Source: Brachybacterium sacelli (lineage in GTDB: Bacteria; Actinomycetota; Actinomycetes; Actinomycetales; Dermabacteraceae). From it: 64,000 nucleotides of DNA. Location: the NCBI RefSeq assembly GCF_017876545.1, contig NZ_JAGIOD010000002.1, positions 682,001 through 746,000 of the forward strand, given 5' to 3'. Shown piece by piece: positions 1-64,000 of the stretch (the first letter of the stretch is position 1; every line of letters begins with the position of its first letter). Made by a program: the position numbers and the translations under genes. Below the pieces are notes generated by a model. It worked only from the letters and a program-made list of their open reading frames with translations. It was not told the origin of the DNA and ran no database searches.

Positions 1-291
1 GTGCCCCCGGTCTCCAACGCCGCCTCCAGCGTGGACGTGCTCACCGCCGCGGTGACCAGCGTGCTGGGCCGCGAGTACCTCGATCCGACCGCTCAGTCCC
101 TGGGCGGGGAGGACTTCGCCTGGTACCTCGAGAAGGTGCCCGGCGCCCTGGCGCGGCTCGGCACCCGCACCCCGGGCGGCCGCACCTACGACCTCCACAT
201 GGGGGATCTGATGATCGACGAGCGGGCCATCGGCATCGGGGCGTCGGTCCTCGCGAGCGCCTGCGTCCAGCGGGACCTCGTCGCCACCTGA
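1..291 (+). CDS. M20-family amidohydrolase/peptidase, C-terminal fragment
   Basis: Only the last 96 residues are present; the gene enters from the left edge, so the first in-window GTG is not its start. The fragment contains GGEDFAWYLEKVPGA, the segment before the C-terminal metal-site region of M20 metal-dependent hydrolases (aminoacylase / amino-acid-amide hydrolase type). It then has a late His in LHMGDLMIDERAI, corresponding to the final metal-binding His of the family. The enzyme probably cleaves an acyl-amino acid or a small peptide-like amide in the cytoplasm; the substrate cannot be told. It precedes the nucleoside importer by about 190 bases, so co-transcription is uncertain. Confidence 0.8.
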   Translation: MPPVSNAASSVDVLTAAVTSVLGREYLDPTAQSLGGEDFAWYLEKVPGALARLGTRTPGGRTYDLHMGDLMIDERAIGIGASVLASACVQRDLVAT

Positions 292-341
292 GACCGGCCC
301 CGATCGCCGCGGCGACCCGCCGGTCTCGTATCCGCGTCGAT

Positions 342-416
342 TTCATAACGGTTCATACACAGTGCGTAGGACGGGCTCGTACGGCGTCACCGCGGGGCTA
401 TGTTCCTTCCGGAACA
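342..416 (+). promoter_or_regulatory. Candidate control region upstream of the BMP importer
   Basis: The 191-base gap before the lipoprotein gene holds two motifs. One is a direct repeat of TTCATA at 342-347 and 352-357, ten bases apart, in the only A+T-rich patch of the gap. The other is an inverted repeat TGTTCC-N4-GGAACA at 401-416. Either could bind a regulator of nucleoside uptake; no convincing -35/-10 pair is visible. The function is inferred from position only. Confidence 0.3.
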
Positions 417-482
417 CGACAGAGCTGTCGCCCGAGACGACGCGGGGCCCGATCGGTCCCGACACTGCTGCGGAGGAACCCG

Positions 483-1592
483 ATGAAGAGCATGACGCGC
501 GCGCTCGCCCTGGCCGGGGCCGGCGTCCTCACCCTCGCCGCCTGCGGCACCGCCCCCGAGGAGAGCGCCGGGGGCCGCGGAGCCAGTGACGGCGGCAGCG
601 ACTACAAGGCCTGCATGGTCTCCGACGCCGGCGGCTGGGACGACAAGTCCTTCAACGAGTCCAGCCACAACGGTCTGCTGGCCGCCGAGGAGAACCTCGG
701 CATCGAGACGGCCGAGGCCGAGTCGACCAGCTCCTCGGACTTCGCCCCGAACATCAACAACATGGTCACCGAGGGCTGCGACCTCGTCATCACGGTCGGG
801 TTCCTGCTGGCCCCGGCCACCGGCGCCGCCGCCCGGGCCAACGAGGACACCGACTTCGCGATCGTCGACTCCACCGCGCAGGACACCGACGGCAACCCGA
901 TCGAGGTCGAGAACGTCAAGCCGATCGAGTTCAACACGGCCGAGGCCGCCTTCCTGGCCGGCTACCTCGCCGCGGGCATGACCGAGACCGGCAAGGTGGC
1001 CACCTACGGCGGCGTCAACATCCCGACCGTCACCATCTTCATGGACGGCTACGTCGACGGCGTCGCCTACTACAACGAGACCAAGGACGCCGACGTGCAG
1101 GTGCTCGGTTGGAACAAGGAGACCCAGGAGGGCTCCATCGTGGGCACTTTCGAGGACCAGTCCAAGGGCAAGGCGGTCTCCGACGAGTTCTACACCGCCG
1201 GCGCGGACATCATCATGCCGGTCGCCGGCCCCGTGGGCGCCGGCACCCTCGCCTCCGCCAAAGAGGGCGAGGACCGCACGGTGATCTGGGTCGACGCCGA
1301 CGGCTACGAGACCAACTCCAGCGACGAGGCGGCCCAGTCGGTCATCCTCACCTCCGTCATGAAGGAGATGACCACCGCGGTCGAGGACGTCATCACCGGG
1401 GCCTCCGAGGACGAGTTCGACGCGACCCCGTACGTCGGCACCCTCGAGAACGGTGGCGTGGGCCTGGCCCCGTTCCACGACTTCGAGAACGACGTCCCCG
1501 CCGAGCTGGTCACCGAGCTCGACACGCTCAAGGAGGACATCGTCGCCGGCGAGGTGGTCGTCGAGTCCTCGGCGTCCCCCGAGGGCTCCTGA
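483..1592 (+). CDS. BMP-family ABC transporter substrate-binding lipoprotein (nucleoside type)
   Basis: 369 residues with a lipoprotein signal peptide: Lys2/Arg6, a hydrophobic stretch, then lipobox LAAC with Cys21 as the lipidation site. The mature part is a basic-membrane-protein (BMP/PnrA/Med) fold: KSFNESSHNGL near the N-terminus, ITVGFLLAPAT in the middle, YVDGVAYYNE further on. Proteins of this family bind purine or other nucleosides outside the membrane and deliver them to RbsA-like ATPase/permease complexes. A GGAGGA ribosome site sits 6 bases before the ATG. The ATPase and two permeases follow, then cdd and deoA, which supports nucleosides as ligands (inference). Confidence 0.93.
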   Translation: MKSMTRALALAGAGVLTLAACGTAPEESAGGRGASDGGSDYKACMVSDAGGWDDKSFNESSHNGLLAAEENLGIETAEAESTSSSDFAPNINNMVTEGCDLVITVGFLLAPATGAAARANEDTDFAIVDSTAQDTDGNPIEVENVKPIEFNTAEAAFLAGYLAAGMTETGKVATYGGVNIPTVTIFMDGYVDGVAYYNETKDADVQVLGWNKETQEGSIVGTFEDQSKGKAVSDEFYTAGADIIMPVAGPVGAGTLASAKEGEDRTVIWVDADGYETNSSDEAAQSVILTSVMKEMTTAVEDVITGASEDEFDATPYVGTLENGGVGLAPFHDFENDVPAELVTELDTLKEDIVAGEVVVESSASPEGS

Positions 1593-1605
1593 TCCGCTGA
1601 GACCC

Positions 1606-1644
1606 CGAGGCGGTCCCGGCCCCCACCCGGGCGGGGCCGCCTCG
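1606..1644 (+). terminator. Intra-operon hairpin between lipoprotein and ATPase genes
   Basis: CGAGGCGG at 1606-1613 pairs with CCGCCTCG at 1637-1644, and the loop can form a second CCCGG/CCGGG stem. There is no T-run. A hairpin directly after a binding-protein gene often gives partial termination or mRNA protection, so that more lipoprotein than transporter is made; that role is inferred here. Confidence 0.5.
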
Positions 1645-1701
1645 TCTGACAGGCCGGCCGACGATCTCGGCCGACGCCGACGGACCACGGAAGCGAGAGA
1701 C

Positions 1702-3273
1702 GTGAAGCTCGAACTGCGCGGGATCACGAAGACCTTCGGGACCTTCGTGGCCAACGACGCCATCGACCTCGTCGTCGAACCCGGGGAGATCCACTCCCTG
1801 CTGGGGGAGAACGGGGCGGGGAAGTCGACCCTCATGAACGTCCTGTACGGGCTGTACCGCCCCGACGGCGGCGAGATCGTGATCGACGGCTCACCGGTGG
1901 TGTTCTCCGACCCCGGCGAGGCGATGGCCGCCGGCATCGGCATGGTCCATCAGCACTTCATGCTGGTGCCCGTGTTCACCGTCGCCGAGAACATGGTGCT
2001 CGGCCACGAGCCGACCCGCGGCGGCTTGCTCGACCTCGCGGCGGCGCGCACGCTGGTGCGGGAGATCTCGGCCCGCTTCGGCTTCGACCTCGATCCCGAC
2101 GCGCTGGTCGAGGACCTCCCGGTGGGGGCGCAGCAGCGGGTGGAGATCATCAAGGCCCTCAGCCGCAGCGCCGAGGTGCTGGTGCTCGACGAGCCCACCG
2201 CGGTGCTCACGCCGCAGGAGACCGACGAGCTGATGACGATCATGCGCCAGCTGCGCGACGAGGGCACCTCGATCGTGTTCATCACCCACAAGCTCCGCGA
2301 GGTCAAAGCCGTCTCCGACCGCATCACCGTGATCCGCCGCGGCCAGGTCGTGGGCGAGGCGGACCCCTCCACCGACCAGGCCGAGCTGGCCTCCCTCATG
2401 GTCGGCCGGCAGGTCTCCCTCGCCCAGGACAAGGCCGAGGCCGCCCCCGGGGAGATCGCCCTGCAGGTCGAGAACCTGCGGGTGACCGACGAGACCGGGG
2501 CGCGCACCCTCGACGGGGTCTCCTTCGAGGTGCGACACGGCGAGGTGCTCGCCATCGCCGGTGTGCAGGGCAACGGCCAGACCGAGCTCGCCGAGGCGCT
2601 GGTGGGCCTGGAGACCACCGTCCACGGCTCCGCACGGCTCGAGGGGCGCGAGCTCGTCGGCCGCAGCACCAAGCAGGTGCTCGATGCCGGGGTCGGCTTC
2701 GTCCCCGAGGACCGCACCCACGACGCCCTGGTGCCCGACTTCTCCGTCGCGGAGAACCTCGTGCTGGACCAGCACGACCGCCCGCCCTTCGGCGCCGGGC
2801 TCGCGATGGACCTCGCGGCGATCCGCGAGAACGCCGGGCAGCTCATCGCGGAGTTCGACGTGCGCACGCGGTCGGCGGTGTCCGCTGTCTCCTCGCTCTC
2901 CGGCGGCAATCAGCAGAAGGTCGTGATGGCCCGCGCCCTGAACCGGAAGCTCTCCCTGCTGATCGCCTCCCAGCCCACCCGCGGCGTCGACGTCGGCTCC
3001 ATCGAGTTCCTGCACCGCCGGATCCTCGACGAACGAGATCAGGGAACCCCGGTGATCATCGTGTCCACCGAGCTCGACGAGGTCACCCAGCTCGCCGACC
3101 GCATCGCCGTGATGTACGGCGGCAGCATCCTCGGCATCGTCCCCGGCGACGAGGACCGCGACGTGCTGGGGCTGATGATGGCCGGCTACGCGGTCGACGC
3201 CGCGCGCCAGGCCGTCGCGGAGGGCGCGCGCACCACCGACTCGCAGCTCGCCGACGAAGGGGAGATCGTATGA
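1702..3273 (+). CDS. Nucleoside ABC transporter ATP-binding protein (two NBDs)
   Basis: 523 residues from the GTG at 1702, chosen because homology begins there (KLELRGITKTFG); upstream in-frame starts lie inside the lipoprotein gene. It is a tandem RbsA/MglA-type ATPase. NBD1 has Walker A GENGAGKST (residues 35-43), signature LPVGAQQR and Walker B LVLDEPTAVLT. NBD2 has the degenerate P-loop GVQGNGQTE lacking the Walker Lys, signature LSGGNQQK, and a Walker B-like segment IASQPTRGVD without the usual Asp-Glu. Asymmetry between the two sites is normal for this family. It energises import by the two permeases encoded next, with which it overlaps by 4 bases (ATGA). Confidence 0.93.
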   Translation: MKLELRGITKTFGTFVANDAIDLVVEPGEIHSLLGENGAGKSTLMNVLYGLYRPDGGEIVIDGSPVVFSDPGEAMAAGIGMVHQHFMLVPVFTVAENMVLGHEPTRGGLLDLAAARTLVREISARFGFDLDPDALVEDLPVGAQQRVEIIKALSRSAEVLVLDEPTAVLTPQETDELMTIMRQLRDEGTSIVFITHKLREVKAVSDRITVIRRGQVVGEADPSTDQAELASLMVGRQVSLAQDKAEAAPGEIALQVENLRVTDETGARTLDGVSFEVRHGEVLAIAGVQGNGQTELAEALVGLETTVHGSARLEGRELVGRSTKQVLDAGVGFVPEDRTHDALVPDFSVAENLVLDQHDRPPFGAGLAMDLAAIRENAGQLIAEFDVRTRSAVSAVSSLSGGNQQKVVMARALNRKLSLLIASQPTRGVDVGSIEFLHRRILDERDQGTPVIIVSTELDEVTQLADRIAVMYGGSILGIVPGDEDRDVLGLMMAGYAVDAARQAVAEGARTTDSQLADEGEIV

Positions 3274-4832
3274 GTTCCGTCGTCGCCGACCCCGAGAACA
3301 GCGGCTCCGCGCCGGGCGTCGGCTCCAAGGGCACCGACACCCCACCTCCGCCCGAGGAGCACGCCGAGACCCGTCTGAACGCGATGCTGCAGCGGATCGC
3401 CCGCGGAGATCCCCTGGTCGTGGTGATGAGCTTCGTGTTCGCCTTCCTGGTGGGCTCCGTGCTCATCATGATCGCCGACGAGGAGGTCCGCACCACCGCC
3501 GGCTACTTCGTCGACCGTCCCTCCGATGCGCTCCTGGCGATCTGGCAGTCGGTGACCCAGGCCTACGGGGCCATGTTCCGCGGCGCCGTGTTCGACGGGC
3601 CCGGCTTCTCCCAAGTGGCCGAGGACCTGCGGGCCGCGGGAGGCACGGGCACCTACGTGCTCCTGCCGGCACTGGCGACGGGGCTGCGCCCGCTCACCGA
3701 GACCCTGACCGTCGCCACCCCGCTGATCGTCGCGGCCGCCGGCATGGCGGTCAGCTTCCGTGCCGGTCTGTTCAACATCGGCGGCACCGGCCAGCTCATC
3801 GTCGGGGCCATGGCCGCCGGGTACATCGGCTTCTCCTGGAACCTGCCGATCGTCGTGCACCTGCTGGTGTGCCTGGTCGGCGGCGTGCTCGCCGGCGCCG
3901 TGTGGGGCGGCATCGCCGGCTTCCTCAAGGCGCGCTTCGGCGCCAACGAGGTCATCAGCACCATCATGCTGAACTGGATCGCGACCTATCTGCTGTTCTT
4001 CGCCCTGAAGACCGCGGCCTTCACCGGGGCCAACCAGTCGCAGCCGACCTCCCCGTCGGTCTCGGACACCGCCGTGCTCCCGCACCTGCTCGGCTCCGGC
4101 TTCCGCCTCCACGCCGGGCTCTTCCTCGCGGCGGGCTCCGCCGTGCTGCTGTGGTGGCTGATGAGCCGCTCCACCCTCGGCTTCCAGTTCCGCGCCGTCG
4201 GCTCGAACCCGCGCGCAGCCCGGGTCGCCGGGATCTCCCCGGCCCGCACCTCCTTCCTGGTCCTCACCGTCGCCGGCGCCCTGGTGGGCCTGGCCGGGGC
4301 GGTCCACGTGCTGGGCACGGAGAAGCGACTGACCGAGGGAGTCGCCGGCAGCATCGGCTTCGACGCCATCACGGTGGCACTGCTGGGCCGCTCCGGGCCG
4401 GTCGGGATCGTGCTGGCGGGCCTGCTCTTCGCCGGTCTGTCCACCGGTGGCCGCTTCATGGAGACCAATCAGGGCGTCCCGCTGGATCTCGTCCAGGTCA
4501 TCCAGGTGCTCGTGGTGCTGTTCATCGCCGCGCCCCCGCTCGTGCGCACGCTGATCGGACTGCGTCGTATCGACCACCCCGGCGCCGGCGCGCGACTGCG
4601 AGGAGCGCGTAGGGCGTCCGCCTCGGCCGCGGCGCTCGCCCCGGCTGCGGTGCCCGGCGCCGCCGAGAGCCCGTCGGGTGACGAGGAACCACCGGCAGAT
4701 GACGGTCCTCGACCGGGACCCGCCGCCGTGTCCCCGACTTCTGAACCCTCGGCCACCGGCCCGGCGCCCGACCCCGCACCGCCCGCCGCCGACCGCGACG
4801 ATCCGACCGACGCGAAGGGAGACGAGCGATGA
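3270..4832 (+). CDS. Nucleoside ABC transporter permease 1
   Basis: 520 residues of the BPD_transp_2 (RbsC/NupP-like) permease family. A hydrophilic N-terminus of about 45 residues is followed by a first membrane helix, a long external segment, then a block of about eight hydrophobic helices. The block contains AGMAVSFRAGLFNIGGTGQL and FGANEVISTIMLNWIATYLL, the coupling-type motifs of this family. The last 75 residues are a Pro/Ala/Asp-rich cytoplasmic tail of low complexity, longer than usual. The start overlaps the ATPase stop (ATGA), and the stop overlaps the next permease start the same way. It is one half of the translocation pore. Confidence 0.92.
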   Translation: MSSVVADPENSGSAPGVGSKGTDTPPPPEEHAETRLNAMLQRIARGDPLVVVMSFVFAFLVGSVLIMIADEEVRTTAGYFVDRPSDALLAIWQSVTQAYGAMFRGAVFDGPGFSQVAEDLRAAGGTGTYVLLPALATGLRPLTETLTVATPLIVAAAGMAVSFRAGLFNIGGTGQLIVGAMAAGYIGFSWNLPIVVHLLVCLVGGVLAGAVWGGIAGFLKARFGANEVISTIMLNWIATYLLFFALKTAAFTGANQSQPTSPSVSDTAVLPHLLGSGFRLHAGLFLAAGSAVLLWWLMSRSTLGFQFRAVGSNPRAARVAGISPARTSFLVLTVAGALVGLAGAVHVLGTEKRLTEGVAGSIGFDAITVALLGRSGPVGIVLAGLLFAGLSTGGRFMETNQGVPLDLVQVIQVLVVLFIAAPPLVRTLIGLRRIDHPGAGARLRGARRASASAAALAPAAVPGAAESPSGDEEPPADDGPRPGPAAVSPTSEPSATGPAPDPAPPAADRDDPTDAKGDER

Positions 4833-6166
4833 GCACCTCGCCCGCCGTCGTCCAGAAGGCCCCAGGGGGCCGCGCGGACAGCGCCGACGTCCGCCCCGAC
4901 AGCTGGTGGCACCTGCCCGCGACCACCTCGGTGCTCGGTGCCGTGGCGCTCGTGCTCTTCGGCCTGCGCGGGATCCCCGGGGCGGAGTCCGTCTACGCCC
5001 TCGCCCGCTCGCGGGACATCAACCCCGGGGGCATCGTCCCGCAGAGCATCACGGTCCCCTCGATGGGTGCCGCGATCGTGCTGTCGATCCTCGCGCTGGC
5101 GATCTCGGCCGCGCTGTGGGTGCTGCAGGCCCGCATCGCCCGGCCGCGACCCGCCGTGCGCAACGCACTCCTGGCCGTGTTCGCCCTCACCTGGATCCTC
5201 GCCTTCCTGACCTGGGTGATCTCCGAACGGACCCTCGGCGTCGCGACTCTGCTGCAGGGAACCCTCACCCTCGCCGTGCCGCTGGCCTTCGGCGCGCTGT
5301 CCGGGGTCCTCTCCGAACGCGCCGGCGTCATCAACATCGCCATCGAGGGCCAGCTGCTGTTCGGCGCCTTCGGCGCGGCGCTGGTCGGCTCGCTGGTCGG
5401 CAACGCCTGGATCGGACTGCTCGCCGCTCCCGTCATGGCCCTGGTGATGGGCGCACTGCTGGCGATGTTCGCCGTCGGCTACCGGGTCCAGCAGATCATC
5501 GTCGGTGTGGTGCTGAACGTCCTCGCCATCGGCGTGACCTCCTTCTTCTTCGGCACGGTGATGCGGCAGAACCCGGGCATGTTCAACTCGCCGCTGCGCC
5601 TGCCCACGCTGCGCATCCCGGTGCTCGCGGACATCCCCGTCGTCGGCCAGGTCCTGTTCGAGCAGAACGTGCTGGTGTACCTGATGTGGATCATCGTCGC
5701 CGCGCTGACGGTGGCGCTGTTCCGCACCCGCTGGGGCCTGCGCGTGCGTGCCGTCGGCGAGCACCCGCGCGCGGCCGACACCGTCGGCATCGCCGTGAAC
5801 CGCACCCGCTGGATCAACGTGATGATGGGCTCCGCGGTCGCGGGACTCGGCGGCGCGACGTTGACCATCGGCACCGGCGTCGCCTTCGGCGAGGAGATGT
5901 CCGCTGGCAAGGGATACATCGCGCTCGCCGCGATGATCCTGGGCCGCTATCACCCGATCGGTGCGCTGCTGGCAGCGCTGACCTTCGCTTTCGCGGACTC
6001 CCTCCAGCTGCGCCTGGGCACGATGTCCGCCGCCGAGGGCGGCGTCGACATCCCCGGTGACTTCCTGCTGATGCTTCCGTACGTCGTCGCCCTGTTCGCC
6101 GTGGCCGGCGTCGTCGGCCGGGTGCGGGTGCCCGCCGCCAACGGCACCCCGTACATCAAGCAATGA
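4829..6166 (+). CDS. Nucleoside ABC transporter permease 2
   Basis: 445 residues, second BPD_transp_2 permease. About ten hydrophobic segments include FGALSGVLSERAGVINIAIE and VQQIIVGVVLNVLAIGVTSF, the equivalents of the motifs in permease 1; the two would heterodimerise. A GGGAGACGAGCG ribosome site precedes the ATG, which overlaps the previous stop by 4 bases. The gene ends 13 bases before cdd, so importer and salvage enzymes look co-transcribed. Confidence 0.92.
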   Translation: MSTSPAVVQKAPGGRADSADVRPDSWWHLPATTSVLGAVALVLFGLRGIPGAESVYALARSRDINPGGIVPQSITVPSMGAAIVLSILALAISAALWVLQARIARPRPAVRNALLAVFALTWILAFLTWVISERTLGVATLLQGTLTLAVPLAFGALSGVLSERAGVINIAIEGQLLFGAFGAALVGSLVGNAWIGLLAAPVMALVMGALLAMFAVGYRVQQIIVGVVLNVLAIGVTSFFFGTVMRQNPGMFNSPLRLPTLRIPVLADIPVVGQVLFEQNVLVYLMWIIVAALTVALFRTRWGLRVRAVGEHPRAADTVGIAVNRTRWINVMMGSAVAGLGGATLTIGTGVAFGEEMSAGKGYIALAAMILGRYHPIGALLAALTFAFADSLQLRLGTMSAAEGGVDIPGDFLLMLPYVVALFAVAGVVGRVRVPAANGTPYIKQ

Positions 6167-6179
6167 GACCATCGGGAGC

Positions 6180-6638
6180 ATGAGCACTACGGACTCAGCA
6201 GCCTCCGCCGGCCACGACACCGCCGTCATCGGCCCCGACTTCGAGCAGCTTCTGGCCGCAGCGCGCGAGGTCGCCGAGCGCGCCTACGCGCCCTACTCCC
6301 GCTTCCGAGTGGGCGCGGCAGCGCTCACCGCCGACGGCCGCCTGGTGCGCGGCTGCAACGTCGAGAACGCCGGCTACGGCGTCACCCTCTGCGCGGAATG
6401 CGGACTCATCAGCGAGCTCGTCGCCGGCGGCGGGGGAGAACTGGCCCGTTTCGTGTGCGTCGGCGGGGACGAGCACCTCGGACGCGACGAACGCGAGGTG
6501 GTCATGCCCTGCGGACGCTGCCGCCAGCTGCTCTCCGAGCACGCCGCCGACGACCTCGTCGTCCTCACCCCCGAAGGACCCCTGGCCATGGACGCCGTAC
6601 TGCCCCAGGCCTTCGGACCCGCCGACCTCCGCCCTTGA
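6180..6638 (+). CDS. cdd: Cytidine deaminase
   Basis: 152 residues, the size of the small tetrameric zinc enzyme. It converts cytidine and deoxycytidine to uridine and deoxyuridine in the cytoplasm. Zinc ligands are Cys71, in CAEC with catalytic Glu73, and Cys111/Cys114 in PCGRC. The substrate loop YSRFRVGAA lies at residues 39-47 and the ribose-contact segment GCNVENAGYG at 58-67. A GGGAGC precedes the ATG. It lies between the nucleoside importer and deoA, the usual pyrimidine salvage arrangement. Confidence 0.95.
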   Translation: MSTTDSAASAGHDTAVIGPDFEQLLAAAREVAERAYAPYSRFRVGAAALTADGRLVRGCNVENAGYGVTLCAECGLISELVAGGGGELARFVCVGGDEHLGRDEREVVMPCGRCRQLLSEHAADDLVVLTPEGPLAMDAVLPQAFGPADLRP

Positions 6639-6736
6639 CCACCCGCGCCCCCGACCGACCACGCCCTCGCGGCCCCGTCCGCGCCGCGGACACCAGGACC
6701 GCAGCCACCCCATCGAGACCCCTGAGGAGCCCTCCC

Positions 6737-8065
6737 ATGACCGCAGCACCCTCCGACCCCGTCGAGCCCACCCCCGGCGTCGAACCCTTCGACGCCGTCG
6801 ACGTCATCCGTGCCAAGCGTGACCACGGCCGCCTCAGCGTCGAGCAGATCGACTGGGTGATCGACGCCTACACCCGCGGCGTGGTCGTCGAGGAGCAGAT
6901 GTCGGCACTGGCCATGGCGATCTTCCTCAACGGTATGGAGCGGGCGGAGATCGCCCGATGGACGGCCGCCATGATCGCCAGCGGTGAGCGGATGGACTTC
7001 CAGGCCTTGTCCAAGCCCACCACCGACAAGCACTCCACCGGCGGTGTGGGCGACAAGATCACCCTCCCGCTGGCCCCGCTCGTGGCCAGCTACGGCGTCG
7101 CGGTCCCGCAGCTCTCCGGACGCGGGCTCGGCCACACCGGCGGGACCCTCGACAAGCTCGAGGCGATTCCCGGCTGGCGCGCCGCGCTCACCAACGAGGA
7201 GATGATGCGGCAGCTCGACGAGGTCGGCGCCGTGATCTGCGCCGCCGGCTCCGGACTCGCCCCGGCGGACAAGAAGCTCTACGCCCTGCGTGACGTCACC
7301 GGCACCGTCGAGGCGATCCCGCTGATCGCCAGCTCGATCATGTCCAAGAAGATCGCCGAGGGCACCGCAGCGCTGACCCTGGATGTCAAGACGGGCGCGG
7401 GAGCGTTCATGACCGAGGAGGCCGACGCCCGCGAGCTCGCCCGCACCATGGTCGAGCTCGGCACCGACGCCGGCGTGCGCACCGTCGCGCTGCTGACCGA
7501 CATGTCGGCGCCGCTGGGGCGCACGGCCGGCAATGCGCTCGAGGTGCGCGAGTCGCTCGAGGTGCTGGCCGGTGGCGGCCCGGCCGACGTCGTCGAGCTC
7601 ACCTGCGCCCTGGCCCGCGAGATGCTCGAGGCGGCCGGGGTGCGCGAGCCCGACGTGGAGGCCGCGCTCGCCGATGGCCGTGCGATGGACTCCTGGCGCG
7701 CGATGATCGCCGCCCAGGGCGGCGAGGTCGATGCCCCGCTGCCGACCGCCGAGCACGTCGAGGAGTTCCGGGCGCAGGAGAGCGGCGTGGTGACCGGCCT
7801 GGACGCCATGGGCGTGGGAGTGGCCGCGTGGCGGCTCGGGGCCGGACGCTCCCGGCCCGGCGAGGCCGTGCAGGCCGCCGCCGGCGTGGAGATCACGGCG
7901 CACATCGGGGACGAGGTGCGCGCCGGGGACGTCCTGGCGCGCCTGCACACCGACACCCCGGAGCGGGTGGCCAGAGCCCTCGAGGCGATCGACGGATCCT
8001 GGAGCCTCGCCGCGCCAGGGACCGCGGTTCCGGAGCGCAGGATCGTGCTGGACCGCCTGGCCTGA
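6737..8065 (+). CDS. deoA: Thymidine phosphorylase
   Basis: 442 residues. Start ATG 6737 follows GAGGAGCCCTCCC and matches the point where homology begins (DAVDVIRAKRDHG). The enzyme cleaves thymidine or deoxyuridine with phosphate to base and deoxyribose-1-phosphate. The family signature SGRGLGHTGGTLDKLEAIPG is intact, as are KHSTGGVGDK (phosphate loop) and LDVKTGAGAFM. The C-terminal pyrimidine-phosphorylase domain contains the AAGVEI and GDEVRAGDVLA stretches. It lies 98 bases after cdd and is the last + strand gene of the operon. A strong hairpin follows. Confidence 0.95.
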   Translation: MTAAPSDPVEPTPGVEPFDAVDVIRAKRDHGRLSVEQIDWVIDAYTRGVVVEEQMSALAMAIFLNGMERAEIARWTAAMIASGERMDFQALSKPTTDKHSTGGVGDKITLPLAPLVASYGVAVPQLSGRGLGHTGGTLDKLEAIPGWRAALTNEEMMRQLDEVGAVICAAGSGLAPADKKLYALRDVTGTVEAIPLIASSIMSKKIAEGTAALTLDVKTGAGAFMTEEADARELARTMVELGTDAGVRTVALLTDMSAPLGRTAGNALEVRESLEVLAGGGPADVVELTCALAREMLEAAGVREPDVEAALADGRAMDSWRAMIAAQGGEVDAPLPTAEHVEEFRAQESGVVTGLDAMGVGVAAWRLGAGRSRPGEAVQAAAGVEITAHIGDEVRAGDVLARLHTDTPERVARALEAIDGSWSLAAPGTAVPERRIVLDRLA

Positions 8066-8115
8066 GTGCGCGCCGCCGCACGGCAGGCGGCAGGACAGGC
8101 GGCTGGGCAGGAAGG

Positions 8116-8163
8116 GCCGGCGGCCGAGGGGTGTTCCCGCGGGAACGTCCCTCGGCCGCCGGC
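8116..8163. terminator. Bidirectional terminator hairpin with nested palindrome
   Basis: A perfect 15-base inverted repeat (GCCGGCGGCCGAGGG at 8116-8130 and its complement at 8149-8163) encloses an 18-base loop. The loop is itself a palindrome, GTTCCC-GC-GGGAAC at 8133-8146. It lies between the convergent deoA and kinase-Nudix genes and can serve both. There is no T-tract, as is common in high-G+C actinobacteria. The nested palindrome belongs to the repeated family also found at 11846 and 48831. Confidence 0.7.
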
Positions 8164-8164
8164 G

Positions 8165-9226
8165 TCAGAGCGCGCGCAGCGCCGGGAGGATGTGCTCGAC
8201 CATCAACGGGGCCAGGCGCGCGCCGGTGCCCGGCTCGTCTACCCGGATCCAGCGGTGGTCGGCCAGCTCGGCCCGCACCGCCAGCGGTTCGGGCAGCTCC
8301 GTGCGGCAGGAGAACACCGTCGAGCGCACCAACGTGTCCGGCTCGTTGGCGGCGACGGCCTCGAACTCACCCAGCGGCTCGAGATCCCGGGGGTCGAGGT
8401 GTACGCCGATCTCCTCGGCGACCTCGCGCACGGCGGCCTCGAGGGCCGTCTCCCCGGGTTCGAGCTTGCCGCCCACCTGCATGTAGGAGCCCGTCCCGCG
8501 CTTGCGCACCGCGAGCACCTCCTCGCCGTGGGGGCCGTGTCGCAGGAAGCTGACGGCCGTGATCCGCAGGACGTCGGGCTCCTGCGCACACGGTCGATGG
8601 GTGGTCTCCGCCTCGGTGAGAGCGGCCAGGGAGCGCAGTCGGCGGACCCCGGATCGCAGACCTTCCGGGCGCATCCCCGCGCGGATCCAGGCTGCGACGT
8701 CCCCGCGCTGGTCCCGGGCGAGCCCCCAGCCGCGGCGCAGCAGTGTCAGCGGCGGCTTGCGGTGTTCGCGCAGGTCCCGCGCCAGGCGCAGGGTGAACAC
8801 CACCGGGGTGGGGCGGTGCAGCACGATCGCGTCGGCCAGCAGACCGGCCGCGGCCAGCGGGGCGATCAGCTCGGCGGCGAAGATGCCCTCGGCGATGATG
8901 ACGGGGGCGTCGCCGGCCTCCAAGCGGGTGGTGCCCGTACGGCGGGAGGCGGAGATCGAGTACTCGGGAACGTCGGCGGCACCGTCGTGGGCGATCGCCG
9001 TGAGCGCCTCGAGCGCGGCCCCGACGTTCCAGGAGGCCGGGTCGTCCCAGTCCACGATGCCGAAGCGTCGCGGCAGTCCCGGATCGTCGTGGTCGCGGTA
9101 GAACTCGTCCAGACCCAGCACGGGAAGGCCCGAGCGCTGGGACATGAGGCCCTTGCCGCTGCCCGAGGGACCGGCGAGCAGAACGATGCGCCGCGGTGGG
9201 CGGGGGCGGGATCCGGGGGCAGTCAC
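8165..9226 (-). CDS. Uridine kinase-like P-loop protein fused to a Nudix hydrolase
   Basis: 353 residues from a GTG start. Residues 14-205 look like an actinobacterial uridine-kinase-like ATPase: P-loop GPSGSGKG (19-26), LDEFYRDHD, IIAEGIF and FTLRLARDLREH. The usual Ser/Thr after the P-loop Lys is Gly26. Residues about 220-350 form a Nudix domain with a complete box: GGKLEPGE, then REVAEEIGV after seven residues. The Nudix part would hydrolyse a nucleoside-diphosphate-X compound such as an oxidised or damaged nucleotide. These are usually separate proteins; here they share one uninterrupted frame. Nucleoside salvage genes surround it. A TAGACT box lies 8 bases before the GTG, so the mRNA may be leaderless. 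Confidence 0.85.
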   Translation of the reverse strand: MTAPGSRPRPPRRIVLLAGPSGSGKGLMSQRSGLPVLGLDEFYRDHDDPGLPRRFGIVDWDDPASWNVGAALEALTAIAHDGAADVPEYSISASRRTGTTRLEAGDAPVIIAEGIFAAELIAPLAAAGLLADAIVLHRPTPVVFTLRLARDLREHRKPPLTLLRRGWGLARDQRGDVAAWIRAGMRPEGLRSGVRRLRSLAALTEAETTHRPCAQEPDVLRITAVSFLRHGPHGEEVLAVRKRGTGSYMQVGGKLEPGETALEAAVREVAEEIGVHLDPRDLEPLGEFEAVAANEPDTLVRSTVFSCRTELPEPLAVRAELADHRWIRVDEPGTGARLAPLMVEHILPALRAL

Positions 9227-9234
9227 GAGCGTCG

Positions 9235-9240
9235 AGTCTA
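9235..9240 (-). promoter_or_regulatory. -10 box of a probable leaderless promoter (kinase-Nudix)
   Basis: TAGACT on the minus strand, 8 bases before the GTG start, fits an actinobacterial -10 (TAnnnT) with transcription beginning at or next to the start codon. No ribosome site or clear -35 is visible. Confidence 0.4.
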
Positions 9241-9293
9241 AGCGGTCCCGGGCACGTCACGCCGCTCAGTAGGGGGTGGCCCGGCCCCTCGTG

Positions 9294-10838
9294 TCATGCG
9301 GCGAGGCCGACGACGCTACGGCAGAGCAGCTCGACGCAGTCCGCCAGACGGAAGCCTGCGCCGCCCGTGGTGGCGGCGATCCGGGCCCCGTCACCGGCGG
9401 GCTCGGACGGCGATGAGGGAGCGGGACGGGTTCGCACGTGCTCGAACATCGCGGGCCACCGGGCCTGGACCGGGGTCCCGCTCTCGTCCACGACCCGGAA
9501 CCTTGGTCCGCCGCGAGCCCGGGGTCGCCGGAGGGGCACGAGACGGAGTCCGCCCTCGTGCACGATCACGTGGTGACGCCGACACACCAGGGCAAGGCCC
9601 TCGATGTCCGTGAGCCCGCCCTGCGACCAGGGCGTCACGTGATGGGCATCCAGATTCCTGCTCTGGTGGCAGCCGGGGAAGCAGCAGGTGCCGTCGCGCA
9701 GCCTCAGCGCGCGACGCTGGGCACGGGAGGCGAGCCGGCGGGCACGACCGAGATGGAGAATCTCGCCGCCCGCGTCGGTGAGGACGATCGCGACGCGGCC
9801 CGTGCAGGCGAGGCGTTCCGCGGTACGGGTCTCGAGCGATCCGCCGCCGACGACGCCGCATCGCTGGGGCGTTCCCGAGGGAACGCGCCCGGCGTCTGCA
9901 TCGGTGAGATGTTCGGGGTTCGCCGCGGGACCGTCGTGGACCAGGGCCGAGGCGTCGACCTGCACCACGACCAGGTGGCGGTCCTCTCCGGAGCGATCCC
10001 CGGGCGCAGCGGCGAGGAACCCCCGGGCGACTTCGTGGACGGCATCGGCGCGGCGCTGGGCGAGGGTGGGGGCAGTGGTCGCGCGGGCGTCCTCGGCGGC
10101 AGCGACGTCGGCTTCGGCTTCGGCGAGAGTGTCCTCGCTTGCGGGATGCCCCGCGTGCTCGTCCGCGAGCTCGACCGAGGGCTCGTCAGTTCGCTCGACC
10201 GAGGGAACGGCGGTCCCGTCCCGTTGCAGCGCGGTCTCGAGGGCGGTGATCATCTCGGCGCCGGCTTCCGCGGGGAGCACGGCACGGATCTCGACCATTC
10301 CGTCCTCCCGGGTGCGCCAGCGGGCCTCGCGCACGGCGTCCTGGCCCAGGCGGCTGCCGTCGATCGCCCGGAACGAGGAGACTGCGCGAGCCAGCTGGGA
10401 GGCCGTCGTGCAGCGCGCCAGCTCGACCAGCTGCTCCTCCTCGACGCGGTCGGCGACCCGGGTCATCTCCCGCACCTTCGAGTAGGAGAGCCGACCGGCG
10501 CGGAACTCCGCGACCGTGCGCGGCATCGACGGCAGGGCGCGCGCCACCCTCACGTGCTCGCGTGCAGTGCCCGGCGACATCGAGCAGGACCAGGCCAGCC
10601 AGTGTGCCGTGGACTTGAGCCCGACGAACCAGCCCACCCCTTCGCGGGCATCGAAGTCGGCGAGCATCAGCAGCAGCTCGCAGGTTGCCTCGGCGAGGTG
10701 CGCCGCCTGCCGCTGGATCCGTTCCCCGAGGCTCTCGGCGTCGGCCCGCGCGAGACGCCCGGGACCAGCGGGGGAGGGCATATCGGCGGCGGGGTCGTGG
10801 TCGTGGTCGTGGGCGGAGGACGGCGGGACGCGGGACAT
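9294..10838 (-). CDS. DUF222 / HNH endonuclease domain protein (13E12 repeat family)
   Basis: 514 residues. The N-terminus is His/Asp-rich (HDHDHD). A helical DUF222 domain follows (about 30-330), including [20 protein letters not shown] and [15 protein letters not shown]-terminal HNH nuclease motif ends it: [20 protein letters not shown], then LALVCRRHH. Such proteins are abundant multi-copy families in actinobacteria (13E12 in mycobacteria); their role is unknown, with nuclease activity and mobility suspected. A GTTCCC-GA-GGGAAC palindrome at 9871-9884 lies in its variable linker (VPSGT). It interrupts the nucleoside-salvage genes, so it may have been inserted. Confidence 0.88.
9869..9886. 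repeat. Palindromic repeat family member inside the HNH gene
   Basis: GCGTTCCC-GA-GGGAACGC has 8-base arms around a non-symmetrical GA centre. The arms match the GTTCCC/GGGAAC core of the perfect palindromes at 8133, 11846 and 48831. On the coding strand it encodes Val-Pro-Ser-Gly-Thr in a linker between domains. Confidence 0.6.
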
Positions 10839-11012
10839 GACGGCGGCTCCATCTGCAGGGCGATGACGTGCCCACGAGCACAGCAGCCGACTCGAGAGCC
10901 GGGAAGGACCGAGTCACGGGATGGGGACGAGCACCCCTTGTGGAGGAAGGACCCTCTGAGCTTCGTGACCCGATCGTCGCCGCGGCGGATGCGGAGTGTC
11001 GGGGCACTCTGC

Positions 11013-11018
11013 CAGGAT
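11013..11018 (+). promoter_or_regulatory. -10-like box of a possible leaderless promoter (deoC)
   Basis: CAGGAT lies 6 bases before the deoC ATG. It matches five of six positions of TANNAT-type -10 boxes, and no ribosome site is seen. It lies in the 186-base divergent gap between the HNH gene and deoC, which otherwise shows nothing definite. Confidence 0.3.
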
Positions 11019-11024
11019 CGCCCC

Positions 11025-11690
11025 ATGACGACTTCCGACCGCGCTCAGTTCGCCGCCCTCATCGATCACACCCTCCTCAAGCCCGAGGCCACCCGGGACG
11101 ACGTCACCGCACAGCTGCGCGAGGCCGAGGAGCTGGGCACCTACTCGGTGTGCATCTCCCCCTCGATGCTCCCGGTCCGGACCTCGGTCAAGGTGGCGAC
11201 GGTCTGCGGCTTCCCCTCCGGCCAGCACGCCCCGGCGATCAAGGCCGCCGAGGCCGCCGATTCCGTGGCCAAGGGGGCCGACGAGGTCGATATGGTCCTC
11301 AATGTCGGGCTCGCCCGGGCCGGCGAGTACGCCGCCGTCGAGGACGAGATCCGTGCGGTGCGGGAGACCGCACCGTCGCCGGTCGTCCTGAAGGTGATCA
11401 TCGAGTCCGCAGCCCTGACCGACGAGCAGATCGTCGCCGTCTGCGAGGCCGCCGAACGCGCCGGGGCCGACTTCGTGAAGACGTCCACCGGTTTCCATCC
11501 CGACGGTGGTGCCACCGAGCACGCCGTGCAGCTCATGCGACGCACCGTCGGCGACCGGCTCGGGGTCAAGGCCTCCGGCGGGATCCGCACCCGCGAGGCG
11601 GCCGAGGCGATGGTCGCCGCCGGCGCGAGTCGCCTGGGGCTGTCCTCCTCGCGGGCGATCCTCGAGGGCGGCACCGGCACCGGGTACTGA
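11025..11690 (+). CDS. deoC: Deoxyribose-phosphate aldolase
   Basis: 221 residues, standard class I aldolase length. It splits 2-deoxyribose-5-phosphate into acetaldehyde and glyceraldehyde-3-phosphate, the last step of deoxynucleoside catabolism. The Schiff-base Lys is Lys152 in VKTSTGF and the second active-site Lys is Lys182 in VKASGGIR. The acidic loop [10 protein letters not shown] contains the catalytic Asp89. The C-terminal Tyr221 that contacts substrate in family members is present. The start was taken at ATG 11025, where homology begins ([15 protein letters not shown]). It faces pmmB, with 65 bases between. Confidence 0.95.
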
Positions 11691-11730
11691 CCGGGAGCAC
11701 GGAGGCCTGAGCCGGGCGCCGCGCTGTTCG

Positions 11731-11786
11731 GGCCTGGCCGAGCACCTCGCGCAGCTCAGGCCTGGCCGAGCACCTCGCGCAGCTCA
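11731..11786. repeat. 28-bp perfect tandem duplication at the 3' end of pmmB
   Basis: A 28-base unit beginning GGCCTGGCCGAGC occurs at 11731-11758 and again, adjacent and identical, at 11759-11786. The right copy encodes the last residues of the mutase (ELREVLGQA). The mutase stop codon is made by the first bases of the left copy. 28 is not a multiple of three, so the duplication itself created the present stop. Confidence 0.9.
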
Positions 11787-13507
11787 CCGTTCAGCTGCTC
11801 CAGGCGCTCGCCGGATCGGGCCCGGATGCTCGTCATCTCCGCCCGGGACGTTCCCGCGGGAACGTCCTGGACCACCTCGAGATAGCACTTGAGCTTGGGC
11901 TCGGTGCCCGAGGGACGGACCACCACCCGGGTGTCGTCGGCGCTGCGCAGGAGCAGGCCCTCGGTCGGCGGCAGTCCGGTGGTCCCGACCGAGCCCTGCG
12001 AGAGGTCCTCGGTGGTGGTGACCGCCGAGCCGAGCAGATGGGTCGGCGGGGCGGTGCGCAGCTGTTTCATCATCGCGGGGATCCGTGCGAGGTCCTCGAC
12101 CCGGATCGACAGCTGGGAGGTCGCGAACAGCCCGTGCACCGCGGCGAGCTCGTCCAGGCGGTCGATCAGCGTCGTGCCCTCCGCTCTCGCGAGGGCGGCC
12201 ATCTCGGCGACCATGAGCGCGGCGGAGAGCCCGTCCTTGTCACGCACCACCTCGGGCAGCACGCAGTATCCGATCGCCTCCTCGTAACCGTAGACGATGC
12301 CCTCGGCCCGGGCGATCCACTTGAAGCCGGTCAGCGTCGTCGCGGGCTCGCGGCCCGCCTGCTGCGCCACCCGGTCCAGCCAGCGACTGGAGACGAGGGA
12401 GCGGGCGAGGACCCCGTCGTACCCGTGGTGACGGATCAGGTGATCACCGAGCAAGACGCCCAGCTCGTCGCCCGTCAGCATCCGCCAGTCACCCCGGTGC
12501 GCATCGTGCACGGCGGCGGCGCACCGATCGGCATCGGGATCGTTGGCGATCACCACATCGGCCTCGACCGTGCGCGCCAACTCGAGAGCGAGGTCGATCG
12601 CGCCCGGCTCCTCCGGATTCGGGAAGGAGACGGTCGGGAAGTCCGGGTCGGGGTCGGCCTGCTTGGCGACCGGGTGCACCTCGGGGAAGCCGGTGCGGTG
12701 CAGCGCCGCCAGCGCCGTCTCGGTGCCGACGCCGTGCATCGCGGTGTGCACGATCCGCACGTCCCGCGGCCCCTCCGGATCCGGCAGCGCGCAGATCGCC
12801 GCGAGGTAGTCCTCGCGCAGACCCTCGCCCAGCTGATCCCAGCCGCCGGCGGCGACGGGGATCGCGAGAACGGGGCCGACGGCGGCGATGCGGGCGGCGA
12901 TCTGTCCGTCCGAGGGCGGCACGATCTGCACGCCGCGGCCGTCCTCCTCCGCGGCGCGTCCGCCGAGGTAGACCTTGTAGCCGTTGTCGGCCGGCGGGTT
13001 GTGGCTGGCGGTGACGACGATGCCCGCGTCGGCCTCGAGGTGCCGCACCGCGAAGGCCACCAGCGGGGTGGGGCCGAACCGCTCGAGCAGGTGGACGCGG
13101 CAGCCCGCCGCGGTGAGGATCGCCGCCGAGGTCTCGGCGAAGTCCTGGGAGCGGTAGCGGGCGTCGTAGCCGATCACGACGGCAGGCGACTCGATCCCGA
13201 GGTCGCCGAGCAGGTGGTCGGCGAGTCCCCGTGCGGCGCGGGAGACCACGGCGAGGTTCATCCGGTGCGGACCGGGCCCCATCCGCCCCCGCAGACCGGC
13301 CGTGCCGAACTGGAGATCGGCGGAGAAGGCGTCGGTGAGCTCGTCGATCGCCGGGCCGTCCCCGGCGCGGGCCTGCTCGAGCAGGGAGGTCAGCGCCGAG
13401 CGGGTCGCCGGATTGGGGTCGTCCGCGATCCAGGCCTCCGCGCGCTCGTGCAGCGTCGGTCCCGGATCCGCGGGGGCGGGGGAGCCTGCGTCCTGGGGAG
13501 GCATCAC
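11756..13507 (-). CDS. pmmB: Phospho-sugar mutase (phosphopentomutase/phosphomannomutase type)
   Basis: 583 residues of the alpha-D-phosphohexomutase superfamily. QFGTAGLRGRMGPGP is at 66-80, the phosphoserine loop TASHNPP carries Ser168, the metal loop is DPDADR, and the phosphate-binding loop GTEPKLKCY is near the C-terminus. Mycobacterial pmmB lies beside the PNP gene. Here it overlaps punA by 4 bases (GTGA) and sits among deoA, deoC and cdd, so interconversion of pentose-1- and pentose-5-phosphates is the likely physiological role (inference). An alternative start is the ATG one codon later. The 22-bp palindrome at 11846-11867 encodes VPAGT in its variable C-terminal segment. Confidence 0.9.
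   Translation of the reverse strand: MMPPQDAGSPAPADPGPTLHERAEAWIADDPNPATRSALTSLLEQARAGDGPAIDELTDAFSADLQFGTAGLRGRMGPGPHRMNLAVVSRAARGLADHLLGDLGIESPAVVIGYDARYRSQDFAETSAAILTAAGCRVHLLERFGPTPLVAFAVRHLEADAGIVVTASHNPPADNGYKVYLGGRAAEEDGRGVQIVPPSDGQIAARIAAVGPVLAIPVAAGGWDQLGEGLREDYLAAICALPDPEGPRDVRIVHTAMHGVGTETALAALHRTGFPEVHPVAKQADPDPDFPTVSFPNPEEPGAIDLALELARTVEADVVIANDPDADRCAAAVHDAHRGDWRMLTGDELGVLLGDHLIRHHGYDGVLARSLVSSRWLDRVAQQAGREPATTLTGFKWIARAEGIVYGYEEAIGYCVLPEVVRDKDGLSAALMVAEMAALARAEGTTLIDRLDELAAVHGLFATSQLSIRVEDLARIPAMMKQLRTAPPTHLLGSAVTTTEDLSQGSVGTTGLPPTEGLLLRSADDTRVVVRPSGTEPKLKCYLEVVQDVPAGTSRAEMTSIRARSGERLEQLNGELREVLGQA
11846..11867. repeat. Perfect 22-bp palindrome, copy A
   Basis: GGACGTTCCCG followed directly by its reverse complement, identical over all 22 bases to the copy at 48831-48852. 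It lies within the pmmB coding sequence, in frame as Asp-Val-Pro-Ala-Gly-Thr-Ser, in a segment not conserved in the family. Repetition at this length is far beyond chance. Confidence 0.85.
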
Positions 13508-14334
13508 GCGCTCGCCCCACCGGTGATGCGGCGGACGGTCTCGGCGAGCAGGGACGAGATCCGCGGGCCCGCGTCCCGGCCGGCCTCGAGGACCTCCTGG
13601 TGGCTGAGGGCCTGTGCGCTGATGCCCGCGGCCCGGTTCGTCACCAGGGAGATGCCCAGCAGGTCCATCCCGGCCTCGCGGGCGGCGATCGCCTCGAGCG
13701 CGGTGGACATGCCGACCAGGTGCGCGCCGATCGTCCTGGCCATCTGCACCTCGGCCGGGGTTTCGTACGTCGGCCCCTGGAACTGCATGTACACCCCTTC
13801 GTCGAGGCTCGGGTCGACCTCCCGGGCGATGTCCCGCAGCGCCGGGGTGTACAGATCGGTGAGGTCGACGAAGTTCGCGCCCGCCAGCGGGGTGGCGCCG
13901 GTGAAGTTGATCTGGTCGGAGATGAGCACCGGCGTGCCGGGCGCCCAGGAGGGGTCGATCCCTCCGCAGCCGTTGGTCAGCACCATGGTCCGGGCGCCGG
14001 TCGCGGCGGCGGTGCGCACCCCGTGCACCACGGCGTCGACGCCGGCCCCTTCGTAGAAGTGGGTACGGGCGCCGAGGACCAGGGCGCGGGCCCCGCTGCC
14101 CTCGAGGCGGACCGAGCGGAGGGTGCCGACGTGCCCGGCGACCGCCGGGGGCCGGAACCCGGGGACGGTGGTGGCATCGGCCTGCCAGACGGTCTCGCCG
14201 AGCAGATCCGCGGCACCGGACCAGCCCGACCCCAGCACCAGGGCGAGGTCGTGGGAGGCGACGCCGCTGGCCTCGGCGATCGCGGCGGCGGCGTCGCGGG
14301 CGAGCAGGTACGGGTCGGAGGGGGTCTCAGTCAT
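13504..14334 (-). CDS. punA: Purine nucleoside phosphorylase (trimeric type)
   Basis: 276 residues. Start ATG 14334 is where homology begins (DPYLLARDAAAAIAEASG). The enzyme phosphorolyses inosine and guanosine and their deoxy forms. Seen motifs are the phosphate loop LGSGWSGAA, HFYEGAG, the purine-site LTNGCGGID, STALEAIAAREAGM, and VTNRAAG, whose Asn binds the 6-oxopurine in this family. It is the first gene of a two-gene unit with pmmB. TACCTT lies 6 bases before the ATG on the minus strand and no ribosome site is visible, suggesting leaderless transcription. Confidence 0.94.
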   Translation of the reverse strand: MTETPSDPYLLARDAAAAIAEASGVASHDLALVLGSGWSGAADLLGETVWQADATTVPGFRPPAVAGHVGTLRSVRLEGSGARALVLGARTHFYEGAGVDAVVHGVRTAAATGARTMVLTNGCGGIDPSWAPGTPVLISDQINFTGATPLAGANFVDLTDLYTPALRDIAREVDPSLDEGVYMQFQGPTYETPAEVQMARTIGAHLVGMSTALEAIAAREAGMDLLGISLVTNRAAGISAQALSHQEVLEAGRDAGPRISSLLAETVRRITGGASA

Positions 14335-14340
14335 GGATCG

Positions 14341-14346
14341 AAGGTA
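14341..14346 (-). promoter_or_regulatory. -10 box of a probable leaderless promoter (punA)
   Basis: TACCTT on the minus strand lies 6 bases before the punA ATG, in the 81-base divergent gap shared with lpdA. The spacing puts the transcription start at or within a base or two of the start codon. Confidence 0.45.
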
Positions 14347-14402
14347 ACGCAGGCCGCTGCTTCCACGCCGCAGAAACGGTCCCCGACCTCGGCGCGGTGG
14401 GC

Positions 14403-14408
14403 CACAAT
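14403..14408 (+). promoter_or_regulatory. -10-like box of a possible leaderless promoter (lpdA)
   Basis: CACAAT followed by 7 bases and the GTG at 14416. The geometry matches other genes in the window, but the hexamer deviates at its first position. It supports GTG 14416 over the in-frame ATG at 14407. Confidence 0.3.
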
Positions 14409-14415
14409 GGAGGGC

Positions 14416-15882
14416 GTGAGCGATCCCAGCACCGCCCTCCCCTCGGACCCCCATCGAGTCACCAGCGCCGGTGGCAGCACGAGGGTCGTGATCGTCGGCG
14501 GCGGACCCGGGGGCTACGAGGCCGCGCTGGCCGCCGCCCGTCTCGGCGCGGACACGGTGCTGATCGAGGAGCGGGGCGTCGGGGGCGCTGCCGTGCTCAC
14601 CGACGTCGTCCCCTCCAAGACCCTCATCGCCACGGCCGACGTGCTCGACGTCGTCGGCACCTCCCAGGAGCTCGGGATCCGTGACGCCGACAGCGGTTCC
14701 GCACCCGGTGCCGGGACCCTGGACGTCGACCTCGGTGCCGTCAACGAGCGCGTCCAGCGCCTCGCCGCCGCGCAGTCCGAGGACATCCGCTCCAGCGTCC
14801 GCGACGCCGGGGTGCGCATCCTCGAGGGTCGGGGCCGCCTGACCGGACCCTCCGAGGTCGAGGTCCTGGACGCCGACGGCGCGAGGACGGAGAAGCTCGG
14901 GGCCGACGTGATCCTGCTGGCCGTGGGGGCCCGGCCCCGGGAGCTGGAGTCCGCTCCCTCCGATGGGGAGCGGATCCTGAGCTGGACCCAGCTCTACGCG
15001 CTGGACCGCCTGCCGGAGCACCTGATCGTCGTCGGCTCCGGCGTGACCGGTGCCGAGTTCGCCAGCGCCTACCGGGCGCTGGGCAGCGAGGTCACCCTGG
15101 TCTCCTCCCGCGAGAAGGTCCTGCCCGGCACCGACGTCGACGCGGCCGACGTGCTCGAGGACGCCTTCGCCCGTCGCGGCGTGCACGTGCGCTCCCGCTC
15201 CCGGGCGGCCTCCGCACGCCGCGAGGGCGACGGGGTCGTGGTGGGCCTCACCTCGGGCGAGGAGATCGCCGGCAGCCACGTGCTGATGGCACTGGGCGGG
15301 ATCCCGTGGACCGCCGACCTCGGTTTGGAGGAGGTGGGCGTGCGGGTGAAGGACTCGGGCCACATCGACACCGACCGGGTCTCGCGCACCTCCGTGCGCG
15401 GCATCTACGCCGCCGGCGACTGCACGGGCGTGTACCCGCTGGCCTCGGTCGCCGCCATGCAAGGGCGCATCGCCATGCACCATGCCCTGGGCGAGGCGGT
15501 CTCCCCGCTGATCTCCGCGCAGGTCTCCTCGGCGATCTTCACCAGTCCGGAGATCGCCGTGGTCGGGGTGAGCGAGCAGGACGTGAAGGACGGTGTCGTC
15601 GCCGGTGAGGTGCTCACCCTCGCGCTGGACACCAATCCCCGCGCGAAGATGCAGGGGCTGACCGAGGGGTTCGTGAAGCTCGTCGTGCGCCCCGGTTCCC
15701 ACACCGTGCTCGGCGCGGTGGTGGTCTCCCCGAGGGCGAGCGAGCTGATCCTGCCCTACACCCTCGCCGTCGCCCACCGCCTCACCGCGGACCAGGTCGC
15801 CGGGACCTCGACCGTCTACCCCTCGCTGACCGGCTCGCTCGCGGAGGTGGCGCGACGGGCGACGATCACCGTCGCCCGCTGA
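14416..15882 (+). CDS. lpdA: LpdA-type NAD(P)H:quinone oxidoreductase-like flavoprotein
   Basis: 488 residues of the pyridine nucleotide-disulfide oxidoreductase family, closest in pattern to mycobacterial LpdA (Rv3303c). The FAD motif is VVIVGGGPGGYEAA, the NAD(P) motif VVGSGVTGAEFASAY, the second FAD segment GIYAAGDCTGVYPLASVAAM. The dimerisation domain contains AVVGVSEQDV. The redox disulfide of true lipoamide dehydrogenases is absent: the segment reads GGAAVLTDVVPSKT with no Cys. It therefore cannot be a dithiol enzyme and should pass electrons from NAD(P)H to quinones or similar acceptors. An ATG at 14407 is an alternative start. Confidence 0.9.
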   Translation: MSDPSTALPSDPHRVTSAGGSTRVVIVGGGPGGYEAALAAARLGADTVLIEERGVGGAAVLTDVVPSKTLIATADVLDVVGTSQELGIRDADSGSAPGAGTLDVDLGAVNERVQRLAAAQSEDIRSSVRDAGVRILEGRGRLTGPSEVEVLDADGARTEKLGADVILLAVGARPRELESAPSDGERILSWTQLYALDRLPEHLIVVGSGVTGAEFASAYRALGSEVTLVSSREKVLPGTDVDAADVLEDAFARRGVHVRSRSRAASARREGDGVVVGLTSGEEIAGSHVLMALGGIPWTADLGLEEVGVRVKDSGHIDTDRVSRTSVRGIYAAGDCTGVYPLASVAAMQGRIAMHHALGEAVSPLISAQVSSAIFTSPEIAVVGVSEQDVKDGVVAGEVLTLALDTNPRAKMQGLTEGFVKLVVRPGSHTVLGAVVVSPRASELILPYTLAVAHRLTADQVAGTSTVYPSLTGSLAEVARRATITVAR

Positions 15883-15906
15883 TCCGGCACCAGGGGCCGA
15901 GGCCCG

Positions 15907-17685
15907 TCAGTCCGCGAGCTGGCAGAGCACCGCGCCCGCGGAGACGGTCGCGCCGATCTCGGCGGTCAGGCCCTGGACGACCCCGGAGCGGTGCGCGGTG
16001 ATCGGCTGCTCCATCTTCATCGCCTCGAGCACCACGAGCAGGTCGCCGTCGGCGACGGTCTGGCCCTCCTCGGCGACGATCTTGACGATGGTGCCCTGCA
16101 TGGGCGCGGTGACCGCGTTGCCGCCAGCGGCCTTGTCGCCGACCGCGCGATGGCTGCGCTTGCGGCGCTGGCGCACCGACTGCTGCGGTGCGCGCAGCGA
16201 AGCGGGAAGGCTGATCTCGACCCGGCGGCCGTCGACCTCGACCACGACCGCCTCGCGGTCCTCGGCCTCCTCGGGCTGAGCCGGCAGCGGGGCGGCCGGG
16301 AGATCGCCCGCGAACTCGGTCTCGATCCACCGGGTGTGGACCGCGAAGGGTTCCTCGGGCGAGGCCGGGGCGAACGCAGGATCCTCGACCACGGCGCGGT
16401 GGAAGGGCAGCACGGTCGGGACCCCGTCGATGCGGAACTCGGCCAGGGCGCGGCGGGAGCGCTCGAGGGCCTCCTGCCGGGTGGCACCGGTGATCACGAG
16501 CTTGGCCAGCATGGAGTCGAAGGCGCCGGAGACCTCGTCACCGGCGCGCACGCCCGACTCGATGCGCACGCCCGGGCCGGAGGGCACGTCGTAGCGCTGG
16601 ATGCGCCCGGGGGCGGGCATGAAGCCGCGGCCCGGGTCCTCGCCGTTGATGCGGAACTCGAAGGAGTGCCCGCGCACCAGCGGGTCCTCGCTGGAGATGG
16701 ACTCCCCGGCGGCGATGCGCAGCTGCTCGCGGACCAGGTCCACACCGGCGACCTCCTCGGTCACCGGGTGCTCGACCTGGAGTCGCGTGTTGACCTCGAG
16801 GAAGGAGATGGTGCCGTCGGCGCCGACCAGGAACTCGCAGGTGCCGGCGCCGACGTAGCCGGCCTCGCGCAGGATCGCCTTGGAGGAGGAGACCAGCTGC
16901 GCGTTCTGCTGGGAGGTGAGGAACGGCGCCGGCGCCTCCTCGACCAGCTTCTGGTGACGACGCTGCAGGGAGCAGTCCCGGGTGGAGACCACCTGGACAT
17001 TGCCGTGGATGTCCGCGATGCACTGGGTCTCGACGTGCCGGGGCGCATCGAGGTAGCGCTCCACGAAGCACTCGCCGCGCCCGAAGGAGGACACGGCCTC
17101 CCGCACGGCCGAGTCGAACAGCTCGCGCACCTCGGACTCCTCGCGGGCGACCTTCAGGCCGCGACCACCGCCGCCGAAGGCGGCCTTGATGGCGATCGGC
17201 AGACCGTTGGCGCGGGCGAAGTCGACCACCTCGTCGGAGCTGGCGACCGGGTCCTTGGTGCCCGCGACCAGGGGTGCCCCGGCTTTCTGGGCGATGTGGC
17301 GGGCCGAGACCTTGTCCCCGAGCTTCTCGATGGCCGACGGGGGCGGCCCGATCCACGTCAGCCCGGCGTCGATGACGGCCTGCGCGAAGTCGGCGCGCTC
17401 GGAGAGGAACCCGTAGCCGGGGTGGATCGCATCCGCCCCGGAGCGGTGGGCGATGTCGAGGATCTTGTCGACGACCAGGTACGAGCTGGCGGCGGTGCTG
17501 CCCCCGAGGGCGTAGGCCTCGTCGGCGATCTGCGTGTGCAGCGCGTCGCGGTCGGGGTCGGCGTACACGGCGACCGAGCGGAGCCCGGCGTCCCGGCAGG
17601 CTCGTGCGACCCGCACCGCGATCTCTCCACGGTTGGCGATCAGCACCGTGGACAGGGGGCGGGGCTTGGAGGAGCGTGCGGGCAT
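15907..17685 (-). CDS. accA3: Acyl-CoA carboxylase alpha subunit (biotin carboxylase + BCCP)
   Basis: 592 residues. It is the biotin-carboxylase half of acetyl-/propionyl-CoA carboxylase, making malonyl-CoA or methylmalonyl-CoA precursors with the beta subunit. The order is an N-terminal domain ([20 protein letters not shown]), an ATP-grasp domain with the [10 protein letters not shown] loop, [14 protein letters not shown] and FRINGEDP, a variable linker, and a C-terminal biotinyl domain with EAMKMEQ, biotinylated at Lys557. A GGAAGGAAC site precedes the ATG, and TAGACT at 17721-17726 (minus strand) is a plausible -10. birA, which attaches the biotin, lies about 3 kb away. Confidence 0.95.
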
Positions 17686-17720
17686 CGGCGAGGGTTCCTT
17701 CCGGGAGTCAGCAGAGGCCG

Positions 17721-17726
17721 AGTCTA
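17721..17726 (-). promoter_or_regulatory. Candidate -10 box for accA3
   Basis: TAGACT on the minus strand, giving a leader of about 30 bases that contains the GGAAGGAAC ribosome site. No clear -35 is seen. It lies in the 54-base gap after maf. Confidence 0.35.
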
Positions 17727-17739
17727 GTACCGCGCGGGC

Positions 17740-18528
17740 TCACGCGGACGCAGGCGGCGGGGTGGTGGCCGCGGAGTCCTCCCCGGTGGCGGAGGACAGT
17801 GCGGCATCCCACAGCTCGTGGACGCCCAGACCGACCTCGCCCAGCATCCGGCGCAGCAGCGGCAGCGACAGCCCGACGACGGCGTGCGGGTCACCCTCGA
17901 CCCCCTCGATGAACGGGCCGGCGAGCCCGTCGAGGGTGAAGGCGCCCGCCACGCCAAGCGGATCACCGGTGGCCACGTAGGCCTCGATCTCCTCGTCGGT
18001 CACGTCCGCGAAGGTGACGCGGCAGCTCGCGGTAGCCCCGAAGGTCGCCGCGGTGCCGCCGTCGGCCTCGTCGCGGTCGTCGACCAGCCAGTGCCCGGAG
18101 TGCAGGGTGGCGGAGCGCCCTCGCATCGCCCGCCAGCGCTGTGCGGCGCGTGCGGGCGTGTGCGGCTTGCCGATGGATTCGCCGTCGAGCTCGAGCATCG
18201 AGTCGCAGCCGAGCACCAGGTAGCCGCCGTCGCTGCGGGCGGTCGCGGCCAGCGCCTTTTCACGGGCCAGCAGCAGCACCTCCTCAGCGGGGGTGAGGGC
18301 GTCGTCGAGATCCCCGGAGGCGGTGGCGCGCTCGCGGGCCGCGGCGAGGATCGCCTCCTCGTCGAGATCGACGGGGAGGGTGCCGTGCTCGATGCGAGCC
18401 GCGCGCAGGGTGGCGCGGCGACCGGCCGAGGCGGAGGCGAGCAGCAGGAGCGGATCGTGGTCCGGCGGCTCGCCGGGGGCCCCGGTGTCGGCGGTCGCGG
18501 CGGGGGAGGTGGCAGTCGGGTGCGTCAT
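17740..18528 (-). CDS. maf: Maf-family nucleotide pyrophosphatase
   Basis: 262 residues. Maf/HAM1-like house-cleaning enzymes hydrolyse non-canonical or excess (d)NTPs such as dTTP, UTP or m5-/pseudo-UTP to monophosphates. Seen are LLLLASASAGRRATLRAA with the N-terminal SxSxxR-type phosphate site, EKALAA, VLGCDSMLELDGESIGKP with the catalytic Asp, and the C-terminal GVAGAFTLDGLAGPFIEGVE with GDPHAVVGLSLPLL. A 27-residue Thr/Ala/Pro-rich extension precedes the fold. An AAGGAG ribosome site lies 9 bases before the ATG. Its place among the carboxylase genes is the same as in mycobacteria (accE5-maf-accA3). Confidence 0.93.
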   Translation of the reverse strand: MTHPTATSPAATADTGAPGEPPDHDPLLLLASASAGRRATLRAARIEHGTLPVDLDEEAILAAARERATASGDLDDALTPAEEVLLLAREKALAATARSDGGYLVLGCDSMLELDGESIGKPHTPARAAQRWRAMRGRSATLHSGHWLVDDRDEADGGTAATFGATASCRVTFADVTDEEIEAYVATGDPLGVAGAFTLDGLAGPFIEGVEGDPHAVVGLSLPLLRRMLGEVGLGVHELWDAALSSATGEDSAATTPPPASA

Positions 18529-18578
18529 GACGGTGCTCCTTCGAGGACGGACAGCGGCAGGCTCCCCGGTTCGAGGGG

Positions 18579-18854
18579 TCAGCGGTCGGAGAACTGCCAG
18601 GCGGTGGACGAGGCGTGGTGGCGCAGCGGGTGGGAGCGCGGATGACTGTGCACGGGATCGCTCCAGGCGCCCGGGCCGTCGACACGCCCCTCGGCGAGGG
18701 AGCGCTCCTCGGCCTCCAGCCGGCTGGTGACGCTCATCGCGGAGACCACGACGGCGATCGCCGCCAGCTCGTCGGCGGCGAGACGACCCTGGACCAGGCG
18801 GACGTCCGCGCGGGGCACGGTGACCTGGTCGGAGGAGGGGACCGGCCCGGTCAC
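18579..18854 (-). CDS. accE: Acyl-CoA carboxylase epsilon subunit
   Basis: 91 residues from a GTG whose GTGA overlaps the stop of the beta-subunit gene, which fixes the start. AccE proteins are small activators that bind the beta subunit of actinobacterial acyl-CoA carboxylases. They share only a short motif: here [20 protein letters not shown] at 18-37, followed by an Arg/His/Ser-rich stretch and a closing aromatic tail (WQFSDR). Position directly after accD5 is the usual arrangement. Translation should be coupled to accD5, so a truncated accD5 would also affect it. Confidence 0.85.
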
Positions 18855-20439
18855 AGCGGGATGTTCCCGTGCTTCTTGGTGGGCAGGGAGTCGCGCTTGG
18901 TGCGCAGGGCGCGCAGTGCCCGGGCGATCTCGAGCCGGGTGTCGGCGGGGCGGATCACGCCGTCGATCCAGCCGCGCTCTGCCGCGGTGTACGGGGTCGC
19001 GAACTGCTCCTCGTACTCGGTCTCGAGCTTGGCGCGCTCGGCGGCGACGTCCCCGCCGTCCTCCTGCACGGTGCGCAGCTGCTGGCGATGCAGGATGTTG
19101 ACCGCACCCTGCGAACCCATCACGGCGATCTGCGCGGTCGGCCAGGCGAGGTTGAGGTCGGCGCCGAGCTCCTTGGAGCCCATCACGATGTACGCCCCGC
19201 CGTAGGCCTTGCGGGTGATGACCGTGACCAGCGGGACGGTCGCCTCCGCATAGGCGTACAGCAGCTTGGCGCCGCGCCGGATGATGCCGCCGAACTCCTG
19301 GTCGGTGCCGGGCAGGAAGCCCGGCACGTCCACGAAGGTCAGCACCGGGATGTTGAAGGCGTCGCACAGGCGCACGAAGCGCGCGGCCTTCTCGGAGGCG
19401 TCGATGTCCAGGGTGCCGGCCAGATGCGAGGGCTGGTTGGCGATGATGCCGACGCTGTAGCCCTCGACGCGCCCGAAACCGACCAGGATGCTCTGGGCGA
19501 ACAATGGCTGGACCTCGAGGAACTCCTCGTCGTCCAGGACGGTGCGCAGCACCGTGAGCATGTCGTAGGGCTGGTTCGGGGAATCCGGGATGAGCGAGTC
19601 CAGTGCCGTGTCCTGCGCGGTGGGCGACTCCTCGAAGCGCACCGGGAAGGAGGGCGCCGGGCTCAGGGTGTTGGCCGGCAGGTAGCTCAGGAGGTCCTTG
19701 ACGTACTCGATGGCCTCGTCCTCGTCCGGGGCCATGTAGTGCGCCACGCCGGAGCGGGAGGAGTGCGTGCGGGCGCCGCCCAGCTCCTCGAAGCCGACGT
19801 CCTCGCCGGTCACGGTCCGGATCACGTCGGGTCCCGTGATGAACATGTGCGAGGTCTTCTCGACCATCACGATGAAGTCCGACAGGGCGGGGAGTACACC
19901 GCGCCGCCCGCAGCAGGGCCCATGATCATGGAGATCTGCGGGACCACGCCCGAGGAGCGGGTGTTGCGGCGCATGATGCCCGCGAAGGCGGCCAGCGAGG
20001 CCACGCCCTCCTGGATGCGGGCGCCGCCGCCGTCGAGCATGCCGATGACCGGCACGCCCGTCGTCAGGGCGAGGTCCTGGATCTTCTGGATCTTGCGGCC
20101 GTGGGCCTCCCCGAGGGAGCCGCCGAAGACGGTGAAGTCCTGGGCGTAGACGCACACCTGACGGCCGTCGATGGTGCCGTGCCCGGTGACGATGCCGTCG
20201 CCGTCGGGTCGCTTGCGATCGATGCCGTAGGCATGGGCCTGATGGCGGACGAACCGGTCGGTCTCGACGAAGGAGCCGTCGTCCAGCAGGTCGGCGATGC
20301 GTTCGCGGGCCGTCTTCTTCCCCCGGGCGTGCTGCTTCTGGACGGCGACCTCGTCGGCCGCGGAGACGACGGCGGCGTCGCGCTCGCGGAGGTCCTCGAG
20401 TCGCTGGGCGGTGGTGAGCGGCCGCGGGGCGTCGGTCAC
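18851..20439 (-). pseudogene. accD5: Acyl-CoA carboxylase beta subunit, frameshifted near 19888
   Basis: The carboxyltransferase (AccD5/PccB) coding region is complete but split over two frames. From GTG 20439 (AGGAGGT 4 bases upstream) the first frame reads through [41 protein letters not shown] and [16 protein letters not shown], then goes off to a quick stop at 19867. The next frame resumes exactly with [20 protein letters not shown] and runs to 18851 (KKHGNIPL). Adding one base at about 19888, in a run of G/C, restores a 529-residue protein of normal length with all family motifs. Since this carboxylase is normally essential, a sequencing or assembly error is likeliest; a true recent mutation is the alternative. 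The flanking accE and maf are intact. Confidence 0.9.
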
Positions 20440-20613
20440 GGGACCTCCTGCTGCGGCCCGAGGGGCCGCCATGAATCCGGGGAGATGAACACCGGGATAC
20501 TACGCTACGACCAGTCGGCGACGCCCGCTGCGGATGCGCTCCGTCGGACATGTCTCCGACCCGGTCGGCACCGCGGGGCCGCCGTCATCAGCACCACAGG
20601 AAGGGCGAGGACA
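20440..20613. promoter_or_regulatory. Divergent promoter region between accD5 and birA
   Basis: This 174-base gap holds an A+T-rich spot at 20500-20512. TAGTAT read on the minus strand and TACGCT on the plus strand are -10-like hexamers for accD5 and birA respectively. No -35 boxes stand out. Shared control of the carboxylase and its biotin ligase would make sense but is inferred. Confidence 0.35.
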
Positions 20614-21537
20614 GTGGATCGCTCAGAGGCCGTCCCCGATCGCGGGCCGATCCCTGCCCCGGTGATCCATCGGCTCGCGCGCGTGCCCTCGACCCAGGAC
20701 GAGGCGGCGCGCCGCCTGGCCGCCGGCCAGGAGACGCCCTTCGCGGTGGCCACCGGGGAGCAGACCGCCGGGCGTGGACGACTGGGCCGGAGCTTCGCGA
20801 GCCCCGACGGCGGCAACGTCTACCTGACCTATGTCCACCGCACCCGCCTGGCTCCGCAGCGGCGCAGCTGGATCCCGCTGGTCGCCGGGCTCGCCGCACT
20901 CGAGGCAGTGACCTCGGCGGTCGGGGACCGGGGCCCGGTGCTGGGACTGAAATGGCCCAACGACCTCCACCTCGAGGACGGCCGCAAGCTCGGCGGGATC
21001 CTCGTCGAGGGGCGCGGGAGCGACGCCGTGCTGATCGGTATCGGGCTGAACGTGCGCGGGCCGGTCCGCGGCGCCGACGGGGCCCCGGTGCCGGGAGCGG
21101 CCTGGCTGCTCGGGGACGAGGGGATCCGCGCGACCGGCGAGCAGCGCGAGGGAGCGGGGGACCCCGAGGCGATGCGCGCCCGGATCGAGCGGGCCCTGGC
21201 CGGCGCGCTCGCCGCCGAGCTGGCGGCGCTGGAATCCACGGAGGGGGACGCGGACGCAGCACGGTCCGCGGACCGTTACACTATGACGTGCCTCACACTC
21301 GGGCAGGCGGTGCGGGTCGATCCCCTGGGATCGGCCGGCACGGGCGGAGCACGGTCCTCCTCCCTGCGCGGCATCGCCCGAGCCGTCGATGCGCATGGCC
21401 GCCTGGTGGTCGACCTCGACGAGGGCGGCCGCCGGGCCGTGGACGTCGGCGACGTGAGACATGTGAGGCCGGGCGGACCCGCTCGGCCCGCGACGGGTGC
21501 CGCTCGCGGCGCCGAACAGGAGGTACACGGCACGTGA
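20614..21537 (+). CDS. birA: Biotin-[acetyl-CoA-carboxylase] ligase
   Basis: 307 residues, group I ligase without an N-terminal DNA-binding domain, so not a BirA-type repressor. It adenylates biotin and transfers it to the AccA3 Lys in EAMKMEQ. Visible are VPSTQDEAARRLAAG, TAGRGRLGRSFASPDGGN (biotinyl-AMP loop), LGLKWPNDL and RKLGGILVE, with GIGLNV. A C-terminal SH3-like domain (TLGQAVRVDP) follows an acidic linker. GTG 20614 was chosen for AAGGGCGAGGACA upstream and for homology. The stop overlaps the cyclase start (GTGA). Confidence 0.92.
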   Translation: MDRSEAVPDRGPIPAPVIHRLARVPSTQDEAARRLAAGQETPFAVATGEQTAGRGRLGRSFASPDGGNVYLTYVHRTRLAPQRRSWIPLVAGLAALEAVTSAVGDRGPVLGLKWPNDLHLEDGRKLGGILVEGRGSDAVLIGIGLNVRGPVRGADGAPVPGAAWLLGDEGIRATGEQREGAGDPEAMRARIERALAGALAAELAALESTEGDADAARSADRYTMTCLTLGQAVRVDPLGSAGTGGARSSSLRGIARAVDAHGRLVVDLDEGGRRAVDVGDVRHVRPGGPARPATGAARGAEQEVHGT

Positions 21538-22700
21538 CGGGCGGCAGCGAAGACCTGGAGCGCAGCATCACCTCGGACGGGTCACCACCGTCGGAGCCCT
21601 CGAGCGTCCCCCCGGAGCAGTCACCCGACCTCGTGCAGACCTCGCTCGACGACCAGGAGATCCTCGATCTCAATCGACGCTTCGCCGAGGTGCGGCGCAG
21701 TGTCGGGGCGCTGGAGAAGGTGCTGCTGCAGGGCCCGCGGAAGTACTCGCGTCGCGACCTGGCCCAGCGCCAGGACATCCCGGAGCGGCTGGCCTCCGTG
21801 TACTGGCGCTCGCTCGGCTTCACCCCGGTGGACGAGGACACCGTGGTGTTCACCGAGGAGGACGCCTACTCGATCGGGGACCTCTCCGCGATCGTCGAGG
21901 ACGGCGTGCTCTCCGAGCGCGCCTTCGCGAGCATCACCCGTGGCCTGGGCTTCCACATGGGCCGGCTCGCCATGTGGATCACCGAGGCCCTGGTCGACGA
22001 GGCCAAGCACGCCGACGGGGCCGACGACGCCGAGGCCCGCCAGCAGATGCTCGACTCGATCCCCGAGCTGCTCGAGACCCTCGAGTCCCAGGTCATGTTC
22101 ACCTTCCGCCGGCAGCTCGCGGCGTACGCGGCGCGAGCCGGCTCCGAGGTGCTCCACCGCGACACCGACGAGCTGTTCCCGCTGCAGCGGGCCGTGGGCT
22201 TCGCCGACCTGGTGCAGTTCACCCGCCTGGCCCAGGACCTCTCCGGTGCCGAGCTCGCCGACGTCGTCGGCCGTTTTGAGGCGGTGGGACGCGATGTGAT
22301 CTCCGTCGGCGGCGGCCGCGTGGTCAAGACCGTCGGCGACGAGATCATGTTCCTGGCCGACACGCCCGAGGACGGCGCGCAGATCGCCGTCAGCCTCGCC
22401 GAGGCCATCACCTCCGACCCCGCCCTGCCCCCGATCCGGGTGGGACTGTCCTGGGGATCGATGTTCTCCCGGTACGGTGACGTCTTCGGGCCCAAGGTCA
22501 ACCTCGCCGCCCGGATGGAGTCCGTGGCCCGCCCCGGGTCCGTGATGGTCGACGCCGAGACCGCCGCAGCCGTCACCCAGGCGTTGCCGGGGGGCTTCAG
22601 CATCACCGAGGGCGAGGACGTGGAGCTCCACGGCATCGGCACGGTGCGGGTGCAGGAGATGCGCCGGGACCGCTCGGCGCCGCTCGACATGGGCCTGTGA
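21534..22700 (+). CDS. Class III adenylate cyclase with Rv1264-like regulatory domain
   Basis: 388 residues, no membrane segment. After a disordered Ser/Pro start, residues about 40-190 form a helical regulatory domain with RKYSRRDLAQRQDIPERLAS, resembling the pH-sensing N-terminus of mycobacterial Rv1264. The catalytic domain has metal Asp in FADLVQFTRLAQ, KTVGDE (adenine-selecting Lys plus second metal Asp), the adenine-contact Asp in YGDVFGPKVNLAARMES, and its Asn and Arg transition-state residues. All key residues for ATP to cAMP conversion are intact. AGGAGG lies 10 bases before the GTG, which overlaps the birA stop by 4 bases. cAMP could therefore be produced in step with biotin-ligase expression (inference). 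Confidence 0.9.
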   Translation: MTGGSEDLERSITSDGSPPSEPSSVPPEQSPDLVQTSLDDQEILDLNRRFAEVRRSVGALEKVLLQGPRKYSRRDLAQRQDIPERLASVYWRSLGFTPVDEDTVVFTEEDAYSIGDLSAIVEDGVLSERAFASITRGLGFHMGRLAMWITEALVDEAKHADGADDAEARQQMLDSIPELLETLESQVMFTFRRQLAAYAARAGSEVLHRDTDELFPLQRAVGFADLVQFTRLAQDLSGAELADVVGRFEAVGRDVISVGGGRVVKTVGDEIMFLADTPEDGAQIAVSLAEAITSDPALPPIRVGLSWGSMFSRYGDVFGPKVNLAARMESVARPGSVMVDAETAAAVTQALPGGFSITEGEDVELHGIGTVRVQEMRRDRSAPLDMGL

Positions 22701-22735
22701 GGACGGGGCCCCGCGCCCCGTCGCCCGCTGCGACA

Positions 22736-22741
22736 TAGGAT
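22736..22741 (+). promoter_or_regulatory. -10 box of a probable leaderless promoter (response regulator)
   Basis: TAGGAT, then 7 bases, then the GTG at 22749. The same spacing recurs at purK (24819) and the acetyltransferase (27763). It favours GTG 22749 over the ATG at 22740, which overlaps the hexamer. Confidence 0.5.
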
Positions 22742-22748
22742 GGAACGC

Positions 22749-23444
22749 GTGACACGACTGCTACTCGTCGAGGACGACTCGGCCATCGCTGAACCTCTCT
22801 CCCGCGCACTGGACCGCGAGGGGTACGACGTCACGCGCGCCTCGCGCGGCATGGACGCGCTCGCGATCGCCGCCGGCGGGGACCCGATCGACGTCGTGAT
22901 CCTCGATCTCGGCCTGCCTGACCTGGACGGTCTCGAGGTCGCCCGCCGGCTGCGCAAGGGCGGTCTCGAATCGCCGATCCTGATCCTCACCGCCCGGGCC
23001 GATGAGGTCGACGCCGTGGTGGGCCTCGATGCCGGCGCCGACGACTACGTGACCAAACCCTTCCGGCTCGGCGAGCTCCAGGCCCGCATCCGCGCCCTGA
23101 TGCGCCGCACCCAGGTCGTGGAGGAGTCGGGCGACGCCTTCGACGTCAACGGCGTGACCCTCGACGTCTCCGCGCGCCGCGCCTACGTCGACGGCGAGGA
23201 GCTGAGCCTGTCGGCCAAGGAGTACGACCTGCTGACCGTGCTGGTGCGCGAGTCGGGCAGCGTCGTCACCCGCGACGACCTCATGCGAGAGGTCTGGGGC
23301 GCCGAGTGGTGGGGCTCGACCAAGACCCTCGACATGCACATCTCGTGGCTGCGCCGCAAGCTCGGGGACGACGCCACCAACCCGCGCCGGATCACGACGG
23401 TCAGGGGTGTCGGCTTCCGCTTCGAGACCGGCGCGGAGAGCTGA
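22749..23444 (+). CDS. OmpR-family response regulator
   Basis: 231 residues from GTG 22749. The receiver domain (1-118) has the acidic pair Asp9/Asp10, phosphoacceptor Asp53 in VILDLGLPD, a Thr in LTARAD and Lys in YVTKPF. The C-terminal winged-helix domain (about 130-230) has SLSAKEYDLLTVLV and TLDMHISWLRRKLG, then TTVRGVGFRFE. It would be phosphorylated by the kinase encoded 3 bases downstream. Its targets are unknown. The ATG at 22740 would add three residues. Confidence 0.93.
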   Translation: MTRLLLVEDDSAIAEPLSRALDREGYDVTRASRGMDALAIAAGGDPIDVVILDLGLPDLDGLEVARRLRKGGLESPILILTARADEVDAVVGLDAGADDYVTKPFRLGELQARIRALMRRTQVVEESGDAFDVNGVTLDVSARRAYVDGEELSLSAKEYDLLTVLVRESGSVVTRDDLMREVWGAEWWGSTKTLDMHISWLRRKLGDDATNPRRITTVRGVGFRFETGAES

Positions 23445-23447
23445 CGG

Positions 23448-24812
23448 GTGCGGCAACGGGTACTGCAGGCCACGATCATCACCGTGGTCCTCGCGGTGCT
23501 GCTGCTGGGCATCCCGCTGGGCTGGTCCTGGATGCAGCTGGCGAAGCAGAGGCTCTCCGACGAGGCCAGCGACATCCTCGACGACGTCCGGGTCGCCACC
23601 GACGCGCGGCTGAGTGAGGGCAGGCCGTTGGAGGAGGCGCTGCTGCAGCGCATCGTCGACGAGCAGACGGATCTGAACATCGCCATCTCGGTCACCACGC
23701 GCGACGGCGACACGATCACGGCGGGCGATCCCCCCGGCGACGACCCGCTCGAGGTCCGCGTCGGCGGCTCCGAGCAGCAGGACATCGTGGTGTCCGTCCC
23801 GCAGTCCGATGTGCGCGCGCACACCGCGAGCGACTGGGTGATCATCGTCGTCGCCGGGCTCTCGGCCCTCTCGGTGGGCGCCTCCGTCGCCCTGTGGCAG
23901 GCGCAGCGGATCTCGATGCCTTTGGCCCGGCTGAACCGGCGGGCGGAGGAGATGGGCTCCGGCCGTGCCCGCGGACCGTGGAACCCCTCGGGGATCGCCG
24001 AGATCGACGACGTCGCCGAGGAGCTGATCCGTTCCGGCGCGATGCTCACCGATCGCCTGGAAGCGGAGAGCCAGCTCGCCTCCAACGCGTCCCACCAGCT
24101 GCGCACCCCGCTGACCGCGCTGTCCATGCGGCTGGACGAGATCCTCGCGACCAGCTCCGAAGAGTGGGTGCGCGAGGAGGCGCGGATCTCCCTGGAGCAG
24201 ATCGACCGCCTCACCGAGGTGGTCCACGACCTCATCAACGCCCCGCGCTCCTCGCAGAACCGCACCCCCGGCGTGGTCGAGCTGCGTTCGGTGCTCACCC
24301 AGCAGAGCGAGGAATGGTCACCCGCCTACCGCCGCGCCCATCGTGAGCTGCGCATCCAGGTGCCGAGCAGCGCGGCCGTCTGGGGATCGACCGGCCCGCT
24401 CACGCAGGTCGTCGCCACCCTCATCGAGAACGCGCTCATGCACGGCGAGGGTCGCACCACCGTGAAGGTGCGGCGCAACGAGCACTCCACGGTGGTCGAG
24501 GTGACCGACGAGGGCGGTGGCATCGACCCCGAGCTCGGCGCGCGGATCTTCGAGCGCTCCATCTCCGGACGCAGCTCCTCGGGCACCGGAGTCGGCCTGG
24601 CCCTGGCCCGCACCCTGGTCGAGGACGACGGCGGACGCCTCGAGCTGCTCACCGAGACGCCGGCGACCTTCGGCGTGTTCCTCATCTCCGCCCCCGGCGA
24701 GGACGACGCCGATCCGGAGACCGTCGAGGACCCGTCCGGCGAGCAGGACGACGACCTCGAGAACCTCCCGCAGGGGTCCGTGGTCCGGCGCCGCCCGCGC
24801 TCGCGGACCTGA
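23448..24812 (+). CDS. Membrane sensor histidine kinase
   Basis: 454 residues. TM1 at about 8-28, an extracytoplasmic sensor of about 95 residues without a recognised fold, TM2 at about 126-148, HAMP, then HisKA with phosphorylated His216 in NASHQLRTPLTAL. The HATPase domain has N-box ENALMHGEG, G1 DEGGGID and G2 GTGVGLALARTLVEDDGG. An acidic tail rich in Asp/Glu ends the protein. GGAGAG precedes the GTG. It is transcribed with the response regulator. The signal is unknown; the neighbouring carboxylase and purine genes do not by themselves identify it. Confidence 0.93.
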   Translation: MRQRVLQATIITVVLAVLLLGIPLGWSWMQLAKQRLSDEASDILDDVRVATDARLSEGRPLEEALLQRIVDEQTDLNIAISVTTRDGDTITAGDPPGDDPLEVRVGGSEQQDIVVSVPQSDVRAHTASDWVIIVVAGLSALSVGASVALWQAQRISMPLARLNRRAEEMGSGRARGPWNPSGIAEIDDVAEELIRSGAMLTDRLEAESQLASNASHQLRTPLTALSMRLDEILATSSEEWVREEARISLEQIDRLTEVVHDLINAPRSSQNRTPGVVELRSVLTQQSEEWSPAYRRAHRELRIQVPSSAAVWGSTGPLTQVVATLIENALMHGEGRTTVKVRRNEHSTVVEVTDEGGGIDPELGARIFERSISGRSSSGTGVGLALARTLVEDDGGRLELLTETPATFGVFLISAPGEDDADPETVEDPSGEQDDDLENLPQGSVVRRRPRSRT

Positions 24813-24818
24813 TCCTCG

Positions 24819-24824
24819 TACACT
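24819..24824 (+). promoter_or_regulatory. -10 box of a probable leaderless promoter (purK)
   Basis: TACACT followed by exactly 7 bases and the purK GTG, in the 19-base gap after the kinase gene. No ribosome site is seen. purK-purE thus may have their own start of transcription. Confidence 0.5.
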
Positions 24825-24831
24825 GACCGGC

Positions 24832-26064
24832 GTGTCGAAGCCCCCGCAGCCTCCCGGTCCCTCCGCTCCTCCCGCCGCCGACGCGCCCCACGGGGCTCGC
24901 CGGGTCGGCATCATCGGCGCCGGTCAGCTGGCCCGCATGATGCTGGGCCCCGCCATCGAGCTGGGCCTGACCGCTCCCGTGCTCGCCACCTCCCGCGAGG
25001 AGAGCGCCGCGGCCGTCGCCGGCCAGGTGCACCTGGGACGTCACGACGACGAGCAGGCAGTGCGCACGCTCGCCGGCGAGGTGGACGTGCTCACCTTCGA
25101 CCACGAGCACGTGCCCGCCGCGATCCTCGAACCGATCGGCGCCGAGAGCCTGGCCGCCGTGCGACCGGGGCCCGCCGCCCTCGCCCACGCCCAGGACAAG
25201 CTGGTCATGCGCGAACGCCTGACCGCGCTGGGCCATCCCTGCCCGCGCTGGTGGCGGGTCGGCAGCCGCGCGGACCTCGCCGAGGCGCTCGAGCGGACCG
25301 GGGGCCGCCTGGTGGTCAAGACCCCGCGGGGTGGCTACGACGCCCACGGCGTGCGGGTCCTCGACGCCGCCGACCAGGCCGACGACTGGCTGTCGGAGCA
25401 CGGCCAGCTGCTCGCCGAGGAGCTGGTCCCCTTCACCCGGGAGCTGTCCGCCCAGGTGGCGCGCCGTCCCGGCGGCGAGGCGGTCGCGTACCCCGTCGTG
25501 CAGTCGCTCCAGAAGGACGGCGTCTGCTACGAGGTCGTCGCCCCGGCCCCCGGCCTCGACGAGTCCGCCCAGCAGCGCATCCAGGCCCTGGCCCTCGCGA
25601 TCGCCGAGGATCTCGAGGTGGTCGGGATGCTCGCCGTCGAGCTGTTCGAGACCGCCGACGGCGAGGTCAGCGTCAACGAGCTCGCGATGCGCCCGCACAA
25701 CACCGGCCACTGGTCCATGGACGGCGCCGTGACCGGGCAGTTCGAGCAGCATCTGCGCGCCGTGGCCGATCTGCCGTTGGGTGCCACCACCCCCCGGGGC
25801 CCGGTCGCGGTGATGGTGAACCTGCTCGGCGGCGCCGCCGAGGACCTCGCCCCGGGCGCCCACGCCGCCCTCGCCGCCGACCCGGAGCTGAAGGTCCACC
25901 TGTACGGCAAGTCCGTGCGTCCGGGCCGCAAGATCGGCCATGTCACCCTGGTGGGCGAGGACGCGGGGGACCTGCTCGCGCGCGCCCACCGCGCCGAGCG
26001 CCTCATCGTCGACGGCCCCGCCACCGCAGCGCCCGCAGACGGCACGACGAAGGAGACCCGATGA
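24832..26064 (+). CDS. purK: 5-(carboxyamino)imidazole ribonucleotide synthase
   Basis: 410 residues of the ATP-grasp superfamily. It converts AIR, bicarbonate and ATP to N5-CAIR in de novo purine synthesis. N-terminal [14 protein letters not shown] (about 24-37) follows a Pro/Ala-rich 20-residue lead. Then come [23 protein letters not shown] (ATP-grasp loop), [14 protein letters not shown] and [17 protein letters not shown]. The start is GTG 24832, placed by the leaderless -10 and by family alignment. The stop overlaps purE (ATGA), so the two consecutive pathway enzymes are coupled. Confidence 0.95.
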
Positions 26065-26579
26065 CCGAGACCGCGTCCAGCCCCCTGGTGGGCATCGTCA
26101 TGGGCTCCGACTCCGACCACCCGGTGATGAAGGCGGCGGAGGAGGCACTCGCCGAGTTCGGCATCGAGGCCGAGGTCGACGTCGTCTCCGCCCACCGGAT
26201 GCCCGAGGACATGATCACCTGGGGCCGCTCCGCCGCCGAGCGCGGCCTGCGCGTCGTCATCGCCGGTGCCGGGGGAGCGGCGCACCTGCCCGGGATGCTC
26301 GCCTCCCTCACCCCGCTGCCCGTGATCGGCGTGCCCGTGCCCCTGAAGCACCTCGACGGCATGGACTCCCTGCTCTCGATCGTGCAGATGCCCGCCGGGG
26401 TGCCGGTGGCGACCGTCTCGATCGGCGGGGCCCGCAACGCCGGCCTGCTGGCCGCCCGGATCCTGTCCGCCGGAGGCGACGAACAGGCCGAGCGTCTCCG
26501 GGAGCGCATGGTCGCCTTCCAGTCCGAGCTGCGGGAGATCGCCGTGCGCAAGGGGGAGACCCTCCGCGCCCAGCGCTGA
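26061..26579 (+). CDS. purE: 5-(carboxyamino)imidazole ribonucleotide mutase
   Basis: 172 residues, class I PurE. It moves the carboxylate of N5-CAIR to carbon 4, giving [17 protein letters not shown] (phosphate/ribose site), SAHRMPEDM with the catalytic His, and [20 protein letters not shown] are intact. AAGGAGACCC precedes the ATG at 26061, which overlaps the purK stop. An acyltransferase gene begins 10 bases after the stop, so transcription may continue into the glycan locus. Confidence 0.95.
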
Positions 26580-26589
26580 GATCCCGCCC

Positions 26590-27783
26590 ATGGACCGATC
26601 GCCCGCCCGCCCACCGGTCCGGATCGCCTGGCTGGACCTCGCGCGGGCGATCTCGATCCTGCTGGTGGTGCTCTACCACGTGGCGGTCTCGGCGGGCCCC
26701 GAGCTGCTCGGCGGCAGCGGGTCGCCGGCGGCCAGGTGGTGGACCGGCGTGAACGTCGCGCTCATCCCGCTGCGGATGCCGCTGTTCTTCCTCGTCGCCG
26801 GGGCCCTGGCCACCCGGGCCGTCCAGCGTCCCTGGCGGGCCGTGCTGCGGCCCCGAGTGCTCGATCTGCTGTGGCCGTATCTGCTGTGGTGCCTGCTGTT
26901 CGCCGTCACCGGCTGGCCGCGCTACGCCCCCGCCGATCCCCTCGGCTTCCTCGCGGGAGAGGTCACCGGCATGCTGGTGATCGGCTCCCCGTACTGGTTC
27001 ATCGCCGTGCTGCCGCTGTTCTTCGTCCTCGCTCGGCCAGGACGGCGCCGGCCGGCGGTGACCGTGGCCCTCGCCCTCGCGGCCTATCTCCTGGCCCCCG
27101 TCCTGCAGGCGTGGATGGTCACCGCCGGCACGGATCCGGACCTCGCCTACGGGGTCTTCCAGGTCACCGACAACGCCCTGTGGTATCTCCTCGGAGTCGT
27201 GCTGCACGGGGCTCTGCTGCGCGCCGGCGATCGGGTGCGTGCCCTCCCGGGCCTCCTCACGGGCACGGCGCTGCTACTCGTCTTCGGCATGCTGGCCGCC
27301 GCCGTCCTGCGCAGCGAGGCACCGCTCGCCGTGGTGCGGCTGCTCGAGCTCGCCGCCTCGCTGACGGGGCTGGCCGCTGCCGTCCGCCTGATCCCGCTGC
27401 TGGCCCGCCGGGGCGCTCTCGCCCGCCTCGGCGCCCATCTCGGCAGCCGCACCCTGGTGATCTACCTCGTCCACCCCGTCCTGCTCAACGTCGGTGTCGT
27501 GCTGTGGATGCGCGTGGGCGCCGACGACCTCATCACGACCGTCGCCCGGGAGCTGCTCCTGATCCCCGTCCTCGCGGCGCTCGCCGTGCTCGGCTCCCTC
27601 GCCCTCGACCGGGCCCTCGCGCGGTGGGGGCCCGGCTGGTTGCTCGCGGCGCCGGGAGCCGGACGCTCCCGCCGGGAGATGCCACCCCGTGGGGCGGCGT
27701 CCGGCCCGCCGGTGGGGGCCGGCCCGTCGGCAGGGCGGTCCGATCGACCCGGTCCCTCGCGGTATCGTCGCAGTCATGAGTGA
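26590..27783 (+). CDS. Acyltransferase-3 family membrane protein
   Basis: 397 residues with about ten membrane helices. The N-terminus reads IAWLDLARAISILLVVLYHV, the acyltransferase-3 signature with the catalytic His of the first helix. FFLVAGALATRA and a late YLVHPVLLN helix also fit. Members O-acetylate (or succinylate) sugars or lipids at the membrane, using a cytoplasmic acyl donor. Here the surface glycan made by the following genes is the likely acceptor (inference). The C-terminal 50 residues are Gly/Pro/Arg-rich and cytoplasmic. It overlaps the next gene by 8 bases. Confidence 0.88.
   Translation: MDRSPARPPVRIAWLDLARAISILLVVLYHVAVSAGPELLGGSGSPAARWWTGVNVALIPLRMPLFFLVAGALATRAVQRPWRAVLRPRVLDLLWPYLLWCLLFAVTGWPRYAPADPLGFLAGEVTGMLVIGSPYWFIAVLPLFFVLARPGRRRPAVTVALALAAYLLAPVLQAWMVTAGTDPDLAYGVFQVTDNALWYLLGVVLHGALLRAGDRVRALPGLLTGTALLLVFGMLAAAVLRSEAPLAVVRLLELAASLTGLAAAVRLIPLLARRGALARLGAHLGSRTLVIYLVHPVLLNVGVVLWMRVGADDLITTVARELLLIPVLAALAVLGSLALDRALARWGPGWLLAAPGAGRSRREMPPRGAASGPPVGAGPSAGRSDRPGPSRYRRSHE
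27763..27768 (+). promoter_or_regulatory. -10 box of a probable leaderless promoter (WbpD-type gene)
   Basis: TATCGT, then 7 bases, then ATG 27776, inside the end of the acyltransferase-3 gene. It fits the same -10-to-start spacing as purK and the response regulator and would give the amino-sugar genes their own promoter. Confidence 0.45.
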
Positions 27784-28462
27784 GACACCCGCTTACCGGG
27801 TCGCCCCCGGTGCCGACATCTCGGAGGACGCGACCATCGGGGACGGGAGCTCGATCTGGCATCTCGCCCAGGTGAGGGAGGGGGCCCACCTCGGCACGAA
27901 CTGCATCGTCGGCCGTGGAGCGTACATCGGCAGCGGTGTGCGCATGGGCGACGGCTGCAAGATCCAGAACCACGCGCTGGTCTACGAGCCCGCCGAGCTC
28001 GCCGACGGCGTCTTCGTCGGCCCCGCGGCGGTCTTCACCAACGACCACTTCCCGCGTGCGGTCAATCCCGACCTCACCCCCAAGTCGCCCTCCGACTGGG
28101 ACGCCGTCGGCGTGACCTGCGAGACCGGCGCCTCGATCGGTGCCCGCGCGGTCTGCGTGGCACCGCTGAGGATCGGCGCCTGGGCGATGGTCGCCGCCGG
28201 GGCCACGGTGGTCAAGGACGTACCCCCGCACGCCCTCGTGGCAGGGGTCCCCGCCCGTCGCCTGGCCTGGGTGGGCCGCTCCGGCGAGAAGCTGGTCCCC
28301 GCGTCCGACGGCACCGACGCCTGGGTGTGTCCCGCCACCGGCGAGTGGTACATCCCCGACGACTCCACCGGCGGGCTCCTGCTCGCCTCCTCCCCGCTGG
28401 CCGGCGCCCCGCGCCCGGCCGAGCTCACCGACCCCGACGAACAGGATGGAACGTCCGCATGA
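27776..28462 (+). CDS. WbpD/WlbB-type sugar N-acetyltransferase
   Basis: 228 residues with a left-handed parallel beta-helix made of hexapeptide repeats (residues about 10-165: ISEDATIGDGSSIWH, VGRGAYIGSGVRMGDGCKIQ, ASIGARAVCVAPLRIGAWAM). VFTNDHFPRA and the closing PARRLAWVG match acetyltransferases acting on UDP-3-amino sugars, such as WbpD/WlbB. These make UDP-GlcNAc3NAcA from UDP-GlcNAc(3NH2)A and acetyl-CoA. A tail of about 45 residues containing a single Cys in WVCPATGEWY is extra. The ATG was chosen by homology and the -10 spacing. The stop overlaps the aminotransferase start (ATGA). Confidence 0.88.
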   Translation: MSETPAYRVAPGADISEDATIGDGSSIWHLAQVREGAHLGTNCIVGRGAYIGSGVRMGDGCKIQNHALVYEPAELADGVFVGPAAVFTNDHFPRAVNPDLTPKSPSDWDAVGVTCETGASIGARAVCVAPLRIGAWAMVAAGATVVKDVPPHALVAGVPARRLAWVGRSGEKLVPASDGTDAWVCPATGEWYIPDDSTGGLLLASSPLAGAPRPAELTDPDEQDGTSA

Positions 28463-29568
28463 ACAGTGAACGAACGATGATCCCTCCGGCGAAGCCGATC
28501 ATCGGGCAGGACGAGCGGGACGCGGTCGATCGCGTGCTGGCCTCGGGGATGGTGGCGCAGGGCCCGGAGGTCGCGGCCTTCGAGCAGGAGTTCTCGGCGG
28601 CCCTGGCGGGCGGCCGGGAGGTGGTCGCCGTCAACTCGGGCACCTCCGGGCAGCACCTGGGGATGCTGGGGCTGGGCCTGGGGGCCGGCGGCGAGGTGAT
28701 CGTGCCCTCGTTCACCTTCGCGGCGACGGCGAACTCGGTGGCGGTGTGCGGAGGCACGCCGGTGTTCGTGGACGTGGACCCGGAGACCTTCACGGTCGAT
28801 CCCGCGGCGATCGAGGCCGCGATCACCGAGCGTACGGTCGGGATCCAGCCGGTGCATCTGTACGGGCATCCGGCAGAGATGGACCGGATCTGTGCGATCG
28901 CCGAGGCGCATGGGCTGTGGGTGTTCGAGGACGCGGCGCAGGCGCACGGGGCGTCCTGGCAGGGCTCGCCGGTGGGCACCTTCGGCGACGGGGCGATGTA
29001 CTCGCTGTACCCGACGAAGAACATGACCTCCGGCGAGGGCGGCATGGTCGCCTGCGGCACGGCGGAGCTGGCGCGGCAGGTGCGGTTGCTGCGGAACCAG
29101 GGGATGGAGACGCAGTACGCGAACGAGGTCGCGGGCTACAACAACCGCATGACCGACATCCACGCGGCGATCGGCCGGGTCCAGCTCGGCAAGCTGCCGG
29201 CCTGGACCACGACCCGGCAGCAGAACGCGGCCTACTTCGACGCGCACCTGCGCGGCGTGGTGGCGCCCGTGGTGCGGGAGGCCGCGAGCCACGTGTACCA
29301 CCAGTACACGGTGCGGATCGAAGGCGCCTCGGCGGCGGAGCGGGACGCCTTCGCGACCGCACTGCGCGAGGAGCACCAGGTGGGATGCGGCGTGTACTAC
29401 CCGACGCCGGTGCACCGCCTGGCGACGTTCCGGGTGGAGCGGGACCTGCCGGTCACCGAGATGCTGGCCCGCGAGGTGCTGTCGCTGCCGGTGCATCCGA
29501 GCATCTCCGCGGAGGACAGGGAGCGGATCGTGGAGGCTGTGAACACCGTGGCGAGAGCGGGGGCGTGA
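28459..29568 (+). CDS. DegT/DnrJ/EryC1 sugar aminotransferase (WbpE/WlbC type)
   Basis: 369 residues, PLP-dependent. NSGTSGQHLGMLGLGL at about 55-72 binds the cofactor phosphate, WVFEDAAQAHGA holds the Asp that pairs with the pyridine N, and Lys187 in YPTKNMTSGEGG forms the internal aldimine. RNQGM and EVAGYNNRMTDIHAAIG are typical of sugar aminotransferases. With the neighbouring oxidoreductase it should convert the 3-keto UDP-sugar acid to the 3-amino form using glutamate. A second in-frame ATG is at 28477. It overlaps both neighbours by 4 bases. Confidence 0.9.
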   Translation: MNSERTMIPPAKPIIGQDERDAVDRVLASGMVAQGPEVAAFEQEFSAALAGGREVVAVNSGTSGQHLGMLGLGLGAGGEVIVPSFTFAATANSVAVCGGTPVFVDVDPETFTVDPAAIEAAITERTVGIQPVHLYGHPAEMDRICAIAEAHGLWVFEDAAQAHGASWQGSPVGTFGDGAMYSLYPTKNMTSGEGGMVACGTAELARQVRLLRNQGMETQYANEVAGYNNRMTDIHAAIGRVQLGKLPAWTTTRQQNAAYFDAHLRGVVAPVVREAASHVYHQYTVRIEGASAAERDAFATALREEHQVGCGVYYPTPVHRLATFRVERDLPVTEMLAREVLSLPVHPSISAEDRERIVEAVNTVARAGA

Positions 29569-30584
29569 GCGTGACGAGGACTCTGCGGGCCGGACTGATC
29601 GGTCTGGGCATGATGGGCCGCCATCACGCCCGCAATCTGCAGGCGCTCGAGGGCGTCGAGCTGGTGGCGGTGGCCGATGCCCACGGCGACCCCCACGGGG
29701 CGGCGCCCGGCTTTGACGTGCTGCCGGACGTCGAGGCGCTGATCGCTGCGGGAATCGACTACGCGGTGGTGGCGGTGCCCACCCAGTTCCACCGGAACGT
29801 GGCGCTGACCCTGGCCGGCGCCGGGGTGCACTGCATCGTCGAGAAGCCGCTGGCCTTCGACATCAGCGAGGCCGAGGAGATCACCGCCGCCTTCGAGCGG
29901 GCCGGCCTGGTCGGCGCGGTGGGCTACATCGAGCGCTACAACCCGGCGCTGCAGGAGATGCGGCGGCGCATCGCCGACGGTCAGCTCGGTGAGATCTACC
30001 AGATCGTCACCCGTCGGCAGGGCGGCTTCCCGGCGCGGATCGCCGACGTCGGCGTGGTCAAGGACCTCGCCACCCACGATCTCGACCTCACCGCCTGGGT
30101 CGCGCAGTCGCAGTTCGCCGACGTGGCCGCGACCTCGACCCGACGCAGCGGCCGCAGCGACGAGGACATGGTCTCGATCACCGGTCGACTCGAGGACGGG
30201 ACCATCACCAACCACCTGGTGAACTGGCTGTCCCCCTTCAAGGAGCGCGTCACCGTGGTGACCGGGGAGAAGGGCGCCCTGGTCGGGGACACCGTCAACG
30301 CTGATCTCACCTTCCACGCCAACGCCCAGGCAACCACCAACCTGTGGGAGTCCATGGCCTCGTTCCGCGGCGTCAGTGAGGGCGACTCCATCACCTACTC
30401 GCTCCAGCGCAAGGAGCCATTGGCCACCGAGCACGAGGCGTTCCGCGACGCGATCCTCGGCGACAGCTCGAACATCGTCACCATGCGCGAGGGCCTGCAC
30501 ACCGTCCGCACCGTGGAGGGAGTCCTCCAGTCCGCCCGGGACCGCAGCGTCGTCCACCTCGACGGACCCGCCACCGGTGGCTGA
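29565..30584 (+). CDS. Gfo/Idh/MocA-family sugar oxidoreductase (WbpB/WlbA type)
   Basis: 339 residues. The N-terminal Rossmann fold has GLIGLGMMGRHHARNLQA and the family's VEKPLAF loop (Lys/Pro). The C-terminal domain contains DLATHDLDLTAWV with the usual active-site His/Asp. WbpB/WlbA enzymes oxidise carbon 3 of UDP-GlcNAcA with NAD, before transamination by WbpE. The immediate neighbours are exactly the WbpE- and WbpD-type genes. The start is GTG 29565 overlapping the aminotransferase stop (GTGA); a GTG at 29571 is possible. The end overlaps the next glycosyltransferase by 8 bases. Confidence 0.9.
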   Translation: MSVTRTLRAGLIGLGMMGRHHARNLQALEGVELVAVADAHGDPHGAAPGFDVLPDVEALIAAGIDYAVVAVPTQFHRNVALTLAGAGVHCIVEKPLAFDISEAEEITAAFERAGLVGAVGYIERYNPALQEMRRRIADGQLGEIYQIVTRRQGGFPARIADVGVVKDLATHDLDLTAWVAQSQFADVAATSTRRSGRSDEDMVSITGRLEDGTITNHLVNWLSPFKERVTVVTGEKGALVGDTVNADLTFHANAQATTNLWESMASFRGVSEGDSITYSLQRKEPLATEHEAFRDAILGDSSNIVTMREGLHTVRTVEGVLQSARDRSVVHLDGPATGG

Positions 30585-32058
30585 CCTCTGGCCGCTGCTC
30601 GATCGCGCGGTCCGCGCGGGATCGCGGTTCGCGCGTCGCCTGCCCGGCACGGTCGGAGGAATGGGGATCTACTTCTCGGCGCGGCACCGCCTGGCCGCCG
30701 ACCCCGAGCGCACCGACTGGCGCGAGGACGTCGACGCGCTGCTCGCGCGCGCCGACCGCAGTCTGGCCCGCGGCCGGATCGCGGCCGGGCTGCGCTGGTA
30801 CGACAAGGCCCTGCGCATCAGCTACGACCCCTCCCTGCACCAGGCCGGCAGCTCGCCGCTGGCGGCCGACCCGGTCACCTTCCTGCGGGCGCTGCGGGAC
30901 TGCGCGACCGGGACGATCATGCTGCGTTCCGCCGTGCCCGCGGCCAGCGTCCCCGAGCGACCCGCGCCCCGGCCCGACGGCGACCGCACCCACCTGCTCG
31001 TCATCGCCCAGGAGAACTGGACCTTCATCCGGCCGCTGCTGGACGCCCTGCGTGCGACGGGGCGGTTCGAGATCCGCGAGATCGAGGTCGACGCGCTGCC
31101 GGACGCCGGCTTCCCGGACCGTGACCGGATCCTGCGCGGCCGCTACGACCTCGTGACGACCGGGGTGCGGATGCCGACCCCGCCCGGGGTGGCCGACGGG
31201 TACGACTGGGCCGACGTGGTGCTGGTCGAGTGGAGCCACCACGTGCTGACCTGGGTGACGCTGCTGGACCGGGCGCCGCGGGCCCTGATGGCCCGATTCC
31301 ACCGCTTCGAGGCGTTCACCCCCTTCGCGCTGTTGCACGACCACGCCCGCCTCGACCGGTTGCTGTACGTCGCGCCGCCGGTGTGGAACCTGGCCCGGGC
31401 CGCCGCCCCCGGGTTCGCCGACGTGCAGGCCGTGCAGGTGGGGAACCTGCTCGCGCGCGGTCTCGGCCCGGCTCCCGGCGAGGAGCGGGACCGGCACCTG
31501 CTGGTGCAGGTCGGCTGGCGGCGCGAGGTCAAGGACGTGCTGTTCACCCTCGAGGTCCTCACCCGGCTGCGCACCCACGATCCGCGCTACCGCCTGCGCC
31601 TCATCGGGCCCGGCCTGGCCGCCCCCACGGCCGCCGAGAGCTCCTACCATCGCCGGGTGCGCGCCCGCCTGGCCGCGCTCGGCCCCGAGGTGGTCGAGCA
31701 GCTCGGCCGGCGCGAGGACGTTCCCGCCCTGCTCGCCGAGTCCGGGCTGATCATCTCCTCCTCCCGCCACGAGGGGACCCATGAATCGATCATGGAGGGG
31801 CTGGCCGCCGGGTGCCCGGCCGTCATCCGCGACTGGCCCGACGCCGCGGACTACGGGGGACCGGGGACGTTGTACGGCAGCGACTGGGTGGTGACGGACG
31901 TCGAGGCCGCTGTGCAGAGGGTGCTCGAGGTCACCGCCGCCGAGCGCTACCCGGCGGCCGCCCGGGAGGCCCGGGAGTTCGCGCTCGCGCACCGGGACCC
32001 GGAGACCGTGGTCGCCGCGTACGAGCGGGCGCTGAGCGCGGACCCCGCCGCCGCATGA
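30577..32058 (+). CDS. GT-B glycosyltransferase, group 1-like
   Basis: 493 residues from a GTG overlapping the oxidoreductase by 8 bases. Residues 1-110 are Arg/Ala-rich and helical. The centre (about 135-290) resembles an N-terminal GT-B domain with VVLVEWSHHVLTWVTLLD. The C-terminal half has LVQVGWRREVKDVLFTLEVL, LRLIGPG and the donor-site segment SSSRHEGTHESIMEGLAAGC (Glu pair as in GT4). It likely adds one sugar of the surface glycan from a nucleotide donor at the inner membrane face. Donor and acceptor are unknown. The early start is less certain than the rest. Confidence 0.8.
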   Translation: MADLWPLLDRAVRAGSRFARRLPGTVGGMGIYFSARHRLAADPERTDWREDVDALLARADRSLARGRIAAGLRWYDKALRISYDPSLHQAGSSPLAADPVTFLRALRDCATGTIMLRSAVPAASVPERPAPRPDGDRTHLLVIAQENWTFIRPLLDALRATGRFEIREIEVDALPDAGFPDRDRILRGRYDLVTTGVRMPTPPGVADGYDWADVVLVEWSHHVLTWVTLLDRAPRALMARFHRFEAFTPFALLHDHARLDRLLYVAPPVWNLARAAAPGFADVQAVQVGNLLARGLGPAPGEERDRHLLVQVGWRREVKDVLFTLEVLTRLRTHDPRYRLRLIGPGLAAPTAAESSYHRRVRARLAALGPEVVEQLGRREDVPALLAESGLIISSSRHEGTHESIMEGLAAGCPAVIRDWPDAADYGGPGTLYGSDWVVTDVEAAVQRVLEVTAAERYPAAAREAREFALAHRDPETVVAAYERALSADPAAA

Positions 32059-32095
32059 GGGAACCCGTCCCTGCCGCCGGAGGGGGAGAGCGCCG

Positions 32096-34105
32096 ATGAA
32101 CTGGCTCCTGCCCGTGCTCGGCGCCTGGGCCCTGCTCGCCGTTCCCGGCCTGGTGCTGCTGTGGGCCGTCGGGGCACGGGTGAGCCTGCGGTGGGGAGTC
32201 GCGCCCGTCCTCACCGTCCTGCTCGTCGTGCTGCTGGGTGCCGTGTTCCACCTGCTGCGCATCCCCTGGGGCCTGGGGGCCGTGCTGCTCGGGGTCGCGG
32301 TCATCTGCTCGCTCGCCCTGCTGCTTCGACGCCGCCTCGACCGGAGCACCGGGCCGGGCCGACGCGGCACGACCGCGGCCGCCGCGGAGGACGCCGAGGT
32401 GGGCGGGGGCGAGGTCGCACCTCGTCTCCGGGTCCTCGACCTCGGTCCGGACGGCCCGCCCTGGGCCGGCGCGGCGGTCACCGCCGTCGCGGTGCTCGGC
32501 GGGATGCTGGTCGTCGCCGCCGCGTCCCGGCGGATGGGCGGGATCTCGACGCTGAACGGCAGCTACGACTCCTTCTTCCACCTCTCGGCGATCGCGACCA
32601 TCCGCGACGGCGGCGACGCCTTCCTCACCACCGCCCTGGAGGAGATCTACGGCAGCGCGACCTACTATCCCGTGGTCTTCGACTCCCTTGCCGCGCTGCT
32701 GCCGCTGGACGCCGTGAGCGCGGCGAACGCCCTGATGCTCGCGCTGCTGGCCGCCCTGCCCTCGGCCGTCGCGGCGCTGGTCGCGACTCTCGCCCCCCGC
32801 GGACGCACCGCGGGGGTGCTGGCGGCGCTGGCGGCCCTCGCCTCCACCCTGTTCCTGAGCGCCCCCGCCATGGCGCTGGTCATGGGGCTGTGGCCGGTCG
32901 TGCTCGGGGTTCTCTGCCTGCCCCTCGCGATCGCCTCCGCGATCCGCCTGGTCGACCGTCGCCACGGATCGCTCACTGTCCCGAGCGCCGCCGGTCACGG
33001 CGCCGTCTTGCTCGGCACCGCTCTCGCCCACCCCTCGATGCTGTTCTCTGTCGCGGTCGTGGCAGGGCTCCTGATCCTGGTCAGCGGCCTGCACCGGATC
33101 CGCGACGGCCAGCGCCGGCGAGGGCTGGTCCAGGTGGCCCTCGCCCTGACCGCGGCGGCGGCGTTCGTCATCGTCTCCGGGACGCTCCTCGGCGGCATGC
33201 ATCTGACGCGGCCCAGCGCGCAGGGACCGGGAGAGGTGCTGGGGGAGATCCTCGTCGACTCCCCGCGCATCCCGGCGATCGCCGCACCGTTCTGGCCTCT
33301 CGCGATGATCTGGCTGCTGGCGGTGCTCGGGACGATCGCCGCTCTGCGGGGACGCGAGGTGGTCGGGACCACGGCCGCCCTCGGCGTGCTCGCCGCGATC
33401 GTGCTGGGTGTGTCCACCCAGATCGACCATCCGCTCACGATCGCCCTGGTCAATCCCTGGTACGGGGCCCGAGAGCGGATAGCGCCGCTGATGATGTGCC
33501 TGCTGCTGGTGCTGATGGCCCGTGGCATGGCGGCCCTGATCGGGGCCGGCGGGGGACGGGCGCGCTCCCTGCTCGCTCCGGCGGCGGTGGCGCTCGTGCT
33601 GGTCACCGTCCTCGCCGGGACGCTCGTCCCCGGGAGGTGGCCGCTGATGGGCTCGCTCGCCTACACCGCCTACGGTCTGCAGCTGTCCCCCTACGTCACG
33701 CCCGCGGAGCGCGCGTTCATCGAGCGCACCGCCGCCGAGCTGCCCGCGGACGCGGTGGTCCTCGCCGATCCCCTGGACGGGGCTCCGCTGTACTGGTCCG
33801 TGGGCGGAGCGGAGACCGTGTTCCCCACCCTGTCGCGGCCGCTGACCCCGGACACCGCCCTGATCGCGCGCTACGCCCCGCGGGTCGATGATCCGTCGGC
33901 GGATTCTCACGACCGGATCTGCGCGGCGGTGGAGCGGGTGGGGCCGACGCACCTGTACCGCGACACCTCGGAGCACTCGGGGGAGCGGATGAACCCGGAG
34001 GTCTCGGCCCGGTGGAGTGGCGTCCACGACATCCCCCCGCACCGGCTGACCCTCCTCGCGCAGGATGGACCGTACGCTCTGTACGAGCTGGATCTCGCAT
34101 GCTGA
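32096..34105 (+). CDS. DUF6541-type polytopic membrane protein, GT-C-like (copy 1)
   Basis: 669 residues. About 12-14 hydrophobic helices fill residues 1-500, followed by a soluble extracytoplasmic domain of about 170 residues (AERAFIERTAAELPADAVVL, then YDLYELDLA-like end). The first large external loop has SYDSFFHLSAIATIRDGGDA. The paralogue at 44242-46173 carries DTLYHLSALQRIRETG at the same place. An acidic residue in the first external loop is the hallmark of GT-C glycosyltransferases, which use polyprenyl-phosphate sugars. GGAGGGGGAG precedes the ATG. Role as a lipid-sugar-dependent transferase is inferred. Confidence 0.75.
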   Translation: MNWLLPVLGAWALLAVPGLVLLWAVGARVSLRWGVAPVLTVLLVVLLGAVFHLLRIPWGLGAVLLGVAVICSLALLLRRRLDRSTGPGRRGTTAAAAEDAEVGGGEVAPRLRVLDLGPDGPPWAGAAVTAVAVLGGMLVVAAASRRMGGISTLNGSYDSFFHLSAIATIRDGGDAFLTTALEEIYGSATYYPVVFDSLAALLPLDAVSAANALMLALLAALPSAVAALVATLAPRGRTAGVLAALAALASTLFLSAPAMALVMGLWPVVLGVLCLPLAIASAIRLVDRRHGSLTVPSAAGHGAVLLGTALAHPSMLFSVAVVAGLLILVSGLHRIRDGQRRRGLVQVALALTAAAAFVIVSGTLLGGMHLTRPSAQGPGEVLGEILVDSPRIPAIAAPFWPLAMIWLLAVLGTIAALRGREVVGTTAALGVLAAIVLGVSTQIDHPLTIALVNPWYGARERIAPLMMCLLLVLMARGMAALIGAGGGRARSLLAPAAVALVLVTVLAGTLVPGRWPLMGSLAYTAYGLQLSPYVTPAERAFIERTAAELPADAVVLADPLDGAPLYWSVGGAETVFPTLSRPLTPDTALIARYAPRVDDPSADSHDRICAAVERVGPTHLYRDTSEHSGERMNPEVSARWSGVHDIPPHRLTLLAQDGPYALYELDLAC

Positions 34106-34178
34106 GCCGAGCCCTCGCCGCGCATCCGCCGGGGGACCGCCTCGGCGGACGAGGACCGACGACCGAGGAGAACACCAC

Positions 34179-36011
34179 GTGAAGCAGACCATCCGGATCG
34201 TCCGACGCACCCTGTCGGTGCTGCCCCGGGACTCCCGGCGCTTCCTGGTGACCTTCGGCGCCGTCATGAGCGTGCTGGCGCTGCTGGACGTCGTCGCCCT
34301 CGGCGCGATCGCGCTGGTGATCCCGGCCCTCATGAGCCCGGGCACCGCCGTGACCATCCCGGTGCTCGGCTGGCGGCTGCAGAGCTTCGAGGAGATGATG
34401 GTCCTGGTCGCGGCCTTCGTCGGACTGATCATCGTCAAGAGCTTCCTGAACCTGCTCACGATCCGCATCGCCACCCAGCGCTTCGCGCAGCACGAGGTCG
34501 CGATCGGCCAGAGGCTCCTGCGCTCCTACCTGTCCGCCTCGTGGGTGGACCGCACCTCGAAGTCGACCCAGGAGATCATCCGGATGGTCGACTCCGGGGT
34601 CGCCGCCGTGGTGGCGAACGTGCTCATGCCCTCCATGACGGTGGTCGCGGAGTTCGCCACCATCTCCGTGATGAGCATCGGCCTGCTGATCCTGGACTGG
34701 AAGATCGCCCTGGCCACCTTCGCCTACCTGGGCCTCATCGCCCTGATCCTCTCGCGCGTGATCACCCCCCGGGCGGTGACCAACGGCGCCAGCAACCGTG
34801 ACAACTCGATCCAGGTGGTGCGGCTGCTCGGCGAGGTCCTCGCCTCCCTCAAGGAACTGACGCTCAAGGGCAACGAGGGCGAGGTCACCGACATCGTCGC
34901 CGAGCGCCGCGCGAAGGCCTCCCGCACCCGGGCCTTCGCCCAGTACTACAACCAGATGCCCCGCTTCGTCCTGGACGCCGGGATGGTCGGCGGCTTCGTG
35001 GTGGTCGGTGGCGTCGGCTACCTCTCCGGCCTGCCGGACGACGGCGCCACCTCCGCGATGACCTCGGTCGCGCTCTTCGCCGTGGCCGGCTTCCGCCTGG
35101 TGCCCTCCCTGACCCGGTTCCAGTCCACGCAGAACCGCATCCTCACCAACGCCGCCTTCGCCGACTACATCATCGACGACATCGAGTTCGCCCGCGAGGC
35201 CGTCGAGCGCAAGGACCGGCCGGACACCGGCACCCTCGAGCGAGGGCTGCACGACATCGTCCTCGAGGACGTCACCTTCACCTATCCCGGCCGGGACGAG
35301 GCCGCGGTCGACGCCGTCTCGCTGCGCATCCCGGCCGGTTCCTCCGTCGCCGTCGTCGGCACCTCCGGGGCCGGCAAGTCGACCCTGGTGGACCTGCTGC
35401 TGGGCCTGCTCACCCCGAGCAGCGGCCGCATCCTGATCGGCGGGACCGACATGACCACCGTGCTGCGCCAGTGGCGCTCCTCGGTCGGGTACGTGCCCCA
35501 GGAGGTCGCGCTGTTCGACGTCTCCGTCGGCGAGAACGTCGCCCTGACCTGGGACCCGGAGCAGGTCGACGAGGAACGGGTGCGCACCGCCCTGGCCCGC
35601 GCGCAGATGCTCGAGGTGATCGAGGCCCGCCCCGACGGCATCCACGGCCGTCTCGGGGAGCGCGGCATGACGCTCTCGGGCGGGCAGCGCCAGCGCATGG
35701 GCATCGCCCGCGGGATGTACGCCGAGCCCACCGTGCTGGTGCTCGACGAGGCCACCAGCGCCCTGGACACCAAGACCGAGGCCGCGGTGACCGGATCGAT
35801 CCAGGATCTCGGCGTCGACGTCACCACCATCACCATCGCGCACCGCCTGGCCACCATCCAGCACTGCGACGTGGTGTTCTACATGTCCGAGGGGCAGGTC
35901 GCCGCCTCCGGGACCTTCGACGAGGTGGTCGCCGCCGTGCCGGCCTTCGCCGAGCAGGCCGCCCTCGCCGGGCTCTCCCGCGGCGGCGTGCTGGAGGGGG
36001 AGGAGAAATGA
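34179..36011 (+). CDS. ABC exporter/flippase (fused TM and NBD)
   Basis: 610 residues. A six-helix exporter domain spans about 20-320 ([20 protein letters not shown] opens it). The NBD has Walker [11 protein letters not shown]-loop [10 protein letters not shown], signature LSGGQRQR, Walker [13 protein letters not shown] and the H-loop His in TIAHRL. Half-transporters of this type next to glycan genes (PglK-like) flip lipid-linked oligosaccharides. That role is inferred from position between a GT-C-like protein and a GT4; drug export cannot be excluded. The start is GTG 34179 after GAGGAGAACACCAC. The stop overlaps the next gene (ATGA). Confidence 0.85.
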
Positions 36012-37135
36012 CCTCCCTGCTCATCGTGTCCTTCTCCACGCTGACCCGGGACCCGCGGGTCCAGCGCCAGATCGATCTGCTGGCCCCGGGGTACGAGGTG
36101 ACCACGGTCGGCTTCGGCCCGCGACCGCACCCCGAGGTCACCCACGTCGAGCTCCCCTCCGGGACCCGGGCCTGGCCGAGCAGCAGGCAGTACCTGCTGA
36201 CCGGTCGCTACCGTCGCGCGTACTGGGACATGAGCGCCGTGCGCGCCGCCCGCGAGGCCCTCGCCGACCGGGTCGGGGCCGTGGACATCGTGCTGGCCAA
36301 CGACGTGAACACCGTGCCGCTCGCGCTCTGGCTCGCCCCCCGTCTCGGCGTGCACGCCGACTTGCACGAGTACGCGCCGCGGGAGAAGGAGCACGTGCTC
36401 ACCTGGCGCTGGTTCATCGCGCCCTATCAGCGGTGGATCTGCCGCATCTGCCTGCCTGAGGTCGCCTCGGTCACCACCGTGTCCCCGGGGCTCGCCGCCG
36501 AGTACACGGCCCGTTTCGGTCTCGACGTGGAGGTCGTGACCAACGCGTCGGCCTACGAGGAGCGCACCCCCCGTCCCACCGGGGAGAGGATCCACCTGCT
36601 GCACACCGGCGTGGCCCGGGCGAACCGCCGTCTGGAGTCGATGATCGACGCCCTGCGGGAGGCCCCGGCGTCCTTCACGCTCGATCTCCTCCTGGTGCCC
36701 AGCGAGCCCGGGTACATCGAGGCCCTGCGCGAGCGGGCGGCGGACCTGCCCGCGGTGACGTTCCGCGACCCGGTGCCGTACACGGAGCTGGTCTCGACGG
36801 TCGCCGAGTACGACCTGTCGATCGTGGTCTTCCCCGCCACCACCTTCAACCTGGAGCACAGCCTGCCCAACAAGCTCTTCGAGGCCGTGCAGGCCCGCAC
36901 CGCCGTGCTGGTGGGGCCGTCGCCGGACATGGCCGACCTGGTGCGCGAGCACGGCCTCGGGCAGGTGCTCACCGGCGCCGATGCGGGATCGCTGCGCGCG
37001 GCGCTGCAGTCGTTGACCCCCGCGGACGTCGATCGGTACAAGCAGGCCGCCGACGCCGCCGCGCGGGAGCTCTCGGCCGAGCACCAGGTCGACACCTGGC
37101 AGCGGGCGATCAGGGCGATCGCCGCGCGAGGCTGA
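36008..37135 (+). CDS. GT4-family glycosyltransferase
   Basis: 375 residues, GT-B fold. The N-terminal domain begins LLIVSFSTLTRDPRVQRQID, and DLHEYAPREKEH is like the HD/SHE turn of GT4 enzymes. VTTVSPGLAAEY marks the inter-domain hinge. The C-terminal LLHTGVARANRRLESMIDAL and EHSLPNKLFEAVQARTAVLV form the nucleotide-sugar site. The same LPNKLFE segment recurs in the gene at 39381-40751, so the two are probably related. It is coupled to the ABC exporter by an ATGA overlap and is the last + strand gene before the convergent GT block. Confidence 0.87.
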   Translation: MTSLLIVSFSTLTRDPRVQRQIDLLAPGYEVTTVGFGPRPHPEVTHVELPSGTRAWPSSRQYLLTGRYRRAYWDMSAVRAAREALADRVGAVDIVLANDVNTVPLALWLAPRLGVHADLHEYAPREKEHVLTWRWFIAPYQRWICRICLPEVASVTTVSPGLAAEYTARFGLDVEVVTNASAYEERTPRPTGERIHLLHTGVARANRRLESMIDALREAPASFTLDLLLVPSEPGYIEALRERAADLPAVTFRDPVPYTELVSTVAEYDLSIVVFPATTFNLEHSLPNKLFEAVQARTAVLVGPSPDMADLVREHGLGQVLTGADAGSLRAALQSLTPADVDRYKQAADAAARELSAEHQVDTWQRAIRAIAARG

Positions 37136-37177
37136 GCGGGGCTCAGCGGACCGGGGGCGGGCCGGGGCCCGGCGCCG

Positions 37178-38278
37178 TCAGGACGCCAGGGCAGCCCGCA
37201 GCCGGGGGAGGTGGCGCACCGCCAGGGAGGCCACCATGAAACGCAGCGGCGCCTCCCGGTCCAGCAGGGACGCGGCGCCACGGGTCAGGATCGTGGCCGG
37301 GCGGCCGTGCCGCCTGCGGCCCTGGGCCCTGCGCACCAGGATCCGGGCCTCGAGCGCGGGGTCGAGGCAGGCGTCGACCAGGTCGCGGTCCGCCCGCGAC
37401 AGCGGCGCCAGGCAGCCCGGGGCGCGCAGGATCACCTCTGCGGTGATCTCGGCCAGGTCGGCCCGCTCCTGCGGCGTCCAGATCGCGACGTCCTCGCGGT
37501 AGAAGACGGCACCGAAGACGTGGATGCGCAGCAGCTTCACCCCGACAGCGCGCCGGGCGGCGGCGGGAAGCCGCGCGAACCAGTCCGCCTCCAGCAGATC
37601 GGGGAAGAAGCCCAGCTGCTCGCGCATAGGACGGACCACATAGGTCACGCGGTCCCCGGCGTCCTCCCCGATCACGTACGGCGGGCCGAAGCGGTCGTAG
37701 GCGGTGGCCTGGGTGGCCATCAGAGCGGTGACCATCCCGACGTCGCCGCCGATCCGTGCCCCCTCGACGAGATACCTCCCGGTGGATTCCAGCATCTCGC
37801 GCCGCATCAGTCCCAGCGGCGCGGACCGGTAGCTGAGCCGGTCCGCGACCAGGTCGACGAGCCCTCCGCGGCGCATGCGGACCGCCGGTGTGGGCACGCC
37901 GGCGGAGTCCTCGCCGAGCGCGAGACGGGTGATGACGAAGTCCGCGCCGGTGCGCTCCTGGACGGCGAGCCACGAGGCCACGGCCCCCGGGGCCAGGGTG
38001 TCGTCCGAGCCCATGATCGCCACGAAGCCGGCCTGGCTGGCGCGCATCCCCGCGTTGAACGGTCCCGAGGCGGAGCGGTGCTCGTCGTGGTGCTCGAGGA
38101 ACCGCACCTGCCCACGATGCTCCGGCCGGACCGCCTCGGCGATCTCCGCCGCAGGCCGGTTGTGGCAGACGACGGTGACCTCGGCGCTCTCCCCGTTGCC
38201 CTCGAGCACCGAGGCGACCGCGCGGCCGACGGGGCGAGTGGGCGTGTGGCAGGCGATGATGACGTCGACGGGCCTCAT
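37178..38278 (-). CDS. GT2-family glycosyltransferase
   Basis: 366 residues. It begins PVDVIIACHTPTRPVGRAVA and has a GT-A nucleotide-sugar fold with SGPFNAGMRASQAGFVAIMG followed by SDD (the metal-binding acidic motif). The C-terminal 120 residues are Arg-rich and helical, with no clear membrane helix. The transferred sugar is unknown. The start ATG overlaps the stop of the upstream GT4 gene (ATGA), and three transferase genes form one minus-strand unit reading away from wecB. Confidence 0.85.
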   Translation of the reverse strand: MRPVDVIIACHTPTRPVGRAVASVLEGNGESAEVTVVCHNRPAAEIAEAVRPEHRGQVRFLEHHDEHRSASGPFNAGMRASQAGFVAIMGSDDTLAPGAVASWLAVQERTGADFVITRLALGEDSAGVPTPAVRMRRGGLVDLVADRLSYRSAPLGLMRREMLESTGRYLVEGARIGGDVGMVTALMATQATAYDRFGPPYVIGEDAGDRVTYVVRPMREQLGFFPDLLEADWFARLPAAARRAVGVKLLRIHVFGAVFYREDVAIWTPQERADLAEITAEVILRAPGCLAPLSRADRDLVDACLDPALEARILVRRAQGRRRHGRPATILTRGAASLLDREAPLRFMVASLAVRHLPRLRAALAS

Positions 38279-39384
38279 CCGTGGCTCCCGGCGCGCGCGG
38301 GGAGCTGCGCGTACTGGGTGCTGTAGCCGCGGCCGACCGTCGCTGCGGAGAAGCGGTCCCCGATGGTGTCGGCGATGGACCGGGCGGACAGCTCACGGGT
38401 GCGGGCGTCGACGGCCAGGATCGCCTCGACGTAGGCCGCGGCGTCCTGGACGTCCACCAGCGCGCCGACCTCTGGCCGGACGTACTCGCCCTGGCCCCCG
38501 GTGGCCCCGAGGACCACGGGGCGCCCGGCGACGAGGGCCTCGGCCGCCGCGACGAAGAAGTTGTCGGCCCGGGTGGGGCCGAAGAAGAGATCGGCGCGCG
38601 CGAGAGCTTCCCGCACCCCGTCGCCGTCGACCGTGCCGGGCAGGGACAGGCGCTCGGCGACCCCCAGTTCGGCGGCGCGGTGGAGGGTCTCCTCCCGCAG
38701 GGGACCGTCGCCGAGCCACTCGAGACGGGCGTCGATCCCGCGTTCGGCGAGCTGGGCGAGCACGTCCACGGCCAGCAGCGGGTCTTTGCGGGGGACGAGA
38801 CCGCCGGTGGAGACCAGGCGCAGGGCGCCGTCGCTGCGCGCGCGACGTGGTGCCACCGGCCCCGGCTCGACGATGCAGGGGACGATGTCGGTGGGGCGGC
38901 GCCCGCGCACCGCACGGATCGGCCGGGCGAGGAACTCGCACACCGCCGTCACCCGGTCCGGCCGCGCCAGAACGCGCGCGAGCACCGGCAGGGCGGCGCG
39001 CGCCGGAGCAGGCAGCGTCGCGGGAGTGGTCAGCGCCGACCAGTGCTCGGTGTGCAGCCACGGGGCGGCAGGACGACGCAGCATCAGCGGCAGCAGCGCG
39101 GAGAACGCCATCGAGTGCACGACGTCGGCGCCCTCCAGCGCCCCGCGCAGCTGCCGGGCCGCGGCGGCGATCCGGTCGGGTCGGCGCGGATCCATCGGGA
39201 TCCGCAGCACGTCCAGGCCCTCGTGGACCAGGCGCCGGGTGCCGTCGTCGTCGGCCGGCGGCACGAGATGGACCAGCCGCACCTCGTGATCAGCGGCGAT
39301 GGACAGCGCGTCCCGCACCACGAAGGACCCGCGCGACGGAGCGACGGCGGTCGGGAACCACGTCGTCACGAGTGTGACCCTCAT
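38275..39384 (-). CDS. GT4-family glycosyltransferase
   Basis: 369 residues, GT-B fold. The start VTLVTTWFPTAVAPSRGSFV has the glycine/serine turn where GT4 enzymes bind the acceptor. HTEHWSAL and DRVTAVCEFLARPIR follow. The C-terminal LVSTGGLVPRKDPLLAVDVL and FFVAAAEALVAGRPVVLG bind the donor nucleotide. This architecture is common for mannosyl-, galactosyl- or rhamnosyl-transferases of actinobacterial polysaccharides; specificity cannot be assigned. It overlaps both neighbours by 4 bases. Confidence 0.87.
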   Translation of the reverse strand: MRVTLVTTWFPTAVAPSRGSFVVRDALSIAADHEVRLVHLVPPADDDGTRRLVHEGLDVLRIPMDPRRPDRIAAAARQLRGALEGADVVHSMAFSALLPLMLRRPAAPWLHTEHWSALTTPATLPAPARAALPVLARVLARPDRVTAVCEFLARPIRAVRGRRPTDIVPCIVEPGPVAPRRARSDGALRLVSTGGLVPRKDPLLAVDVLAQLAERGIDARLEWLGDGPLREETLHRAAELGVAERLSLPGTVDGDGVREALARADLFFGPTRADNFFVAAAEALVAGRPVVLGATGGQGEYVRPEVGALVDVQDAAAYVEAILAVDARTRELSARSIADTIGDRFSAATVGRGYSTQYAQLPARAGSHG

Positions 39385-40751
39385 CGGGCGGACCCCCTCG
39401 TGCGCAGCACCCGGTGGTAGAGCTCGAGCATCTGCTCCGTCTCGTGCTCCCAGGTGAGCTGCGGGGCCACGGCCCGGGCGCGCTCGCGATAGCTCTCGGG
39501 GTCCTCCAGGACGGCCGCCAGCGCCTCCGCGAGATCCTGGGGACTGGAGCCCTGGAACACCTCACCGACCCCGAGCTCCTCGACGACCTGGCGCATGTCG
39601 GGCAGGTCGGCCGCGGCGATCGGCAGCCCGGCGCGGATCGACTCGAAGAGCTTGTTGGGCAGCGCGTAGCGGTACGAGAGGCAGATCGGCCGCACGTGGA
39701 CCACAGCGACGTCGCCGTCGGCCAGCGAGCGGGAGACGTCATCGGGTGCGACGGCCCCCACCAGGTGGACCCGGGAGGCGACCCCCTGGGCCTCGGCCTC
39801 GGCCCGCACCAGCTCCAGCGCGGCCTGCTCCCCGTAGCCGAGCAGCACGAAGTGCACGTCCTCGCTCAGGTGGGGGAGCGCGGCGATCGTCTCCTCGATG
39901 CCGCGGGCCGTGGTGATCCGACCTCCGTAGGCGATGACGCGGTCCGCGTCGGTCAGCCCCGCGCGATGGCGCAGCACCCCGGTGGAGCGGGACGGCGGGG
40001 CGTCGGCGACGGGGACATTGCGCACGAGGGTCGGCTCCTCGGCGAGACGATAGGTGTCGCGCAGCCACGCGGCGATCGACGGCGAGACGGTGATCACGCC
40101 GTCCGCCCGGCGGATGCCGATCGACTCGGTCACGATCTCGAGCAGCGGGGCGAGCCAGCGGTCCGAGCGCACGTTGCGGTGGCGCCACAGCTCGTGGGAG
40201 TCGTAGACGATGCCGACGTCGCCGCGTGAGAGCGCCCGGATGAGCAGGGCCGGGACCAGGGTGTTGCCGTCGTTGGCGTGGACCACGTCGGGGGCGGAGC
40301 GCAGGCCCGCCGCCGTGGCGTTCTTCCAGTAGGTGCCGAGCGCGACGGTGCGGTAGGCGCGCTCGCCGACCCCGCGCAGCGAGCGCAGCAGGCGCGACTT
40401 CACACCCGCCAGCGGCGTGGACGGATGCCGGAGCGCCTGCGCCGGCGAAGGGGCGGGGGGCCGGTCGCCGGCGGTGCCCGCCCCGCTGATCAGCCGGCGC
40501 CAATGCGGGGCGAGGCCCGGCAGGATCCGCTCGATCGCGAACTCCGGAACGCGCTCGAGGTGCAGCCGCTCGCCCAGGGCGGTGACGCCGGCGTCCCGCC
40601 CAAGCTCACGGCGCTCGACAGCGATGATCCGTACTTCGAAGCCCTCCTCGCGCAGCGAGGCGGACTCCTTGAGCACTCGTGAGTCGTTGGCGGCGTCGTT
40701 GTACACCAGCACAGCGATCCGTGGGGCCGCCGCACGCCGTCCTGACGTCAT
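39381..40751 (-). CDS. GT4-family glycosyltransferase
   Basis: 456 residues from ATG 40751, where homology begins (PRIAVLVYNDAANDSRVLKE); longer in-frame starts run into the divergent promoter region. VYDSHELWRHRN holds the GT4 acceptor-side His, GVITVSPSIAAWL the hinge, VIAYGGRITTARGIEETIA and YRYALPNKLFESIRAGLPIA the donor site. An insert of about 70 residues (about 85-155) rich in Pro/Arg/Leu separates the N-terminal strands. It is the first gene of the three-gene minus-strand unit and is divergent from wecB. Confidence 0.87.
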   Translation of the reverse strand: MTSGRRAAAPRIAVLVYNDAANDSRVLKESASLREEGFEVRIIAVERRELGRDAGVTALGERLHLERVPEFAIERILPGLAPHWRRLISGAGTAGDRPPAPSPAQALRHPSTPLAGVKSRLLRSLRGVGERAYRTVALGTYWKNATAAGLRSAPDVVHANDGNTLVPALLIRALSRGDVGIVYDSHELWRHRNVRSDRWLAPLLEIVTESIGIRRADGVITVSPSIAAWLRDTYRLAEEPTLVRNVPVADAPPSRSTGVLRHRAGLTDADRVIAYGGRITTARGIEETIAALPHLSEDVHFVLLGYGEQAALELVRAEAEAQGVASRVHLVGAVAPDDVSRSLADGDVAVVHVRPICLSYRYALPNKLFESIRAGLPIAAADLPDMRQVVEELGVGEVFQGSSPQDLAEALAAVLEDPESYRERARAVAPQLTWEHETEQMLELYHRVLRTRGSAR

Positions 40752-40774
40752 CCAAAGTCCATTCCCGAGCGTGT

Positions 40775-40790
40775 CGCGGGAGATCCCGCG
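40775..40790. promoter_or_regulatory. Inverted repeat upstream of the GT4 operon
   Basis: CGCGGGA-GA-TCCCGCG, 7-base arms, 23 bases upstream of the GT4 start in the 171-base divergent gap. Position and symmetry suit an operator or a leader hairpin; no regulator is identified. Confidence 0.4.
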
Positions 40791-40834
40791 CGCCCGTTCT
40801 CGACGGTGTCGTGATGTGCCGTCCGGTGCCGGCG

Positions 40835-40853
40835 GGTGACTATTGTGGTCACC
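40835..40853 (+). promoter_or_regulatory. Candidate promoter/operator of the epimerase gene
   Basis: The inverted repeat GGTGAC-N7-GTCACC surrounds TATTGT (40841-40846), a good -10 for rightward transcription. The start would lie about 70 bases before the wecB ATG. A protein bound at the repeat would cover the -10. No good -35 is visible. Confidence 0.45.
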
Positions 40854-40922
40854 GCTCACCATACCGTCGACCCGGTCGGCCCCGCCGCGGACCGACCGGT
40901 GCCGAGAGGAAGAGATCCGTCC

Positions 40923-41987
40923 ATGAAGATCCTGTCCGTCGTGGGCGCCCGCCCGCAGTTCGTCAAGCTCGCCGCGATCGCCGATGCGGCCGCGCAGCGC
41001 GACGACGTCGAGCACGTGATCGTCCACACCGGACAGCACTACGACGCCGCGATGAGCGACGTCTTCTTCGCCGATCTGCGCATCCCCGCCCCGGACGTGA
41101 ACCTCGCCGTCGGCTCCGGCACCCACGGCCGCCAGACCGGGGCGATGCTCACCGGGATGGACGAGGTGCTCGCGGAGCACCGGCCGGACTGGACCCTGGT
41201 CTACGGCGACACCAACTCCACCCTCGCCGGCACCCTCTCCGCGGTGAAGATGCACCTGCGGGTCGCCCATCTCGAGGCGGGGCTGCGCTCCTTCAACCGC
41301 CGCATGCCCGAGGAGCACAACCGAGTGCTCACCGATCACGCCGCCGACCTCCTGCTGGCTCCCACCGAGGTGGCACGAGGCCACCTCGCCGCCGAGGGCC
41401 TGGCGGAACGGACCCTGGTCACCGGTGACGTCATGACCGACGTCTGCCTGCGCGTGGCCGAGTCCGTGCGGGGCACCGAGCCGGCGCTGCCGGAGGGCAT
41501 CGACCACTCGGCGCCCTTCGCGGTCGCGACCATCCACCGCGCCGACAACACCGACGACCCCGACCGTCTGCGGGCGATCGTCACGGCTCTGCAGGGCCTG
41601 GACGTGCCGCTGGCGCTGTTCGCCCACCCCCGCCTGGTCGCCGCCGCGGAGGCGGCGGGCATCGAGCTGGCCGGCGGCGCCGTCCACGTCGGCGAGCCCG
41701 TCGCCTATCCCGACCTGGTCGGCGCCGTGCAGCGCGCGAGCGCCGTGGTTACCGACTCCGGGGGACTGCAGAAGGAGGCCTACCTGCTGGGCACGCCCTG
41801 CTCCACGATCCGCACCGAGACCGAATGGGTCGAGACCCTCGAGGACGACTGGAACCGCCTGGTGAGCGACCCGCAGGAGCTGGGCGTCGCCGTGAGCAGG
41901 CCGCAGCCGACGGCCGAGCGAGCACCGCACTACGGTGACGGCCGCGCAGCCGCCCGCAGCGTCGACGCCCTGCGCGAGCGCGCCTGA
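40923..41987 (+). CDS. wecB: UDP-N-acetylglucosamine 2-epimerase family (WecB/WbpI type)
   Basis: 354 residues, non-hydrolysing epimerase with GT-B-like fold. Motifs: SVVGARPQFVKLAAI, VYGDTNSTLAG, AHLEAGLRSFNRRMPEEHNR (catalytic Asp/Glu region), ATIHRADNTDD and VTDSGGLQKEAYLLGTPC. It inverts carbon 2 of UDP-GlcNAc (WecB) or of UDP-GlcNAc3NAcA (WbpI/WlbD). The WbpB/E/D-type genes in this locus make the second substrate plausible; sequence alone does not decide. GAGGAAGAGA precedes the ATG. The stop overlaps the next start by one base. Confidence 0.9.
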   Translation: MKILSVVGARPQFVKLAAIADAAAQRDDVEHVIVHTGQHYDAAMSDVFFADLRIPAPDVNLAVGSGTHGRQTGAMLTGMDEVLAEHRPDWTLVYGDTNSTLAGTLSAVKMHLRVAHLEAGLRSFNRRMPEEHNRVLTDHAADLLLAPTEVARGHLAAEGLAERTLVTGDVMTDVCLRVAESVRGTEPALPEGIDHSAPFAVATIHRADNTDDPDRLRAIVTALQGLDVPLALFAHPRLVAAAEAAGIELAGGAVHVGEPVAYPDLVGAVQRASAVVTDSGGLQKEAYLLGTPCSTIRTETEWVETLEDDWNRLVSDPQELGVAVSRPQPTAERAPHYGDGRAAARSVDALRERA

Positions 41988-43177
41988 TGCCCCGCTCGCG
42001 CACCGCCCGTCGCCGTCCCGGACGGCCGCCGCACGTCGTCGTCGCCACCCGCCTGTACACCCCGGAGCCGGTCGCGGCCGCGTTCCGCCAGGAGGCCCTG
42101 GTCATCGCACTCGAACGGGCGGGGGCCGAGGTCACTGTCCTGACCACCGCCGCCCCCGGCGCCGGAACGGTCCGCTCTCGATCGCGGAAGGTCTCCCGCT
42201 GGCCGGTCAAGCGCGACCACCAGGGGCAGGTGCGCGGGTACCTCTCCTACCTGAGCTTCGACCTCCCGCTCGCGCTGCGGCTGCTGCTCCAGCGCCCCAT
42301 GGACGCCCTCGTGCTCGAGCCGCCGCCGACCACGGGACTGGTCGGCATGGTCGCCGCCGCCATCCGGCGGGTGCCGTACACCTTCTACGCCGCCGACGTC
42401 TGGTCCGACGCGACCGACAGCGTCGACGGCGTGCCCACTCTGGTGCGCTCGGCGGTGCGCCGGGCGGAGACCATCGTGTGGAAGCGCGCCGCCCACGTGC
42501 TGACCATCTCGCCGGGGGTCCAGCACCGTCTCGAGGAACTCGTGGGACCACGACCGACCCTGACCATGGTCGGCAACGGCATCGACACCGGGACCTTCAC
42601 CCCCGCGGGCGAGGACGGCGGGGAGGCGGGACCCTACTTCGTCTACGCCGGCACCGTCTCCGAGTGGCAGGGCGCCGAGGTCTTCGTCGACGCCTTCGCC
42701 CGGGTCCGGGCCGCCCACCCCGAGGCGCGCCTGCTGTTTTTCTCCGAGGGGTCGGGCCGCGACGAGCTCGAGGCGCGCGTGCGCGAGCACGGTCTCGAGG
42801 GCATCGAGTTCCGGGACAAGATCCCGCCGGCGCAGGTCGCCGCGCACCTGCGCGGCGCCGTGGCGGGCCTGTCCTCGATCACCCCCGGGCAGGGCTACGA
42901 GTTCGCCCTGCCCACGAAGATCTACGCCGCCACCGCGACCGGCACCCCCGTGATCCATGCGGGGGCGGGCGCCGCCCATGACCGCATCCGCGACAACCAC
43001 CTGGGGTGGGCATGCGACCACGAGGTCGGGGAGGTGGCCGGGGCCATGGACTGTGCCCTGCGCGGCGAGGACCGGCCCTCGCGGGAGCACCTGCGCTCCT
43101 GGACGCTGGAGAACGCCTCCTTGGCCGGCTGTGCGGCGCAGGCGGCCGCGCAGGTGATGGGGGACCTGCACCGCTGA
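41987..43177 (+). CDS. WbuB-like GT4 glycosyltransferase
   Basis: 396 residues. RLYTPEPVAAAFRQEALVIA matches the start of WbuB-type GT4 enzymes that transfer N-acetyl-amino sugars. AADVWSDATDSV, VLTISPGVQHRLEELVG, MVGNGIDTGTFTP and FVYAGTVSEWQGAEVFVDAF follow, with EFALPTKIYAATATGTPVIH at the donor site. The ATG overlaps the epimerase stop (TGATG), so it may use the epimerase product, a ManNAc- or ManNAc3NAcA-type donor (inference). It ends 19 bases before a convergent gene. Confidence 0.88.
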   Translation: MPRSRTARRRPGRPPHVVVATRLYTPEPVAAAFRQEALVIALERAGAEVTVLTTAAPGAGTVRSRSRKVSRWPVKRDHQGQVRGYLSYLSFDLPLALRLLLQRPMDALVLEPPPTTGLVGMVAAAIRRVPYTFYAADVWSDATDSVDGVPTLVRSAVRRAETIVWKRAAHVLTISPGVQHRLEELVGPRPTLTMVGNGIDTGTFTPAGEDGGEAGPYFVYAGTVSEWQGAEVFVDAFARVRAAHPEARLLFFSEGSGRDELEARVREHGLEGIEFRDKIPPAQVAAHLRGAVAGLSSITPGQGYEFALPTKIYAATATGTPVIHAGAGAAHDRIRDNHLGWACDHEVGEVAGAMDCALRGEDRPSREHLRSWTLENASLAGCAAQAAAQVMGDLHR

Positions 43178-43196
43178 GGTCGACGCGCTGGGCCGC

Positions 43197-44255
43197 TCAC
43201 AGGATCGCGCGCAGCCCGGGGAGCTTCTTGCCGAGGAGGGTGACGGCGAAGGCCGCGAGCGCGACCAGCGCGATCAACCCGCACACGGAGAGGACGGAAT
43301 CCTCGCGCCACCCCAGCTCGCGCAGGGCCACGAGGATCGCGAAGTGCACCAGGAACACGCCGAAGGTGGCGTCGCCGGCGGTGCGCAGCAGCCGCTCCGC
43401 TCGCGGGCGGGCGGTCCAGTCGCGCCCCAGTCCCATCAGCGCGATCACCAGTGCCAGGGACAGCAGCATCACCGTCGGCGCCACGTAGGTGGGCAGCAGG
43501 ACCTGGCCGGGCGGGGTGTCCGTGGTCCGGGACAGGTACGCCCACACGGTCGCCACCGCCGCCGCCGGCGCCGTCACCAGCAGCAGCGCCAGCGCCCCTC
43601 GCCGGCCCACCGGAGCCGTCCACGCCGCGCGTCCCAGCACGTAGTAGCCGATGAACGGCAGGAAATAGGTCAGGATCCCCATCTCCAGCGGCACCAGCGG
43701 CTCCCGGAGGAGCCCCGCCGACAGCGTCGGGACCGCCATGACGACGAGGGCCCAGCCGGCCGCCACGCCGCCGCAGATCCACGCCCGGCGCCCGGAGTCG
43801 CCGATGTAGGCGGCGATCACCGGGGTGATCACGGTCAGCCCGAGGATCAGCGGCAGGAAGTACAGGTGGGGGTAGGAGGAAGCGGTCAGCAGGTCCGCGG
43901 CCTCCTGGCGCCACTCCAACGGCTCGCCGGCCAGTCCGAGCCCCATCACCACGACGTAGAAGGCGGTCCACACGATGGTGGCCGGCACCAGTCGGCGCAG
44001 CCGTCGGCCCAGGAACCGGGCCGAGCCGTGGCGCATCGCCGCGGGGGCGAGGTTCAGCGCCCCCGAGATCATGATGAAGGCGGGCACTGTCGTGGCCAGC
44101 AGCGAGCGCAGAGCGTACATCGCGACGCCGGAGCCGGGGTCGAGGTGGTCGGCGATCACGTGCACGCAGACCACCCCGAGCACCGCGACGATCCGGATCA
44201 CGTCCAGCAGCGGGGAGTACCGACGCGGCCGTGGTGCGGGGTCAGGCGGGGTCAT
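43197..44255 (-). CDS. Acyltransferase-3 family membrane protein
   Basis: 352 residues from ATG 44255 (GGGAGACGGGAGCT upstream); an ATG at 44276 would add seven residues and lengthen the overlap with the previous gene. About ten helices, starting SPLLDVIRIVAVLGVVCVHV with the family's first-helix His. PAFIMISGALNLAP and a late FGVFLVHFAILVAL helix also fit. It is probably an O-acetyltransferase decorating the surface polymer. It is the last gene of a four-gene minus-strand unit with the UDP-sugar dehydrogenase, DUF2304 and DUF6541 genes. Confidence 0.87.
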   Translation of the reverse strand: MTPPDPAPRPRRYSPLLDVIRIVAVLGVVCVHVIADHLDPGSGVAMYALRSLLATTVPAFIMISGALNLAPAAMRHGSARFLGRRLRRLVPATIVWTAFYVVVMGLGLAGEPLEWRQEAADLLTASSYPHLYFLPLILGLTVITPVIAAYIGDSGRRAWICGGVAAGWALVVMAVPTLSAGLLREPLVPLEMGILTYFLPFIGYYVLGRAAWTAPVGRRGALALLLVTAPAAAVATVWAYLSRTTDTPPGQVLLPTYVAPTVMLLSLALVIALMGLGRDWTARPRAERLLRTAGDATFGVFLVHFAILVALRELGWREDSVLSVCGLIALVALAAFAVTLLGKKLPGLRAIL

Positions 44256-46173
44256 AGCTCCCGTCTCCCGGGTCACAGTCGATCTCGATCATGCGGGAAT
44301 GGCCCGTCTCGAACAGCACCGTGCCCAGGTCCGCGCCGGCGAAGTTGACCGAGTCGGAGGTCTTGTGCCGGTTGTACGGCATCAGCTCCTGATAGACGTA
44401 GGCGATCCCGTTCTCCTCCAGCAGACGGCAGTCCGCGGGATTCGTCGCGGCGTTCTCGGTGGCGTAGATCAGGTCGCGGTCGAGGTCCGTGTAGGCCATC
44501 CCGGCCACCGGCAGCCGCACGTCCTGCCCGAACAGCGCGTACAGATGCGCCGCTCCGGAGAACGGGCTGGCCAGCACGGTGCCGTCGGGATCCATCTGCG
44601 GCACGTGCTGCTCGAACAGGGCGCGCTCGTCGGCCTGCAGGAAGCGGCCGCGCCCCGGATAGTCCGCGGCGAGATTCTTGGCGGCATTGTCCGTGCGGGC
44701 GGGGATCGAGGCCAGGGTCGCGAGGACGGCGGCGACCACCAGCACGGCCGTCACCGCCGAGGGGCCCCGCCGGCTCGGTCGGTCCTCGCGGCGCCGGCCC
44801 AACAGGCGGGCCCAGACCTGCAGGCCCGGCACCACCAGCACGGCTGACAGCATTGCCAGCGGCATCGAGACCCGGTCCTGGCCGCGGTAGTACAGGGCAG
44901 ACAGGTTCAGCGGCGAGTCCAGCGCCGCATCGAGGTAGATCACCGCGATCACCAGCCAGGCGACCGCCGCCCAGCGCTGCGGAGCCGAGCGGAAGGAGGC
45001 GACCAGCCCTGGCCACCACAGCACGGCGATCACCACGCCCAGGGCCATCGGCCACACCGTGTGCAGCCCCAGCAGCACCTCCCCGAGGGCGAGCCACCAC
45101 GACACCTCGAGGCCCCCGTTGAACCCGGTCACGTCCGAGCCCAGCGGCGTGTACGACAGCAGCGCGACCGGCAGCAGGGCGAGCACGGGCACCGCGATCA
45201 GGGCGGGGCGGCGCCGCCACCACGGCAGCGCGGTCACGGCGGTCAGCACCGCCAGCAGGATCAGGGCCGTGACCGCGACGTTCGGGTGCGTGAGCCCCAG
45301 CCCCGCGCCCGCGGAGCCGATGACGAGCACGGCCGCGATCGCCGGGCGCGCGGTCGTGCCCGGCAGCAGCGCGGTCCATAGGGCGGACGCGGCGGCCAGC
45401 GCCCCCGGCAGCGCGGCGAAGGCGCTGAGGTTCGGGACGGGGGAGAGGTGGATCCAGAGGTCCAGCGGCGTCGCCGGGATCACGGCCGCGGTGACGGCGG
45501 CGGCGAAGGGCGCCCACGGCACCTCGGCGAACAGGGTGCGGGCCAGCAGCGCGATGCCGAGGATCCAGGGGGTCACGGCCAGGGCCAGCACGGTCGCGTT
45601 CAGCAAGGTGGCGGTGGGGACGCCGGGGACCAGGGCCGCCAGAGCATGGAACGCCGCCGGGTAGAACGTCGGATCGCCCTCGGTGTTCGAGACCGCCCCG
45701 ACCTGGAGGCTCGAGGCGATACCGGTCTCCCGGATCCGCTGCAGCGCCGAGAGGTGGTATAGCGTGTCCCAGCGCTCGAGCACGGCGTCGGGGCGGCCGG
45801 CCTGCACGGCGATGGGGGCGATGGCGATGGCGACGGCTCCGCCGATCCAGGCGGCCCCGCCGGGCACGGCGCGCCGCGGCGACAGAGGACCGTCGAGCAC
45901 GGTCGAGGGCAGTGACACACCCAGACGGCGCAGCCCGTAGGCGACGGCGACGAGCAGCGCGGCACCGAGCAGGAAGGGCAGCAGGGACCAGGGGATCCCG
46001 ACCAGCGCGGCGAGGATCGCGCTGATGCCGGCGATCGCGGCGGCCAGCGCCGGGCCCAGCGCGAGGGACAGCAGGTGCGAACCGCCGAGCATCCGGACGG
46101 CGGCGTACCCGGGCAGGTACGCCGCCGCCAGGACGACGAGGATCGCCAGGACGAGGGCGGCCAGCGCGGTCAT
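44242..46173 (-). CDS. DUF6541-type polytopic membrane protein, GT-C-like (copy 2)
   Basis: 643 residues from ATG 46173, whose ATGA overlaps the DUF2304 stop. It has about 13 helices, then a soluble external domain of about 170 residues (ERALFEQHVPQMDPDGTVLA, IDCDPGDGSYDPA end). The first large external loop carries RWDTLYHLSALQRIRETG and then FYPAAFHALAALVPGV. The copy at 32096-34105 has DSFFHLSAIATIRDGG and YYPVVFDSLAALLP at matching places, so they are paralogues. A GT-C-type transferase using polyprenyl-phosphate sugar at the outer membrane face is inferred; no biochemical function is established that I can cite. Confidence 0.75.
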   Translation of the reverse strand: MTALAALVLAILVVLAAAYLPGYAAVRMLGGSHLLSLALGPALAAAIAGISAILAALVGIPWSLLPFLLGAALLVAVAYGLRRLGVSLPSTVLDGPLSPRRAVPGGAAWIGGAVAIAIAPIAVQAGRPDAVLERWDTLYHLSALQRIRETGIASSLQVGAVSNTEGDPTFYPAAFHALAALVPGVPTATLLNATVLALAVTPWILGIALLARTLFAEVPWAPFAAAVTAAVIPATPLDLWIHLSPVPNLSAFAALPGALAAASALWTALLPGTTARPAIAAVLVIGSAGAGLGLTHPNVAVTALILLAVLTAVTALPWWRRRPALIAVPVLALLPVALLSYTPLGSDVTGFNGGLEVSWWLALGEVLLGLHTVWPMALGVVIAVLWWPGLVASFRSAPQRWAAVAWLVIAVIYLDAALDSPLNLSALYYRGQDRVSMPLAMLSAVLVVPGLQVWARLLGRRREDRPSRRGPSAVTAVLVVAAVLATLASIPARTDNAAKNLAADYPGRGRFLQADERALFEQHVPQMDPDGTVLASPFSGAAHLYALFGQDVRLPVAGMAYTDLDRDLIYATENAATNPADCRLLEENGIAYVYQELMPYNRHKTSDSVNFAGADLGTVLFETGHSRMIEIDCDPGDGSYDPA

Positions 46174-46595
46174 CCGTCCCGACGGCCCAGAGCCGCGGCG
46201 CGGTACTCGGCGGGAGGCGGCGCCTCGTCGAGCGCGAGCCGCCGCGCGAGGTAGGTGGTGCGCTTCTCGGCCGCTTTGGTGCGGGCCTCCTGCAGGGCGA
46301 GGAAGCCCAGCAGCACCAGCACCGTCGCGTACAGCAGCAGATCGGCCCCACGGCCGACGCCCACGAGATTCGCCACTCGGGTCAGCACGCTCGGGAACAG
46401 CACGGTCACCACCGCGAACATCGCGAAGGCGATGATCAGCAGACGGCGCACGGCGAGCTGCTTGGCCCCCCGCTTGGCGAACAGCCACCCGATGATCGCC
46501 ACGATGCCCAGCACCAGCAGCAGCTGGATGATGAAGGTGCGGCTGCCGACCCCGAGGTCGGGCCCGAGGGCGTGGATCAGCTCGTGCTCACCCAT
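46170..46595 (-). CDS. DUF2304 small membrane protein
   Basis: 141 residues with three hydrophobic helices: FIIQLLLVLGIVAIIGWLF, LLIIAFAMFAVVTVLFPSVL, and DLLLYATVLVLLGFLALQ. A charged cytoplasmic tail ending GRRDG follows. DUF2304 genes often lie beside a short GT2 polyprenyl-phosphate glycosyltransferase lacking its own membrane anchor. Here the DPM1-like gene at 48096 is such a partner, separated by the dehydrogenase gene. A role in anchoring or partnering that enzyme is inferred. It lies 4 bases after the dehydrogenase stop and overlaps DUF6541 (ATGA). Confidence 0.82.
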   Translation of the reverse strand: MGEHELIHALGPDLGVGSRTFIIQLLLVLGIVAIIGWLFAKRGAKQLAVRRLLIIAFAMFAVVTVLFPSVLTRVANLVGVGRGADLLLYATVLVLLGFLALQEARTKAAEKRTTYLARRLALDEAPPPAEYRAAALGRRDG

Positions 46596-46599
46596 CGGC

Positions 46600-47925
46600 T
46601 CAGGCCTCCTCGGCCTGCTGATGGGTGGAGGCGGAGCCGTCGCCGAGGACGAGGCGGGGGGTGCCGGCCCAGTTGCCGGCGGTGGTGATGTTGCGGCCGT
46701 CGATGAGGAGCTTGAGACCGGGCACGTCGCCGGCGGCGAGCTCGGCGTACTCGGGATGGTTGGTCTGGACGATCACCAGGTCGGCGGCCTCGCCCAGGTG
46801 GTACGGGGCCCAGCCGTAGCCGGCCAGTTCCTCGTCGTCGTAGTAGGTGTCGTGGACCGCGACCTCGGCGCCGTGCTCACGCAGCGCCTCGACCACGGGG
46901 AACACCCCCGAGAACGCGGTCTCCTTCACCCCGGTGCGGTAGGAGGCGCCGAGGACCACGGCCTTCAGACCGGTCAGGTCGCCGAGCAGGTTCGCGGCCC
47001 GCTCCACCAGGCGCGCGGGCACCGAGGCGTTCAGGGTGCGGGCGGTGCGGACCGTCTCCGCGCGGGGATCGGTCGAGAGATACAGGCGCGGGTAGACCGG
47101 GATGCAGTGCCCGCCGACGGCGATGCCGGGCTGGTGGATGTGGGAGTAGGGCTGGGAGTTGGAGGCCTCGATCACCTTGTACACGTCGATCCCGTTGTCC
47201 TGTGCGAACAGCGCGAATTCGTTGGCCAGGCCGATGTTGACGTCCCGGTAGGTGGTCTCGGCCAGCTTGGCCAGCTCGGAGGCCTCCGGAGAGCCCAGGT
47301 CCCACACCCCGTTGGGGCGCTTCAGATCCGGGCGCTCGTCGAAGGTCAGCGCCGACTCGTAGAAGGCGCGGGCCCGGGCCGTGCCCTCTTCGGACAGTGC
47401 CCCGATCAGCTTGGGGTACTTGCGCAGGTCCTCGAACACGCGCCCGGTCAGCACCCGTTCGGGGGAGAACACCGCGAAGAAGTCCTCCGACTCCTTCAGG
47501 GAGGAGATCTCCTCGATCATCGGGGTGAAACGCCCCCGCAGCGTGCCCACCGGCAGGGTCGTCTCGTAGGAGACCAGGGTGCCGGGGGTGATGTGCTCGG
47601 CGAGCGATCTGGTGGCCGCATCCATCCACGCGAAGTCCGGTTCCCAGGTGGCGTCGTCCACGAACAGGGGCACCACGATCACGATCGCGTCCGCGCCCGG
47701 GATCGCCTCGGCGTACTCCGTGGTGGCGCGCAGCCTCCCGCTCGGCACCAGCTCGGTGAGCTTGTCCTGGAGATGGGCCTCGCCGGGGAACGGCTCGGTG
47801 GCCTGATTGATCAGCTCCACCTGGCGCGGATTCACGTCGACCCCGATCACCTCATGGCCCGCGTCCGCGAACTGCACTGCCAGTGGCAGACCGATCTTCC
47901 CCAGGGCGACGACAGCAGTCTTCAC
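46600..47925 (-). CDS. UDP-N-acetyl-hexosamine 6-dehydrogenase (WbpA/WecC type)
   Basis: 441 residues from GTG 47925, set by AGGAGG 9 bases upstream and by the start of the Rossmann fold (VALGKIGLPLAVQFADAGHE). The central helix/dimer region contains KLAETTYRDVNIGLANEFAL. The catalytic Cys is in VGGHCIPVYPRLY. The C-terminal UDP-binding domain has LGASYRTGVKETAFSG. It makes two NAD-dependent oxidations of carbon 6. UDP-GlcNAc (WbpA-like, first step to ManNAc3NAcA) or UDP-ManNAc (WecC-like) are the likely substrates. It is the first gene of the minus-strand unit. Confidence 0.9.
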   Translation of the reverse strand: MKTAVVALGKIGLPLAVQFADAGHEVIGVDVNPRQVELINQATEPFPGEAHLQDKLTELVPSGRLRATTEYAEAIPGADAIVIVVPLFVDDATWEPDFAWMDAATRSLAEHITPGTLVSYETTLPVGTLRGRFTPMIEEISSLKESEDFFAVFSPERVLTGRVFEDLRKYPKLIGALSEEGTARARAFYESALTFDERPDLKRPNGVWDLGSPEASELAKLAETTYRDVNIGLANEFALFAQDNGIDVYKVIEASNSQPYSHIHQPGIAVGGHCIPVYPRLYLSTDPRAETVRTARTLNASVPARLVERAANLLGDLTGLKAVVLGASYRTGVKETAFSGVFPVVEALREHGAEVAVHDTYYDDEELAGYGWAPYHLGEAADLVIVQTNHPEYAELAAGDVPGLKLLIDGRNITTAGNWAGTPRLVLGDGSASTHQQAEEA

Positions 47926-47945
47926 AGCGAACTTCCTCCTCGTCA

Positions 47946-47963
47946 GACGCCGCATCCGGCGTC
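47946..47963. promoter_or_regulatory. Inverted repeat in the leader of the dehydrogenase gene
   Basis: GACGCCG-CATC-CGGCGTC, 7-base arms, only a few bases upstream of the AGGAGG site at 47935-47940. As RNA it would form a hairpin next to the ribosome site; as DNA it could be an operator. The rest of the 170-base divergent gap has one weak -10 (TATCCT at 48008) for the rightward gene. Confidence 0.35.
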
Positions 47964-48095
47964 GTGTGCGCGATGATGACCACCAGTGGCGGCCCACCGT
48001 GACAGGGTATCCTCATCGGCGGCTGACGAGCGTCGCCCCGCGCCGCTCGGAGGCCGCCCCGGCACCCCGCGGCGGACACCCCAGAAGGAGAGCCC

Positions 48096-48815
48096 ATGAG
48101 CACCCCCGAGCCCGTGAGCGACCCGGACGCGGAGGCGGCGTCCCCCGGAGCCGAGAACACCTGGTTCGTGGTCCCCCTGTTCAACGAGGGGCCGGTCGTC
48201 GGGGAGGTCATCCGCGCGCTGCGCCGGCGTTATCCGCTGGTGGTCTGCGTGGACGACGGCAGCATGGACGACTCGGCGATGATCGCCGAGGAGGCCGGTG
48301 CCGCGGTCGTGCGCCACCCCTACAACATGGGCCAGGGCGCCGCGCTGAAGACCGGCATCGACTACGCGCTGCGCGACCCGGACATGCGCCAGGTCGTGAC
48401 CTTCGACTCCGATGGCCAGCACCAGGTCGACGACGCCGCCTCGATGATCGCGCTGCGCGACGACGAGGGGGTGGACATCGTCCTGGGCTCGCGCTTCCTC
48501 GACGCGCGCACCAAGCCCGGGCTGCTCAAGCGGGCCGTGCTGCGCGGCGCGGTCTGGTACTCGAACCTCACCAGCGGGGTGAAGCTCTCCGACGCCCACA
48601 ACGGACTGCGGGTCCTCGGCCGCGAGGCCTGCCGGAAGATCGCCATCGAGCAGAACCGGATGGCGCACGCCTCGGAGATCGTCGAGGAGATCGGCCGTCA
48701 CCGCCTCACCGTGCGGGAGCACCCGGTGCACATCCTGTACACCGACTACTCCCGCTCCAAGGGTCAGTCGATGCTGAACTCGGTGAACATCGTCATCGAC
48801 ATGCTGTTCCGCTGA
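48096..48815 (+). CDS. GT2 polyprenyl-phosphate glycosyltransferase (DPM1-like)
   Basis: 239 residues with no membrane helix. WFVVPLFNEGPVVGEVIRAL, VVCVDDGSMDDSAMIAEEAG, NMGQGAALKTGIDYAL and VVTFDSDGQHQVDDAASM (the DxD-type metal site) match dolichol-phosphate-mannose-synthase-like enzymes. These load a sugar onto undecaprenyl phosphate. The product could feed the GT-C-like DUF6541 proteins outside the cell, with DUF2304 as membrane partner (inference). AGAAGGAGAGCCC precedes the ATG. A perfect palindrome lies 15 bases after the stop. Confidence 0.88.
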   Translation: MSTPEPVSDPDAEAASPGAENTWFVVPLFNEGPVVGEVIRALRRRYPLVVCVDDGSMDDSAMIAEEAGAAVVRHPYNMGQGAALKTGIDYALRDPDMRQVVTFDSDGQHQVDDAASMIALRDDEGVDIVLGSRFLDARTKPGLLKRAVLRGAVWYSNLTSGVKLSDAHNGLRVLGREACRKIAIEQNRMAHASEIVEEIGRHRLTVREHPVHILYTDYSRSKGQSMLNSVNIVIDMLFR

Positions 48816-48830
48816 CCGATCCGCCGCCCT

Positions 48831-48852
48831 GGACGTTCCCGCGGGAACGTCC
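48831..48852. repeat. Perfect 22-bp palindrome, copy B
   Basis: GGACGTTCCCG plus its reverse complement, identical to copy A at 11846-11867. It lies in the 66-base gap between convergent genes (GT2 and the ankyrin gene), where it could act as a terminator or protein-binding site. There is no T-tract. Confidence 0.85.
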
Positions 48853-48881
48853 GCAGATGTCATCGACAGTTCTCACGCTCG

Positions 48882-50390
48882 TCACCCGGCGCTCTCCCCG
48901 GTGACGTCCTCGAGGTGCTCCGCGAGCTGCGGATGACCGCCGTGGTGCGCCCATCCTGCCGCGGTGGCGTGGTGGGTCGTATCGAGGAGGGACGGATCCG
49001 CGCCCAGCTCCAGAAGCAGATCGACCACTGTCGTCTCACCACGCACCGCCGCCTCGTGCAGCGCCGTCGTGCCCCGGAGCGCGTCGACGTCGAAGCCGAG
49101 GTCGACGCTCAGGAGCACCGCCTCGGGGCGGCTCCGGGCCGCCGCGCGCGCCACCAGGTCGCCGTGGTGACGCCGGCACTCCCGCAGGAGTGCGGCGTCG
49201 CCCGCCGCGAGCATCGCCGCCGGACGATCCGCGGACAGGACCGCGCCGACGAGGCGCTCCTGCGGCCCGACGGGGGAGATGTCGGCGCCGGCGCTCTCCC
49301 GCATCGCCGCCACCTCGTCGTTGCCGTGCAGCACGGCGCCCTCATAGGGGGAGCGCCCGCGGTACAGGGGGTGGGCGCTCGCCCGGTCCGGGTCGGTGCC
49401 CCGCCGCAGCAGCAGGTCCGCGCGGCGGGGCAGGCCCTGCTCCGCCGCGTGCTGCAGCGCGTCGGCGGCGATCTGCTCGGGGGCGGGATGACGACTGCCC
49501 AGACGGCGTCGCCACGGTCCGCCGTCCCCGCGACCGAGCCCGTGATCCAGCAGCAGCTCGAGGAAGTCGGTGTCGTCCCGGGCCGTCGCGTCACCGGCAC
49601 CCCGGTTGTAGATCGTCTGGTTGTCGTTCGCCTCCGCGCCGGCGGCGAGCAGGACCTCGGCGAGGGCCAGGCCCGCGGGGTGCGAGGCGGATCGCTGCTC
49701 TCCACCCCCGAACACCCCGGTGAGGGCGGTGAAGGGGGAGGGGAGCCCGTCCCAGAGGAATCCTGCGTCGGGATCGGCGCCGTGGTGCAGCAGCAGCTTC
49801 GCCACGGCGAGATGATCCCCGCTGCCCGGGGGAAGGTGCCTCGGATCCACGCGGGCATAGGTGAGATACAGCAGGGGCGGCCAGGAAAAGGGTCCTCCCT
49901 CCCGGGAGGCGGCCGATGGATCCACCGCCAGGAACTCGCGCGCGGCTGACGGGTCCCCGAACGCCGCCGCGGCGAACAGGGAGTGACGAGGGGCCCGGGG
50001 ATGCTCCTCGAGGGCACGGGCGGCCCGCTCGTGATCGACGCAGCGGTCGGTCGCATCGTGGAAGGCGACGAGTCGCAGCAGTTCGTCCGGCCCGGTGCCG
50101 GCGGCGACACCCTGCGGGCTGCGGCTGAGGCGACGGGCCTCGTCGAGGTGACGGCGCAGGGCGGGCCAGCTGGGCAGACCGTGGAGGCGGGCCACGCTCA
50201 GCTGCGCGTCCGCGAGCGGGAATCCGTGCGCTTCCGGGGTGTCGGCGCGGATCCCGTGAGCGCGTGGGTGATGCTCGCGCACGAGGGAGATCGCCTCGTC
50301 GTCCCCGGCGCGGACGAGGTCCCGCAGGGTCTTCGCGCGGCGCTTGAGCCGCTCGAGGTCAGGATGGTCCGGCAGGGGTTCGATCGGCAC
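48882..50390 (-). CDS. Ankyrin-repeat protein
   Basis: 502 residues from GTG 50390 (GGAGG 5 bases upstream); an in-frame GTG at 50402 is an alternative. The start DLERLKRRAKTLRDLVRAGD is typical of a bacterial ankyrin-protein family with an N-terminal helical cap. Repeats include DHLAVAKLLLHHGADPDAGF, GLALAEVLLAAGAEANDNQ, TDFLELLLDHGLG and, best preserved, GTTALHEAAVRGETTVVDLL near residue 455. There is no signal peptide or membrane helix, so it is cytoplasmic and presumably binds another protein. It has no evident link to the flanking glycan genes. The 180-base gap upstream (50391-50570) contains G+C-rich inverted repeats but no clear promoter. Confidence 0.85.
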   Translation of the reverse strand: MPIEPLPDHPDLERLKRRAKTLRDLVRAGDDEAISLVREHHPRAHGIRADTPEAHGFPLADAQLSVARLHGLPSWPALRRHLDEARRLSRSPQGVAAGTGPDELLRLVAFHDATDRCVDHERAARALEEHPRAPRHSLFAAAAFGDPSAAREFLAVDPSAASREGGPFSWPPLLYLTYARVDPRHLPPGSGDHLAVAKLLLHHGADPDAGFLWDGLPSPFTALTGVFGGGEQRSASHPAGLALAEVLLAAGAEANDNQTIYNRGAGDATARDDTDFLELLLDHGLGRGDGGPWRRRLGSRHPAPEQIAADALQHAAEQGLPRRADLLLRRGTDPDRASAHPLYRGRSPYEGAVLHGNDEVAAMRESAGADISPVGPQERLVGAVLSADRPAAMLAAGDAALLRECRRHHGDLVARAAARSRPEAVLLSVDLGFDVDALRGTTALHEAAVRGETTVVDLLLELGADPSLLDTTHHATAAGWAHHGGHPQLAEHLEDVTGESAG

Positions 50391-50570
50391 GGTGGCCTCC
50401 ACTCCGAGCCCGCGGTCCGCAGCGTCGGGCGGGAGAGGAGACGGGTGTCCTCCTGCTCGTCCCCGGACGGGGCTGGGCCCCTTCCCGCGAACGGGCGGCG
50501 CGTCCGGAGCGCCGTGACCCACCCTACATCCGCTCCCGGGGTCGTTGCCGAGCCGCTCCGGATCGTCCGG

Positions 50571-51809
50571 TCAGCCTTCGTCGCCGCTCGCAGGGTCGGC
50601 CGAGCCGTCCTCGATGGAGCCGAAGAAGTCGGCGATGTCCTGGTCGTCCGTGAGGATCGCGACCCCGGAGTTCTCGGTCTGGAACTCCGGATCCTCGACC
50701 GGCATGGTCATGGTGCCATTGCCCATCGCGCTGCGCGCCGTCAGGGCCATGCGGGTGACGTCGATGATCCCGGTGCCCTCGCTGGTGACCAGTGAATCGG
50801 AGCCGGCGCCGGCCAGCTTCACGTGCCGCACCGGGTTCAGCAGGACCGACGGTGAGGTCACCCGCTCCATGAGGGACTCGATGAACTGCTGCTGACGCTG
50901 CTGGCGTCCGATGTCCGCGGTCGGGTCGAAGTATCGGGCGCGCACGAAGGCCAGCGCCTGCTCGCCGCCGACGTCGTGACAGCCCTCGGTCATCGACAGC
51001 CCGGACTTCTCGTCGTCGACGTCCTGGTCGATGCACAGGTTCACATGGCCGACCGCGTCGACCATGCCGGAGACGCCGTCGAAGCCGATCTCCACGTAGT
51101 GGTCCACCGCCAGCCCGGTGAAGTCCTCGACGGTCTCGACCAGCAGCGGGGCACCGCCGAAGGAGTAGGCGGCGTTGAGCTTGTACCCGCCGTAGCCGGG
51201 GATGTCGACGAGGGTGTCGCGGGGGAGGGAGACCATGTAGCTGTTCCCGCCCGGCGCCTTGTGCAGGAGCATGATCGTGTCGGTGCGCGCACCCTCGGTG
51301 CCGTCGTCGCCGACCGAGTCCCCGCCGCGGCGGTCGGATCCGGCGATGAGATAGGTGGTGCCGGGCGTGTTCTCCGCCTCCGACAGGGCATCGACGTGCT
51401 CGATGCGGCTGTCGGCCCACAGCACCAGACCCGCACCCCAGCCCACCACGATCACCAGGACCAGGACCAGGAGCGTCGCCCCCAACCGCACGGGCCGGGG
51501 GATCCGGGAGCGGCGGCGTGGCCGGCGACCGGGATCAGGGGGCGGGCCGGCCGGACCGCCGGGGCCCCACCCTCCGCCGTATCCTCCGTAGCCGTCGTCG
51601 GCGCCGTATCCGGCGTTCTGCCCGCGGGCGACGGGACGCTGCTCGGAGACGGGCAGCGGACGGGTGGGAGCGGGGCCCGCAGCCCCGGTGGGTCGTCCTG
51701 GGGACGCGCCCGGCACGGGGCGGGCGCTGCCTCCGGCGCGCGCTCGATGACCGGCAGGACGACGGGGCCCTCCCGGCCGCGGGGAGCGCGGCGGCAGGTG
51801 ATCGCTCAC
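50571..51809 (-). CDS. LCP (LytR-CpsA-Psr) family cell-wall glycopolymer ligase
   Basis: 412 residues from GTG 51809 (AGGAGACAGCT upstream). A long Pro/Gly/Arg-rich cytoplasmic N-terminus, with YGADDGYGGYGGGWGP, precedes a single membrane helix at about 112-134 (LGATLLVLVLVIVVGWGAGL). The external LCP domain follows: IAGSDRRGGDSVGDDG, ARTDTIMLLH, VSLPRDTLVDIPGYG, KLNAAYSFGG, and the RxR/Arg cluster ALAFVRARYFDPTADIGRQQ that binds the polyprenyl pyrophosphate. LCP enzymes transfer finished polymer from its lipid carrier to peptidoglycan. Its place between the amino-sugar and galactofuran genes fits attachment of one or both glycans. Confidence 0.92.
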   Translation of the reverse strand: MSDHLPPRSPRPGGPRRPAGHRARAGGSARPVPGASPGRPTGAAGPAPTRPLPVSEQRPVARGQNAGYGADDGYGGYGGGWGPGGPAGPPPDPGRRPRRRSRIPRPVRLGATLLVLVLVIVVGWGAGLVLWADSRIEHVDALSEAENTPGTTYLIAGSDRRGGDSVGDDGTEGARTDTIMLLHKAPGGNSYMVSLPRDTLVDIPGYGGYKLNAAYSFGGAPLLVETVEDFTGLAVDHYVEIGFDGVSGMVDAVGHVNLCIDQDVDDEKSGLSMTEGCHDVGGEQALAFVRARYFDPTADIGRQQRQQQFIESLMERVTSPSVLLNPVRHVKLAGAGSDSLVTSEGTGIIDVTRMALTARSAMGNGTMTMPVEDPEFQTENSGVAILTDDQDIADFFGSIEDGSADPASGDEG

Positions 51810-51985
51810 AGCTGTCTCCTTCCCGGCCACAGGGTCCGGAGGTGGGTACGGCGAACGACAGAGTAGTCCCCCGAGAGGTCCGCGCGTGGTGCGGCGCGGC
51901 ACACTCCCTCCCTCCTGCGTAGAACCTCCCGCGAACCTTCACACCTCGTCCAGCGCCGGTCAGCGTCCTGCCATCGGGCCCTCCG

Positions 51986-52014
51986 TACACTGGGAGGCGA
52001 GCCGCCGAGGCGGC
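51986..52014 (+). promoter_or_regulatory. Candidate promoter and leader hairpin of the galactofuran operon
   Basis: TACACT (51986-51991) is a good -10. Just after the expected start, GCCGCC-GA-GGCGGC (52001-52014) forms a perfect 6-bp stem, with the GCAGGAG ribosome site beyond it. CCTCC/GGAGG also flank the -10. They lie in the 228-base divergent gap shared with the LCP gene; the rest of the gap shows nothing definite. Confidence 0.4.
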
Positions 52015-52037
52015 CACGACCATCCGCAGGAGACGCC

Positions 52038-53045
52038 GTGACCCATTCCGCACCCGCAGGCGGTTCGACGCCGCAGCCCGGGACCGCTCACCCCGATGCC
52101 GACTCGGCGCGAGTCGTCGCCGTGGTCGTGACCTACAACCGCGAGGACCTGCTGCGCGAGTGCCTCGACGCCCTCGAGGCCCAGGAGCGCCGGCCCGACG
52201 CCGTGGTCGTGATCGACAACGCCTCCAGCGATGCCAGCGGCGAGATCGCCGACGTGCATCAGATCGGGGCCGATGTCGTCCACCTGCACCGCAACGTCGG
52301 GGGAGCGGGAGGTTTCGCGACCGGCGTGGCGCGCGCCCTGGTCCGGCACGACGCCGACTGGGTGTGGCTGATGGACGACGACACCATCCCGCGGCCCGGG
52401 GCGCTCGCCGCGCTGGTGCGCACCCTCGAGAACTCGCCGGTGCGCCTGAGCGTGCTCAGCTCGCGGGCGGTGTGGACCGACGGCCGCGACCACCCCATGA
52501 ACACCCAGCGCATCCGGCTCGGCGCGAGCGCCGCGGAGAAGCGGGACGCCGCCCAGGCCGGCGGCCGGCCCATCCGTACCGCCAGCTACGTCTCCGCCCT
52601 GCTGAACGGTCAGGACGTGCGGCGGCTCGGACTGCCCTACGCGGACTACTTCATCTGGTCCGACGACTTCGAGCACACCGGTCGTCTGCTGCGCCACGGT
52701 CGCGGACTGCAGGTGCCCGCCTCCGTGGTCGAGCACCGCACGGTCGCCTTCAGCAATGCGCAGACCAGCCCCGGATCCCGCTTCTACTTCGACGTGCGCA
52801 ACCGCCTGTGGGCGCTGCTGCGGACGACGTCCTTCAGCCCGCTGGAGCGGCTCCTGTACGGCGGTCGGACCGTGCTCGGCTGGGCCGGGCAGCTGGCGCG
52901 CCATCGCGGCAGCCTGCTGGGCATCGGGGTGCGGGGGCTGCTCGCGGCGCTGCGCCGGGGGCCGCGTCCCTCACCCACCGTGCTCGCGTCCGAGGGAGAG
53001 GCCGCGGCAGACGTGCGCGCGATCGAGCGGGCGGCCGGACGGTGA
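52038..53045 (+). CDS. GT2 glycosyltransferase, GlfT1-like
   Basis: 335 residues. VVAVVVTYNREDLLRECLDA, VVVIDNASSDAS, HRNVGGAGGFATGVARAL and DADWVWLMDDDTIPRPGA parallel mycobacterial GlfT1, which has NLGGAGGFALG and DWVWLADDD. GlfT1 primes galactan by adding the first galactofuranose residues to a lipid-linked primer. DYFIWSDDFEHTGRLLRHG holds the acceptor/base motif. glf and glfT2 lie just downstream, supporting a galactofuranosyl role; a rhamnosyltransferase of the same family is the alternative. GCAGGAGACGCC precedes the GTG. The stop overlaps the next gene (GTGA). Confidence 0.83.
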   Translation: MTHSAPAGGSTPQPGTAHPDADSARVVAVVVTYNREDLLRECLDALEAQERRPDAVVVIDNASSDASGEIADVHQIGADVVHLHRNVGGAGGFATGVARALVRHDADWVWLMDDDTIPRPGALAALVRTLENSPVRLSVLSSRAVWTDGRDHPMNTQRIRLGASAAEKRDAAQAGGRPIRTASYVSALLNGQDVRRLGLPYADYFIWSDDFEHTGRLLRHGRGLQVPASVVEHRTVAFSNAQTSPGSRFYFDVRNRLWALLRTTSFSPLERLLYGGRTVLGWAGQLARHRGSLLGIGVRGLLAALRRGPRPSPTVLASEGEAAADVRAIERAAGR

Positions 53046-53911
53046 ACGCCCCGCGGTCCGCGCCTGGGACGGAGAGCCCTGCCGCGCCGTTCGTCGTGCT
53101 CATGCCCCTGTGGAAGCGTGACCTCCCCGAGCGGGTCGAGGCGGCGATCGCCTCCGCCACCCTCGAGCAGCAGCTGCCTCCCGACCTGCTGATCCTCACC
53201 GTCGACGGCCCGGTCACCGCCGAGCTGGACGCCCTGATCGCTCGCGTGGAGGACGGCGACTTCGGCCCGGCCCGGGTGCTGCGTCACCGCAGTCATCGGG
53301 GTGTGGCCTCCGCGTTGCAGGACGGTCTGGAGGCCTCGCCCCACGAGCTGGTCGCCCGGGCCGATGCCGACGACCTCTGCCGGCCCGAGCGCTTCGCCCT
53401 GCAGATCCCGGCCATGAGCGGTCCTCCCGCCCTGGACCTGATGGGCGGCGCGATGCGAGAGTTCAGCGATCACGTCGCGCCCGGGGACGGACCGCGACGC
53501 ACCCGTCCGCTCGTGCACGACGAGATCGTCGCGTACCTCCCTCACCACAGTCCCTTCCACCACCCCACCATCGTGCTGCGCCGCTCCGTGGCCCTCGCCG
53601 TGGGCGGCTACCGCGACCTCCCGCTGCTGGAGGACTACTGGCTCTGGGAGCGGATGATGCTCGGCGGAGCCCGGATGGGGAACCTCGCCGAGGTGGTCGT
53701 CGACTACCGCGTGGACGACGAGCTGTTCGCCCGACGCGGCGGCTGGCGACTTTTCGCGAGCGACGTGCGGCTGCAGCGCCACATGGTGCTGGACCGGGTC
53801 ACCAGTCCGGGTCTGTTCCTGCGCAATCTCGCCCTGCGGGGCATCTACCGTCTCGCACCGGGGTGGCTGCGACGGTTCGGATACCGCACGTTCATCGAGA
53901 AGACGGCGTGA
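53042..53911 (+). CDS. GT2 glycosyltransferase
   Basis: 289 residues from a GTG overlapping the previous stop. FVVLMPLWKRDLPERVEAAI starts the nucleotide-sugar fold, LVARADADDLCRPERFALQ carries the DAD metal motif, and HHSPFHHPTIVLRRSVALAV plus LLEDYWLWERMMLGG forms the acceptor side. This pattern resembles WbbL/RfbF-type rhamnosyl- or galactosyl-transferases. It probably builds the linker or side chain of the galactan; specificity is unknown. There is a 111-base gap before glf with its own weak promoter signals. Confidence 0.83.
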   Translation: MNAPRSAPGTESPAAPFVVLMPLWKRDLPERVEAAIASATLEQQLPPDLLILTVDGPVTAELDALIARVEDGDFGPARVLRHRSHRGVASALQDGLEASPHELVARADADDLCRPERFALQIPAMSGPPALDLMGGAMREFSDHVAPGDGPRRTRPLVHDEIVAYLPHHSPFHHPTIVLRRSVALAVGGYRDLPLLEDYWLWERMMLGGARMGNLAEVVVDYRVDDELFARRGGWRLFASDVRLQRHMVLDRVTSPGLFLRNLALRGIYRLAPGWLRRFGYRTFIEKTA

Positions 53912-55180
<1,269 letters not shown>

Positions 55181-55239
55181 GCCGACCGCCCCGGTCGCGC
55201 ATCGGCCGGGACATCCGAGAAGGGCCGACGAGGAGCATC

Positions 55240-57342
55240 ATGAACGCCATCCCTGCCGCATCCGGCGGCACCGACGAGACCCCCGAGGTCCCGCCGCAGC
55301 GTCTGCTGCAGCGCCTGATCATGCCCCTGGAGGCCTCCCCGGACATCATCCCTCTGTACATCGAGGCGGAGGACGCCCGCTCCGGCGTCTCCGGCGGCGC
55401 CTTCGGGCTGGGCGGCCCGGACCGCACGGCCGAGGGGGGCGCCGCGGACACCCCGCGCCCCGCCTCCCATGTCCATGTGGACGCCACCGAGCTCGACGAC
55501 CGCTACGCGGTGCGGATCCCGGCACGCTCCATGCGGTCCTTCGGCACCTACTTCAACGCCTTCCCGGCCAGCTACTGGCGACGCTGGACCCCGGTGCGCT
55601 CGATCCGTCTGAGCATCCGCACGGCAGGCAGCGGTCAGCTGGTCGTCATGCGCTCCACGGCGCGCGGGACGCTGCAGCGCCAGATGTCGCGCACCGTCGC
55701 GGGCGGTGCGACCGAGCACGTCTTCGACCTCCCCCTGAACGCCTTCGGCGACGGCGGCTGGTACTGGTTCGACGCCTACGCGGGGGACGAGGAGCTCACG
55801 ATCCTGGGGGCCCGGTGGACGGCGGACGCCGACCTCGCCCGCACCGAGGGCAGCTTCTCGATCTCGATGACGACCATGAACAAGGTCCCCTACTGCCTCG
55901 ACAACATCCGTGCCGTCGCGACGGACCCGGATCTTCGCGCGCTGCTGGACGTCATGTACGTGATCGACCAGGGCTCGGACCGGCTGCGGGACCACACGAA
56001 CGAGCTCGCCGCGCTGCAGGAGGAGCTGGCCGGTCAGCTGCGGATCATCGAGCAGGGCAACATCGGCGGCAGCGGCGGCTTCTCCCGCGGCATGTACGAG
56101 GCCGCCACCGCCGGGGCCTCGACCTACGTGATGAACTGCGACGACGACATCGTCATCGAACCGGAGTCGCTGATCCGGATGACGACCTTCGCGGACTTCG
56201 CCACCCGGCCCACGATCGTCGGCGCCCACATGTTCGACCTCAACAACCGCTCCGTGCTGCACACCTTCGGCGAGGTCGTGGACCCGTGGCGGATCCAGCC
56301 CTCGCTGCCGGATCCCGCGGCGGTGCTGGGCCACGACTTCTCCCTCTCGCCGCTGCGCTCGACCCCGTGGCTGCACCGCCGCGCGGACGTGGACTACAAC
56401 GGCTGGTGGAGCTGCCTGATCCCGACCGAGACGGTGCGCGCGATCGGCCTGAGCCTGCCGGTGTTCATCAAATGGGACGACGCCGAGTACGGCCTGCGCG
56501 CGAAGAAGGCCGGATATCCGACCGTGTCGCTCCCGGGCGCGGGCGTGTGGCACATGAGCTGGGTCGACAAGGACGACCTGGTGGGATGGCAGGCGTACTT
56601 CCATGAGCGCAACCGGATCATCACCGCGCTGCTGCACTCCCCGTACGAGCGCGGCGGCCGGGTGGTCAAGGAGTCCCAGTTCATGGACGTCAAGCACCTG
56701 ATCTCCATGCAGTACTACACCGAGGCCGGGCGACTGATGGCCCAGCGGGACGTGCTCGACGGGCCGGAGGCGCTGCACCCGTCGATCGGTACCAAGCTGC
56801 CGCAGATCCGGTCGATGGCCGGCGACTTCGACGACGCCTCCGCGAAGAAGGATCCAGACCACTACCCGCCCGTCCACATCGACAAGCCGCCCCGCAAGGG
56901 CCGGCCATTCACCGAGCCGGCCCGGACGATGCTCCCGGCCTGGACCGTGAAGGTCCTGGCCAAGCAGCTGGTGAAGCCGCCGAAGGCCCGCTCCGAGGAG
57001 AATCCGCAGGCCGCGATCCCGCACATCGACGCGAAGTGGTGGCGGCTGTCGGCCTACGACAGTGCGCTGGTCTCCAATGCGGAGGGCACACAGGTCTCCT
57101 GGTACAAGCGGGACCCGCGTCAGGTCCGTTCGATGCTGGCCGGCGCGATCGGCGCGCACGTGGAGCTCCACCGCCGGTGGCCGGAGCTCCAGCGCGCCTA
57201 CCGGCAGGCCGCCCAGCACATCACCTCCTTCGAGGCGTGGGAGCGGACCTTCGCCGAGAACCCCGCCCCGGTGCGCGACCGCGACCGGGAGGAGTCCGCT
57301 CCCGCCACGGGCGGCACAGGGACCGGGGACGCGACGGCGTGA
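55240..57342 (+). CDS. glfT2: Galactofuranosyltransferase GlfT2
   Basis: 700 residues from ATG 55240 (GAGGAG upstream); a GTG at 55177 overlapping the glf stop would add 21. An N-terminal beta-sandwich contains TYFNAFPASYWRRWTPVRSI. The GT-A core has IIEQGNIGGSGGFSRGMYEA, the metal motif NCDDDIVIEPESLIRM, HRRADVDYNGWWSCLIPTE, FIKWDDAEYGLRAKKAGYPT and HMSWVDKDDLVGWQAYF, nearly the same as mycobacterial GlfT2 (Rv3808c). A helical C-terminal domain for tetramerisation follows. GlfT2 polymerises alternating beta-1,5/1,6 galactofuranose on a lipid-linked primer. The organism presumably lacks mycolic acids, so the final polymer should differ from mycobacterial arabinogalactan. Confidence 0.92.
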   Translation: MNAIPAASGGTDETPEVPPQRLLQRLIMPLEASPDIIPLYIEAEDARSGVSGGAFGLGGPDRTAEGGAADTPRPASHVHVDATELDDRYAVRIPARSMRSFGTYFNAFPASYWRRWTPVRSIRLSIRTAGSGQLVVMRSTARGTLQRQMSRTVAGGATEHVFDLPLNAFGDGGWYWFDAYAGDEELTILGARWTADADLARTEGSFSISMTTMNKVPYCLDNIRAVATDPDLRALLDVMYVIDQGSDRLRDHTNELAALQEELAGQLRIIEQGNIGGSGGFSRGMYEAATAGASTYVMNCDDDIVIEPESLIRMTTFADFATRPTIVGAHMFDLNNRSVLHTFGEVVDPWRIQPSLPDPAAVLGHDFSLSPLRSTPWLHRRADVDYNGWWSCLIPTETVRAIGLSLPVFIKWDDAEYGLRAKKAGYPTVSLPGAGVWHMSWVDKDDLVGWQAYFHERNRIITALLHSPYERGGRVVKESQFMDVKHLISMQYYTEAGRLMAQRDVLDGPEALHPSIGTKLPQIRSMAGDFDDASAKKDPDHYPPVHIDKPPRKGRPFTEPARTMLPAWTVKVLAKQLVKPPKARSEENPQAAIPHIDAKWWRLSAYDSALVSNAEGTQVSWYKRDPRQVRSMLAGAIGAHVELHRRWPELQRAYRQAAQHITSFEAWERTFAENPAPVRDRDREESAPATGGTGTGDATA

Positions 57343-58265
57343 CCGCGGCAGGCCAGCACCCCACGGCGTCCTCGCCCTCCCGCGCCGAGCAGGCGCAGGG
57401 GTGGCGGGCACCGGGACAGGACGCCGGGTGGCTGAACCCGCTCCACGAGCGCTTCCTGCTCAAGCTCCTGGTGCGCAAGGAGCTCCGGGTGCGATATCGC
57501 GGCAGCGTGCTCGGCATGCTGTGGAGCTACGTGAAGCCCGCGGTGCAGTTCATCGTCTTCTACATCGCCCTCGGCGTCTTCCTGGAGCTGAACAAGGGCA
57601 CCCCGGCCTACGCGGTGTACCTGTTCAGCGGCATCGTCGTGATCAACCTATTCGGAGAGGTGTTCGGCAATGCCACCCGGTCGATCACCGGGAACGCCCC
57701 GCTGGTCTCGAAGATCTATCTGCCCAGCCAGCTGTTCCCCTGGTCCAGCATGATCGTGGCACTGGTGCACTTCGTGCCCCAGCTGCTGGTGCTCGTGGTG
57801 GGGGCGCTCCTGTTCGGCTGGCTGCCCTCGCCCACCGCGCTGGTCGCCTTCGGGCTCGGCATGGTCATCCTGCTGGTGTTCACCATGGGACTGGGGATGC
57901 TCACGGCGGCGTTGAACGCCGCCTTCCGGGACGTCGAGAACTTCGTGGACCTGATCGTCATGGTCGCCACCTGGCTGTCCCCGGTGCTGTACCGGATCAC
58001 GATGGTGCAGGAGTCGATCGGCGGGACGTTCTGGTGGTGGGCGTACCAGCTGAACCCGCTGACGATCGTCGTGGAGCTGTTCCATGTCGCCTTCTGGCGG
58101 TACACGCCGGAGGTGGTGGAAGGGGTGGGGCTCGACCCGACTCTGACGGCTCCCGGTGAGCCCTTCGGCCTGTGGTGGGCCGGACTGCTGATCGCGGGGG
58201 CGACCTTCGTGCTCGGCACGATCGTGTTCGAGCACTCCAAGCGGCGCTTCGCGCAGGAACTGTGA
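57339..58265 (+). CDS. wzm: Galactan ABC exporter permease (Wzm/RfbD type)
   Basis: 308 residues. A 40-residue hydrophilic start is followed by LLKLLVRKELRVRYRGSVLG, the amphipathic motif of ABC-2 polysaccharide permeases, then six helices. SITGNAPLVSKIYLPSQLFP and NAAFRDVENFVDLIVMVATW are typical. It matches mycobacterial Rv3783, which exports the lipid-linked galactan. It pairs with the ATPase encoded 10 bases downstream. The GTG overlaps the glfT2 stop by 4 bases, so synthesis and export are translationally coupled. Confidence 0.92.
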   Translation: MTAAGQHPTASSPSRAEQAQGWRAPGQDAGWLNPLHERFLLKLLVRKELRVRYRGSVLGMLWSYVKPAVQFIVFYIALGVFLELNKGTPAYAVYLFSGIVVINLFGEVFGNATRSITGNAPLVSKIYLPSQLFPWSSMIVALVHFVPQLLVLVVGALLFGWLPSPTALVAFGLGMVILLVFTMGLGMLTAALNAAFRDVENFVDLIVMVATWLSPVLYRITMVQESIGGTFWWWAYQLNPLTIVVELFHVAFWRYTPEVVEGVGLDPTLTAPGEPFGLWWAGLLIAGATFVLGTIVFEHSKRRFAQEL

Positions 58266-58275
58266 GGTCAGCGCC

Positions 58276-59049
58276 ATGATGAGTCCGAATCCGCAGGATG
58301 TTCCCGTCTCCGCCGCGGTCCCCACCGAGGTGGAGATGGTGCGCGTCCAGCACGTGACCAAGCAGTTCTCCCGGCGGCATGACCACTCCCTGAAGGAGCT
58401 GGTGTTCTCGGCGCTGCAGCGCAAGAAGCTCGCCGACACCTTCCTGGCGTTGGACGACGTGGACCTCACGGTGCACGCGGGGGAGACGGTGGGGCTGATC
58501 GGCTTCAACGGCTCGGGGAAGTCCACCCTGCTCAAGACGATCTCCGGGGTGCTGTTCCCGGATCGCGGTCGGGTGATGCTGCGCGGACGGGTGGCGGGGC
58601 TGATCGAGGTCGGTGCCGGGTTCCACCCCGATCTGTCGGGGCGCGAGAACGTCTTCCTCAACGGGGCGATCCTCGGCATGGGCCGGGAGCAGATCCAGGA
58701 GAGGTTCGAGGAGATCGTCGCCTTCAGCGAGATCGAGGAGTTCATCGACACCGAGGTGAAGTACTACAGCTCGGGGATGTTCCTGCGGCTCGCCTTCTCG
58801 GTGGCGGTGCACACCGACCCGGACATCTTCCTGGTCGACGAGATCCTCTCGGTGGGCGACGAGCCCTTCCAGCGCAAGTGCCTGGAGCGGATCCGTGAGC
58901 TCCAGGAGGCCGGGCGCACCATGGTCGTGGTCTCCCACGAGCTGGAGATGCTCGAGAAGCTGTGCACGCGCATCGTCGTGCTGCGGCGGGGCGGCATCGT
59001 CTTCGACGGGGACCCGAGCCAGGCCGTCGCCACCCTGCGCGCGGACTGA
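58276..59049 (+). CDS. wzt: Galactan ABC exporter ATPase (Wzt/RfbE type)
   Basis: 257 residues. Walker A is GFNGSGKST, the family segment VAGLIEVGAGFHPDLSGREN follows, the signature is KYYSSGMFLRLAF and Walker B FLVDEILSVGDEPFQRKC. The latter two are diagnostic of ATPases of the Wzt/TagH polysaccharide and teichoic acid exporters. The C-terminal carbohydrate-binding domain of Gram-negative Wzt is absent, as in RfbE. It forms a transporter with the upstream permease. A hairpin terminator follows. Confidence 0.93.
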   Translation: MMSPNPQDVPVSAAVPTEVEMVRVQHVTKQFSRRHDHSLKELVFSALQRKKLADTFLALDDVDLTVHAGETVGLIGFNGSGKSTLLKTISGVLFPDRGRVMLRGRVAGLIEVGAGFHPDLSGRENVFLNGAILGMGREQIQERFEEIVAFSEIEEFIDTEVKYYSSGMFLRLAFSVAVHTDPDIFLVDEILSVGDEPFQRKCLERIRELQEAGRTMVVVSHELEMLEKLCTRIVVLRRGGIVFDGDPSQAVATLRAD

Positions 59050-59056
59050 GCCGCAC

Positions 59057-59087
59057 GGCGTGGCGGGCGCTGCCTGAGCGCCACGCC
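59057..59087. terminator. Terminator hairpin after wzt
   Basis: GGCGTGGCG (59057-59065) pairs with CGCCACGCC (59079-59087); an alternative inner stem GGCGCT/AGCGCC is possible. It lies in the 65-base gap between convergent wzt and the TIGR03089 gene and could serve both. No T-run is present. Confidence 0.6.
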
Positions 59088-59114
59088 CTGATCGCTCCGG
59101 GTCCCTCGTCCCGC

Positions 59115-59798
59115 TCAGGCGTCCTCGGCGGGCGTGGTCACGCCCTCCTCCCGTGCCCGCTGGGCGCTCACCTCAGCGGCGGGGCCGACGAACCCTCCGC
59201 CGGCCAGCAGCGCTGCGAGCACCGCGGGTGCGGCGGCCAGCCCGTCGTCCGCGACCAGGAGCCGCGGCGGCGTCCCGGTGGCGGCAGGTGCTTCCGGCGC
59301 GGGGCCGCTCCAGGCGGGCAGATCGAGGCCCAGCCGGTCCGGGCTCGAGCGCACCTCCGCCACCCAGTCATGGGCCAGGGCGGGCAGCGGGCCGTCGAAA
59401 CGGGGCGCGAGCGAGACCGCGCCGAGGGCCAGCACCTCGTCGGCGTCGGCGGCGAGCGGGGTATCCGGGCGGTCGGTCGCCACCACCCGGGGGTCCGGGT
59501 CATCGGCGTCGCGCTCGGGCTCCGCGTCCCGGTCCAGGAGCGTCACCTCCGCGCCGAGCGACCACGCGGCCAGCGCCAGCACCAGACGCTTCCAGTGCGC
59601 GGGGAGGTCGAGGACCACCGTGTCCTCGGGGTCGAGGGCGATCTCGTCGTGCAGATGGCCGATGGACTTGATCACCCAGTTCGCCAGCACGTGCCCGGAC
59701 AGCTCGATGCGCGCGGCCTCCCCGTACCAGGCCAGGGCGGGGCGGGGCCCGCTGCGTTCGAGCGCCGTGAGCAGCTGGGTGGACGTCTCGGGGCTCAT
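59115..59798 (-). CDS. TIGR03089 family protein
   Basis: 227 residues from ATG 59798 (GGAGGACCCCCG upstream). It resembles the N-terminal part of AMP-binding (acyl-CoA synthetase-like) proteins: ARIELSGHVLANWVIKSIGH, DTVVLDLPAHWKRLVLALAA, LGAEVTLLDRD. The catalytic adenylation motifs and the whole C-terminal domain are missing, which is normal for this short actinobacterial family. Function is unknown. Its start overlaps the stop of the F420 ligase gene (ATGA), so both proteins are made together. Confidence 0.8.
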   Translation of the reverse strand: MSPETSTQLLTALERSGPRPALAWYGEAARIELSGHVLANWVIKSIGHLHDEIALDPEDTVVLDLPAHWKRLVLALAAWSLGAEVTLLDRDAEPERDADDPDPRVVATDRPDTPLAADADEVLALGAVSLAPRFDGPLPALAHDWVAEVRSSPDRLGLDLPAWSGPAPEAPAATGTPPRLLVADDGLAAAPAVLAALLAGGGFVGPAAEVSAQRAREEGVTTPAEDA

Positions 59799-60988
59799 CG
59801 GGGGTCCTCCGGGGTCTCGGGGCGGGTGATCTCGACGTGCACGGGTGGCAGCTCCTCGGCCAGGGCCTCCGCGCAGAGCGCGGTGCGGATCCGTTCCGCG
59901 AGCTCGCCGGCCGCGATCCAGTCGGTGGGGGCGCTCCCGGCGGGAGTGACCTCGAGGCGGGTGGCGCCTGGGACCTCCGGCAGGCGGCGGCCGCCCGCCG
60001 GTGGAGCGGTCCCGTCCGATCGGTCGGTGCCCGGTGCGTCCGTCCCGGTGTCGGTCGGGACCAGGCGCGCCGTGGCGCCCCGGGGAGGATCCCCGTCCCG
60101 CGGGAGCGCGGCCACTGCGAGCGCGCGGGCGATCCGTTCCTGCGCGGGTTCGGGGGACATCCGCGCGATCGGCTCCTGGGCGGGGGAGAGGCCCAGGGCG
60201 ACCCACACCGATTCCAGACTGGGCCGGCGGAACCAGTCGTCGCCGCCGGTGCGTGAGAGTTCCCGGGCAGGGACGTCGGCCGAAGTTGCCTCCGCCACTC
60301 CGCGCACGAGCGCCGCGGGCACCCCGTTCGCCTTGCCCTTGACGAGGTCGGCGGCGGCGGCGAGCTCGTCGGCCAGCGCCCGGACCGTGACCGTCAGCGG
60401 GCGGCCGTCGGCGTCGACGCCCCCGCGGAGATCCTGCAGGGAGGCGACGCCGGCGGCGCCGAGGGCGATGTCGCCCACCCCCACGCGCCAGATCCGGGAG
60501 GAGGTGTCCGTGAGCAGCACGCCGAGGTGCAGGCCCAGCAGCTCGGCCAGGGCGTCCCGCAGGTGCCGGGCGCTGGCGTCGGGGTCCTCGGGCAGCAGCA
60601 GGGGGCCGTCGGGGGCGTTCGAGGAGTCCACGCCGGCGGCCGCCATCACCGGTCCGGAGGCGATCTGCACCACCGAGGTGACCACGCGGGTGTGGCGTCG
60701 GCGGGCGACCGTGCGCACCGCCGCGGCCTCGACCGCGGCCTCCCGCTCCTCGGGCGCGACCCGCAGTCCGGCCGCCTTCGAGACGACCTTCGTCGAGAGG
60801 CACAGCACGTCGCCGTCGCGCGCCCCGAGGTCGCGCAGGGCGGGGGCGAGCACGGCCGCCAGGTCGTCCCCCTCGCGGATCTCCGGGATCCCGCGGACGG
60901 GGAGGATCTCGACCGCTCCGGAGGGCGGAGGGGAGGACGGCGCCGGCCTCGCGGACGGTGCGACCTGCGGACGCTGCGTCGGGGTCAC
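59795..60988 (-). CDS. Coenzyme F420-0:L-glutamate ligase homologue (CofE/FbiB N-domain)
   Basis: 397 residues from a GTG after GGGAGG. Residues about 25-255 are CofE-like: ILPVRGIPEIREGDDLAAVL, GDVLCLSTKVVSKAAG, LLTDTSSRIWRVGVGDIALG, LQDLRGGVDADGRPL and LADELAAAADLVKGKANGVP. CofE adds gamma-glutamates to F420-0 using GTP. Mycobacterial FbiB also has a C-terminal FMN-binding nitroreductase domain. Here the C-terminal 140 residues are Pro/Ala/Glu-rich with no nitroreductase motif that I can see. fbiA is not adjacent. Whether this organism makes F420 is therefore open. whiB2 lies divergently next to it, as near mycobacterial whiB2-fbiA-fbiB. Confidence 0.85.
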   Translation of the reverse strand: MTPTQRPQVAPSARPAPSSPPPSGAVEILPVRGIPEIREGDDLAAVLAPALRDLGARDGDVLCLSTKVVSKAAGLRVAPEEREAAVEAAAVRTVARRRHTRVVTSVVQIASGPVMAAAGVDSSNAPDGPLLLPEDPDASARHLRDALAELLGLHLGVLLTDTSSRIWRVGVGDIALGAAGVASLQDLRGGVDADGRPLTVTVRALADELAAAADLVKGKANGVPAALVRGVAEATSADVPARELSRTGGDDWFRRPSLESVWVALGLSPAQEPIARMSPEPAQERIARALAVAALPRDGDPPRGATARLVPTDTGTDAPGTDRSDGTAPPAGGRRLPEVPGATRLEVTPAGSAPTDWIAAGELAERIRTALCAEALAEELPPVHVEITRPETPEDPR

Positions 60989-61046
60989 GGGGGCCTCCCA
61001 GGTCTGTGATTCGGGCGGTCGGAGGGGCCCGGCGCGCCGAGCGCGC

Positions 61047-61077
61047 TTGACGCCCCATAACTACACGGGTGTATTTT
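61047..61077 (+). promoter_or_regulatory. Candidate whiB2 promoter with overlapping inverted repeat
   Basis: TTGACG (61047-61052) and TATTTT (61072-61077) make a -35/-10 pair with a 19-base spacer. TACAC-GG-GTGTA (61062-61073) is an inverted repeat reaching into the -10, a likely operator. The predicted leader is about 45 bases with AAGGAG before the start. This is the clearest two-box promoter in the window. Confidence 0.55.
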
Positions 61078-61129
61078 AGGGCCGCAACAGGCCTTCGGTG
61101 GTCACTCAGCAGTGGAAGGAGAGGTGGCG

Positions 61130-61468
61130 ATGGACGACGAACTTGTCAAGGATGACGCACGCGCGGAACTGTCCCTGATCGACCTCGCCGGGCAGGACGC
61201 CGACGATACCGGCATGTCGTGGCAGGACGTCGAGGAGATCGACGACGTCGAGATGTCGTGGCAGGAGCGCGCCCTCTGCGCGCAGACCGACCCGGAGGCA
61301 TTCTTCCCGGAGAAGGGCGGCTCCACGCGCGAGGCGAAGAAGGTGTGCGTCTCCTGCGAGGTGCGCGCCGAATGCCTCGAGTACGCCCTCGAGAACGATG
61401 AGCGCTTCGGGATCTGGGGCGGACTGTCGGAGCGTGAGCGTCGCAAGCTCAAGCGCCGGGCGGTCTGA
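61130..61468 (+). CDS. whiB2: WhiB-family iron-sulfur transcription regulator (WhiB2/WhmD type)
   Basis: 112 residues from ATG 61130 (AAGGAG 9 bases upstream); a GTG at 61112 is in frame but overlaps that site. An acidic N-terminal half (about 45 residues) precedes the WhiB domain. The four [4Fe-4S] Cys are in ERALCAQTDPEAFFPEKGG (first), KKVCVSC (second and third, CX2C) and EVRAEC (fourth, CX5C). The beta-turn is FGIWGGLSE and the basic C-terminus RERRKLKRRAV contacts DNA. WhiB2/WhmD proteins control septation and cell division in mycobacteria and streptomycetes. The neighbouring F420 ligase gene is also a neighbour there. Confidence 0.92.
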   Translation: MDDELVKDDARAELSLIDLAGQDADDTGMSWQDVEEIDDVEMSWQERALCAQTDPEAFFPEKGGSTREAKKVCVSCEVRAECLEYALENDERFGIWGGLSERERRKLKRRAV

Positions 61469-61480
61469 CGACGTCACTCG

Positions 61481-64000
61481 GTGAGCGACCGTCACATCAC
61501 AGCTGTCGTCCTGCTGAGCGGGTCGACCACCGAGCGCTCCCATCGCGCGACCTTCGAGGCCCTGGCCGGGCAGACCCGGCCCGCTGATCACCTGCTGGTC
61601 ATCGCGCCCACCGACCTCCCTGACGCCGTCCTGGTCGCCCTCGACGAGCAGCTCGGCGACGGCACCGTCGACGACGTGCTGATGACCGCGGGGACCGTCG
61701 GTCGCACCGGTGTCGTGCGCGAGGCCCTCGACCACCTCTCCCGCGCCCACGCCCCGGCCCCCGAGAACGGCGACGACCTCGAGGACGAGGACGACGAGAC
61801 CGGCCGCGGGGACGCTCGCAGTGGACGCCGCGCCCGGGCGGTCGACAGCGCCGCCGTCGAGCGGCACCGCACGCAGCAGGCCGAGGACCTCGCCCGCATC
61901 CCGCAGCGTCTGCGCGAGGACCGCTCCCGACCCGGGCGTCGCGCCGGTCTGCTCGCGGGAGCGGACGACGAGAGCTGGCTGTGGTTCGTCGTCGACGGCT
62001 CCACCCCGGCGCGGGACGCCCTGGAGCAGCAGCTCGCGATGCTCGTGGAATCGCCCACCACCGGAGTGGTCGGCGCCAAGCGGGTCCGCCGCAGCGATCC
62101 CGGCCCGCCCCGGGAGGATCCCGGGGCGGAGGAGCAGGAGGAGGACCTCACCGCCGAGGGAGCCGACGTGCTCGTCGACGTCGGCCTCACCCTCACCCAC
62201 GCCGGACGCATCATCACCGGCGTCGATCCCGGCGAGATCGATCAGGGGCAGGCCGACTGGCGCCAGGACGTCCTCGCCGTCGCCCTGCCCGGGATGCTGA
62301 TCCGGGAGCAGACGCTGCGCGAGGTGGGAGGCCTCGACCCCGACCTTCCCGCCCCCTGGGCGGAGATCGACCTGTGCCGGCGGGTCTGGCGCTCGGGTGA
62401 ACGGGTCGCGGTCCAGTCCGCCGCCCGCATGCTGTTCCCGCAGCCCACCCGGCCCCGCCTCGAGCGCCTGCGCGAGCAGGGCACCGGCCGGATGCTGGTG
62501 CAGCTCAAGCACCGGTCACTGCTGATGGCGCTGGGTCTTCTCCTGCTGCTGCCCCTGATCACGCTCGCCCGCATGGCCGGGGCCGTCGCCGCCTCGCAGC
62601 CGCGCCGGGCCGGGATGGAGCTGCGGGCGTGGGCCGCGGCGATGACCCGGGTGGGCAGGGTGCTCGGCCGCGGCCGTCGGGACCGGCGCCGGGCACGGGT
62701 GCCCGGAGGGCGGCTGGCCCCGCTGTACCTGCCCCGCGGCGAGGGGGCGCGCCGCCGTCTCGACGACGTCTGGACCCGCGTGTTCGCCGATGACGACCGC
62801 CGCCGGCGAATCCGCCGCACCACCTGGGGGATCGCAGGAACCCACCACGGCGTCGACGATGCCGACTACGGCCGCCATGTGGTGTGGAGCGTCGTGGTCG
62901 CGCTGGCCGCGACCGTCCTGGGCATGACCGCACTGCGCGGCGTCTTCGGCCGGGGCGAGCTGAGCGGGCCCGGCCTGCGCGCGCTGCCGGAGAACTCGGC
63001 CGCCGCCTGGGAGGCCGCATGGTCGACGTGGATCCCGGGCGGGCTGGGCGAGCGCGGCCCGGGCGACCCGCTGCTGCGCCTGCTGGGCCATCTGCCGATC
63101 ACCGGCTCCGCCCTCGTCGAGGCCGTCGTCCTCGCCGTCGTCCCGGTGAGCGCGCTCGCGGCCTGGTGGGCCGCCGGGGCGATCACCCGCGCCGTCGGCG
63201 CCCGCCTGGTGCTCGCGACCGTCTGGGCGCTGGCGCCGCCCCTGCTCGCCGCCCTTACCGTCGGCGCCTGGCCGCTGCTGCTCGTCCACGCGCTGCTGCC
63301 GCTGCTCGCCCTCGCCGTCGGACGCGCCGTCGGCCTTCCGCACAAGGCATCCCAGGCCAGCATCTCCGCGGCCGCCGCCGGGGGGCTCCTGCTGCTGGTC
63401 GTCGGCGCGGTCCAGCCCGCACTCGTGTTGCTGGCCGTGCTCGCCCTGGCCCTGATCGCGCTGTCGGCGCCGGGCCGCCGTCTGCGTCTGCTGTGGGTCC
63501 TGCTGCCCTCGCTCGCCCTGCACGCCCCCTACCTCCCCGTCTACCTGGGCCACCCCGAGACGCTGCTGGCTGTCAGCGGTGTCCCGGCCCGGGCCGGCAC
63601 GGCCACCACGACCGATCTGCTCTCGCTGTGGCCCGTCGCGCCCGGCCTCCAGGATCAGCTCACGCCGCTGCTGGGGTCGACCGGTGCACTGCTGCTGCCC
63701 ATGCTCCCGGTGGCCCCCGTCGTGCTCGGCGCGATCCTCGCCCCGCTGCTGGCGGGCGACGCCGGTCGCGCCGGACGTTTCAGCGTGCTGGTGGCGGCCG
63801 CGGGATTGATGACCGTGCTGCTGACCCGCGGGATCCCGGTCGCCGTGGCCGGCGACCAGCTGGCCCCCGCCCCGCTGAACGCCCTGCTCAGCGCGACGCT
63901 GCTGGCCCTGTCCGTCGGCGCCGCCGCGAGCTTCGACGCCCTCGCCCGGCGCGAGCGGGGCGACGGTCGCGGTCGGCGCCTGCTCACCGGCGTGATCGGC
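61481..64000 (+). CDS. Large membrane glycosyltransferase-like protein, 3' end outside window
   Basis: An open frame from GTG 61481 continues without a stop for 840 codons to the right edge. Residues 1-335 are a GT2-like cytoplasmic domain (HITAVVLLSGSTTERSHRAT, VVGAKRVRR, ALPGMLIREQTLREVGGLDP, CRRVWRSGERVAVQSAARML). An acidic insert lies at about 90-110. The place of the DxD/DDSA metal motif reads WLWFVVDGSTPARDALEQQL, so only one Asp of that motif is left. From about 345 on there are at least nine membrane helices (LLMALGLLLLLPLITLARMA first). Related large proteins are found next to whiB in actinobacteria. Function is unknown; polymer synthesis or transport at the membrane is a guess. Confidence 0.8.
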   Translation, partial: MSDRHITAVVLLSGSTTERSHRATFEALAGQTRPADHLLVIAPTDLPDAVLVALDEQLGDGTVDDVLMTAGTVGRTGVVREALDHLSRAHAPAPENGDDLEDEDDETGRGDARSGRRARAVDSAAVERHRTQQAEDLARIPQRLREDRSRPGRRAGLLAGADDESWLWFVVDGSTPARDALEQQLAMLVESPTTGVVGAKRVRRSDPGPPREDPGAEEQEEDLTAEGADVLVDVGLTLTHAGRIITGVDPGEIDQGQADWRQDVLAVALPGMLIREQTLREVGGLDPDLPAPWAEIDLCRRVWRSGERVAVQSAARMLFPQPTRPRLERLREQGTGRMLVQLKHRSLLMALGLLLLLPLITLARMAGAVAASQPRRAGMELRAWAAAMTRVGRVLGRGRRDRRRARVPGGRLAPLYLPRGEGARRRLDDVWTRVFADDDRRRRIRRTTWGIAGTHHGVDDADYGRHVVWSVVVALAATVLGMTALRGVFGRGELSGPGLRALPENSAAAWEAAWSTWIPGGLGERGPGDPLLRLLGHLPITGSALVEAVVLAVVPVSALAAWWAAGAITRAVGARLVLATVWALAPPLLAALTVGAWPLLLVHALLPLLALAVGRAVGLPHKASQASISAAAAGGLLLLVVGAVQPALVLLAVLALALIALSAPGRRLRLLWVLLPSLALHAPYLPVYLGHPETLLAVSGVPARAGTATTTDLLSLWPVAPGLQDQLTPLLGSTGALLLPMLPVAPVVLGAILAPLLAGDAGRAGRFSVLVAAAGLMTVLLTRGIPVAVAGDQLAPAPLNALLSATLLALSVGAAASFDALARRERGDGRGRRLLTGVIG

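Follow-up and report, generated by a model that had tools for sequence, protein, structure and literature searches.

A perfect palindrome that recurs in the genome of Brachybacterium sacelli was found in and around genes of one subfamily of DUF222-HNH (13E12-type) proteins, and we consider it probable (roughly 0.58) that it is the cognate DNA site of these nucleases. The palindrome was strongly enriched, was tied to one type of DUF222-HNH gene (hereafter type A) and differed in sequence between lineages of that gene; from this association, binding and cutting of the site by the type-A protein are inferred. A protein recognising its own palindrome would be the simplest, if unproved, account. 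The link to a DUF222-HNH nuclease gene is the key point beyond an earlier note on the same DNA, in which the palindrome had been described; one such gene is present in the window, as we call the whole 64-kb stretch analysed here.

Allowing two mismatches, the 14-bp core GTTCCCGCGGGAAC occurred four times in the 64 kb against 0.48 expected, a number that none of 100 dinucleotide shuffles reached, and the 22-mer with up to three mismatches occurred three times against 0.01 expected; chance is excluded as the origin of the copies in the window and the genome. The earlier note had reported the 22-mer, base for base, at 48831 and 11846, the core at 8133 and the variant at 9869, two of the copies being in convergent gaps and two in genes. 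All of this agreed with our analysis, in which the copies at 8133 and 48831 are the intergenic ones and those at 9869 and 11846 the genic ones (Table 1); a half-site GGACGTTCCCGC that it placed at 31687 lies at 31716-31727. Genes were called with a codon-usage script, not a standard gene finder. The core at 8133 is located in the gap between a NUDIX gene and a convergent gene that we take to be thymidine-phosphorylase-like, and within its inverted repeat two mismatched pairs adjoin the 14 bp. The same gap in relatives contained the exact core in two genomes (G032 and G020) and a copy with one mismatch in a third (G028), on stems that differed. In G016 the orthologous glycosyltransferase gene is followed by a 54-bp palindrome built on this core, and in G014 by a one-mismatch core.

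Table 1. Palindrome copies and genes discussed in the text (window positions unless a contig is given; the name pgm is presumed from sequence motifs)
Feature	Position	Strand	Context
14-bp core	8133..8146	none	Tip of a longer inverted repeat, ~8116-8163
Type-A nuclease gene (DUF222-HNH, 13E12-type; protein of 514 aa)	9294..10838	-	Pfam PF02720 and PF01844
One-mismatch copy GCGTTCCCGAGGGAACGC	9869..9886	none	Inside the DUF222-HNH gene, protein VPSGT
pgm (phosphomannomutase/phosphoglucomutase-type gene)	11756..13504	-	Contains the 11846 palindrome near its 3' end
Perfect 22-bp palindrome	11846..11867	none	Inside pgm, in frame as (D)VPAGTS, stop codon ~100 bp away
Perfect 22-bp palindrome GGACGTTCCCGCGGGAACGTCC	48831..48852	none	Convergent gap between a glycosyltransferase family 2 gene and an ankyrin-repeat gene
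Second type-A copy	G000:C1:1206504-1208078		Adjoins dnaB; two exact palindromes inside

The complete 4.87-Mb genome contained 12 exact copies of GTTCCCGCGGGAAC and none of the reversed control, an enrichment far above tenfold that supports the earlier suggestion of a genome-wide interspersed palindrome; besides the copies carried by a DUF222-HNH gene of this kind, ten further ones were scattered. Counts in related Brachybacterium genomes, a comparison suggested in the earlier note, gave the exact core in 34 of 38 genomes of the genus (own genome included), with a maximum of 13 per genome, and 7 of 80 genomes of more distant relatives had one to three each. The 18-mer RCGTTCCCGCGGGAACGY was detected in 27 of 396 genomes sampled from the order (3 of 109 genera). 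Among the matches listed from a scan of named genomes (at least 116 stretches, with per-taxon counts that carry no meaning), it was found in Brachybacterium, Geodermatophilaceae, Microlunatus and relatives, Gemmatimonadota and scattered others, and three viral contigs contained it. Loci from Gemmatimonadota MAGs (among L192-L270) had 34 sites of the same palindrome, 20 in tandem or convergent gaps and 10 in genes, and a motif scan of the fetched stretches identified an HNH gene of the type-A kind at none of the 34, which counts against the palindrome being a nuclease site.

Across 78 sites from the genus, the conserved unit was a 20-bp palindrome, GRCGTTCCCGCGGGAACGYC, with sharp edges, of the form GRC-GTTCCCGCGGGAAC-GYC, conservation stopping at about ±3 of the 14-mer. 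Flanks were not generally conserved, so that the feature by which the earlier note would have recognised an element was not found; unlike a Rickettsia-type palindromic element or MITE, the 78 sites had no conserved sequence beyond the short palindrome. Half-sites were barely enriched (CGTTCCCG, 66 observed against 55 expected in 431 kb), and a single half-site as the unit was rejected on this marginal enrichment. In the same 431 kb (the window and 20-kb loci of the genus), ACCATGGT was over-represented, with 58 observed against 22 expected when both strands were counted. Pairs of palindromes about 40 bp apart were seen in L256, L268 and L269 (Geodermatophilus, Blastococcus), L277 and L287, and in several of them the intervening sequence was itself an inverted repeat (like TCAAG...CTTGA), forming a composite hairpin. 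A convergent gap of G109 (L153, ~1990-2120) contained a tandem array repeating about every 40 bp, with the palindrome or a variant in each unit. A second motif, approximately GGGATCTGACA (complement TGTCAGATCCC), accompanied some of the genus sites (L053, L066, L067, L068, L070, L275) at a distance of 20-30 bp.

Pfam matches of the protein encoded in the window (PF02720, E 1.9e-18; PF01844, E 4.8e-5) confirmed membership of both DUF222 and HNH, and its gene sits between the copies at 8133 and 11850, 1.0-1.2 kb from each. The own genome contained 15 DUF222 matches and at least two type-A copies (3 of 40 candidates scored). Among the 853 proteins encoded within 2.5 kb of a site in the loci covered by this comparison, DUF222-HNH proteins formed much the largest homology cluster (34 proteins). 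A sample taken so as to avoid bias towards the palindrome consisted of the best Pfam DUF222 match of each of 30 genus genomes. Eighteen of these genes had a Pfam E value of 8e-18 or lower; the exact 14-mer was present inside or within 1.5 kb of 17 of them, and the locus of the other one (G015) had copies with one mismatch. Among the remaining 12 loci the exact 14-mer was present in L112 only and in none of the other 11. A scan for type-A motifs matched L092-L109 and L112 and none of the 11 palindrome-free loci, nine of which encode one other DUF222-HNH kind and one a third kind, the last (L119) being a wrong gene call. Four genomes of the genus had no site (G005, G010, G019 and G031); the two DUF222 loci examined from these four, one each in G019 and G031, were not of type A by the motif scan.

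Within type-A genes of the genus the palindrome usually occupied the linker between the DUF222 and HNH domains, often twice, and every copy inside a called gene was in frame 0 and read VPAGT. The exact 14-mer encoded 34 of the 37 VPAGT motifs in 27 type-A genes (nine of them fetched because of the site) and 10 of 15 in other genes, a biased figure from loci picked around pgm. A preferred terminator tip combined with a protein motif (VPAGT or VSAET) whose codons happen to be palindromic might also produce such a pattern, given that several sites in convergent gaps are tips of long hairpins and that frame 0 was used by all in-gene type-A copies of the genus and by 13 of 18 in other families. We regard this by-product account as very improbable, however: 34 of the 37 VPAGT motifs are spelled identically and with GTT, which is rarely used for Val, intergenic copies are exact, and another frame is used outside type-A genes (copies read as ERSRGN in four genomes, a descriptive point, as these sets were chosen for holding the exact site). 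Copies also flanked the gene on both sides, 97 bp upstream and 16 bp downstream in a Geodermatophilus and 56 and 22 bp away in a Blastococcus. One plasmid and one phage record each contained a relative of the type-A protein. L407 (MT835797.1), an unverified phage record from a human-gut contig, encodes a 66%-identical DUF222-HNH protein and has the exact palindrome; it may be a bacterial contig rather than a phage.

Outside the genus, 29 type-A loci were fetched by protein similarity alone (three candidates per genome scored); they come from other genera and, with few exceptions, from other families and orders. Palindromes of at least 14 bp centred on CCGCGG numbered 31, in 13 of the 29 loci, against a mean of 1.13 (maximum 5) in 30 shuffles, and consisted of four sequences, GCTTCCGCGGAAGC, CGTTCCGCGGAACG, GTTTCCGCGGAAAC and GGCTCCGCGGAGCC; 18 were located within the gene, and 13 of the 18 read in frame 0. 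Eleven loci (39 kb) of other DUF222 kinds had a single such palindrome. An identical perfect palindrome was repeated in 12 of the 29 loci compared with 8 of 492 control windows, one of which was the G689 sequence itself. A sixth type, GTCCCCGCGGGGAC, was found about 110 bp upstream of a Rhodococcus plasmid gene. On the protein tree, where the T1 (GTTCCC type) labels of named loci come from the T1 search, the palindrome type changed 11 times against a shuffled mean of 24.2, with none of 200 shuffles as low, and palindrome types thus clustered by gene lineage. Counting against the nuclease-site reading, 16 of the 29 loci had no CCGCGG-centred palindrome, and one branch of eight on the protein tree had no palindrome. 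In 800 kb of G481, whose gene (L359) carries the GCTTCC type, three copies of this own type were present in stretches without a called HNH gene, against 0.01 expected by composition, whereas five other types were absent. The gene of G689 carries the CGTTCC type, and 800 kb of this genome had four own-type copies at the gene, one elsewhere and none of four other types.

The copy inside pgm allowed a direct comparison, intergenic copies being too diverged to judge insertion. Thirty pgm genes, one from each of 30 genomes, aligned across the site with no gap; the exact core was present in six, and the other 24 differed at three or more positions (by eye). An inserted mobile palindrome was rejected here, as the site replaces aligned codons without insertion. 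Of the natures that the earlier note had considered for the palindrome, a bound site fits best, given the sharp edges of the 20-bp unit and flanks that are not generally conserved in the 78 sites, and a small inserted mobile element found no support at pgm, the sole coding site at which it could be tested. All five codons of the site were invariant in the six genomes, for which the chance is about 0.0017 for a pre-named stretch, with fourfold third bases invariant in 28% of 273; since pgm contains four runs of at least five invariant codons, this invariance alone is modest evidence. The site uses GTT, which accounts for 2 of the 45 Val codons in pgm, site included. The pgm site looks as if kept by selection, to judge from codon usage and conservation, which would be odd for a mere target and counts against the nuclease-site reading.

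The six genomes that share the pgm site differ in the neighbouring gene: a type-A gene adjoins it in the window genome and not in the other five, so that the site exists there without the gene. A full gene of the window type was absent from the same gap in 11 relatives with both flanking genes, where the gap measured 0.14-0.48 kb in six and 1.4-7 kb, with other content, in five. One of the relatives, G028, had a 37-aa remnant of the gene in this gap. Relatives may thus have lost the gene, instead of the window genome having recently gained it, which counts against the nuclease-site reading and removes the ground for taking the pgm site to be older than the gene. Free-standing (intronless) HNH homing endonucleases likewise are encoded by HNH genes present or absent beside a site common to relatives. 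In contrast to these, the type-A gene does not destroy its own site, exact copies of which occur inside and beside the genes, the site is symmetric, and at least one site looks selected. Intact sites in or beside a type-A gene count against the nuclease-site reading, as a freely cutting enzyme would cut its own gene; together with the apparently selected pgm site, intact in-gene sites argue against an enzyme that is simply a selfish cutter, so that binding, nicking or cutting under regulation is more likely than cleavage at all times.

Sites were unevenly distributed relative to genes. Of the 78 genus sites, called genes contained 50 against 65 expected, convergent gaps 12 against 2.2, tandem gaps 13 against 4.4 and divergent gaps 3 against 3.4; a set of 125 sites from 19 genomes, a subset of the sites that the counts show and including four from outside the genus, comprised 79, 24, 18 and 4, respectively. 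Some of the copies in convergent gaps formed the tip of a longer inverted repeat, with perfect pairing over as much as 54 bp, and within one gap the same core was found on different stems across genomes. The excess in convergent and tandem gaps, the presence of sites far from DUF222-HNH genes and the selected appearance of the coding site in pgm would all suit a different host protein (a regulator, insulator or nucleoid protein) by which DUF222-HNH genes are controlled or silenced and which has further binding sites elsewhere. This is unlikely in our estimate, given that the palindrome type varies by family and clusters on the nuclease's own tree and that in-gene copies of the genus are mostly in the coding linker, not in a promoter.

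A REP-like short mobile palindrome, inserting into gaps and linkers with the DUF222-HNH protein as its mover, is another reading that we considered. In REP/RAYT systems TnpA_REP, a Y1 HUH enzyme, is accompanied by family-specific short palindromes in and around its gene and dispersed in the genome, and the lineage-specific palindromes in and around one enzyme gene, with their dispersed copies, resemble this arrangement. The pairs about 40 bp apart in Geodermatophilaceae, the 40-bp array in G109 and the second motif beside a subset of genus sites are also in keeping with it. The enzyme here, however, is an HNH and not a Y1 HUH protein, the palindrome is perfect and 18-22 bp long, and sites are embedded within the enzyme's own reading frame. 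With codons replaced and no insertion at pgm, flanks not generally conserved and different stems on one core in a single gap, such mobility appears distinctly unlikely.

Under the nuclease-site reading, the type-A gene would carry its own site in the coding linker and/or just beyond the gene, with further sites scattered over the chromosome, over-represented in convergent and tandem gaps but not divergent ones, and many in genes. The protein, predicted to consist of an all-helical N-terminal domain (confident), a mostly disordered stretch and an HNH nuclease domain, would be made upon DNA damage, judging by the LexA-like box that several families have where the gene starts. It would be the type-A protein, and no other, that binds the palindrome, presumably as a dimer on the two-fold symmetric site, and the bound dimer may nick or cut at or near it. 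Repair would then copy from gene copies as templates, which could put the gene beside sites, a homing-like outcome, and convert gene copies into one another.

The proposed damage control agrees with an exact LexA-like box, CGAACN4GTTCG, in 12 of the 29 other-family loci against none in 1.17 Mb of background; in 11 of the 12 no more than about 105 bp separated it from the called start of the gene, and L216 and L282 also had it. In the genus, damage control would be an extrapolation: an exact box was present in one of 28 loci scanned (L100), besides a few near matches, which counts against the nuclease-site reading, and a scan at the type-A gene of the window gave none. AlphaFold2, using 34 sequences, predicted a confident helical N-terminal domain (~30-150) and a fair HNH domain (~371-460), and the low-confidence stretch took in the linker that encodes the palindromes. 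Foldseek against solved structures returned no hit at E≤0.001 and weak but sensible matches to HNH nucleases only; the N-terminal domain had no structural match, which also counts against the nuclease-site reading. A profile search of solved structures returned the HNH parts of other proteins at E values of 0.01 or worse.

The mycobacterial 13E12/REP13E12 genes belong to the same protein family by Pfam, as members carry PF02720 and PF01844 (in part after PMC10589994, where REP13E12/DUF222 is listed among repetitive elements). Further papers place 13E12 genes in the LexA regulon and ascribe mobile-element characteristics to them, there citing Davis 2002 (PMC5005354), propose a role in mismatch repair (PMC4181829) and describe REP13E12 as a gene-conversion hotspot with no defined function (2026 preprint, PMC13061034). 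LexA control and mobile-element characteristics would be further likenesses to the genes studied here. In contrast to the palindromes reported here, a cognate palindrome or dispersed sites for 13E12/DUF222 were not found in the open-licence literature, nor was the palindrome sequence itself. HNH and DUF222 appear nowhere in the text of a paper on the LexA regulon of Streptomyces venezuelae (PMC9380542), which counts against the nuclease-site reading.

DUF222-HNH genes are present in multiple copies in many actinobacteria and have no defined function. With a candidate recognition sequence for each of several lineages, the question can be put to a direct test using purified protein and short DNA; if true, the nuclease-site reading would explain a class of dispersed palindromes and would suggest why DUF222-HNH genes are recombination hotspots. 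More tentatively, at somewhat less than even odds, the pattern may reflect a two-part system throughout the Actinomycetota, in which a damage-induced 13E12-type DUF222-HNH nuclease and a lineage-specific perfect palindrome (centre YCCGCGGR, at least six types), often within the nuclease reading frame as well as scattered over the chromosome, would direct site-specific breaks and programmed recombination or gene conversion.

Sites bound by parS- or Noc-type proteins are exact palindromes in genes and convergent gaps, as are the sites described here, and the register of the palindrome recalls parS/NBS. A chromosome-organising site of the parS, Noc or matS kind would also accord with the sites of G021 and G034, located within about 250 kb of dnaA, and with the 65 merged sites of 11 genomes, 28 of which fell within the first fifth of the origin-to-terminus arm (positions based on rounded lengths for 5 of the 11). 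It seems hardly probable, since sites of other genomes span the whole arm, up to 0.94, with no consistent position, the palindrome is tied to the nuclease gene, and in the own genome one HTH_ParB protein and no second ParB-type protein was found; this one protein, which might bind the palindrome as well, has a parS-like cluster of its own nearby. Canonical parS as the identity of the palindrome and a second ParB/Noc as its partner were rejected, neither having been found, as was clustering at the origin or terminus, for which no more than two genomes gave a strong signal. Near parB (G000:C1:847181-847701), each of the four parS-like sites found is one base off GTTTCACGTGAAAC. A dif-like site (of the ATAATGTACGTTATGTAAA type) was present exactly once per genome in 16 genomes of the genus, about opposite dnaA (0.46-0.56 of the circle) in the 11 placed genomes.
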